DNA of 33,273 nt from Opitutaceae bacterium (lineage in GTDB: Bacteria > Verrucomicrobiota > Verrucomicrobiia > Opitutales > Opitutaceae): contig PLTZ01000031.1 in NCBI GenBank assembly GCA_003164715.1, positions 1 to 33,273 of the forward strand, written 5' to 3'. Below the pieces are notes generated by a model. The model saw only the letters and a list, made by a program, of their open reading frames with translations. It had not been told where the DNA came from and did not search any database. Below, piece after piece: positions 1 through 33,273 of this stretch; the stretch's first letter is position 1; each line of letters starts with the position of its first letter. A program made the translations under genes and the position numbers.

Positions 1-69
1 TGGCATACACGACGGTCTTAGAAGCCGTTGCCGAAAGGCGTGCAGGTTCAAGTCCTGTCCCGAGCACCA
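1..69 (+). tRNA. tRNA-Leu(UAG), 3' part, truncated by the window edge
   Basis: The 3' portion of a class II tRNA. The anticodon arm is visible: stem ACGGT/GCCGT around loop CTTAGAA, with anticodon TAG at 19-21. A short variable arm (TGCC-GAAA-GGCG) follows, then a T arm with loop TTCAAGT, the acceptor strand CCCGAGC at 59-65, discriminator A66 and an encoded CCA at 67-69. The extra arm and the anticodon identify leucine (CUA/CUG reading). The 5' acceptor strand and part of the D arm lie outside the window. Confidence 0.93.
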
Positions 70-101
70 ACTGCGGATTGCGTGACTAAGGCGTCCGCCG
101 C

Positions 102-2273
102 TCAGTTGACGCCGAAGAAGACGATATGCGCGCCCGCCTTTGGGAACGGCTCCTGACGCGCCTCGAATTTTGCGGTGATCTTGGCTCGGCCGGCTTCGTC
201 AAAGGTGACCTCGGTGGCGTCGTCATGCCATACATGGCGGTCGGCGGGGTTCAGGGTGATATATCTGTAGGTGCCGGCGCGTGCGAACAGCACGACGGCT
301 CCCCTCCCGTTCGGGGCAATCTTCTCATGGACCTCCGGCGTGCCCCCCACCGGTCCGCTTCCCGCCGGAAACGCAGAGGCCATGTCGTCCCTGACCTGCT
401 TGTACTTGGCGAGCACCGTCGCGAATCGCTCGACGCCCGCTTCCGAGATCGCGGGCAGATCGCCCCAGATCCCGTCCTGGCCCAGGATCAGGGACGCCAG
501 GCTCAGCATCTGGTTGCTTTCGGGATCGTCGGGAAGGTAGTGGGTGAGGAACAGGGTCGACGGGATCCACTGGTCGTAGACCAGCGGGCTGCGGCAAATC
601 CAGTCGCGCGCCGGGCCGGGGAAGAAGAACAGGTTCCAGTTTTCATCCGGAGGCAGCGGGTGGTCATAATTCTGGTTATAGGGCCCGTTATTGATGAGGA
701 AGTACTTGCCCGCGCTCAGGTAGGCCAGGCCGAAGCTGCGCCCCGACTCGGTCATGTCGAAGTCGCAGATGGCATCGGGAACGGAGCCGCTCACGGTTTC
801 CGCGATGCGCGCCATGGCCAGCGGCATCTGAAAGGCGTAGCAGTCGCTTCGCTCCGAGGCCGGGTTTGAGGCGGTTCCATGGCCATGGTTGGGGTCGTTG
901 CATCCATACTGGTCCACCGAATCAAATTTGAAATACGTGACGCCGAGTTGGCGGTTAAGCTCGATCAGCTTGCCCGCAAAGTCCTGGCCGTAGCGGCTCA
1001 CCACGCAGCTCCACAACGATGCTTCCGTCTCCCAGACGACCCAGGGGCAGGGCGTCTTCCCGTCTGTGGTCTGGAGGCAGTCGGTGTGCGTCTTCAGCAT
1101 CTGGGACGTCAACGCGACCGTCGTCGGGCCGAACCAGAGCCCCAGTTTCATCCCAAAGCCGTCAAGCTTGGCCCTGATTGCTTTCAGGCCGTCGGGAAAC
1201 CTCAATGGGCTTGGCTGCCAGTCGCCGGGCTTCTCGAACCAGCCGGCGTCGATGACAAACACCTCGACGCCCATCCGGTGGGCGACATCGATCTCCCTCA
1301 GCATCCGCTCGGAGTTCATCTCGGCCAGGTAGGGCTTCCCCTTCCAGTGCTTGAGGCGCTCCTGGTAATTCCAGGTGTTGTAGAAGATCTGCGGCCTGCG
1401 CGAGGCCGGACTCAGGGCAAGATGTCTCAGGACAAAACTCCGGTAGGCCTTCTGCAGGGCCAAGCGGTCGCCTCGGACGGCTGCCAACTCGAACCAGATG
1501 GTGGAAAACGGGCTATCGGGCCCGATCTCCTCGCCGGACCAATAGTTGCCCTTGACCGCCTCAAGAATGACGGAGCGATCCGGGGAAAGGCGGTAATGCA
1601 GGAACTCGTCGGGCGCGGTGGATCCGTGCTCGTATGCGACAAGGAGCTGCTCCGCGGCGTCGCCGGCCAGCAGAATGGGGCCCATCGCCTCCTCGCCATC
1701 GGCAAAGAACCGAAGATCGAGCGCGCGCTCGACGGGCATGTAGCTGTGGAACTCTTCGTTGAACTCGGAGAGGCGAAGCTCGGTGGCCTCAGGGAGGCTG
1801 GCGAGGGACAGGCCCAAGTAGCTCATCCTGTCCGTCCCGGAGGGTTTTGTGAGATGCCGCGGGGTTTCGCTCAGGACCTCGTAGCGAAAACGCACCACGG
1901 GGTCGTCCTCCGCGGTCCTGAAGACCATCCTCAGGCGCAGGCCCGCTTCACCGTAAACGTCGCCGACAAACGCGTATTCCCTGCATCCGTTGGGCAGGTC
2001 TCTGGGTGCACCCAGGGATCTCACGGTCTTGAGTCCCATGGTGACATCGCGCCCGTCCAGATTGAAGACAGGGGCGGCGACGTCATGTCGCCGGCCGGCA
2101 TCTCTGGCGGAGTAATCCCACAGGACGGAGGAACCGGCGTGCAGCGTGACCGTTGCGAGCCGGGTCTCGAAAGCGGGAAGATCAATGGTCTCTGCGTTAG
2201 AACCGACGGCGGCGGCCACGCCGCAAGCCAGCGCGAATGCACCCGCCATTGCGCGGAAGGCGACGGAGTTCAC
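102..2273 (-). CDS. Secreted GH36-like glycosidase (putative alpha-galactosidase)
   Basis: A 723-residue exported glycoside hydrolase with a signal peptide in the first 28 or so residues. An N-terminal beta-sandwich region (about 30-290) precedes a TIM barrel (about 295-600). Barrel motifs typical of the GH36/GH27 clan are visible: IDAGWF (341-346), a GLWFGP strand (378-383), and KFDS (449-452), where D451 is the expected nucleophile. The segment CDFDMTESGR (503-512) should hold the acid/base. It would release terminal alpha-galactose or a related sugar in the periplasm or outside the cell. The start used is GTG at 2273; an ATG at 2249 would leave a shorter signal peptide and has no better ribosome site. 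It diverges from a sugar symporter, which fits a glycan-use unit. Exact substrate specificity is not determinable; the family call is firm, the galactosidase activity less so. Confidence 0.85.
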   Translation of the reverse strand: MNSVAFRAMAGAFALACGVAAAVGSNAETIDLPAFETRLATVTLHAGSSVLWDYSARDAGRRHDVAAPVFNLDGRDVTMGLKTVRSLGAPRDLPNGCREYAFVGDVYGEAGLRLRMVFRTAEDDPVVRFRYEVLSETPRHLTKPSGTDRMSYLGLSLASLPEATELRLSEFNEEFHSYMPVERALDLRFFADGEEAMGPILLAGDAAEQLLVAYEHGSTAPDEFLHYRLSPDRSVILEAVKGNYWSGEEIGPDSPFSTIWFELAAVRGDRLALQKAYRSFVLRHLALSPASRRPQIFYNTWNYQERLKHWKGKPYLAEMNSERMLREIDVAHRMGVEVFVIDAGWFEKPGDWQPSPLRFPDGLKAIRAKLDGFGMKLGLWFGPTTVALTSQMLKTHTDCLQTTDGKTPCPWVVWETEASLWSCVVSRYGQDFAGKLIELNRQLGVTYFKFDSVDQYGCNDPNHGHGTASNPASERSDCYAFQMPLAMARIAETVSGSVPDAICDFDMTESGRSFGLAYLSAGKYFLINNGPYNQNYDHPLPPDENWNLFFFPGPARDWICRSPLVYDQWIPSTLFLTHYLPDDPESNQMLSLASLILGQDGIWGDLPAISEAGVERFATVLAKYKQVRDDMASAFPAGSGPVGGTPEVHEKIAPNGRGAVVLFARAGTYRYITLNPADRHVWHDDATEVTFDEAGRAKITAKFEARQEPFPKAGAHIVFFGVN

Positions 2274-2442
2274 GTGTCGTGCCTAGGGGCTGGCGAGGCG
2301 TCGGACAAGACCCTTTCAATGGACCCTGCCCGGGCTCGCCTGTGAGGCGCGACGGAGGCGCACCGTCTCGAGGAACGCGCCGGGAGCCGCGAAGGTCGGC
2401 GCTTGCCAATGCGCCGAAATGCGATCCCCTCTGGAGGCTCCT

Positions 2443-3873
2443 GTGAATGGGCCCTCGACACCCCCGGCCCCGGCCGCGCCCGCCGCTGGGAATCTGAAGC
2501 AAGGCATGTTCGTAACGAACGACGGCAGGAACGTCCTCTTCACGTTCGTCATCGTAAGCTCGCTGTTTCTGCTCTGGGGGTTCTGCAACGGGATGATCGA
2601 CGTGATGGACAAGCATTTTCAGGAGGAATTGCACCTGAACCTGTCCCAGTCGGCGTGGATCCAGTTTGCGCACTATCTGGGCTATTTCCTGATGTCGCTG
2701 CCCGCGGGGTGGCTCGCCACCAAGTTCGGCTACAAGGGGGGGATCATCTTCGGCCTGCTGCTGGTCGCGGTCGGGGGCTTCTGGTTCATACCGGCCACCA
2801 AGATCGTGGCCTTCTGGGCCTTCCTGCTCGGGGTGTGCCTCATCGCGTCGGGGCTCACCTTCCTTGAGACCGTCGCCAATCCCTACACGACGGTCCTCGG
2901 TTCCCAGCGGTTTGCGGCGACGCGCATCAATCTCGCCCAGTCCTGCAACGGGATCGGTTGGATCCTGGGCCCGATCGCGGGCGCGACCTTCTTCTACTCC
3001 AAGGACGCGGCCGGCAGGAGCACCGGCAGCCAGACCCTGTGGATTCCCTATGCCGGGGTCGGCGTGATCGTGATCGTTCTCGCCGTCATCTTCTACTTTG
3101 CGAGCGTCCCCGACATCAAGGCGGAGGACGACTACAGCCTGGACGACTCCAGGGCCGATTCGCCGCATTCCATCTGGGGGCACCCGCATTTCACCATGGC
3201 GGTCGCGGCCCAGTTCTTCTACGTGGCGGCGCAGTCGGGCATCTTCAGCTTCCTGATCAACTACATGACGACCCAGCCCCCGGCTATCCCGGCCGGTTGG
3301 GTGGCCTACACCAACAGCCGGGCGGCCGACTCCGCCGGGTTCCTGCAGGGATTCTTCCAGGGGTGGTTTGAGCCGAACAAGGAGGGGATCATCTGCGTCA
3401 GCAACAAGCTCGCGTCCTACCTGGCGTCCCTTGGCTTCGTGTGCTTCCTCACGGGAAGGTTCACGGGCGCCGCTCTGCTGAGGAGGTACTCCGCCCACAG
3501 GATGCTGGGCCTTTACGGCGTGATGAACGTCCTCATGTGCCTGCTGGTGTTCTGCAAGCTCGGATGGCTCTCGGTCGTCTGCGTCTTCCTCAGCTACTTC
3601 TTCATGTCGATCATGTTTCCGACGATCTTTGCGCTCGGCATCTTCGGCCTGGGGGCCCGGGCCAAGAAGGCCTCCGCCTATATCGTGATGGCGATCATGG
3701 GCGGGGCGCTGCTGCCCAAGGTCATGGGTTTCGTGGCGGACAGGTACGACATCTCACGCGGGTTCATCGTGCCGCTCGCCTGCTTTGTCTTCGTCGCGTA
3801 TTACGGCTTCAATTGGCCGAGTTTCAGCAAGGCGGACTCCCTGCAAGGCCCGGGCCTTCGCCGCGGTCATTGA
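2443..3873 (+). CDS. FucP-type sugar:H+ symporter (MFS)
   Basis: A 12-helix major facilitator of the fucose/glucose/galactose:H+ symporter family. The first half aligns clearly with E. coli FucP: a helix ending in NGMID, where D53 corresponds to the proton-linked Asp46, and the motif LETVANP (141-147), where E142 corresponds to Glu135. A YKGGIIFGL helix follows the first pair. A longer-than-usual segment rich in small residues sits around 250-310. I place the start at GTG 2443 because a GGAGG site (2433-2437) lies 5 bases before it; an ATG at 2419 in the same frame is the alternative and has no ribosome site. It probably imports a deoxyhexose or hexose released by the neighbouring glycosidases. 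Substrate is inferred; L-fucose, L-rhamnose and D-galactose are all possible. Confidence 0.88.
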   Translation: MNGPSTPPAPAAPAAGNLKQGMFVTNDGRNVLFTFVIVSSLFLLWGFCNGMIDVMDKHFQEELHLNLSQSAWIQFAHYLGYFLMSLPAGWLATKFGYKGGIIFGLLLVAVGGFWFIPATKIVAFWAFLLGVCLIASGLTFLETVANPYTTVLGSQRFAATRINLAQSCNGIGWILGPIAGATFFYSKDAAGRSTGSQTLWIPYAGVGVIVIVLAVIFYFASVPDIKAEDDYSLDDSRADSPHSIWGHPHFTMAVAAQFFYVAAQSGIFSFLINYMTTQPPAIPAGWVAYTNSRAADSAGFLQGFFQGWFEPNKEGIICVSNKLASYLASLGFVCFLTGRFTGAALLRRYSAHRMLGLYGVMNVLMCLLVFCKLGWLSVVCVFLSYFFMSIMFPTIFALGIFGLGARAKKASAYIVMAIMGGALLPKVMGFVADRYDISRGFIVPLACFVFVAYYGFNWPSFSKADSLQGPGLRRGH

Positions 3874-3884
3874 CCGCGGTGAAG
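3856..3884 (+). terminator. 13-bp hairpin spanning the stop codon of the FucP-like gene
   Basis: Bases 3856-3868 pair with 3872-3884 in a 13-bp stem with one G-T pair and a 3-base loop. The TGA stop (3871-3873) sits across the loop and the stem. No T-run follows, so it is not a textbook intrinsic terminator. It may still end or attenuate transcription, or protect the 3' end of the transporter mRNA before the next gene. Confidence 0.5.
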
Positions 3885-3902
3885 CACGATTGGACGTTGG
3901 AC

Positions 3903-4685
3903 ATGAATCCGCGTAAGTCATCGCTTCTACCGCGGAGGCCGGCCTTGGCGATGTGCGCCGCCCTGGCGCTTGGGGGCGCGGCGGTCGCCGAGGCGCCCCG
4001 AATATCGGGGGCCGAGCGGCCCCCCTTCCGCTACGAGACCATGGGCGTCGCCAACGGGTGTTTTGTGGAATCGGTCGCCTGTTATGACGCCTACCACGAG
4101 AAGTTCGGGGAGGGCGGCTGGGTCCGCGTGCTCCAGTGGGGCGCCAAGGAGGACGAGGTGATGGTGGCGGGCCACGCGGTCGCCGTGTTCGAGACGGCGG
4201 GCGTCCTCTGGTGCTGGGATGTCAACTTCGGGTGGACGCCCCTTTCGATCGCGCTCAGCGAGCGCGAGAACGCCGCCCTTGTGGCGGCGCCGATTGTCGC
4301 CAAGTACCCGCGGGTGACCGCGCTTTATCCTATCCTGTGGGACGGCGGAATCCAGGTGCCCGACGCGGGCCCTCAGGGCGCCGCGGCCGCAACCGAGGCC
4401 GAGGGCGCCCAGTACGCGAGGATCGTGGCGACGCGGCTGGCCCGGCACCGCCCGGTCAACCTCGTCGAATTCACGCAGTCCGGGGACGGGGAGCCGAGGA
4501 CGCGAGAGGCCGTCGTTTTCGTGTTTGGGGGCCGCATGTGCGTGTACGCCCCGGAGATGGGCACGACGCTCTTTCGCGCGCGCAGTTCGGTGTGGAACGT
4601 CCGCCTCACCCAGGAAATGGTGCGCAGACTCTTCCCCGGAGCGGAGCGGATTCGGTCCATCGCGCTGCCGTCGCCCGAGTCGTGA
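3903..4685 (+). CDS. Exported protein with a possible Cys-His-Asp (C39/transglutaminase-like) fold
   Basis: A 260-residue protein I do not recognise by name. Residues 1-29 form a signal peptide with a basic start and an alanine-rich core. The mature part has features seen in papain-like folds of the C39/transglutaminase type. A cysteine opens a helix in NGCFVESV (C53), a histidine starts a strand in GHAVAVFE (H91), and an aspartate follows in LWCWDVNFG (D106), with spacing typical of such triads. The middle shows W-V-R-V-L-Q-W, as expected for a strand before the His loop. The C-terminal 100 residues look like a separate alpha/beta part. It lies 29 bases after the FucP-like gene and may be transcribed with it. 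The start ATG has no strong ribosome site. The enzymatic reading is inference from three residues and local patterns only. Confidence 0.7.
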   Translation: MNPRKSSLLPRRPALAMCAALALGGAAVAEAPRISGAERPPFRYETMGVANGCFVESVACYDAYHEKFGEGGWVRVLQWGAKEDEVMVAGHAVAVFETAGVLWCWDVNFGWTPLSIALSERENAALVAAPIVAKYPRVTALYPILWDGGIQVPDAGPQGAAAATEAEGAQYARIVATRLARHRPVNLVEFTQSGDGEPRTREAVVFVFGGRMCVYAPEMGTTLFRARSSVWNVRLTQEMVRRLFPGAERIRSIALPSPES

Positions 4686-4693
4686 TCACCGCA

Positions 4694-4718
4694 CGGGCCA
4701 AGACCCTGGGCCGGCCCG
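4694..4718. terminator. Weak GC hairpin between convergent genes
   Basis: CGGGCC (4694-4699) pairs with GGCCCG (4713-4718) around a 13-base loop, in the 37-base gap between two convergent genes. It could serve either strand. There is no T-run and the loop itself is GC-rich, so this is only a candidate. Confidence 0.25.
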
Positions 4719-4722
4719 CCGG

Positions 4723-6102
4723 TCAGGACTTCGTCACACGGGCGAGAAGCGCCGCGCGCTCGTCCTGGTTCCTCCAATAGTTCTCAATCACCTTGGTGTA
4801 GGCGGGGATTACCATCCTCACGAGGAGCTTGCCGAAGAGGTTCTTGAAGCTTGGGCGGGAGTCGCGCTCGATGAATTTCTCCGTGCGGGGATTCAACTGG
4901 GCAATCTGCCGGCGCCCGGCGAGGTCCTGGAGATCGCCGAACAGGTCGCCGCAAAGGTTGAAGGTCGCGCGAGGGTTGTAGACAAGCGGGCTGGCGGCGT
5001 TGAACGCCCGACGCAGCCACGGGCGATCCTCGCCGTGGCCCGACTCGGCAAGGATGTCGCCGATCCGCATGCCCCCGAATGTGCCCAGCTCGAACGCATA
5101 CTCGCTGGTCAGGAGATGGCGGGCGCCGGCCTCGGGGTCGCCTCCGGCCAGCGCAGCCGCGAGCCGGGCCCGCGCCGCCGGCGAAACGGCCGCCGTGTCC
5201 AGGATGAAGGTGGCCGTGGAGAGGGAGAGGTGCTCCATCACGACGCTGATCATCGTGCGCACGAGGGTGCGCGAGTACGGCTGGAGCTTGCGGCTGAGCT
5301 GGAGGAGGGGCAGGAGGGTGTCGATGGCGTCGTCGCCGCGGCCGTCCAGCGCCTGAAGGCTTGCGATCGCGATGCCGTGCTGCGACGCGGTGCGGATGGG
5401 CTGGAACGCGAGGATCTCGGCGTCCATGCGCGCCGGTGTGAGGTCGCCGATGCGGTCGAACGCGTTGAGCTCGGCCAGCCACGCGCGCTCCGGGGCGAGG
5501 TCCCGCCAGTGCGCCTCGAGTTCGGCCCGGTGGGCCGCGAGGGTGTCGCGCCACGGTCCGGGCGGGTAGGGAACGAGGTTGGGATAGGGATCCTTGAAGG
5601 GGGGCGCCTTGAAGTTGCGCCCGAACGGGTGGTCCCTCCCGTAGCGCATCAGCACGCTAAAGCTCGCATCGGCGCCGGGAAACGCCGGCGACAGCTCCTC
5701 CACGGTGAGCGGGCGGCGGATTGCCGCGTCGTCATGCGCCAGGTACGAAAGCACGGCCCCAAGAACCACATAGCCAAGGCCGATGCGCCACCACGAGCGC
5801 GCCTGCAGCCGCCAGGAGGCCAGAAGGATCCCCAGGGTCGCCACAAGTAGCCCGGCGCCCGTGCCGACGGCGATCATCCCGTTCGGCTCATGGGAGCCGG
5901 CCATGCTCCAGCCCACGAGCAGCAATTCGAGGTGATCACTGAGCCGGGTGATCGCCGCGGCCACGCCGAGCAGCAGGAGCAGGGCGGCGACGACGGCCTG
6001 CAGCCCGAGCGCGGCCAGGCGAAGCCCGCGAAGGGGAGGGGGTCCCTCGGGGGCGGGATCGGGGGTGCTCACGTTGGGAAGGGTTCGCGTCGGGTGCGCC
6101 AC
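4723..6102 (-). CDS. Membrane protein of unknown function
   Basis: A 459-residue protein that I cannot assign to a family. Three hydrophobic helices lie near residues 28-52, 75-97 and 106-122, followed by a soluble region of about 330 residues that is mostly alpha-helical and has no visible catalytic motif. A cluster of prolines and aromatics (about 160-180) separates the membrane part from the helical part. The soluble part recalls bacterial proteins that carry a helical tally-like domain after a short membrane anchor, but that is only an impression. It starts at GTG 6102, 37 bases after the molybdenum hydroxylase large subunit on the same strand, so it is probably the last gene of that operon. 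A link to the hydroxylase's electron transfer is possible but unsupported. Confidence 0.7.
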   Translation of the reverse strand: MAHPTRTLPNVSTPDPAPEGPPPLRGLRLAALGLQAVVAALLLLLGVAAAITRLSDHLELLLVGWSMAGSHEPNGMIAVGTGAGLLVATLGILLASWRLQARSWWRIGLGYVVLGAVLSYLAHDDAAIRRPLTVEELSPAFPGADASFSVLMRYGRDHPFGRNFKAPPFKDPYPNLVPYPPGPWRDTLAAHRAELEAHWRDLAPERAWLAELNAFDRIGDLTPARMDAEILAFQPIRTASQHGIAIASLQALDGRGDDAIDTLLPLLQLSRKLQPYSRTLVRTMISVVMEHLSLSTATFILDTAAVSPAARARLAAALAGGDPEAGARHLLTSEYAFELGTFGGMRIGDILAESGHGEDRPWLRRAFNAASPLVYNPRATFNLCGDLFGDLQDLAGRRQIAQLNPRTEKFIERDSRPSFKNLFGKLLVRMVIPAYTKVIENYWRNQDERAALLARVTKS

Positions 6103-6139
6103 GAGGGCAGTTCACCCATCCCCTTGGCGGGGTCTCGCC

Positions 6140-8314
6140 TCAGGCCTGCTGGGCCTTGGCTTCCAAAGCCGCCTTCACCCTCTCGGGCGACATGGGCAGC
6201 TCCAGCAGGCGGACGCCCGTCGCATCGTGGACCGCGTTGGCAATGACGGCGCCCGTCAGGATGATGGCAGGCTCGCCTCCGCCCCTTGGCGGCGTGTCGT
6301 CGGCCTCGAGGATCACGGTCTCAATCTTGGGCACCCACGAGAAGCGGGGCAGGGCGTAGCGGTCGAAGTTCGTGTCGCGGATCGCCCCGTCCTTGAAGTG
6401 GATCTCCTCCGAGAGCGCATAGCCCAGGCCCATCGTGATGCCGCCCTCCATCTGGATCTTCGCGCCCGCCGGGTTGATGACCAGGCCCATCTCCTGGACC
6501 CACAGGGCGCGCTTCACGGTGATCTTCCCGTCCTTTACGCCGACCTCGGCGATCGCGGCGACGTAGCTTCCGGCATCCTGGCCGCAGGCGACCCCTAGGC
6601 CCCGGCCGCTCGGGCCCTTTGCGGGCTGCCAGCCCCAGTGGTCGGCCGCGGCCTTGAGCACCCGTGTGAGCCGGGCGTCCTTGAGCTGGCGCAGGCGGAA
6701 TTCGATCGGGTCCACGCCCGCCATCGACGCCAGCTGGTCGACGTGGGATTCGCGGGCAAAGGCGTTGTTGCTCGAGCCCGGCGCGCGCCACGCTCCGACC
6801 TCGAAGGGATGGTATCCGGGCGGCCCGTTGAAGCCTCCGACGGCCGCAGTCCGGTGGTGCGCGATGTCGTACAGGTGCTCGGACGCTCGGTCGCCTGAAA
6901 AGCGCACCTCGTAGTCCCAGAACGCGATCCTGCCGGCCGCGTCGAGCCCCGAATCCACCTTGATGACGGACGCCGGCCTGAAGGTGTCGTTGAAGAACTC
7001 CTCCTCGCGCGTCCACATCACCTGGACGGGGCGGCCCGTCGCCTTGGACAGGCGCGCGGCCTCGACAGCCTGCAGGTTGAAGGACTTGCCGCCAAAGCCG
7101 CCGCCGACAAACGGGGTGATGACCCTGACCTTCGGGATCGGCAGGCCGAGCGCCAGGGCGATCTCCTCCCTGGCGCCAAAGGGATTCTGGGTGGAGGCCC
7201 AGACGGTCGCGTGGTCCCCCTCCACATGGGCGAGCGCCGTGTGGGTCTCCATGGCCGCGTGGGCGACGTAGGCGCCCAGGTAGGTCTGGCTCAGGCGCCG
7301 GACGGCGAGCCCGCGGCCGACGTCAAGGTCGCCGCCCTGGGCCACGACCCGGGCCTCGAGCTTCGCCTGCTCCAAGTGGGCGTAGATCGTCCTGTCGTCC
7401 AGCTTGGACGGGGACGGCTCGAACTCGGCGCGGACCTTTCCCAGCGCGTCTTCCGCGGCATCGGGCAGCGCGTGCAGGACGGCCATCAGGTCGGGTTGCT
7501 GGACGATGACAATGCCCTCGGTCCCCTTGAGCCCCGAGGTGTCCACCCGCTTCAAAACGGCCCCGTGCGCGGGAGCGCGCAGGATGCTGGCGTAGAGCAT
7601 TCCGGGAAGGCGCACGTCTCCCGCATAGACCGCCCTGCCCGTCACCTTTTCTCGGGAGTCCTTGCGCAGGAGCGGTTTGCCAATGATCCGGAACTGATCC
7701 GGGGTCTTCAGGTTTGGTTTCGCCGTCACCTGGCGCTCAATCTTCTTTCCCATGGTCAGCTGGCCGTAGGTGATCTTCCTTGCCGGATCCTTGGTGTCGG
7801 TGACGACGCCCAGATGGACCGAAAGCTGCGCCACGGGGACCTGCAGCGTCTCGGCCGCCTCTTCCAGCAAGGCTCCCCTGGCCTCCGCCGCAGCCGTCCT
7901 CCAGACGGTGCCGAACGTCTGGGTGGTTTGGGAGCCCCAGGTGCCCTGGTCGAACGGGCACAGGTCCGTGTCGCCCATGACCATGCTGATGTCGTCGACG
8001 GAAACGTCGAGGTCCTCGGCGAGCATCTGGGGCAGCGAGGTGATCGGACCCTGGCCCATCTCGATCTTGCCCGTGAAGCACGTCACGTGGCCGTTCTCGT
8101 CAATGTGCAGGAAGGCGTTGAAGTCCCCTGTCGGCTTGGGGCGCACCGTGACCGGATGCGCCGCCTCCGACACCTCGGCGCCCGCGGTCCGGCCGAGGAC
8201 GACCCATACGAAGAGGCCCGTGCCCAGGCGCTTGACAAACTCACGGCGCGTCGGGAGCAACGCCTCGTCCTGCACGGGTGCACCCGGCCTGAGCGATAGG
8301 GGCGAGCGGTTCAT
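6140..8314 (-). CDS. Molybdenum hydroxylase large subunit, IorB-like, Tat-exported
   Basis: A 724-residue molybdopterin-binding subunit of the xanthine oxidase superfamily, closest in layout to the isoquinoline 1-oxidoreductase beta subunit. It carries a twin-arginine signal (TRREFVKRLG, about 22-31) and a hydrophobic stretch, so the folded complex should be exported. Family motifs are visible: QTTQTFGT in the N-terminal part, GGGFGGKSF for cofactor binding, GQDAGSYVA, and GGGEPAI near the C-terminus with E681 as the expected catalytic glutamate. The start at 8314 overlaps the small subunit's stop by 4 bases (ATGA), which indicates translational coupling. Enzymes of this group hydroxylate aldehydes or N-heterocycles using water and pass electrons through the small subunit. 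The substrate cannot be told; no FAD subunit or cytochrome is adjacent. Confidence 0.9.
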   Translation of the reverse strand: MNRSPLSLRPGAPVQDEALLPTRREFVKRLGTGLFVWVVLGRTAGAEVSEAAHPVTVRPKPTGDFNAFLHIDENGHVTCFTGKIEMGQGPITSLPQMLAEDLDVSVDDISMVMGDTDLCPFDQGTWGSQTTQTFGTVWRTAAAEARGALLEEAAETLQVPVAQLSVHLGVVTDTKDPARKITYGQLTMGKKIERQVTAKPNLKTPDQFRIIGKPLLRKDSREKVTGRAVYAGDVRLPGMLYASILRAPAHGAVLKRVDTSGLKGTEGIVIVQQPDLMAVLHALPDAAEDALGKVRAEFEPSPSKLDDRTIYAHLEQAKLEARVVAQGGDLDVGRGLAVRRLSQTYLGAYVAHAAMETHTALAHVEGDHATVWASTQNPFGAREEIALALGLPIPKVRVITPFVGGGFGGKSFNLQAVEAARLSKATGRPVQVMWTREEEFFNDTFRPASVIKVDSGLDAAGRIAFWDYEVRFSGDRASEHLYDIAHHRTAAVGGFNGPPGYHPFEVGAWRAPGSSNNAFARESHVDQLASMAGVDPIEFRLRQLKDARLTRVLKAAADHWGWQPAKGPSGRGLGVACGQDAGSYVAAIAEVGVKDGKITVKRALWVQEMGLVINPAGAKIQMEGGITMGLGYALSEEIHFKDGAIRDTNFDRYALPRFSWVPKIETVILEADDTPPRGGGEPAIILTGAVIANAVHDATGVRLLELPMSPERVKAALEAKAQQA

Positions 8315-8796
8315 GGCGACTGGGTCCCCCTCATGGCGGGCGCGGCCTCGAGGATCGCGTCGACGATCCGCACGTGCGCGCCGCAGCGGCAGAGATTGTC
8401 GTCCATCCCCGCGACGACCTCCTCGCGGGTCGGGTTGGGGTGCCTGAGCAGGAAGTCGTAGGCCGTCAGGATCATGCCGGCCGTGCAGTAGCCGCACTGC
8501 AGGGCGTCATGGGCGATGAACGCCTCCTGGAGCGGGTGGAGCTTCTCGCCTTCGGCCAGCCCCTCGATGGTCACGACATCGGCGCCGTGCACCGACTGGA
8601 TGTCCACCGAGCATGACCTCACCGCGCGGTGGTCCACCAGGACCGTGCACGCGCCGCATTGGGCGATGCCGCAGCCGTATTTCGCTCCGTTTAGCCCGAG
8701 GTCGGTCCGCAGGACCCAGAGAAGGGTCCGGTCCGGGGCCACGCTCAGCTGCACGGGTTTTCCGTTCAGGCGGAATGAGACGTTGGCGGCGGGCAT
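8311..8796 (-). CDS. (2Fe-2S) small subunit of a molybdenum hydroxylase, IorA-like
   Basis: A 161-residue electron-transfer subunit with two [2Fe-2S] clusters. The plant-type ferredoxin cluster uses C42, C47, C50 and C62 (motif CGIAQCGAC), and the second cluster uses C101, C104, C136 and C138 (CGYC and CRC). Length and order match IorA/CoxS proteins. The start at ATG 8796 puts the first beta strand (NVSFRLNGKP) where the family begins; an upstream in-frame extension has no family similarity. It has no signal peptide and would be carried through the Tat pathway by its partner, encoded next with a 4-base overlap. The gene heads a minus-strand unit and diverges from the GH13 gene. Identification is strong; substrate unknown. 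Confidence 0.93.
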   Translation of the reverse strand: MPAANVSFRLNGKPVQLSVAPDRTLLWVLRTDLGLNGAKYGCGIAQCGACTVLVDHRAVRSCSVDIQSVHGADVVTIEGLAEGEKLHPLQEAFIAHDALQCGYCTAGMILTAYDFLLRHPNPTREEVVAGMDDNLCRCGAHVRIVDAILEAAPAMRGTQSP

Positions 8797-8986
8797 TGGG
8801 ATGGATCGGCCGCGGCACCCTGACCCAAGGGATCGGGGGCGAGCCTGAGGAGGGCAACATTGTGGAACGCCGGCTGCCAAATGTCCATCCTTGGTGGCAA
8901 GCGCGACTCTTGTAAGTTTGGGGAGTTTCCCCACGCTGGCCCCGAATCAGCCCCTCTCCCGCCAACAGAGAAGAGTAAGGAGATCC
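8797..8986. promoter_or_regulatory. Divergent promoter region between the iorA-like and GH13 genes
   Basis: This 190-base gap separates two divergently read genes and must hold both promoters. The plus-strand gene has a clear ribosome site TAAGGAG at 8976-8982, four bases before its ATG. I see no convincing -35/-10 pair and no operator palindrome. Confidence 0.4.
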
Positions 8987-10672
8987 ATGAAGGCGTTTTT
9001 GACCTGCCGGTTGCCGGCGATACCCATTTGCGAAGGCCCGCCGATGACGCGGCGGGTTCATGCGCGGAGGTCGGCCTTCGCCAAGTCGCTCCTTATGTTA
9101 GCCGTTGGGGCGCTCGTGGCGCTCGGTTGCGGTTGCGGGACCGTGCCCGCCGCGGGTGGGCCGGGCGCCAAGGATGAGATCTTCTACCTGATCTTCGTCA
9201 GGAGCTTTCGCGACAGTAACGGCGACACCAAGGGCGACCTCAGGGGCATCGAGGACGAGCTGGACTATCTCCAGGGCCTCGGGGTCACCACGATCGTGCT
9301 GACCCCGCTGTACAAGTCGCCATTCTACCATAGCTACTTCGCGACGGATTTCTCGAGGATCGATCCGGCCTACGGGACGGAGGCCGACTTCCGCCGCCTG
9401 GTGCGGGCGCTGCACGGGCGCGGGATGAAGATCTTCATCGACGAGGAGGTGCAGTACGTCACCGCGGATCACGAATGGTACAGGGACGCGATCGACAACC
9501 CGAAATCGCGATTCAGCCGCTTCATCCCGTTCCGAGGGCCGGGAAATACGCTGCCCGAGTCCGGCCCCTACGGTCTGCTCGACCTTCCGTCCTACGACGG
9601 GACGAAGGTCCGCGTCGCCACGGTGAACCTGTACGATCCCGGGGTGCTGGAGTACCAGACGAGGATGTTCGAGTACTGGATGAACCCGGGCGGAGCAAAT
9701 GCCGACGACGGCGTCGACGGCTTCAGGATCGACCACATGATGGACGACCTCGACTCAAGGAAGATCCTGGTCAACCTGTTCGCGCGGTTCTGGACCCCGC
9801 TATTCGAGAAGCTGAGGGCCGAGAATCCCCATGTCCGGATCCTTGCGGAGCAGGCCGACTGGGGCTACGGCGACGACTTCCTCATCCGCGGGGGCGTCGA
9901 CCTGGTGTACGACTTCCCGCTGCGCGGGGCGATCGTGTCGTTCGACAAGAAGAAGATCACCGGGGCGGTGGCCGAGACCTGGAGGAGGACGCCGGCGGGC
10001 AAGGGGCAGCTCATCTTTATCGAGAACCATGACACGAACCGCTTTGCATCCGAGGTCGGCGGGGACGTGCGCCGCGAGAGGGTGGGCGCCGCCCTGAACC
10101 TGCTGCTCAAGGGGATCCCGCTCATCTATTACGGCCAGGAGCTCGGCATGGAGGGCAGGCAGTTCCACGGGTGGAATTCGGACGCCAACGACATTCCGGT
10201 GCGGGAGGCCTTTCCCTGGACGGAGACCGTCGGACCCGGGATGGCCGTGTGGTACAAGGACTCGGGGCCCTGGTGGACCCGGAGCCCGCTGGAAAAGGGC
10301 GGCTACGTCTCGCTCGAGGCCGAGGCGAAGGATCCCGGCTCGCTCCTGGCCTACTACAAGGGCCTGATCGCGCTCCGAAGGACGCATCCCGAACTGGTGT
10401 CCGGGGACCAGGCGATTCTGGCGGACGATAATGACCGCGTGTTCGTGTTCGAGCGCTTCAGCGGAGCGCGCCGGACCCTGGTTGCGGTCAATCTCTCCAA
10501 CGCGCCCGCGACTGCGCGCGTGGCCGCGAGCGAGGCCGCTCCCGCGCCGCAGGCCGCGCTGCTGCGCAACGCCGCCACGGGGGACGCGCTCGCCCGCGGC
10601 GGCGACGGAAGCTTCGCCATCGCGCTGCAGCCGTACGGCGTTGGCATTTTCGAGGTTTCGCCGCCGAACTAG
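8987..10672 (+). CDS. Exported GH13 alpha-amylase family protein
   Basis: A 561-residue GH13 glycosidase with a hydrophobic export signal (about 28-49) ending in LGCGCG, which may be a lipoprotein cleavage site. The barrel carries the nucleophile in GFRIDH (D249), the acid/base in ILAEQ (E288) and the third aspartate in ENHD (D349). Region I is atypical: KIFIDEEVQY replaces the usual DxVxNH, so the conserved Asn-His pair is absent. A C-terminal beta domain (about 470-561) follows. I chose ATG 8987 for its TAAGGAG site; ATG 9044 is a reasonable alternative that would give a more compact signal. It probably cleaves or transfers alpha-glucosides outside the cytoplasm. The Gfo/Idh/MocA gene follows 58 bases later on the same strand. 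Confidence 0.87.
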   Translation: MKAFLTCRLPAIPICEGPPMTRRVHARRSAFAKSLLMLAVGALVALGCGCGTVPAAGGPGAKDEIFYLIFVRSFRDSNGDTKGDLRGIEDELDYLQGLGVTTIVLTPLYKSPFYHSYFATDFSRIDPAYGTEADFRRLVRALHGRGMKIFIDEEVQYVTADHEWYRDAIDNPKSRFSRFIPFRGPGNTLPESGPYGLLDLPSYDGTKVRVATVNLYDPGVLEYQTRMFEYWMNPGGANADDGVDGFRIDHMMDDLDSRKILVNLFARFWTPLFEKLRAENPHVRILAEQADWGYGDDFLIRGGVDLVYDFPLRGAIVSFDKKKITGAVAETWRRTPAGKGQLIFIENHDTNRFASEVGGDVRRERVGAALNLLLKGIPLIYYGQELGMEGRQFHGWNSDANDIPVREAFPWTETVGPGMAVWYKDSGPWWTRSPLEKGGYVSLEAEAKDPGSLLAYYKGLIALRRTHPELVSGDQAILADDNDRVFVFERFSGARRTLVAVNLSNAPATARVAASEAAPAPQAALLRNAATGDALARGGDGSFAIALQPYGVGIFEVSPPN

Positions 10673-10676
10673 GCGC

Positions 10677-10691
10677 GCCCGGAACCCGGGC
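10677..10691 (+). terminator. Short GC hairpin after the GH13 gene
   Basis: GCCCGG (10677-10682) pairs with CCGGGC (10686-10691) around a 3-base loop, starting 5 bases after the GH13 stop. No T-run follows. It could weaken read-through into the next gene, which is on the same strand. Confidence 0.3.
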
Positions 10692-10730
10692 CGTCACCCA
10701 GCAAAGGCATCATGAACCGACCGTCCCGCC

Positions 10731-11801
10731 ATGAGCGACACACCCAAAGGTAGGACGCCCGTGCGCGTTGCCATCATCGGCACGGGGAGCATGGCGCACA
10801 CGCATGCCGCCCAGTTCCTCGGCTTGAGCGGCTGCCGCCTGGTCGCCGCATGCGACGTCGACCGGCCGCGTGCGGAGGCCTTCGCCATGAAGTTCGCAAT
10901 CCCTAAGGTATTCACCGGGGTCGACGCGCTGATCAAAGGGGCCGAATTCGACGCCGCCTCGGTCGTTACGCCGGACGCCCAGCACGCCCCCACCGCTCTG
11001 CGGTGCCTGCGCTCCGGGAAACACGTCCTTTGCGAGAAGCCGCTGGCGACGAGCTATCGCGAGGCGCTCCGGATGGTCGCCGCTGCGCGGCGCGCCGGCA
11101 CCGTCAACATGGTCAACCTCTCCTACCGCAACTGGGCCGCCCTCGAGGGCGTGGCGGATGCCGTGCGCCGCGGGGAGATAGGGGAGGTGCGCCATGTCGA
11201 GGCCAGCTACCTCCAGGGTTGGCTCCTGAGCAGCACCTGGGGGGATTGGCGGAGGACCCCGGCCCTCCTGTGGAGGCTGTCGACCCGCCATGGCAGTCGC
11301 GGTGTCCTGGGGGACTTGGGCGTGCACCTGGTGGATTTTGCGACCTACCCGGCGGGGCCGATCTCCCGGGTTCATTGCAGACTCAAGACCTATGCGAAGG
11401 CCAGGGGCGGCCGTGTCGGGGGCTACGTGCTCGACGCGAACGATTCGGCGGTGATGGTGGCCGAGTTCGCTAATGGCGCGATCGGCACCCTGCACACCAC
11501 GCGCTGGTGCGGCGGGCACGAGAACCATCTCTTCCTGCGCATCGCGGGCAGCAAGGGGACGGTTGAGATGGACTCCGAACGCTCGACCGCGCGGTACCGG
11601 ATCTGCGCGGGCGCCGACCTTGACGGCGCCAGATGGCGCGAGAGGAACGGGCGGCTCGTTCCCGATATCTACCGGCGCTTCATTGCCGCGATCCGGTCGG
11701 GCGGCCCATACGCCCCGGACTTCGCGCGCGGGGCCGCCGTCCAGAAGGTCCTTGAGGCATGCTTTGCGTCCGACGCCCGCGGCGTTCCCGTGAAGGTTTG
11801 A
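10731..11801 (+). CDS. Gfo/Idh/MocA family oxidoreductase
   Basis: A 356-residue NAD(P)-dependent sugar dehydrogenase-like protein. The N-terminal Rossmann domain has GTGSMA (17-22) for dinucleotide binding and ends in CEKP (101-104), the family's conserved lysine-proline. The C-terminal domain carries LGDLGVHLVD (193-202), with D195 and H199 in the positions of the catalytic pair of the family. Members oxidise or epimerise sugars, inositols and sugar acids in the cytoplasm. It follows the GH13 gene by 58 bases and may share its transcript. A decayed fragment related to it at the 83 percent nucleotide level lies at 14756-14818. No signal peptide. Substrate unknown. Confidence 0.9.
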   Translation: MSDTPKGRTPVRVAIIGTGSMAHTHAAQFLGLSGCRLVAACDVDRPRAEAFAMKFAIPKVFTGVDALIKGAEFDAASVVTPDAQHAPTALRCLRSGKHVLCEKPLATSYREALRMVAAARRAGTVNMVNLSYRNWAALEGVADAVRRGEIGEVRHVEASYLQGWLLSSTWGDWRRTPALLWRLSTRHGSRGVLGDLGVHLVDFATYPAGPISRVHCRLKTYAKARGGRVGGYVLDANDSAVMVAEFANGAIGTLHTTRWCGGHENHLFLRIAGSKGTVEMDSERSTARYRICAGADLDGARWRERNGRLVPDIYRRFIAAIRSGGPYAPDFARGAAVQKVLEACFASDARGVPVKV

Positions 11802-11845
11802 GCCACATCGGGGATTCCCGCGCCTGGGGCCCATTCCGGGCACCC

Positions 11846-11892
11846 CGCCCTGAAGGGCGCCTGGTTCACCGCGGCCGGACTCCCAACCGGCC
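11846..11892. terminator. Candidate terminator hairpins between convergent genes
   Basis: Two GC hairpins lie in the 178-base gap between convergent genes. CGCCC-TGAA-GGGCG spans 11846-11859, and GGCCGG (11873-11878) pairs with CCGGCC (11887-11892) around an 8-base loop. Neither is followed by a T-run on either strand. The rest of the gap shows nothing recognisable. Confidence 0.3.
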
Positions 11893-11979
11893 TCTTCAGA
11901 GGCAATGGCACGAAACTTGCCGCCTCCGGGGCCTCGAATGCCTCCTTGGAGAGAGTGGATTGCTATGCAGGTCGGGGAC

Positions 11980-14289
11980 CTACTGCACGAGGTAGACCTC
12001 GATTAGCGCCGCGCCGCCATAGCCGCTCACACTGGAGACCTGGGCCGTGTAGCCGCCCGGGGCAAGCGTGACAAGAATCGCCGAGTCCTCGCTTGTCGGG
12101 TCGTTCCAGGCGAAGGCCCCGACCCGCGCCGCCGCGCTTGCGATTTGCGAATCCCCGCCCCAGCCGAGATTCGAGGCGATCAGGTTCTGGTTGCCGTCAA
12201 AGAGCTGAAGCTGGGGGTCGGCAATCGTTGCCTGGACACCGAATGCCGCGAGGGCAGGTCCCGACGCGCGGATTAGGACCGTGTCGGCGGTTGTCCCCGA
12301 GATGACAAAGCCCGCGATCAATATGTTGTCGCCGGCGGCGACGAAACCGCGGGAGGACACGTTGACGAGCTGGCTGCCCGTGCCGCCAGCGTCGGCGTCA
12401 TAGATCTCCGCGAGGGCCACGCCGTTTGCGTAAGAGGCGACGGCGATCTGCGAGGTGTAGCCCCCGGCGGGCAGCGTGATCTTGACCGCACAATCGGCAG
12501 ATCCCTGGGGGAGCCCGAATGCGCCCACCTGGGCGAAGTCGCCGCTCGTCGCGTCGACCGGGGACGCCTTCCCTGACCATGAAGCCGCGGGCTGCGTCGG
12601 GGCGTTCTGCCAGCCGGTGTCAACGGTGATCAGACTGGGCGGACTTCCTGCGTCATAGAGCGAGAGGATCGGGGTCTGCAGCGCGTCGGAAAGCCCGAAG
12701 GAGGCGAGCGCGGGCCCGATGCCGCGCAACACGAGGGACTTTGGGCCCTGTCCTCGGATGACGAATCCGGCCGTCAGGGCCTCCGGAATGGCGTTGAGAC
12801 CTTCCGAGACGTAGGCGCGGGTGGAAAGGTTGATGATGCGGCCGGGGTCCGCGCTTGAGACGACGGTCAGGGCCGCCGCGGAGCTGGTTACGCTTCCCGT
12901 ACTGTTGGTGACCGTGCACGCGTAATCCCCGGCGTTTGCCGTCGTCACGCCTCCGTAGATGAACAGCGTCGGGGAGGACGAGCCTGATATGCCGTTTCCG
13001 TCCGACAGGGGCGCGCCATTGAACGACCAGGCGTAACCCGGGGAGGGCCTGCCGTTCGCCGCCGCGTTGAACACGACGGGCGAGCCGAAGTTCACCGTCT
13101 GGGGCCGTGGCGCGGCCGTGATCGACGGGGCGACCGCGCTCGGCACGCCATCCAGCACCACCACGGTGCCGTCCGCGTCGCCGCATGCGACGTAGACCCT
13201 GTTCGTGGTCGGGTTCACGACGACCCCGAAGGGGTAGCTCCCCGCGTAGACCGTGGATGAGGTGTTGGTAAAGCCGTCTATCACCGTCACGCTTCCCGCG
13301 GCGTCCAGGTTTGCGACGTAGATCACGTTTGTCACCGGGTTTACCGCGATTGCAGCCGGAATGCGTCCCGTCACGATCAGCGATGTGGCCCTCGTGGCTC
13401 CATCGATTGCCATCACGCTCCCGTTGCCGTCGTCGTTCACAGCATAGATCTTGTTTGTCGTGGCATTCACGGCGATGGCCACGAATTGGAATCCCGTGCC
13501 GACGCTGGAGTACCTGTCGGTCGCCCCGTCGATGATCGATACCGCGCTGCCGTCCAGGTTCGCGACATAGACCATGTTGGTCGCCGAGTCCACGGCGATG
13601 GCGCTGGGATAGGCGCCGGGCGTGCCCGTCGCAGATAAGGAATTTGTGGCCCCGTCGACTACCAGCACGCTGCCGCCCTCATAGGGGTCCAGGATGAAGA
13701 TCTTGTTTGTCACCGGATTCACCGCGATGGCGGCGGGAAAGGTGTTCGGGGCGATAGTCGTTGTCGTGTTGGTGGCCCCATCGATCACCGTCACGTTGCC
13801 GTAGATGATGTCGACGCTGTTCGTGTTGCTGACGTAGATCTTGTTTGTCGCCGAATTCACGGCGATGGCGTTTGGGCCCATTCCAATGGCGACGGTCGAC
13901 GTCGAGTTTGTGGCGCCGTCGATCACCGTCATGGTGTTGCTGGCGTTGTTTGTGACGTAGATCTTGTTCGTCACCGTGTTCACGCCGATCGCGTTGGGAC
14001 CTGTTCCCACCGCGACCTTGGTCGTGGCGTTCGTCGCCCCATCGATCACCGTCACGTAGTTGCCGGAACTGCTGGCGACATAGATCTTGTTTGTCACCGG
14101 GTTCAGAGCCACTGCGGAGGGAGCGGGCCCCGTAGCGATGGTGGTTACCACCTGCTGCGCCAGGGCTGGCAGGCCCGTGCCTGCCGCGACAAGGAGGCAT
14201 GCGAGCCGCACCAACGCGGCACGGAGGGCCGCTGCCAGGTCAGCTGGCCGGCCGGGCCGATCAATCCGGCGCGATGGGGACGCTTGCAT
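11980..14289 (-). CDS. Secreted YVTN beta-propeller / Ig-like protein with two C-terminal modules
   Basis: A 769-residue exported protein. A basic N-terminus and hydrophobic stretch (about 18-45, ending in ALA) form the signal. Residues 46-385 hold eight repeats of about 42 residues with the core NPVTNKIYV...VTVIDGATN, the YVTN-type propeller repeat. An Ig-like domain follows (about 387-483, with a GDYACTVTN strand). The C-terminal 285 residues are two copies of a roughly 140-residue module with the pattern NLSTRAYV...GFVI...LRGIGPAL...FG, seen in many secreted proteins of Opitutus-like bacteria. The start ATG 14289 gives a sensible signal; the frame stays open upstream but without family similarity. 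No catalytic residues are seen; a binding, adhesion or scaffolding role outside the cell is plausible. No PEP-CTERM or LPXTG signal. Confidence 0.85.
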   Translation of the reverse strand: MQASPSRRIDRPGRPADLAAALRAALVRLACLLVAAGTGLPALAQQVVTTIATGPAPSAVALNPVTNKIYVASSSGNYVTVIDGATNATTKVAVGTGPNAIGVNTVTNKIYVTNNASNTMTVIDGATNSTSTVAIGMGPNAIAVNSATNKIYVSNTNSVDIIYGNVTVIDGATNTTTTIAPNTFPAAIAVNPVTNKIFILDPYEGGSVLVVDGATNSLSATGTPGAYPSAIAVDSATNMVYVANLDGSAVSIIDGATDRYSSVGTGFQFVAIAVNATTNKIYAVNDDGNGSVMAIDGATRATSLIVTGRIPAAIAVNPVTNVIYVANLDAAGSVTVIDGFTNTSSTVYAGSYPFGVVVNPTTNRVYVACGDADGTVVVLDGVPSAVAPSITAAPRPQTVNFGSPVVFNAAANGRPSPGYAWSFNGAPLSDGNGISGSSSPTLFIYGGVTTANAGDYACTVTNSTGSVTSSAAALTVVSSADPGRIINLSTRAYVSEGLNAIPEALTAGFVIRGQGPKSLVLRGIGPALASFGLSDALQTPILSLYDAGSPPSLITVDTGWQNAPTQPAASWSGKASPVDATSGDFAQVGAFGLPQGSADCAVKITLPAGGYTSQIAVASYANGVALAEIYDADAGGTGSQLVNVSSRGFVAAGDNILIAGFVISGTTADTVLIRASGPALAAFGVQATIADPQLQLFDGNQNLIASNLGWGGDSQIASAAARVGAFAWNDPTSEDSAILVTLAPGGYTAQVSSVSGYGGAALIEVYLVQ
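13135..14154 (-). repeat. Eight tandem coding repeats of the YVTN propeller
   Basis: Eight in-frame repeats of about 117-138 bases encode the propeller blades of the surrounding gene. At nucleotide level the blocks encoding TNKIYV and VIDGATN recur almost unchanged (for example TAGATCTTGTTTGT several times between 13440 and 14095). The repeat number could change by recombination. Confidence 0.85.
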
Positions 14290-14499
14290 GATTGGGGATG
14301 GTTCCGGTCTGATTGTCCGCGGTCGCTCCTGCGGTCCGGGGCGTACAGATGCGTGCGTGGAGATTCGTGGGTTTTCGCTGGGCTTCAGGAGGTATTTTTT
14401 GCATGCGCCGTGCCACATGTCCCGAATCAGCACTAAACCATTTTGGAGAAATGGGTAACAATTTCTGCGGCATGCCACCCGTATTGCGACATGGGAGGG

Positions 14500-14519
14500 A
14501 ACGGTTGTGTGCAACCGTT
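14500..14519. promoter_or_regulatory. Perfect inverted repeat upstream of the propeller gene
   Basis: AACGGTTG and CAACCGTT form a perfect 8-bp dyad around the centre TGTG. It lies about 210 bases before the start of the propeller gene on the opposite side from any other gene. It could be an operator or a hairpin in a long leader. It is a single copy, so function is open. Confidence 0.4.
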
Positions 14520-14747
14520 GCGGGATTCCGGCGAGATTTTGGATTTGTGACATCCACCCAATCCGGCGCGTTCGCACCCAGGGCGTTGAACCTGCCGTCG
14601 AAGCGGCTGCGGTGGGGCGCCGGGTGGCATTGTGTCCTGGATGCAGGGAGCCGTTGCACGGCGACGAAGAAGACATGGCCAACCCGGACCCACAGATGCA
14701 GCCGAACCGAGGCTTCCTTCCGGCGCACGGCGTCGCAGATTCGCGTG

Positions 14748-14818
14748 AACCCGCCGGCAACCGCGGCTTCCTGGGGGATTTGGGCGTGTACCTCGTGGAC
14801 TTAGCCACCTATCCGGCG
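14748..14818 (+). pseudogene. Fragment of a Gfo/Idh/MocA oxidoreductase gene
   Basis: The stretch encodes GNRGFLGDLGVYLVDLATYPA, the same 21-residue segment as in the intact gene at 10731-11801 (17 of 21 residues identical). Over 14756-14818 I count 52 of 63 bases identical. Upstream the match continues over a few bases (ACCCGCC) after a 2-base gap, and then is lost on both sides. The residue matching catalytic H199 is tyrosine. No frame of useful length surrounds it, so it is a relic of a second gene copy or of a related gene. It ends 10 bases before the stop of the convergent adenosine-specific kinase gene. Confidence 0.7.
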
Positions 14819-14827
14819 CCCGCGGCC

Positions 14828-15313
14828 TCATTGTTTATAGCCGATCTGCCGTAGGAATCCCTTCCGCCAGGCGATGTCCGCCTCGCCCTCGACGCCCTTC
14901 GGACCGGAGCCGTCGATAACGCCGACAACCCCGCGGCCGAGTTCCGTCGCCGCCACAATCACCTCAGTCGGGTTCGCCGTGGCGCAGACGATGTGGCAGA
15001 CCTCCGGCACGGCCTTCAGCGCGTTGAGGACGTTCACGGGGAAGAACCCGTCTGCGAGAAACACGAAGAACGTGTGGCCCGCGCCGACCGCAAGCGCGTT
15101 CGTCTTTGCCAACTCTATCATGGTGGCATCGGTGCCGGACCAGCGCACGAGGCACTTCCCCGATGCCTCGCAGAACGCCAGGCCGAACTTGATGCCCGGA
15201 ACCGTGTTCACGAGCGCCTCGTGCACGTCCTCGACCGTCTTGATGAAGTGGGCTTGGCCGAGGATGAAGTTGGTGGTTTCCGGCTTTCCGATCCTGACCG
15301 TGGTCAGCTGCAT
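14828..15313 (-). CDS. Adenosine-specific kinase family protein
   Basis: A 161-residue protein of the small family described in archaea as adenosine-specific kinase. Conserved blocks are present in order: FGLAFCEASGKCLVR (43-57), a GHTFFVFL strand (79-86), FPVNVLN (91-97), EVCHIVCATANP (104-115) and GRGVVGVIDG (127-136). The length matches the family. The start is ATG 15313, where the family begins (MQLTTVRIGKPE); earlier in-frame starts add an unrelated arginine-rich stretch. An AAAGGCAGG stretch sits 6-14 bases upstream. It is cytoplasmic and may phosphorylate adenosine, or bind a nucleotide. The O-methyltransferase gene upstream on the same strand is 163 bases away; both may belong to nucleoside or SAM by-product handling, but that is speculation. 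Confidence 0.9.
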   Translation of the reverse strand: MQLTTVRIGKPETTNFILGQAHFIKTVEDVHEALVNTVPGIKFGLAFCEASGKCLVRWSGTDATMIELAKTNALAVGAGHTFFVFLADGFFPVNVLNALKAVPEVCHIVCATANPTEVIVAATELGRGVVGVIDGSGPKGVEGEADIAWRKGFLRQIGYKQ

Positions 15314-15476
15314 GGCGCGCCTGCCTTTCGTATTTTTGTTGGCTCTTCTTCCGCCCGATGAACCCACCCGGCGGACGGGGTCCTGTTCGGATCCAGCTTC
15401 TCGCACCCCAGCCGCGAGCCGTCAAGGGCAGGGGAGCCCCCGAGGGGAGCGTGATGCCGTCATTGGCCTAAGACCG

Positions 15477-16475
15477 TCAATTGCGCCTGGTTGCGATCAC
15501 GACGGAATCGTTTCCTTCGCCGTGGAGAACGAGCCGCGCCCCGACGAATCCGGCCTGCCGGAGATCCGCCTTCAGCTCGCCAAACGTGAAGGTGCCCCCC
15601 GTCGGCGTTCCCACGAGCATGTTGACCGCGAACAGGGCGCCCGCGCGGGGTGCCGTGCGGGATTCCTTCATTACAACATCCCTTATCGCGATTCGCCCTC
15701 TAGGCTCCAGCGCGCGGAATACCCTCCGGAAGAGCTCCCGATTCTGCTGCCTTGAATTCTGGTGGACGATGGCGCTGACCCAGGCAAGGTCGGCTCCCAT
15801 AGGGAGTTCGTCCCGGTAGAAGTCGCCCGCCACGAGCCGAACCCTTCCGGCCGGCGTGGCCTTTCCCAGCCGCCTTCGGGCCATCGCTATGACGTGCGGG
15901 AGGTCGAAGATCGTTGCCCTGCTCTTGGGATTGGACGCCAGAAATGCGAGGGTCCACGTTCCGGAGGCCCCGCCGACATCCAGAAGATGCTTGAACGGCA
16001 TCGGCTGGATCCTCCGGATGAGCCCGGGGGCTGTGCAGGAGCTAAGGTCGTGCATGCCTCCGATGAAGGCCGCGGTGTCCTTCCTCATGCCCCGGACGCT
16101 TGGAACGCGTTCCGCAGGCCGGCCCGTTCTCGCCACCCTGGCCAGTTGGGCCCATCGGCGCATGCAATTGGCGTGATGCTGGCTCATGGCCAGAACGCTC
16201 CTGCTCCCACCGGCCGTCAAAACCGAGGCGACGTCCGGGGGCACGCCGTAGCGCCCTCCTCTTTTCCTGAGCAGGTCCATGGCGGCGAGGGCGTCCAGCA
16301 CGACTGTAACGGCGCGCAGGTCGCCCCTGACCCGTCGTGCGATCTGTCCCGCAGTCAGCCGGCGACCGGCTAACGCGCCAAAAAGCTCGAGGTCGGCCGC
16401 CGCCGCGAGCACGCATGGTTCACGGTACCCGCTTGCCAAAGCCAGGACTTTGCTAGCGGTCCAATTGCTCCTCAT
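15477..16475 (-). CDS. SAM-dependent O-methyltransferase (winged-helix type)
   Basis: A 332-residue methyltransferase of the plant-COMT/hydroxyneurosporene type. Residues 8-90 form the winged-helix dimerisation domain (ALASGYREPCVLAAAADLELF is split over 12-32). The catalytic domain has the SAM-binding loop LLDVGGASGTW (164-174), an acidic strand end (IFDLP, 189-193), GDFYRDELP (217-225), and a histidine (H238) in the region of the catalytic base. The start ATG 16475 fits the family; the upstream open frame has no similarity and runs antisense into the next gene. It diverges from the AmmeMemoRadiSam cassette across 172 bases. The acceptor is unknown; bacterial members methylate polyketides, phenols or carotenoid hydroxyls. 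Confidence 0.87.
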   Translation of the reverse strand: MRSNWTASKVLALASGYREPCVLAAAADLELFGALAGRRLTAGQIARRVRGDLRAVTVVLDALAAMDLLRKRGGRYGVPPDVASVLTAGGSRSVLAMSQHHANCMRRWAQLARVARTGRPAERVPSVRGMRKDTAAFIGGMHDLSSCTAPGLIRRIQPMPFKHLLDVGGASGTWTLAFLASNPKSRATIFDLPHVIAMARRRLGKATPAGRVRLVAGDFYRDELPMGADLAWVSAIVHQNSRQQNRELFRRVFRALEPRGRIAIRDVVMKESRTAPRAGALFAVNMLVGTPTGGTFTFGELKADLRQAGFVGARLVLHGEGNDSVVIATRRN

Positions 16476-16647
16476 GAGAACAATCTGACCCGAAACGAGG
16501 CGCACGACAATCCCATCCGGGGCAGGCCATGCGGCAGAAACCCCGAATGGACGCTGCCCCGTTGGTCCAGCCGGCTGTCCAATCTTGGCATTGTCTGCAG
16601 GGGGATTTGGGGATAACATATTCGAGTCGGAAGGAGATGGGGACTTT

Positions 16648-18060
16648 ATGCAGGAGCGAATTGAATTTTCCGGGTTGATGCCGCATGCGCCGATTCTCGT
16701 ACCGGGTGTGGGAGGCGAGCGCCTCGTCCATGTCGAGCGCACGGCCCGTGCGATGGGCATTGTCGCCAGCCGCGCGCTGGCGACGGAACCGGACACCGTG
16801 GTGGTGATTTCGCCGCACTCGCCCAGGCGCCCGGGCGCTTTCGGGCTTTGGCACACACCGAGGCTTTGCGGCTCGCTGGACCAGTTCGGATCGCCGGAGG
16901 ACCGCGTCGACCTGCCGCTGGACCGGGGCTTCACCGACCGGATGGAGCGCGAGGCGGAGCGCCTGGGGCTCCGGACCTGGCGGATCGTCGATGAGCCTTT
17001 GGATCACGGAGCCTTGGTGCCGCTCTGCTACCTCACGTCGGCCGGGTGGAAGGGGCCAACCGTGATCGTCGGCCTGAACTACCCGGGAGAGGGCGGGTTG
17101 GACAAACTCGGCCAGGCCATTGCCGCCACGGCAATGGGGCTCGGCCGGCGAACGGCGGTCATCGCGAGCGGCGACATGAGCCACAGGCTCATCCCGACGG
17201 CGCCGGCGGGCTATGACCCCGAGGCGCGCCGCTTTGACGACGCATTCATTAACCTATTGCGAAAGGGAGCGTTCGGGGAGCTCAGGCAAATCAACCCGGC
17301 CCTTCAGGAGCGGGCCGCCGAGGACGTCGTGGACTCCACCCTGGTGGCCTTGGCGGCCTGCGGCCACCAGGCTGCGGGCCATCACGAGGTGCTCAGTTAC
17401 GAGGGGCCGTTTGGCGTCGGTTACGGCGTGGCGATCCTTTTCGAGCGGGAGCGACCGGGGAGCGCAGGCCCCGCAGCCTCAGGAACCGAGGGCAGGAAGG
17501 TCTCGCGCTTTGAGGAGCTGCCTGCCCTCGCGCGGTGCGCGGTCGAGGCCAGGCTGCTCAGCGGCCCGGCGCAGCCGCCGTTTATCGCCTGTGGAGAGCT
17601 CGCGAGGCCGGGCGCCGTGTTCGTGACCGTGAGAAGCGACACGGGCGAGTTGCGCGGATGCCGGGGAGTCACCGAGCCGCTCGGGCCGGATCTCGTCTCG
17701 GAAACCTGGCGGTGCGCCGTGGCCGCGGCCATCCATGACGGGCGTTTCCCGCCGGTCACGGCCGCGGAGCTGCCGCACATGCGATTCACCGCCACCGTGC
17801 TCGGGCAGCTCGAGCCGGTAGCCTCTCCCAGGGACCTCGACCCGGCCGTCTACGGAGTTCTGGTGTCGGCCGCCGACGGGCGCAGGGGAGTGCTGCTGCC
17901 CGCCATCGAGGGCGTCGGCTCGGTGGGTGAGCAGCTCGCGATTGTTCGGGAAAAGGCGGGTATTTCGGACGACGAGTCCATTCAGATTGAGCGGTTCACG
18001 GCGAAGACCTTCAAGGAGGCGCCGCCTGGACCGGCGGGAGGCGACCATGATGCTGGCTGA
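16648..18060 (+). CDS. AmmeMemoRadiSam system protein: LigB/Memo-like domain fused to AMMECR1
   Basis: A 470-residue two-domain protein. Residues 1-268 form a class III extradiol dioxygenase (LigB/Memo) domain with likely metal-site histidines in MPHAP (H13), ISPHSP (H57), LDH (H120) and SGDMSH (174-179), ending in SYEGPFGVGYG. Residues 285-460 are an AMMECR1 domain with LRGCRG (335-340), where most homologues read LRGCIG, and a C-terminal SIQIERFTAKTF. The start ATG 16648 has an AAGGAGA site at 16631-16637. The next gene overlaps it by 14 bases and encodes the radical SAM partner, so the pair is one translationally coupled cassette. The system is widespread in bacteria and archaea but its reaction is not established; the known component set (AMMECR1, Memo-like, radical SAM) is all here. 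Confidence 0.92.
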   Translation: MQERIEFSGLMPHAPILVPGVGGERLVHVERTARAMGIVASRALATEPDTVVVISPHSPRRPGAFGLWHTPRLCGSLDQFGSPEDRVDLPLDRGFTDRMEREAERLGLRTWRIVDEPLDHGALVPLCYLTSAGWKGPTVIVGLNYPGEGGLDKLGQAIAATAMGLGRRTAVIASGDMSHRLIPTAPAGYDPEARRFDDAFINLLRKGAFGELRQINPALQERAAEDVVDSTLVALAACGHQAAGHHEVLSYEGPFGVGYGVAILFERERPGSAGPAASGTEGRKVSRFEELPALARCAVEARLLSGPAQPPFIACGELARPGAVFVTVRSDTGELRGCRGVTEPLGPDLVSETWRCAVAAAIHDGRFPPVTAAELPHMRFTATVLGQLEPVASPRDLDPAVYGVLVSAADGRRGVLLPAIEGVGSVGEQLAIVREKAGISDDESIQIERFTAKTFKEAPPGPAGGDHDAG

Positions 18061-19135
18061 TGACCCGCGCTTGTCCGCCCACGCGGCGCGCTGGTGGACA
18101 AAACGGCCCGACGGCCGCATCGAGTGCAGGCTGTGCCCGCGCTACTGCAAGCTGCAGAACGGGCAGAAGGGGTTCTGCTTTGTCCGCCAGCGTACGGGCG
18201 ACGAGATGGTGCTTAGCACCTACGGCCGGAGCAGCGGATTCTGCATCGATCCGATCGAGAAGAAGCCGCTCAACCATTTTCTGCCGGGCACCAGCGTGCT
18301 GTCGTTCGGCACGGCGGGGTGCAACCTCGGCTGCAGGTTCTGTCAGAACTGGGATATCAGCAAGGCGCGGGAGTTCGACAGGCTTACCGATGCCGCGTCG
18401 CCCGAGCTGATTGCAAACACGGCGCGGCGCCTCGGCTGCCGTTCGGTGGCGTTCACCTACAATGATCCCGTAATCTTCGCAGAATACGCCATCGATGTCG
18501 CAAAGGCGTGCCGCGAGAGGGAAGTCAGGACCGTGGCAGTGACCGCAGGCTACATTACCGATGAGGCCCGGCCGGAGTTCTTCCAGGCCATGGATGCCGC
18601 GAATGTGGACCTAAAGGGATTCACGAAGGAATTCTACGAGCGGCTCTGCTTCGCCCGGCTGCAGCCGGTGCTCGACACCCTGGTATACCTGCGCAGGGAG
18701 ACCGACGTCTGGCTCGAGGTCACGACGCTGCTGATTCCGGGGCAGAACGACGGCAGCGATGAAATCGAGCGGGCTTCCGACTGGTTCGCCGCCAATCTCG
18801 GGCCCGACGTGCCGTGGCACTTCACCGCGTTCCATCCCGACTTCAGGATGCTCGGCGTTCCACCGACCCCCTCGGCCACGCTTAATCGCGCGCGCGATAT
18901 CGCGCGCTCCAAGGGCCTGAAGTACGTCTATACCGGCAACGTGTTCAGCCGCGCGGGAGGGAGCACCTGGTGCCCGTCGTGCGGCGCGCTCCTGATCGAG
19001 CGCCAGGGGTACGAGTTGGGCTCCTACACTCTGGAACGCAACCGCTGCAGCGCATGCGGCTGCGCCATTGCGGGACGCTTTGAGAGCCATCCGGGGACCT
19101 GGGGGGCGCGCCGCGAACCGGTGCGGCTAAGTTGA
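18047..19135 (+). CDS. amrS: AmmeMemoRadiSam system radical SAM enzyme
   Basis: A 362-residue radical SAM protein. The [4Fe-4S] cluster ligands are C92, C96 and C99 in CNLGCRFC. An N-terminal group (CRLCPRYC with C27, C30, C34, then C44) and C-terminal pairs (CPSC and CSAC) could bind additional metal; the C-terminal part resembles a zinc ribbon. The motif TYNDP and the strand VDLKGF are typical of the pyruvate-formate-lyase-activase-like branch. The start is the first of two tandem ATGs (18047), 5 bases after GGGAGG at 18036-18041, and 14 bases inside the upstream gene. Its substrate is unknown; the tight coupling to the LigB-AMMECR1 protein implies they act together. Cytoplasmic. Confidence 0.92.
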   Translation: MMLADDPRLSAHAARWWTKRPDGRIECRLCPRYCKLQNGQKGFCFVRQRTGDEMVLSTYGRSSGFCIDPIEKKPLNHFLPGTSVLSFGTAGCNLGCRFCQNWDISKAREFDRLTDAASPELIANTARRLGCRSVAFTYNDPVIFAEYAIDVAKACREREVRTVAVTAGYITDEARPEFFQAMDAANVDLKGFTKEFYERLCFARLQPVLDTLVYLRRETDVWLEVTTLLIPGQNDGSDEIERASDWFAANLGPDVPWHFTAFHPDFRMLGVPPTPSATLNRARDIARSKGLKYVYTGNVFSRAGGSTWCPSCGALLIERQGYELGSYTLERNRCSACGCAIAGRFESHPGTWGARREPVRLS

Positions 19136-19293
19136 AGGAGGCGGCCTGTGCGCCGGATGCCCGGGCCGAAGGGGCTCTTTGGGCAGCGTTCGCTTAAAGT
19201 CATTGAAACCCCCACCGGAGCGGTTGCAGTAGGAGGCTGCGCGGCTTCTTGCCCCGAGCGCAGGGGTCCGCAGTCGGCCCTAGCAACCAACAT

Positions 19294-22104
19294 ATGGCGA
19301 ACCCAGCCCCCCTGAATCCGTCGGCCACTCGAATCCGCCCGGCGCGGAACACGCAGGTTGCGCGCGGGCCGTCCGACTTCCGTGGAAGTCCCGTCCGGCC
19401 GCGCGCCGCGGGCGCGAGGCCTCGCGGTGGGGTGCGTGTGCTGCACCGGTGGGCCGTCCCGGCGCTCGCGGCTCTCTTCTTCCTTGGCTGCACGGGCGCG
19501 TCGGCCGCTGAGCCCCGGTCGATCGCAGTCGTGTGGAGGGACGGCGGCGCAAAGGGGCGCATCATCGTTCGGCGCGGGGAGATCATGCGCAGCGGGGTGG
19601 GGGACATCTCGGCGGACGGGTCCTATTCATGCGCGAATTCCCGCAGAATCGAGCTGTCGGTAATCGGGTCGGACGCGCCCGCGAACCCCGGGCGCACGCT
19701 GGTCACGGTGCAGGACGAGAGGGCCCCCTTCACGTTCTTCCTGGGCGACGTCATGGCCGACTATCCCATTTGGATTCCCGCCTACGGCGTCGCCGTGACG
19801 CAGGCGCGCGACCGCCGCGGCTATGAGCAGATTGCCGCGGAACTGCGCTCCCGCGGCCTAAAGTCGGACCTCGGCCGGATCGAGAGCGAGCTCGAGGAGA
19901 CGTTCGAGGGGGCGGCAAAGGTCGTCCGCGACCAGAAGGTCGAGACGTGGCTCGGGCTCGGACGGGACGTTCGGATCTTCGGCGTGGGCCCGCGCCTTGA
20001 CTGGATCCAGCCGCGCTATCCGTACACGGGGTACCCTGTCGTTCCGGGGGACAAGGACACGCCCCAATTGCAGCTGATGCTCGGCCGGGGCTGGGGCGCG
20101 ACCGAGGGCGTCCACCGCCGGCTGGACGGGGGCGTGCTTCCCATTCTCACCGGCACCAGGATTGACGGCGACGTGACCTATCGGGCCACGTTCTTCGCCT
20201 CGCTTGAGTCGAGCCCGCTGCGCGTCGGCAACGTCCGGGGCACCCACTTCCTCGTGGCTGACGGCCTGGGGGCCGGACACATGTTCACGCCGGGCCAGCA
20301 GGCCGAGTTCGACCGCCTGAAACCCGGGGAATTGGACAGGGCTGAGGAGACGGTCCTCTACTCGAGGGTGGTCGCCTTGAACACGGGCGCGGTGCCGCGC
20401 TACGCCTTCGTCAAGGTCCCGGCCGGCGCGCCTGAGTGGGGGGGCAGCTTTGACGGCGGCAGGGGGTGGGGCCGGGTCAAGTCGGGCCAGGTCTACCTCG
20501 TGGGCAAGCTCAACGGCCACGCCCTTCCACAGGAGGAGTCCTCGAAGCTTCTGGCCCCGGGCGAGGAGGCCACGTTCGACTTCTTCGTGCCGCACAGGCC
20601 GATACCAGCGGAGCGGGCCCCGGCCCTTGCCGGGCAGGACTTCGGGGCGCGCCTCGGGGAGGCCCGCGCCTACTGGCGCGCGAAACTCGATACCGCCGCG
20701 AAGGTCCGCCTTCCGGACCCGCGGGTGAACGAGATGATCCAGGCGGGCCTGCTGCACCTGGACCTGGTCACCTACGGGATCGAGCCCCTAGGGACGCTGA
20801 CCTCGCAGATCGGCATCTACAACGCCATCGGCTCGGAGAGTTCGCCGATCATCCAGTTCATGGACTCGATGGGCTGGCACGAGGAGGCGGGCCGTGCGCT
20901 CGGGTATTTTCTCGAGAAGCAGCACGACGACGGCTTCATGCAGAATTTTAGCAACTACATGCTGGAGACCGGCGCGGTCCTCTGGAGCCTCGGCGAGCAC
21001 TACCGCTACACACGTGACCTTGAATGGGTTCGCGGGATCGAGCCGAAGGTGCTGAAGGCCGCCCGGTACCTGCGCGACTGGCGCCGCCGGAACGAAAGAG
21101 AAGAGCTGCGGGGCGGGGGCTACGGGATGCTGGACGGCAAGACCGCGGACCCGGAGGACCCCTTCCGTTCGTTCATGCTCAACGGCTACGCCTACCTGGG
21201 CTTCGCGCGGGTTGCCGAGATGCTGGAGGCGATCGACCCGCCGGAGGCCCGCGTCTGGCGGGAGGAGGCGCAGGGTCTAAGGAAGGACATCCGCACCGCC
21301 TTCTTTGAGACGATGGCGAAATCCCCGGTGGTTCCCCTGGGCAACGGAAGCTGGGTGCCGACCGCGGCGCCCTGGGCGGGCTACAGCGGCCCGGTGATGC
21401 TTCAGGCCGACGGAGGCAGCTGGGACAGCCATGGCACCGTCACGACCCGGGACTCGCTGCTCGGGCCGATTTATCTCATCTTCCAGGAGGTCATCGATCC
21501 GGCCGAGCCCGCGGCGTCCTTCCTCATTTCATACCACAGCGAGCTGATGACGGACCGCAACGCGGCCTTCAGCCAGCCCTACTACAGCCGGCACGCGTGG
21601 GCGCACCTGCAGCGGGGCGAGGTGAAGCCCTTCCTGAAGACCTATTACAACACCGTCGCCAGCCTCGCGGACCGTGAGACCTACACCTTTTGGGAGCATT
21701 ATTTCGGGCAGAGCCCGCACAAGACGCACGAGGAGGGCTGGTTCCTCATGCAGACCCGGTGGATGCTCTACCTCGAAAGGGGCGACACGCTCAACCTCCT
21801 GCCGGGGATACCTAGGGACTACCTATCCGGCGGCAGGACGCTGGAGCTCAATGGGGTGGCCACGTACTTCGGGCCGGCATCGCTCCATGCGGAGGCTTCG
21901 GCGGACGAGACCCGCGTCACGGCTCACGTCGAATGCGACTCGGAGCGCAGGCCGCGGACGGTCCGGATACGCCTTGCGCACCCATCGGGGCTCAGGCCCC
22001 TGAAGGTCGGCGGCGGAACCTACGACGCCGCCACGGAGACCGTGAGCATCTCCCCGTTTTCCGGCACGGCCGACGTGCAGCTCGAGTTTGCGCCCACCCG
22101 CTGA
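19294..22104 (+). CDS. Large exported (alpha/alpha)6-barrel glycosidase-like protein
   Basis: About 936 residues. Export is indicated by the hydrophobic stretch WAVPALAALFFLGCTGASA, with LGC as a possible lipoprotein site. An N-terminal beta-sandwich-rich half leads to a helical barrel from about residue 470, with paired helices and conserved-looking segments (GSESSPIIQFMDSMGWH, QHDDGFMQNFSNYM, WEHYFGQSPHKTHEEGW). This layout matches six-hairpin glycosidases such as GH78/GH15-like groups, but I cannot place it in a known family. Acidic candidates include the DD in HDDGF and the E residues of WEHYFG and HEEGW. The start is uncertain: ATG 19294 is used; TTG 19249 has AGGAGG 12 bases upstream; GTG 19432 would begin right before the signal. 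A hairpin overlaps its stop. Confidence 0.72.
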   Translation: MANPAPLNPSATRIRPARNTQVARGPSDFRGSPVRPRAAGARPRGGVRVLHRWAVPALAALFFLGCTGASAAEPRSIAVVWRDGGAKGRIIVRRGEIMRSGVGDISADGSYSCANSRRIELSVIGSDAPANPGRTLVTVQDERAPFTFFLGDVMADYPIWIPAYGVAVTQARDRRGYEQIAAELRSRGLKSDLGRIESELEETFEGAAKVVRDQKVETWLGLGRDVRIFGVGPRLDWIQPRYPYTGYPVVPGDKDTPQLQLMLGRGWGATEGVHRRLDGGVLPILTGTRIDGDVTYRATFFASLESSPLRVGNVRGTHFLVADGLGAGHMFTPGQQAEFDRLKPGELDRAEETVLYSRVVALNTGAVPRYAFVKVPAGAPEWGGSFDGGRGWGRVKSGQVYLVGKLNGHALPQEESSKLLAPGEEATFDFFVPHRPIPAERAPALAGQDFGARLGEARAYWRAKLDTAAKVRLPDPRVNEMIQAGLLHLDLVTYGIEPLGTLTSQIGIYNAIGSESSPIIQFMDSMGWHEEAGRALGYFLEKQHDDGFMQNFSNYMLETGAVLWSLGEHYRYTRDLEWVRGIEPKVLKAARYLRDWRRRNEREELRGGGYGMLDGKTADPEDPFRSFMLNGYAYLGFARVAEMLEAIDPPEARVWREEAQGLRKDIRTAFFETMAKSPVVPLGNGSWVPTAAPWAGYSGPVMLQADGGSWDSHGTVTTRDSLLGPIYLIFQEVIDPAEPAASFLISYHSELMTDRNAAFSQPYYSRHAWAHLQRGEVKPFLKTYYNTVASLADRETYTFWEHYFGQSPHKTHEEGWFLMQTRWMLYLERGDTLNLLPGIPRDYLSGGRTLELNGVATYFGPASLHAEASADETRVTAHVECDSERRPRTVRIRLAHPSGLRPLKVGGGTYDAATETVSISPFSGTADVQLEFAPTR

Positions 22105-22110
22105 GGGTGG
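22094..22110 (+). terminator. Hairpin with the stop codon in its loop, between convergent genes
   Basis: CCACCC (22094-22099) pairs with GGGTGG (22105-22110); the loop GCTGA contains the stop codon TGA (22102-22104). Only 29 bases separate this gene from the convergent neighbour, so the hairpin may terminate transcripts from either side. No T-run on either strand. Confidence 0.4.
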
Positions 22111-22133
22111 AGCCGCGCCCGGCGCATGAGGGG

Positions 22134-23282
22134 TCAGGCGATCGCGCCGACCTCGACCCACGCCCGCTTCCTCCACGACTCGAGGCCCTTCTCGGCGAGC
22201 TGGACTCCCTTCGCTCCCTCAAGGAGGGTCCACGGGAACGGCTCGTCGTTCACGACGTGCCGCAGGAAGAGCTCCCATTGCGCCTTGAAGGCGTTGTCAT
22301 GGGACGGGTCGTCCGGCATCTTCCTCCAGCCGTCGAAGAACTTGATGGGTTGCTCGATGTCCGGGTTCCACACGGCCCGAGGCGTGTCCTCGGCGCTTTG
22401 GGTCCAGCAGTCGCGCAGGCCGGCCACGGCGGATCCGCGGGCGCCGTCTACATGGAGGGTGAGCAGGTCGTCGCGCCTCACGCGGGTGCACCACGAGCTG
22501 TTGAACTGGACGATGAGCCCCTGGTCGGTCTGCATGGTGGCGTAGAAGGCGTCCTCGGCCGTGCACGCGTAGGCACGTCCCTGCTCGTCGCGGCGCTCGG
22601 GGACGTGCGTGGCGCACAGGCAGGAGATGGCGGCGACCTTCCCGAAGAGGTTGTCGATCACGTAGCGCCAGTGGCAGAGCATGTCGATGGCGATGCCGCC
22701 GCCGTCCTCCTTGCGGTAGTTCCACGAGGGGCGCTGCGCCGGCTGCTTGTCGCCCTCGAACACCCAGTAGCCGAACTCCCCGCGCACGGAGAGAATCCGC
22801 CCGAAGGAGCCCGAGTCGATGAGCGCCCTCAGCTTGCGCAGCCCTCCGAGCCAGAGTTTGTCCTGCACGACGCCGTTCTTCAGGCCCGCGGCCACGCACT
22901 CCCGGTAGAGGGCCGCCGCGGTCGCCGTGTCGGCGGCGGTGGGCTTCTCGCAGTAGATTGCCTTCCCGGCGGCGATGGCCTGCCGGACGGCCGCGGCCCG
23001 GCGGTCCGTGGTCTGCGCGTCAAAGTAGATCCGGTTGAAGGGGTCGGCGAGCGCAGCCTCGAGGCTCGGCGCGACGCGGGAGACGCCGTGGGCCTCGGCG
23101 AGCGCCCGGACCTTGTCCGGATTGCGTCCGACAAGGATCGGGTCGGGCAGGATCATGTCCCCGTTGGCGAGGCGGACGCCGCCCTGCCCGCGGATGGCCA
23201 GCACCGAGCGGATCAGGTGCTGGTTGGTCCCCATGCGCCCCGTGACGCCGTTCATGATGATGCCGATGGTGTGCGTTTTCAT
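22134..23282 (-). CDS. Gfo/Idh/MocA family oxidoreductase
   Basis: A 382-residue NAD(P)-dependent oxidoreductase. The N-terminus has the less common nucleotide loop NGVTGRMG (11-18) and an EKP motif at 112-114. The C-terminal domain includes GGGIAIDMLCHWRYV, which holds the conserved Asp and His of the family. Proteins with this NGVTGRMG start form a recognisable subgroup found in carbohydrate clusters of soil bacteria. It is the last gene of a four-gene minus-strand operon, 40 bases after the TIM-barrel isomerase gene, and probably acts on the same sugar-acid intermediate. The start ATG 23282 lacks a strong ribosome site; an upstream in-frame extension is unlike the family. Substrate not known. 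Confidence 0.88.
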   Translation of the reverse strand: MKTHTIGIIMNGVTGRMGTNQHLIRSVLAIRGQGGVRLANGDMILPDPILVGRNPDKVRALAEAHGVSRVAPSLEAALADPFNRIYFDAQTTDRRAAAVRQAIAAGKAIYCEKPTAADTATAAALYRECVAAGLKNGVVQDKLWLGGLRKLRALIDSGSFGRILSVRGEFGYWVFEGDKQPAQRPSWNYRKEDGGGIAIDMLCHWRYVIDNLFGKVAAISCLCATHVPERRDEQGRAYACTAEDAFYATMQTDQGLIVQFNSSWCTRVRRDDLLTLHVDGARGSAVAGLRDCWTQSAEDTPRAVWNPDIEQPIKFFDGWRKMPDDPSHDNAFKAQWELFLRHVVNDEPFPWTLLEGAKGVQLAEKGLESWRKRAWVEVGAIA

Positions 23283-23322
23283 GCCGAGGTTATCTGGTTG
23301 GCGCCGCGGCCCCGCGGGGGCG

Positions 23323-24153
23323 TCATGCGTGCGCAAGGTAGGCAGCCTTGATGTCCGCGAGGTACTGAGCCTGGTCCGTGGCCCACAGCCGGCGCGAGAA
23401 GATCTCGACCTCGACGAAACCCCTGAACCCGGCCTCTTCGACCCATCCGCGGATCTGCCGGATCGGGATGCAGCCTTCGCCCATCAGGCCGCGGTCCTCG
23501 AGGAGGTCGACGGTGGGCGTCCGCCAGTCAGAGACGTGAAAGGCGAAGAGCGTTCCCTCGCGCCCGCAGGCCCGGATCTCGCCCTCAAGGCGGTCGTCCC
23601 ACCACGTGTGGTACACGTCGACGGCGATCCCGAGCCAGGGGGAGGCGAGCTGCCTGCAGGTCGCGCGGGCCTGGCCCATGGTGCTCACGGCCGAGCGGTC
23701 GGCGGCGTACATGGGGTGCAGCGGCTCGATGGCGAGCCGGACCCCGGCGGCCGCGGCGTGCGGGAGCACGGAGGCGATGCCCTCGGCGATCTGCCCGCGC
23801 GACCGCGCCAGAGGCTGGTCCTGCGCGGAGCCGCAGACGAGCACGACGAGCGGGGCGCCGAGCGCGGCGGCCTCGTCCACGCACCGGCGGTTCTCGTCGA
23901 TCGCCCTCTCGCGGCCCTCGGCCGACGCGGCCGGGAAGAACCCCCCGCGGCACAGCGACACAACCGTGAGGCCGTGGTCGCGCAGCAGCTGCCCCGCGGC
24001 GGCGGGCCCTGTCCCGGCGAGCGCGTTCCTCCAGACGGTGACGCCCTTCACGCCGGCGTCGGCGTAGCGGCGGGCGCACTGCGCGAGCGTCCACGGCTTC
24101 GTGGTCATCGTGTGGAGGCACAGGCGGGACGCGTCGGTGAGGGGAGGGGCCAT
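23323..24153 (-). CDS. Sugar phosphate isomerase/epimerase-like TIM barrel
   Basis: A 276-residue AP-endonuclease-2-type TIM barrel of the IolE/IolI/hydroxypyruvate isomerase class. Metal-binding residues are visible in order: E143 in IEPLHP, D179 and H182 in AVDVYH, H206 in FAFHVSD and E250 in FVEVEIF. It has no signal peptide. It probably isomerises or epimerises a keto sugar or sugar acid in the cytoplasm. It sits between GH88 (13 bases before its start) and Gfo/Idh/MocA genes in one operon, a combination typical of polysaccharide or inositol-like use. The start ATG 24153 has GCC-rich context and no strong ribosome site; translation may depend on coupling with the upstream gene. Confidence 0.88.
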   Translation of the reverse strand: MAPPLTDASRLCLHTMTTKPWTLAQCARRYADAGVKGVTVWRNALAGTGPAAAGQLLRDHGLTVVSLCRGGFFPAASAEGRERAIDENRRCVDEAAALGAPLVVLVCGSAQDQPLARSRGQIAEGIASVLPHAAAAGVRLAIEPLHPMYAADRSAVSTMGQARATCRQLASPWLGIAVDVYHTWWDDRLEGEIRACGREGTLFAFHVSDWRTPTVDLLEDRGLMGEGCIPIRQIRGWVEEAGFRGFVEVEIFSRRLWATDQAQYLADIKAAYLAHA

Positions 24154-24166
24154 GGCGGCGCGCGAC

Positions 24167-25546
24167 CTATAGGCCGAAGAACGTGTAGTGGGGCTTGCGC
24201 TCGGCCATCCGCTTGATGAGCAGCGCGAGCTCCCGGGCATGGTAGTCGCCCCACATGCTCGATTCGCCGCAGGGGACCTTCCGGCCCGCCGGCACGTGGT
24301 CCCATCCCCGGGGCCGGTGGTAGACCGTGTGGAGCAGGAGCCCCTGGTGGCGCGGCGAGGTGGAGAGGTAGGGCTCGCTGAAGATCGTCCGGGCGATGGT
24401 GAGCCCGGCGGCGAGGTAGCGGTCGCCGGCCCCGGACGGGCGCCTGGCGAGCAGATACCGTCCGAGCCTGACGAGGCCCTGCGCCGCGATGGCCGCAGCC
24501 GAGCTGTCGACCGGCTCGTGTTCGTTGAAGGGATCGGCGGGCCGCTCGAGGTAGGCGCCGAGCCGCTCAAGGCCGGGGGCGCCGGTGTCCCAGTAGGGCA
24601 CGCCGTCCGTGGGCGTCTGCGCGAGGAAGTAGTCGGCCGTCACGCGGGCCACCCTCAGGAACCGGCCCATGACGGCTGCCTTGCCCCCGTGCGCCTTCAG
24701 CTCGCCGTCGGAGAGCGTGTCGAGGAATTCGAGCTGCTCCGCATAGCCGCAGAGGATCCAGGCCAGGCCCCGCGTCCACGTGGTGAAGGGCGAGTAGCCC
24801 TGCTGCGTGCTCGGGCAGCGGTAGGAGCCGTCGATCAGGTCGAAGATCGACTCGTGGGCGACTCGCCCGGGCACGTCGTAGCGGTCGCGTCCCTCGCCGA
24901 AATAGACGTTGTAGCGCGCGGTCGTCTCGGCGTGATCGAGGAGGCGCCCGAGGAGCGAGATCCTCCTGTCGCCCTCGCCCATGAGGCAGTGGCCGAGCCT
25001 GTGCGCGAGCGCGAGGATGCGCAGCGAGCGGATCGTGTCGGCGAAGAGCGAATGGGGTCCGTTGAAGGAATAGACGTAGCCGAGCCCCCCGGGAAGCCCC
25101 GTCCAGCGCGCCGCCTGCACGGCGCCCGAGACCTTCAGGGCGAGCTCGTAGAAACGGACCTCGCCCTCGTCGGCCTCCATAGCGCCGGACACCGCAAGGT
25201 GGTAGAGGTTGCCGTAGGTCGAGACGTTGTTGAACCCGTGGTCGTGGACCCCCACGTGGCTCACGTGGGCGGCCATGTGCCGGATCGTGCCGGTGCGCCC
25301 GATGGCAAGGGCCCGCCTGTCGCCCGTGGCGGCAAACTGCAGGATCGCCGAGCCGAACTGGAAGCCCTGGGTCCATTCCGTCCAGCCGCGCGACGTGTAC
25401 TTCCCGCCGACCGTGACCACGGGGGATCCGGCCATGGGGTTCCAGCTGCGGTCGAGCGCGAACACCTTCCTGGCGGACAGCTCGAAGAGGCGGTCGATGT
25501 CCCCGCGCAGGGTCCCCGGCGTGAGTGAGGTGTCGATGCGGAGCAT
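24167..25546 (-). CDS. GH88-like unsaturated uronyl hydrolase
   Basis: A 459-residue (alpha/alpha)6-barrel protein of the unsaturated glucuronyl hydrolase type. Key features follow the GH88 order. HDHGF holds D102, matching the first catalytic Asp (HDxGF). SLFADTIRSL holds D170 in the position of the second. A segment HAETTARYNV, the motif TWTRGLAW (usual form WARGQAW) and DSSAAAIAAQGL follow. It would remove 4,5-unsaturated uronic acid from oligosaccharides left by a polysaccharide lyase. No signal peptide is visible, so the oligosaccharide should be imported first. It starts 12 bases after the SDR gene in the same operon. The glycan could be rhamnogalacturonan, ulvan or a glycosaminoglycan; the nearby rhamnose mutarotase favours a rhamnose-containing one. 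Confidence 0.86.
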   Translation of the reverse strand: MLRIDTSLTPGTLRGDIDRLFELSARKVFALDRSWNPMAGSPVVTVGGKYTSRGWTEWTQGFQFGSAILQFAATGDRRALAIGRTGTIRHMAAHVSHVGVHDHGFNNVSTYGNLYHLAVSGAMEADEGEVRFYELALKVSGAVQAARWTGLPGGLGYVYSFNGPHSLFADTIRSLRILALAHRLGHCLMGEGDRRISLLGRLLDHAETTARYNVYFGEGRDRYDVPGRVAHESIFDLIDGSYRCPSTQQGYSPFTTWTRGLAWILCGYAEQLEFLDTLSDGELKAHGGKAAVMGRFLRVARVTADYFLAQTPTDGVPYWDTGAPGLERLGAYLERPADPFNEHEPVDSSAAAIAAQGLVRLGRYLLARRPSGAGDRYLAAGLTIARTIFSEPYLSTSPRHQGLLLHTVYHRPRGWDHVPAGRKVPCGESSMWGDYHARELALLIKRMAERKPHYTFFGL

Positions 25547-25558
25547 GGGCGCGGCGCT

Positions 25559-26347
25559 CTAGAGCCGCCGGATGTGGAGGCCGCCGTCGACCGTGATGAC
25601 CGACCCTGCGGAGAACGGGAGGTCCCCGGCGATGACCGAGCGAACGGCGAGGCCGACGTCCTCGGGCGTCCCCCACCGCCCTTGTGGCACGAGGCCCTCC
25701 GCGATGAGCCGGTCGTACGTTTCCTTCGAGACCGCCGTCATATCGGTCGCCATGAGGCCGGGCCGTACCTCGACGACCTGGATGCCCTCCTTGGCGAGGC
25801 GCACGGCCCAGAGCTGGGCCGCCATCGATAGGCCGGCCTTCGAGATGCAGTAGTCGCCGCGGTTGACCGACGCCGTGTCGGCCGAGATCGAGGTGATGAA
25901 GACCACCTTGTGCCCCCCGGGAAGCCCGGGCCTGGGCCTGCGCTTGAGCCAGTGCCGCACCACCGCCTGGGTGAGGAAGTAGGGCCCCTGGAGGTTCACG
26001 CGGACAAGCTCCTCGAACGACTCCTCGGTGGCTAGGGTGAGGTCGGCGCGGACCCGGGGCGCGATTCCCGCGTTGTTCACGAGCGCGTCGATCCGGCCGA
26101 ATTCCGAGAGCGTCTCGGATACGAGGCGGGCGCGGTCGGCCTTGGAGCCGACGTCGGCCTGGAGCGGGACAAAGCGCTGCCAGCGCGCTTTCGAGGCCTT
26201 CCGGCAGAGTGCCGCGGTCTCGTCTGCGCAGGCGCGGTTGCCGACAAAGTTGATTGCCACGGAGCAGCCCTGTGCGGCCAACTGCACGGCGATGCCCCGG
26301 CCGAGGCCGCGGCCGGCGCCTGTGACCAAGATCACCGGGGTAGTCAT
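25559..26347 (-). CDS. SDR family oxidoreductase
   Basis: A 262-residue classical short-chain dehydrogenase. TGAGRGLGRG (9-18) binds the nucleotide, NNAG spans 91-94, and the catalytic set is S153 (or S155), Y166 and K170. The C-terminal DGG segment ends the typical fold. It resembles the FabG-like group found in sugar-use clusters rather than true fatty-acid FabG. It leads a four-gene minus-strand operon with GH88, a TIM-barrel isomerase and a Gfo/Idh/MocA protein, with 12-40-base gaps. It may reduce the ketouronate that arises from the GH88 product, as KduD/DhuD-type SDRs do, or oxidise a deoxysugar. The start ATG 26347 fits the beta-1 strand; the open frame upstream is not conserved-looking. 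Confidence 0.88.
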   Translation of the reverse strand: MTTPVILVTGAGRGLGRGIAVQLAAQGCSVAINFVGNRACADETAALCRKASKARWQRFVPLQADVGSKADRARLVSETLSEFGRIDALVNNAGIAPRVRADLTLATEESFEELVRVNLQGPYFLTQAVVRHWLKRRPRPGLPGGHKVVFITSISADTASVNRGDYCISKAGLSMAAQLWAVRLAKEGIQVVEVRPGLMATDMTAVSKETYDRLIAEGLVPQGRWGTPEDVGLAVRSVIAGDLPFSAGSVITVDGGLHIRRL

Positions 26348-26798
26348 CACAACGGGATAGCTAATGCGGAAAAGCGCGCAGCCATGAGGATTTTCTCGGC
26401 GCGACCTAGCACTTTTTCGACACTGTTTATGCGCAACCCGCCGCCTGCGTTCGAGCACATTCGCAGCGAGAGTTGACCGGGTATGCGCATAGCCGGCGCC
26501 ATGGTTGACAGGAGCCAGCCCATGACGCCGGCGTCGAGGCTGATACGTCGCCGTGATCCGGGCGCGTCCAAGGAAAAAGGTCTCGAATCCAGGCCGAAGG
26601 GCGCTTGGATGGATGCCTGGACGGGCACCTGGGCCGCGAGGGCCGCGCCCCGATGCCCTTGACCATGCCGCCATCCCCAGCAGCGCACCGGCTCAGGAGG
26701 GCCAATCCGGACGAGTCCGTATTTGCGGCGGCGCACACGTTCAAGGCCGCCGAGCTGTGCCGCAGGGCGCAGGCCGCGGCCGGGAGAATCTCGCACCT
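26348..26798. other. 451-base divergent regulatory region of the SDR operon and rhaM
   Basis: No complete gene is supported. The left part (26380-26500) is AT-richer and holds a pair of TATGCGCA sites, suitable for a regulator controlling both directions. The right part contains a 198-base open frame (26605-26802) with coding-like third positions that ends in an ATGA overlap with rhaM. I see no clear -35/-10 elements. Confidence 0.5.
26428..26491. promoter_or_regulatory. Candidate operator pair (TATGCGCA)
   Basis: TATGCGCATA at 26482-26491 is a perfect 10-bp palindrome. The same core TATGCGCA recurs at 26428-26435, 54 bases away, about five helical turns. Both lie in the gap between the divergent SDR operon and rhaM. 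Short palindromes at such spacing are typical of dimeric sugar-responsive repressors (LacI or GntR type), but no regulator gene is in the window. Confidence 0.4.
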
Positions 26799-26802
26799 AT
26801 GA
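26605..26802 (+). other. Possible small or remnant gene before rhaM
   Basis: A 65-codon frame from TTG 26605 to TGA 26802. Its last 33 codons (about 26704 onward) have mostly G or C in third position and encode an alanine-rich helical stretch. The stop overlaps rhaM's ATG as ATGA, the spacing of coupled genes. It could be the C-terminal relic of a lost operon gene or chance. I recognise no family. Confidence 0.25.
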
Positions 26803-27164
26803 AACGCATCGCCTTCGTCATGTCCGTCAATCCCGGCCACGCCGCCGAATACGAGAAGCGCCACAACCCGATCTGGCCGGAGCTGGCGCAGACCCTCAGA
26901 AACCACGGCGTGAGGGACTACTCGATCTTCCACGATCTCTTGACGCACCAGATCTTCGCGTACGCGGTGATCGAGGACGAGGCCCGCTGGAACGCCGTCT
27001 CGGGAACCGAGGTGTGCCGCCGCTGGTGGCGCCACATGGGCGACATTATGCCGTCGAATCCCGACGCGAGCCCCGTAAGCCGGGGCCTGCGAGAGGTTTT
27101 CCATCTTTCCCGGAGCGCGGGTGGCGCGGGGAAGATTGACCTTAGCCTTCCAAAGCAACCTTGA
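26799..27164 (+). CDS. rhaM: L-rhamnose mutarotase
   Basis: A 121-residue dimeric alpha+beta-barrel protein that interconverts the alpha and beta anomers of L-rhamnose (EC 5.1.3.32) in the cytoplasm. The family signature YEKRHNPIWPEL (18-29) is present, with Y18 and H22 matching catalytic residues of E. coli RhaM. WWRHMGDIM (76-84) matches the conserved C-terminal block. Compared with the usual 104 or so residues it has a C-terminal tail of about 15 residues. The start ATG 26799 is preceded at a distance by GGGAGAA (26782-26788). It diverges from the SDR-GH88 operon. No rhamnose isomerase, kinase or aldolase is in the window. Related mutarotases for L-fucose (FucU) look different, so the rhamnose call is good. 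Confidence 0.9.
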   Translation: MKRIAFVMSVNPGHAAEYEKRHNPIWPELAQTLRNHGVRDYSIFHDLLTHQIFAYAVIEDEARWNAVSGTEVCRRWWRHMGDIMPSNPDASPVSRGLREVFHLSRSAGGAGKIDLSLPKQP

Positions 27165-27241
27165 GCGCGCCCCGGAATTCTGGAGGCTCGTAGGAAGGAC
27201 AAAGCCTCTGCGCCAACCGGTATAAGGATCCGCCGCCAACC

Positions 27242-28147
27242 ATGAACCCTCTCGCAGGCCTCGCGCCCTGTTGCCTCGCGCTTCTGGCCCTCCGCGCTCC
27301 TGCGCAGACGCCGCCAGACCTTCCTGCCCCGCAGACGGTCACCTTCTTCGGGCAGAGGATCCAGTTTTACGACGTGGGCAGCGGCCCCGCCGTCGTCCTG
27401 CTCCACGGGCTGGGAAGCAGCGCGAAGGGCGACTGGGGCCGGTGCATCATGCCGCTCGCCGAGCACCACCGGGTGCTGGCGCTCGACCAGCTCGGCTTCG
27501 GCGCCTCGGACAAGCCGTTCATCGATTACGGCATCCAGACGTGGGTGGACTTCCTCGGCGAATTCCTGCGCGTGAGGAAGGTGGAGAACTTCACGCTTGC
27601 CGGCGAATCCCTCGGCGGTTGGGTGGCGGCGAGCTACACGATCGAGGCGCTTGGAGCTGCACCGCCTCCCGGCCCGACCTTCGCCCTGCCAAAGCCGGTC
27701 CGCCTGATCCTTTCGGACGCGGCCGGCCACCGAGCGCCTCCCGACAGGCACGACGAAGGGGGCCCGGCGGGCAGCTCCATCGCCGGGACGAAGGACCTGC
27801 TCTCGAAGGTGTTCTACGGTCAGGCGTGGCGCAACGACGATGCGGTCCGCACCTCCTTTGCGTGGAGCATGAGCAAGGGAGACACCTGGGCGGTCCACTC
27901 GATCCTGACCGGCAACGCGGCCCAGGCCGAGGCCGTCGACGACGGGCTCCCGTCGATCAGCATACCGACGCTCGTCGTCTGGGGCGCGCAGGACCAGCTG
28001 GTCCCGATCGCCGACGGGAGGGATTTCGCGGCGAAGATCCCGGGGGCCACGCTGGTCGTCATCCCGGCCTGCGGCCACGCTCCCTGCATCGAGAATCCCG
28101 ACGCCTTTCTTGCGGCGGTGCGCCCGTTCCTGGACGGCGCGAAGTGA
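27242..28147 (+). CDS. Exported alpha/beta hydrolase
   Basis: A 301-residue alpha/beta-hydrolase with a short signal peptide (1-22, ending APAQ). The oxyanion region is LLHGLGSS (53-60). The triad is S123 in GESLGG, D251 in WGAQDQLVP and H279 in CGHAP. A lid region lies around 155-215. It probably hydrolyses an ester in the periplasm; in a polysaccharide-use context a carbohydrate or feruloyl/acetyl esterase role is plausible but not shown. It follows rhaM by 77 bases on the same strand and precedes the GH28-like gene by 77 bases, so the three may form one loose transcription unit. A purine-rich TAAGGA lies 13 bases before the ATG. Confidence 0.88.
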   Translation: MNPLAGLAPCCLALLALRAPAQTPPDLPAPQTVTFFGQRIQFYDVGSGPAVVLLHGLGSSAKGDWGRCIMPLAEHHRVLALDQLGFGASDKPFIDYGIQTWVDFLGEFLRVRKVENFTLAGESLGGWVAASYTIEALGAAPPPGPTFALPKPVRLILSDAAGHRAPPDRHDEGGPAGSSIAGTKDLLSKVFYGQAWRNDDAVRTSFAWSMSKGDTWAVHSILTGNAAQAEAVDDGLPSISIPTLVVWGAQDQLVPIADGRDFAAKIPGATLVVIPACGHAPCIENPDAFLAAVRPFLDGAK

Positions 28148-28224
28148 TCTGGCGGCGTATTGGGTGCTCCGGTTTTAGAGGATTGAAGGGCGCCCGGCCG
28201 TAGGCAGTGTCTAGGGACACTGGT

Positions 28225-29667
28225 ATGAGACCAAAACCTTCGGTGGGCGTCCTGTTGATCGGGCTTGCGCAGCTGGCGCTAGCCGGTGGGGTTCCGGTTG
28301 CGGCGCCCCCTCCCGATTTCCGGGTGAACGTCCAGGACCGTGGCATCGAGCTGCACGATTTCCCGCAGGGGGCCTTCGGTCTCTTTGAGGTCACCCGGCC
28401 GACGAAGGTGGAGATCCAGACGAGCTTTGACATCCGCTGGGTGAACGTCCGCCCCAGGTCCGCGGGCGTCGCTGCCGTGATTGCGGCGGACCACCGCGGC
28501 GTCACCCTCGTGGCCACGGACGCGACGCCCCTCACCGTGGAGTTCAACGACGACCTCGTCCGTGTCGTCCACCTTTTCCCCTATGCGGCCGACCGGGACA
28601 TTCCGCGACCCGCTACGCCGAATGTCCGCTACTTCGGCCCGGGGCTACATGAGCCGGGCCTCATCGACCTGAGGGACGGGGAGACCCTCTATCTCGCGCC
28701 GGGGGCCTGGGTGAGGGGCAACGTGCGCTCGATCGGCACGAATAACGTCACGATCCGCGGCCGCGGCATCCTTGACGGGACGGACGTCGGGGGTCCGGGT
28801 GTCGTGGGCCCGGGCAGAGCCGGGCTTAGCAACCTGATCTACCTTGAGCGGACCACGGGCGCCAGGCTCGAGGGGATCACGCTCTTCAACAGTCACGGGG
28901 CGTGGACGGTGTACATGACCGGCACGACGGGCACCCGGGTCGACGGCCTTCGGATCCTTAACCCCAGCGTCGACTACGGCGACGACGGCTTCGACATCGT
29001 CTCCTCGAGCGACGTGCGGGTCGAGAACGTCTTCGTCCGCACGAACGACGACTGCGTGGTGGTGAAGAACCTGGGCGACGTCGACACCCATGACATCACC
29101 GTCCGCCATTGCGTCCTGTGGAACATGCCGACGGGCGGGAACGGCCTCGAGATCGGCTTCGAGACGCGGAACCGGCCGATCCACCACATCCGGTTCGAGG
29201 ACATCGACCTCATCCATGTGGAGCGCGGCTCGGCCATCAGCATCCACAACGGCGACGCCGCCGTGGTCGAGGACGTCGTCTTCGACAACATCAGGGTGGA
29301 GGACGCCCGCCGCAAGCTGATCGACTTCGCCGTCGTGTACGCGCAGTACGGCGCGGACCGGCCGGCAAGCGACGAGGAGAACGCACGCCGGCTGGACCGC
29401 GGGGGCACGTGGGACGGGATGCTCACCTACTCGCCCGCCGAGAAGCCGGAGCGGGCGAAGTTCCGTGGGCACATCAGGAACATCCGGGTGTCGAACCTCC
29501 ACGTGGTCGACGGGGCGCTGCCCTACAGCGCCATCGCCGGGTTCGACGAGGGCCACGCCGTCGAAAACGTCGTCATCGAGGGCCTGCAGTACCTGGGCCG
29601 GCCTATCCTCAGCGCGTATGAGGGCAAGTTTTCGGTCGAAAACGCCGCCGGTGTAGAGTTCAAATGA
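28225..29667 (+). CDS. Exported GH28-like right-handed beta-helix protein
   Basis: A 480-residue protein with a signal peptide (1-21) and an N-terminal beta domain (about 30-130). A beta-helix of the polygalacturonase type follows. Helix coils show repeats such as NNVTIRGRGILDG (173-185). Active-site-like segments are GDDGFDIVSS (252-261), TNDDCVVVK (273-281, with D275/D276 in the place of the GDDC aspartates) and GGNGLEIGFE (304-313, in the place of GHGxSxGS). The canonical NTDG is replaced and the GHG histidine is missing, so it is a divergent member; activity on polygalacturonate is not assured. ATG 28225 is used; GTG 28207 is a poorer alternative. Its stop lies 20 bases before the apt start used here. 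Confidence 0.82.
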   Translation: MRPKPSVGVLLIGLAQLALAGGVPVAAPPPDFRVNVQDRGIELHDFPQGAFGLFEVTRPTKVEIQTSFDIRWVNVRPRSAGVAAVIAADHRGVTLVATDATPLTVEFNDDLVRVVHLFPYAADRDIPRPATPNVRYFGPGLHEPGLIDLRDGETLYLAPGAWVRGNVRSIGTNNVTIRGRGILDGTDVGGPGVVGPGRAGLSNLIYLERTTGARLEGITLFNSHGAWTVYMTGTTGTRVDGLRILNPSVDYGDDGFDIVSSSDVRVENVFVRTNDDCVVVKNLGDVDTHDITVRHCVLWNMPTGGNGLEIGFETRNRPIHHIRFEDIDLIHVERGSAISIHNGDAAVVEDVVFDNIRVEDARRKLIDFAVVYAQYGADRPASDEENARRLDRGGTWDGMLTYSPAEKPERAKFRGHIRNIRVSNLHVVDGALPYSAIAGFDEGHAVENVVIEGLQYLGRPILSAYEGKFSVENAAGVEFK

Positions 29668-29687
29668 CGGCCGGGCGCCCCGACACC

Positions 29688-30218
29688 ATGAACATCAAGC
29701 CGCTGATACGCACGATTCCGGACTGGCCGCACCCGCCGGTGCGCTTCCGGGACGTCAGCTCCCTCCTGCGCCATCCGGAGGGGTTCCGTGCGGCGATGGA
29801 CATGTTCATCAGGCATTACAGGAACAAGCATTTCGACATTATTGCGGGACTGGACGCCCGGGGGTTCATACCGGCCGGCGTCATGGCCTACGCGCTTGGG
29901 AAGCCGCTGGTCATGGTGCGGAAAAAGGGGAAGCTGCCGGGGGAGACCATCCACGCCGAGTACCAGCTGGAGTACGGCCAGAGCATCCTCGAGGTCCAGT
30001 CGGACGCGGCCCCCAAGGGGTCGGATGTCCTCCTGATGGACGATCTTATTGCAACGGGGGGCACGCTCTGCGCGGCGGTCCAGCTCTTCGAACACCTCGG
30101 CTGCTCGGTCCGGGACGTTGGCGCGATCGTCAACCTGCCGGAGCTGAACGGATCGGGCCGGCTTCAGCGCCTCGGCGTGAGGGTCTATTCGCTCTGCGAG
30201 TTCTTCGAGGCCGAATGA
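29688..30218 (+). CDS. apt: Adenine phosphoribosyltransferase
   Basis: A 176-residue purine-salvage enzyme that makes AMP from adenine and PRPP in the cytoplasm. The N-terminus IRTIPDWPHPPVRFRDVSSLL (7-27) matches Apt proteins; the PRPP loop is DDLIATGGT (118-126), and RKKGKLPG (78-85) is the flexible catalytic loop region. I place the start at ATG 29688, where the family begins; ATG 29664 would overlap the GH28-like stop as ATGA and adds eight residues. Its own stop overlaps the ClC start by 4 bases. The placement after a beta-helix glycosidase is odd for a housekeeping gene and probably reflects gene packing rather than shared function. Confidence 0.95.
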   Translation: MNIKPLIRTIPDWPHPPVRFRDVSSLLRHPEGFRAAMDMFIRHYRNKHFDIIAGLDARGFIPAGVMAYALGKPLVMVRKKGKLPGETIHAEYQLEYGQSILEVQSDAAPKGSDVLLMDDLIATGGTLCAAVQLFEHLGCSVRDVGAIVNLPELNGSGRLQRLGVRVYSLCEFFEAE

Positions 30219-31591
30219 CGCCCGGCGCAGACCAGACGTCCGGCGAGGCGGGCGGGGGCGGCGCGCCGGACCGTCCCCCGCAGGCCGCCACCGGTCTGAA
30301 GGAGCCCGAGGTCAAGCGGCGCCACATCCTCCCGAAGGCCCTCGTCGTCGGGCTGGTTGCCGGCCTCATTGCCTCGGGCTTCCGGATGACGCTGCATTTC
30401 CTCGAGCACGGCCGGATCGCCTGGATCCAGCGCCTTCCGCTCCTCGAGGGGTTCTTCATCGCCGTCGGAATCGGCGCCGTTGGGAGCGGGGTGGCCCTCT
30501 GGCTCGTCCGGCGCTTCGCGCCGGAAGCCGCGGGCAGCGGCATTCCCCATCTCAAGTCCGTCGTCATGGGGGAGAAGGAGCTCCATTGGAAGCGCGTGCT
30601 TCCGGTCAAATTTCTGTCGGGAGTCGTCGGAATCGGCGCCGGCCTGACGCTCGGCCGCGAGGGCCCGACGGTGCAGATGGGCGGCGCCACGGGCCTCATG
30701 GTCTCGACCTGGTTCCGGGTCAAGCAGGGAAAAGGCGAGCGAAAGGCCCTCATCAGCGCGGGCGCGGCCGCGGGCCTCGCGGCGGCCTTCAACGCGCCCC
30801 TGGCGGGCCTCATCTTCGTCCTTGAGGAGCTGAACGGGAAGTTCACGCCGGTCGTCTTCGTCGCGTCCTTTCTCGCCGCCGTCACGGCGGACGTGGTCTG
30901 TCGCGTGGTGACCAGGGAGACCCCGGTCTTCATACTCCAGGGGATGCAAGTCCCCACGCTGAGCGCGCTTCCCGTCGCGGCGATCCTCGGCGTCGTCGCG
31001 GGATTCGCCGGCGTTGCGTTCAACAGGTCGCTTCTGGCGAGCCTCAATCTTTTTGAGCGGCTGAAGCGGTGGCCGCCCTTCGCCGTGGGCGCCCTGGCCG
31101 GGGCCGTAATCGGCGTGGCCGCGTGGATCTACCCGGGCGTCAGCGGTTCGGGGGCGGTGCTCTCGGAGAGGGCCCTTTCGGGCGAGATCGCGGTTCAGTG
31201 GATGCTGGTCCTCGTCGCTGCCCGTTTCGTGCTGACAATGGTGAGCTACGGCTCGGGCGCGGCCGGCGGCATCTTCGCGCCGCTGCTGGTGCTCGGCTCG
31301 CTGGGGGGGCTGGCCGTGGGGGCGGGCGTCCACGCGGTCGTGCCGGGCCTTGCCACCTACCCGGAGACGTTCGCGGTCATCGGCATGGGGGCGCTTTTCA
31401 CGGCGACGGTGCGGGCGCCGCTGACCGGGATCGTCCTGATGACCGAACTCACCGGAAAATACGACTTCATGCTGCCGCTCCTCGTGAGCTGCTTCGCGGC
31501 CTACGGCGTCGCCGAGGCCCTGCGCGACCGGCCGATCTACGAGGCCCTGCGCGAGCGCTCCGCGTTCCCCAGCGGCGCGCCCGAGCCCTAG
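30215..31591 (+). CDS. ClC-type chloride/proton antiporter
   Basis: A 458-residue membrane protein of the ClC family with the three anion-selectivity motifs: GSGIP (107-111), GREGP (147-151) with gating glutamate E149, and GGIFAP in the second half, plus Y in TGKYDFMLP in the place of the central tyrosine. The pair E204-E205 (VLEEL) includes the inner proton-transfer glutamate, so it should exchange chloride for protons rather than act as a channel. No CBS domain follows. The first 36 residues are soluble and polar. The ATG overlaps the apt stop (ATGA). It converges with the flavin reductase-like gene, sharing 4 bases at the stops. Likely role: acid or salt stress; regulation not visible. Confidence 0.95.
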   Translation: MTPGADQTSGEAGGGGAPDRPPQAATGLKEPEVKRRHILPKALVVGLVAGLIASGFRMTLHFLEHGRIAWIQRLPLLEGFFIAVGIGAVGSGVALWLVRRFAPEAAGSGIPHLKSVVMGEKELHWKRVLPVKFLSGVVGIGAGLTLGREGPTVQMGGATGLMVSTWFRVKQGKGERKALISAGAAAGLAAAFNAPLAGLIFVLEELNGKFTPVVFVASFLAAVTADVVCRVVTRETPVFILQGMQVPTLSALPVAAILGVVAGFAGVAFNRSLLASLNLFERLKRWPPFAVGALAGAVIGVAAWIYPGVSGSGAVLSERALSGEIAVQWMLVLVAARFVLTMVSYGSGAAGGIFAPLLVLGSLGGLAVGAGVHAVVPGLATYPETFAVIGMGALFTATVRAPLTGIVLMTELTGKYDFMLPLLVSCFAAYGVAEALRDRPIYEALRERSAFPSGAPEP

Positions 31592-32214
31592 GTTTGGTAC
31601 TGCTTCCGGTCTGGGCGCGGAAAGCTGAAGGTTTCGCGGGTCCTCGTGTAGTCCTCGCCTCCCAGGCGGCCGACGAGGTCCAGCTTCGCCGAGTCGGGAA
31701 AGCCCCCGGGGCCGAGGATGTCGTCCCTGATGTGGGCCGCGATGATCCGCCCGAAGATGACGTTGGCCGCGAGCGGGCCCTCGCCGATGTGCACGATCCG
31801 GTCGAGCGTGCATTCGAACGCCACCGGCGACGCCGCCACCCGCGGCGGCCGCACCTTCTGCGAGGGCGTCTCCGCGATGCCGAACGCCGAGAACTCGCTC
31901 TCCCCGTAGGGCAGGAGCGCCGCGCAGTTGTTCATCTGCTCGGTGAGCGCGAACGGCACGAGATTGACGACGAACTCCGGCAGCAGCTCGATGTTGCGGA
32001 CCGTGTCCTTCTTCGTTCCCTCGCGCGTGTTGACCGGCACGAACATGAGCGTGGGCGGGTTCGCCGTCACCCCCTGGAAGAAGCTGAACGGGGCGAGGTT
32101 TGTCCTGCCTTCGGGGGAGATCGTCGAGACCCATGCGATCGGCCTCGGCAGGATCGTGGACGACATCCACTGGTAGGCGACGCGGGGCTTGAGCGCGGTG
32201 AAGTCGAGAAGCAT
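31588..32214 (-). CDS. Flavin reductase-like FMN-binding protein
   Basis: A 208-residue split-barrel flavoprotein of the flavin reductase-like family. Typical segments are RPIAWVSTISPEGRTNLAPFS (split over 24-44), a strand LMFVP (56-60) and TKKDTVRNIE (67-76), which starts the second half. Members reduce free FMN with NAD(P)H or simply bind FMN; this longer subgroup usually works outside two-component monooxygenases. No oxygenase partner is adjacent. It lies 71 bases after the Tat-exported TIM-barrel gene on the same strand. The stop overlaps the convergent ClC stop by 4 bases, so no terminator is possible between them without reaching into coding sequence. Confidence 0.88.
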   Translation of the reverse strand: MLLDFTALKPRVAYQWMSSTILPRPIAWVSTISPEGRTNLAPFSFFQGVTANPPTLMFVPVNTREGTKKDTVRNIELLPEFVVNLVPFALTEQMNNCAALLPYGESEFSAFGIAETPSQKVRPPRVAASPVAFECTLDRIVHIGEGPLAANVIFGRIIAAHIRDDILGPGGFPDSAKLDLVGRLGGEDYTRTRETFSFPRPDRKQYQT

Positions 32215-32285
32215 GGCTGACGTCTACCCTACGAAACGGGCGGTGACGAAGGAAATTGCGGCGTCGGGGGGTCCGAGATGCCGGT

Positions 32286-33164
32286 TTAGACGGTACAGAT
32301 CGCGACGGCCTCGGCCAGCGAGGTCATGGGGTCGCGGGCGGGGATGAACTCCTGCGCGACATAGCCGCGGTGGCCAACATCCCGGATCGCGCGGGCTATT
32401 GCGGCGTAGTTGAGCTCCTGGCTCGCGTCGATCTCATGGCGCCCGGGGACGCCGCCCGTGTGGTAGTGGGCGATGTACTCGTGGTTGTCGCGTATCGTGC
32501 GGATCACGTCCCCCTCCATGATCTGCATGTGGTAGATGTCGTAGAGGAGCTTGAACCGTTCGGAACCGACGCGCTTGACCAGTTCCACGCCCCAGGCCGT
32601 GTGATCGCACATGTAGTCGTGGTGGTCGACCTTGCTGTTAAGGAGCTCCATGCAGACCGTGACCTTGCGCTTTTCCGCCTCGCCGACGATCTGCTTGAGC
32701 GCGACGGCGCAGTTGGCGAGGCCGAGTTCGTCGTCCATTCCGCCGCGGCTCCCCGAGAAGCAGATCACGTTCGGAAGCCCCGCGTTGGCGCAGGCGCCGA
32801 TGCGCTCGATCATCCCGGGAACCATGACCGCGTGGTGCTCGACCCGGTTCAGGCCCTCGGGTATCCGCGTTGTTCCCATCGCCATCGCGCAGGTGAGCCC
32901 GTGCCTCTGGACCACGGGCCATTCCAATGGCTCGAGCAGCTCGACCGACTCCAGCCCAATGCGCTTGGCCTCGCGCGCGAGATGGTCGAGGGGGATCTTC
33001 TGGTAGCACCAGCGGCAGACCGAGTGCCTGAAGGAGCCGCCCGGGCCGGTCGCGGCGGGCGCGGCTGCGGCGGGCTTGGCCTCCTCCGAGCGAACGAGGG
33101 GCAGGGCGGCTAGTGCGGCCGTGCCGGCCATTGCTTTCAGTGCGTCGCGTCGGGTGATCTTCAT
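32286..33164 (-). CDS. Tat-exported hydroxypyruvate isomerase-like TIM barrel
   Basis: A 292-residue protein with a twin-arginine signal (ITRRDALKAMAGTAALAAL is the first 21 residues minus the start). The mature part is a TIM barrel of the hydroxypyruvate isomerase / sugar isomerase-epimerase class. Metal and catalytic residues are visible: E173 (CMELLNS), D209 and H212 (YDIYHMQ), H235 within HYHTGGVPGRHE, and E272 (AQEFIP). Hyi-family isomerases are usually cytoplasmic; the Tat-exported versions are common in Verrucomicrobiota and Planctomycetes and their substrates are not known. The ATG 33164 fits the signal peptide. It is followed by the flavin reductase-like gene on the same strand. Confidence 0.9.
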   Translation of the reverse strand: MKITRRDALKAMAGTAALAALPLVRSEEAKPAAAAPAATGPGGSFRHSVCRWCYQKIPLDHLAREAKRIGLESVELLEPLEWPVVQRHGLTCAMAMGTTRIPEGLNRVEHHAVMVPGMIERIGACANAGLPNVICFSGSRGGMDDELGLANCAVALKQIVGEAEKRKVTVCMELLNSKVDHHDYMCDHTAWGVELVKRVGSERFKLLYDIYHMQIMEGDVIRTIRDNHEYIAHYHTGGVPGRHEIDASQELNYAAIARAIRDVGHRGYVAQEFIPARDPMTSLAEAVAICTV

Positions 33165-33273
33165 CGTGGCTCGGATTCTCTGGGGTTTCGCCGTCTTCCT
33201 TGTCCTATAGATCGTTGGGATTCCCGGGTCGAGCCCCGCGTGGCCGGCGGGCAGTCAGACCTATAGAGATCCT
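33165..33273. promoter_or_regulatory. Upstream region of the Tat-exported isomerase gene, cut by the window edge
   Basis: The last 109 bases carry no gene. CCTATAG occurs twice (33204-33210 and 33260-33266), and its reverse complement could serve as a -10-like element for the minus-strand gene, but no convincing -35 partner is seen. Confidence 0.3.

Follow-up and report, generated by a model that had tools for sequence, protein, structure and literature searches.

We propose, at roughly even odds (probability about 0.5), that the two genes at positions 16648 to 19135 of the window, the whole 33,273-nucleotide stretch of Opitutaceae DNA analysed here, make up a metalloenzyme module, a LigB-type version of the AmmeMemoRadiSam system with a two-step chemistry. 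Established below are the domain make-up of the pair, its co-occurrence across genomes, the folds of the models and the alignment with a dioxygenase iron triad. As to the chemistry, the radical SAM enzyme (rS), built like pyruvate formate-lyase activase, would cleave SAM and abstract a hydrogen from a substrate that the fusion protein either holds or is given. The AMMECR1 domain, with its invariant R-G-C-x-G loop, would be the binding or presenting part, and the LigB half, holding Fe(II) via H13, H57 and E225, would carry out a second step on the same compound. Systems of the AmmeMemoRadiSam kind are already known, and the window pair joins them in its LigB-type form; the Memo, AMMECR1 and radical SAM trio has relatives in humans, namely MEMO1 and AMMECR1. 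The main paper on the superfamily is reportedly that of Burroughs and others (JBC 2019).

Gene layout and domain composition

An earlier, sequence-only reading had described two coupled genes with a 14-base overlap and a ribosome site before each, and the open reading frames agree with this description. The two ribosome-binding-like motifs were read from the sequence, without a start-site predictor.

16631..16636, plus strand: AAGGAG, ribosome-binding-like, 5′ of the fusion gene
16648..18060, plus strand: LigB-AMMECR1 fusion gene, ATG 16648 to TGA 18060, 470 aa (open reading frame, domain matches, AlphaFold2 model)
16675..17430, plus strand: LigB-type extradiol dioxygenase-like domain, residues 10–261 (PF02900, model Z scores)
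17458..17493, plus strand: flexible interdomain linker, about residues 271–282 (lowest pLDDT block; residues 276–280 below 50)
17527..18012, plus strand: AMMECR1 domain, residues 294–455 (PF01871, model Z score, conserved loop)
18036..18041, plus strand: GGGAGG, ribosome-binding-like, 5′ of the radical SAM gene
18047..18060, plus strand: gene overlap, 14 bases (sequence)
18047..19135, plus strand: radical SAM enzyme gene of the AmmeMemoSam_rS type, ATG 18047 to TGA 19135, 362 aa (TIGR04337, model)

The overlap is not conserved, since the fusion and rS genes lie about 130 bases apart in a genome of the same family (G099). A further in-frame ATG of the rS gene is present at 18050, from which the overlap would be 11 bases.

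The domains that had been read from the letters were all recovered by Pfam and NCBIfam profiles, with scores far beyond chance. The fusion protein matched PF02900 (LigB) with 105 bits (cut-off 26.3, E 4e-30) and PF01871 (AMMECR1) with 118 bits (cut-off 25, E 5e-34); the latter match lies in the C-terminal half, where a search for AMMECR1 had been named beforehand as a test. The rS protein matched TIGR04337, the radical SAM family of AmmeMemoRadiSam systems, with 612 bits (cut-off 220, E 2e-184), and a radical SAM Pfam profile with 66 bits.

The N-terminal half had been labelled 'LigB/Memo', and of this label only LigB stood. Neither Memo profile, PF01875 or TIGR04336, matched the fusion protein at E ≤ 0.001, and the predicted fold lies closer to the dioxygenases than to MEMO1 (see below), which rules out a Memo identity for this half. 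In the alignment of 76 fusion rows, PF01875 was matched by 26 sister rows and TIGR04336 by 55 rows (best E 1.2e-10). On TIGR04335 (protein A) the window protein scored 94.9 bits, just under the cut-off of 99, which was approximately reached by 73 of the 76 LigB-AMMECR1 fusions (E ≤ 1.5e-28, taken as about 99 bits). The window pair thus shares with the AmmeMemoRadiSam system (TIGR04335, TIGR04336, TIGR04337) coupled genes, the same rS family, AMMECR1 and a member of the Memo/LigB domain superfamily, but has a LigB-type domain instead of Memo in the role of protein B. As TIGR04336 gave no match, we regard the pair as a LigB-type variant and not as a strict three-component member.

Predicted fold and putative metal site of the LigB half

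The AlphaFold2 model of the fusion protein had a mean pLDDT of 93.5 and a pTM of 0.69; because of the latter value the placing of the two halves relative to each other is left open. The AMMECR1 half matched PH0010 with a Z score of 20.9. The LigB half matched TK2203 of Thermococcus kodakarensis (5hee; Z 31.9), the beta subunit of the iron-containing 2-aminophenol 1,6-dioxygenase (3vsh_B; Z 29.7) and MEMO1 (7kq8; Z 19.8), and the PF02900 score together with the dioxygenase fold match places it in the LigB/class III extradiol dioxygenase family. Unlike the fusion, TK2203 (262 residues) and the aminophenol dioxygenase chain (about 300 residues) are single-domain proteins that lack AMMECR1, and the identity to them is 24–25%.

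We assigned candidate ligands by alignment with AmnB, the aminophenol dioxygenase (3vsg_B), and counted residues in the alignment of 76 fusion rows.

16684..16686, plus strand: codon for His13, the counterpart of the iron ligand H13 in AmnB (76/76 rows have His)
16816..16818, plus strand: codon for His57, the counterpart of the iron ligand H62 in AmnB (76/76 rows have His)
17182..17184, plus strand: His179 codon of SGDMSH (His in 76/76 rows); presumably a second-shell acid/base and not a ligand, by analogy with LigB His195
17320..17322, plus strand: codon for Glu225, the counterpart of the iron ligand E251 in AmnB (70/76 rows have Glu)
17323..17325, plus strand: codon for Asp226, at the aligned position of the Cys by which Memo binds metal (C244 in MEMO1); 64/76 rows have Cys and 12/76 have Asp

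The three AmnB residues are named as iron ligands in PMC11081632, and their alignment with H13, H57 and E225 predicts the two-His, one-carboxylate iron site of class III extradiol dioxygenases. The metal residues proposed from the sequence-only reading were H13, H57, H120 and SGDMSH. The two former align with AmnB ligands; H120 and SGDMSH (174–179) are present in the protein, but the same alignment rules out H120 and H179 as ligands, and E225 takes their place. H120 was missing from 6 of the 76 rows, as was E225 from 6, while D176 was invariant, like H179. The two-His, one-Cys site of Memo is not found in the window protein: in the alignment Asp226 stands at the Cys position, with the dioxygenase Glu225 preceding it.

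Distribution of the fusion and co-occurrence with rS

A genome scan found at least 583 stretches related to the LigB-AMMECR1 fusion. Among the best 80 of these, 73 were single-frame fusions; the rS gene followed in 62 and came before in 5, and in the loci without a nearby rS gene it was found elsewhere in the genome in every case (13/13). In a phylum sample of 194 genomes, AMMECR1 was carried by 92 (102 genes), and 58 of these genes were fused, 55 to Memo and 3 to LigB. The arrangement is thus ordinary and common, and the scan and the fused share rule out its being rare or specific to this locus. The sequence-only reading had also held that fusion forces a one-to-one stoichiometry of the two halves. 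This is usual, judging from the 58/102 fused genes, but not universal, since 6 of the best 80 LigB-type loci have the halves as separate genes side by side, and it is therefore uninformative on the window locus. That the LigB-like and AMMECR1 parts share a substrate, as suggested at the same time, is plausible.

Co-occurrence of the two genes, named beforehand as a test, held across the sample. AMMECR1 was present in 92 genomes and rS over its cut-off in 90, with both in 89; 3 AMMECR1 genomes lacked an rS over the cut-off, 1 of the 90 rS genomes lacked AMMECR1, and Memo or LigB was present in all 92 AMMECR1 genomes. Together with the 13 of 13 non-adjacent cases, these counts support the view that the fusion and rS are parts of one functional module. 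The ties among AMMECR1, Memo and rS were looser in two controls, of which Haloferax matched AMMECR1 and neither Memo nor rS, and Thermus matched Memo and not AMMECR1.

The bacterial Memo-AMMECR1 fusions resemble the window protein in being fused to AMMECR1, and their Memo adjoins the same rS clade. A tree in which the Memo-partnered rS proteins form a single clade was rejected (AU p 0.00017), so LigB and Memo replace one another beside one rS clade.

We also searched for further partners by clustering all open reading frames of at least 60 aa from 82 loci and the window (83 loci). Among the 45 clusters listed, only the fusion (83/83) and rS (70/83) recurred widely as true genes; the next gene families occurred in at most 24 of the 83 loci, and the other large clusters were antisense frames. 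By reading, without a family search, the former look like housekeeping genes (a cwlD-like amidase, rpsI, rplM, truA, an ABC transporter and others). An adenosine-specific kinase and a methyltransferase adjoin the cassette in the window. Neither was matched at E < 1e-15 in the loci L061, L041, L062 (where just 462 bases lie 5′ of the fusion) and L063, nor at 1e-6 in L006 and L041–L060, where the methyltransferase frame matched solely the antisense of a fusion gene. We therefore did not count them as partners.

The want of a widely recurring metabolic neighbour among these clusters fits a non-catalytic role, in which the LigB/Memo half would be a binding domain for metal or redox sensing. Human MEMO1, according to PMC11081632, binds iron via H49, H81 and C244, showed no dioxygenase activity with the substrates tried and is proposed to act in iron homeostasis. 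We consider such a role quite unlikely for the window protein, as a radical SAM enzyme is the steady companion of this domain and D176 and H179 are conserved throughout, as in an active site.

The window's genome also has a second cassette, apparently exported; a phrase search of the literature on exported radical SAM proteins gave no match.

The radical SAM enzyme and its possible target

The rS sequence contains the following cysteine motifs, counted in an alignment of 47 rows.

18125..18178, plus strand: N-terminal Cys cluster C27, C30, C34, C44 (invariant, 47/47 rows)
18320..18343, plus strand: radical SAM motif C92-x3-C96-x2-C99 (invariant, 47/47 rows)
18971..19057, plus strand: two Cys pairs near the C-terminus, C309/C312 and C334/C337, which by eye resemble a zinc ribbon (at least 90% of the rows)

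The C-terminal pairs are missing in the short L042 protein. The rS model (pLDDT 94.7) matched pyruvate formate-lyase activating enzyme (3cb8) with a Z score of 23.7 over 225 residues, 6.5 above the next protein, NifB; compared with that enzyme, rS adds the N-terminal Cys cluster and the C-terminal Cys pairs.

This fold suggests another possibility, in which the fusion protein is the target of rS and becomes the working enzyme once modified, the most likely site being the AMMECR1 loop R336-G337-C338-x-G340 or its vicinity. The next NCBIfam matches of rS after TIGR04337 were also glycyl-radical activases, the four named loop residues were invariant across the 76 fusion rows, and rS tracks AMMECR1 regardless of the dioxygenase-like partner. 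However, the activase profiles scored far under their cut-offs (best, TIGR02493, 54 versus 232 bits), and AMMECR1 is not known to have the fold of glycyl radical enzymes, nor does its loop correspond to the known activase motif. No glycyl radical enzyme was recognised next to rS within the window. We consider such a modification of the fusion unlikely, though deserving of some weight, and prefer the two-step module in which rS acts on a substrate.

Many rS profile matches contained stops, a mixture of TGA, TAA and TAG, which we took as the profile running beyond the gene end.

The Cys-to-Asp change and oxygen

Asp226 was carried by 12 of the 76 fusions, including the window protein, and these rows formed one clade (support 99), so the change is one evolutionary event. 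Heme-copper oxidase matches were found in 11 of the 12 Asp226-clade genomes versus 5 of the 41 Cys-type genomes tested; the exception, the L062 genome, gave no match in the same search. Under the two-step module, the second step should be oxygen-independent in the Cys-type fusions, whose hosts mostly lack oxidase matches, and in the window's clade Asp replaces that Cys in hosts that mostly have them.

The Asp226-clade LigB half might instead be a true extradiol-type dioxygenase that uses oxygen to cleave the compound made by rS, and the complete aligned iron triad, the fold nearer to iron dioxygenases than to MEMO1, the well-supported clade and the oxidase counts are all consistent with this. 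Against it, a single clade amounts to one event, L062 departs from the pattern, and a Memo-type cassette in the same genome retains Cys; we regard it as very unlikely. The further reading that the clade is an oxygen-adapted branch, in which the change from the Memo-type Cys to Asp gave a working iron dioxygenase cutting the product of its rS partner, is highly doubtful in our estimate. If true, it would join anaerobic radical chemistry and oxygen-dependent cleavage within one operon.

We also considered a dependence of the Cys/Asp state on the rS clade, and dropped this since Cys is retained in the Memo proteins that accompany the same rS clade. The natural Cys-to-Asp change beside the ligand Glu in a compact two-gene form, and the LigB/Memo swap beside one rS clade, make up a variant set suited to identifying the metal-binding residue, any use of oxygen and the part with which the radical enzyme really works. 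As regards oxygen in general, AMMECR1 is reported in 50.66% of 1,293 anaerobic versus 3.38% of 4,227 aerobic bacteria (PMC13386939).

Domain composition of the cassette

The sequence-only reading had proposed a two-gene arrangement that combines LigB, AMMECR1 and radical SAM parts with a 14-base overlap, and this was borne out by the open frames and by the Pfam and NCBIfam searches. The two genes are:

16648-18060, + strand: LigB-AMMECR1 fusion gene, open frame of 470 aa, ATG to TGA
18047-19135, + strand: gene of the radical SAM enzyme (rS), open frame of 362 aa, ATG to TGA

The genes share 14 bases, and a purine-rich, ribosome-site-like stretch precedes each of them. Pfam assigned residues 10-261 of the fusion to LigB (105 bits), residues 294-455 to AMMECR1 (118 bits) and the second gene to the radical SAM domain; rS scored 612 bits against NCBIfam TIGR04337 (cut-off 220). 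The fusion reached 94.9 bits against TIGR04335 (protein A of the AmmeMemoRadiSam system), below the cut-off of 99. The name Memo, given earlier to the N-terminal half, did not hold: Pfam gives LigB, and TIGR04336 (protein B, Memo) had no match in the fusion at E≤0.001.

We compared this with 76 fusions, namely 73 from the genome scan described below, the window's and those of two further loci (L041 and L042). About the protein A cut-off was reached by 73/76, the protein B model was matched at E≤0.001 by 55/76 and Pfam Memo by 26/76, and therefore the fused LigB form falls loosely under existing family names. The association of Memo and AMMECR1 with a radical SAM enzyme of the rS kind appears in a passage of PMC7159879, which cites Burroughs and others 2019. 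We concluded that the window fusion is a divergent member of a known fused LigB form.

Predicted structures and the metal site

From an alignment of the 76 fusions, AlphaFold2 gave a fusion model with mean pLDDT 93.5 and pTM 0.69, in which residues 276-280 (pLDDT <50) are predicted to form a flexible linker. The N-terminal half matched TK2203 (5hee_A; Z 31.9, rmsd 2.1, 251 aligned), an iron aminophenol dioxygenase (3vsh_B; Z 29.7, rmsd 2.7, 260 aligned) and MEMO1 (7kq8_A; Z 19.8, rmsd 3.1, 230 aligned), and the C-terminal half matched PH0010 (1vaj; Z 20.9, rmsd 1.8, 174 aligned). The rS model (47-row alignment; pLDDT 94.7, pTM 0.93) resembled pyruvate formate-lyase activase (3cb8_A; Z 23.7, rmsd 2.2, 225 aligned), with NifB as the next match (Z 17.2).

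Next, we aligned a LigB-half profile built from 12 fusions with aminophenol dioxygenase 3vsg_B, counting residues along the alignment. H13, H62 and E251 of the dioxygenase aligned with H13, H57 and E225 of the window protein. PMC11081632 names these dioxygenase residues as iron ligands, and H49, H81 and C244 as the metal ligands of MEMO1. Among the 76 fusions, H13, H57, D176 and H179 were kept in all, and H120 and E225 in 70 each. Position 226 was Cys in 64/76 and Asp in 12/76. It aligned with the Memo Cys at 98% probability in a profile-profile alignment; that Cys was present in 34/34 Memo rows examined (32 different genes) and aligned with MEMO1 C244 (numbered from a chain offset of 3). By these alignments and the 64/76 count, most of the 76 LigB-AMMECR1 fusions have a dioxygenase-type Glu adjoining the Cys of Memo, and the window's group has a Glu-Asp pair; the one-residue offset between the Glu and Cys/Asp positions is that suggested by sequence alignment.

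What the data show is the set of parts, the predicted folds, the co-occurrence and the aligned metal site; iron binding by the fusion, radical chemistry by rS and a common pathway for both are inferred. We put at about one half the probability of a general two-step model, in which rS would carry out a radical step on a compound held by or delivered to the fusion, and the LigB half would then act on the same compound. Activase and sensor models compete with it, as does an oxygen-using model.

Asp226 and oxygen

The last of these bears on Asp226. When the columns around position 226 were left out of the tree, the 12 Asp226 rows formed one side of a branch (support 99). Heme-copper oxidase (PF00115) was matched in 11/12 Asp226 genomes, the window's included (the exception was L062), versus 5/41 Cys-type genomes tested, from among 64 Cys-type rows (Fisher 6e-7). 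With a threshold of 300 bits, drawn after the data had been seen, the counts above it were 11/12 versus 1/41. As PF00115 includes nitric oxide reductases too, and one clade amounts to one event, this tie is a correlation to test and not evidence of oxygen use. The other cassette of the window genome keeps Cys, which counts against an oxygen link. The window genome also has an EKR domain match. In a table of PMC13386939, EKR is an anaerobe marker, and AMMECR1 occurs in 50.66% of 1,293 anaerobes versus 3.38% of 4,227 aerobes.

Distribution of the fusion and of its rS neighbour

Using three aligned fusions as the query, we scanned public genomes and obtained at least 595 stretches. At least 583 of them were relatives by tblastn, with both halves confirmed in part of these; the best 80 were kept. 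By their titles, the best 80 were mostly Bacillota, and also included Verrucomicrobiota, Acidobacteriota, Myxococcota, Chloroflexota and Actinomycetota; the closest among the matches listed, L061 (65% identical), came from an Opitutaceae bacterium, which probably places the window genome in that family. In 73 of these best 80, one open frame spanned 400 aa or more. LigB and AMMECR1 were neighbouring genes in six (L069, L073, L091, L094, L107, L128), with a linker stop at about 7780-7830 on the + strand and a new start (judged by eye) soon after, and the L067 fusion was broken.

In 62 of the same best 80 loci, rS lay no more than 1.4 kb downstream in the same orientation, a count that omits L099 (rS 6.6 kb away) and includes L067 and L129, which match an rS fragment only. 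It lay upstream in five and was not adjacent within the examined DNA in 13. Each of these 13 genomes had an rS over the cut-off elsewhere, and in two of them (L100, L118) about 500 bases were left to the contig end.

In the 85-row rS tree, the window rS belonged to a 21-row clade (support 100) comprising nine LigB-partnered, five Memo-partnered and seven rows without a partner in the examined DNA, as labelled by us; one member, L064, had a very long branch. A single clade of Memo-partnered rS was rejected (AU p 0.00017) on a tree thinned to 31 rows (22 LigB, nine Memo), chosen after the first tree and leaving out unpartnered rows and many Bacillota. These trees indicate that one rS lineage has LigB-AMMECR1 as its neighbour in some genomes and Memo in others.

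In an even sample of 194 genomes of the phylum, we observed AMMECR1 in 92, rS over the cut-off in 90 and the two together in 89 (Fisher p 1.5e-50, without correction for kinship). G004, G104 and G107 had AMMECR1 without rS over the cut-off and G076 had rS without AMMECR1; Memo or LigB was found in 92/92 AMMECR1 genomes. Genes were called fused when the partner domain ended at most 400 bases upstream of AMMECR1 and the open frame was no shorter than 400 aa. The 102 AMMECR1 genes comprised 55 Memo-fused (rS within 5 kb in 19), three LigB-fused (3/3), eight beside a separate Memo (6/8) and 36 alone (2/36). The LigB-fused trio was the window, G099 of the window's family and G133. As only four of 19 sampled members of that family carried AMMECR1 (window, G010, G099, G143; absent in 15), it is an accessory trait there. 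Two controls count against a strict bond: Haloferax has AMMECR1 but appears in the lists for neither Memo nor rS, and Thermus has Memo but does not appear in that for AMMECR1.

A second cassette in the same genome

8468-13711, + strand, locus L006 on contig C49 of the window genome: second AmmeMemoRadiSam cassette, four genes

Its genes encode a Memo-AMMECR1 fusion whose start resembles a signal peptide, an rS whose start resembles a twin-arginine signal, and two membrane proteins, one carrying a spermine synthase domain and the other 86 aa long and lacking any Pfam match (starts and membrane spans by eye). All four are kept in G010 of the same family (58% identity for the fusion, 46% for the spermine synthase-domain protein, 61% for the 86-aa protein and 70% for rS), and the cassette is conserved in L055 of that family. 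From these features, the cassette is possibly an exported radical SAM system. A location outside the cytoplasm would be unusual for a radical SAM enzyme, and a literature search by phrase for exported radical SAM proteins found no paper.

Two other AMMECR1 genes were seen. In another genome of the phylum (L057, 5602-7164, + strand), AMMECR1 follows a signal-peptide-like N-terminal part that had no match to the Memo query. The G143 gene (L054, 7329-8069, - strand; frame of 306 aa) aligns with the apparently exported fusion, starting at residue 275, and may be a shortened form of it.

Other genes of the window

4723-6102, - strand: 459-aa frame, no Pfam match
11980-14808, - strand: long repetitive protein with an Ig domain (I-set, 44 bits)
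14828-15406, - strand: adenosine-specific kinase family protein (PF04008, 241 bits)
19249-22104, + strand: 951-aa frame, no Pfam match, weak amylase-type NCBIfam match
24167-25546, - strand: 459-aa frame, no Pfam match

The adenosine-specific kinase gene lies near the cassette; no counterpart beside the cassette was found in the close relatives tested. The product of 11980-14808 is probably secreted and shows YVTN-like repeats by eye. The 4723-6102 frame has a 51% identical counterpart in L061, some 0.9 kb past rS.
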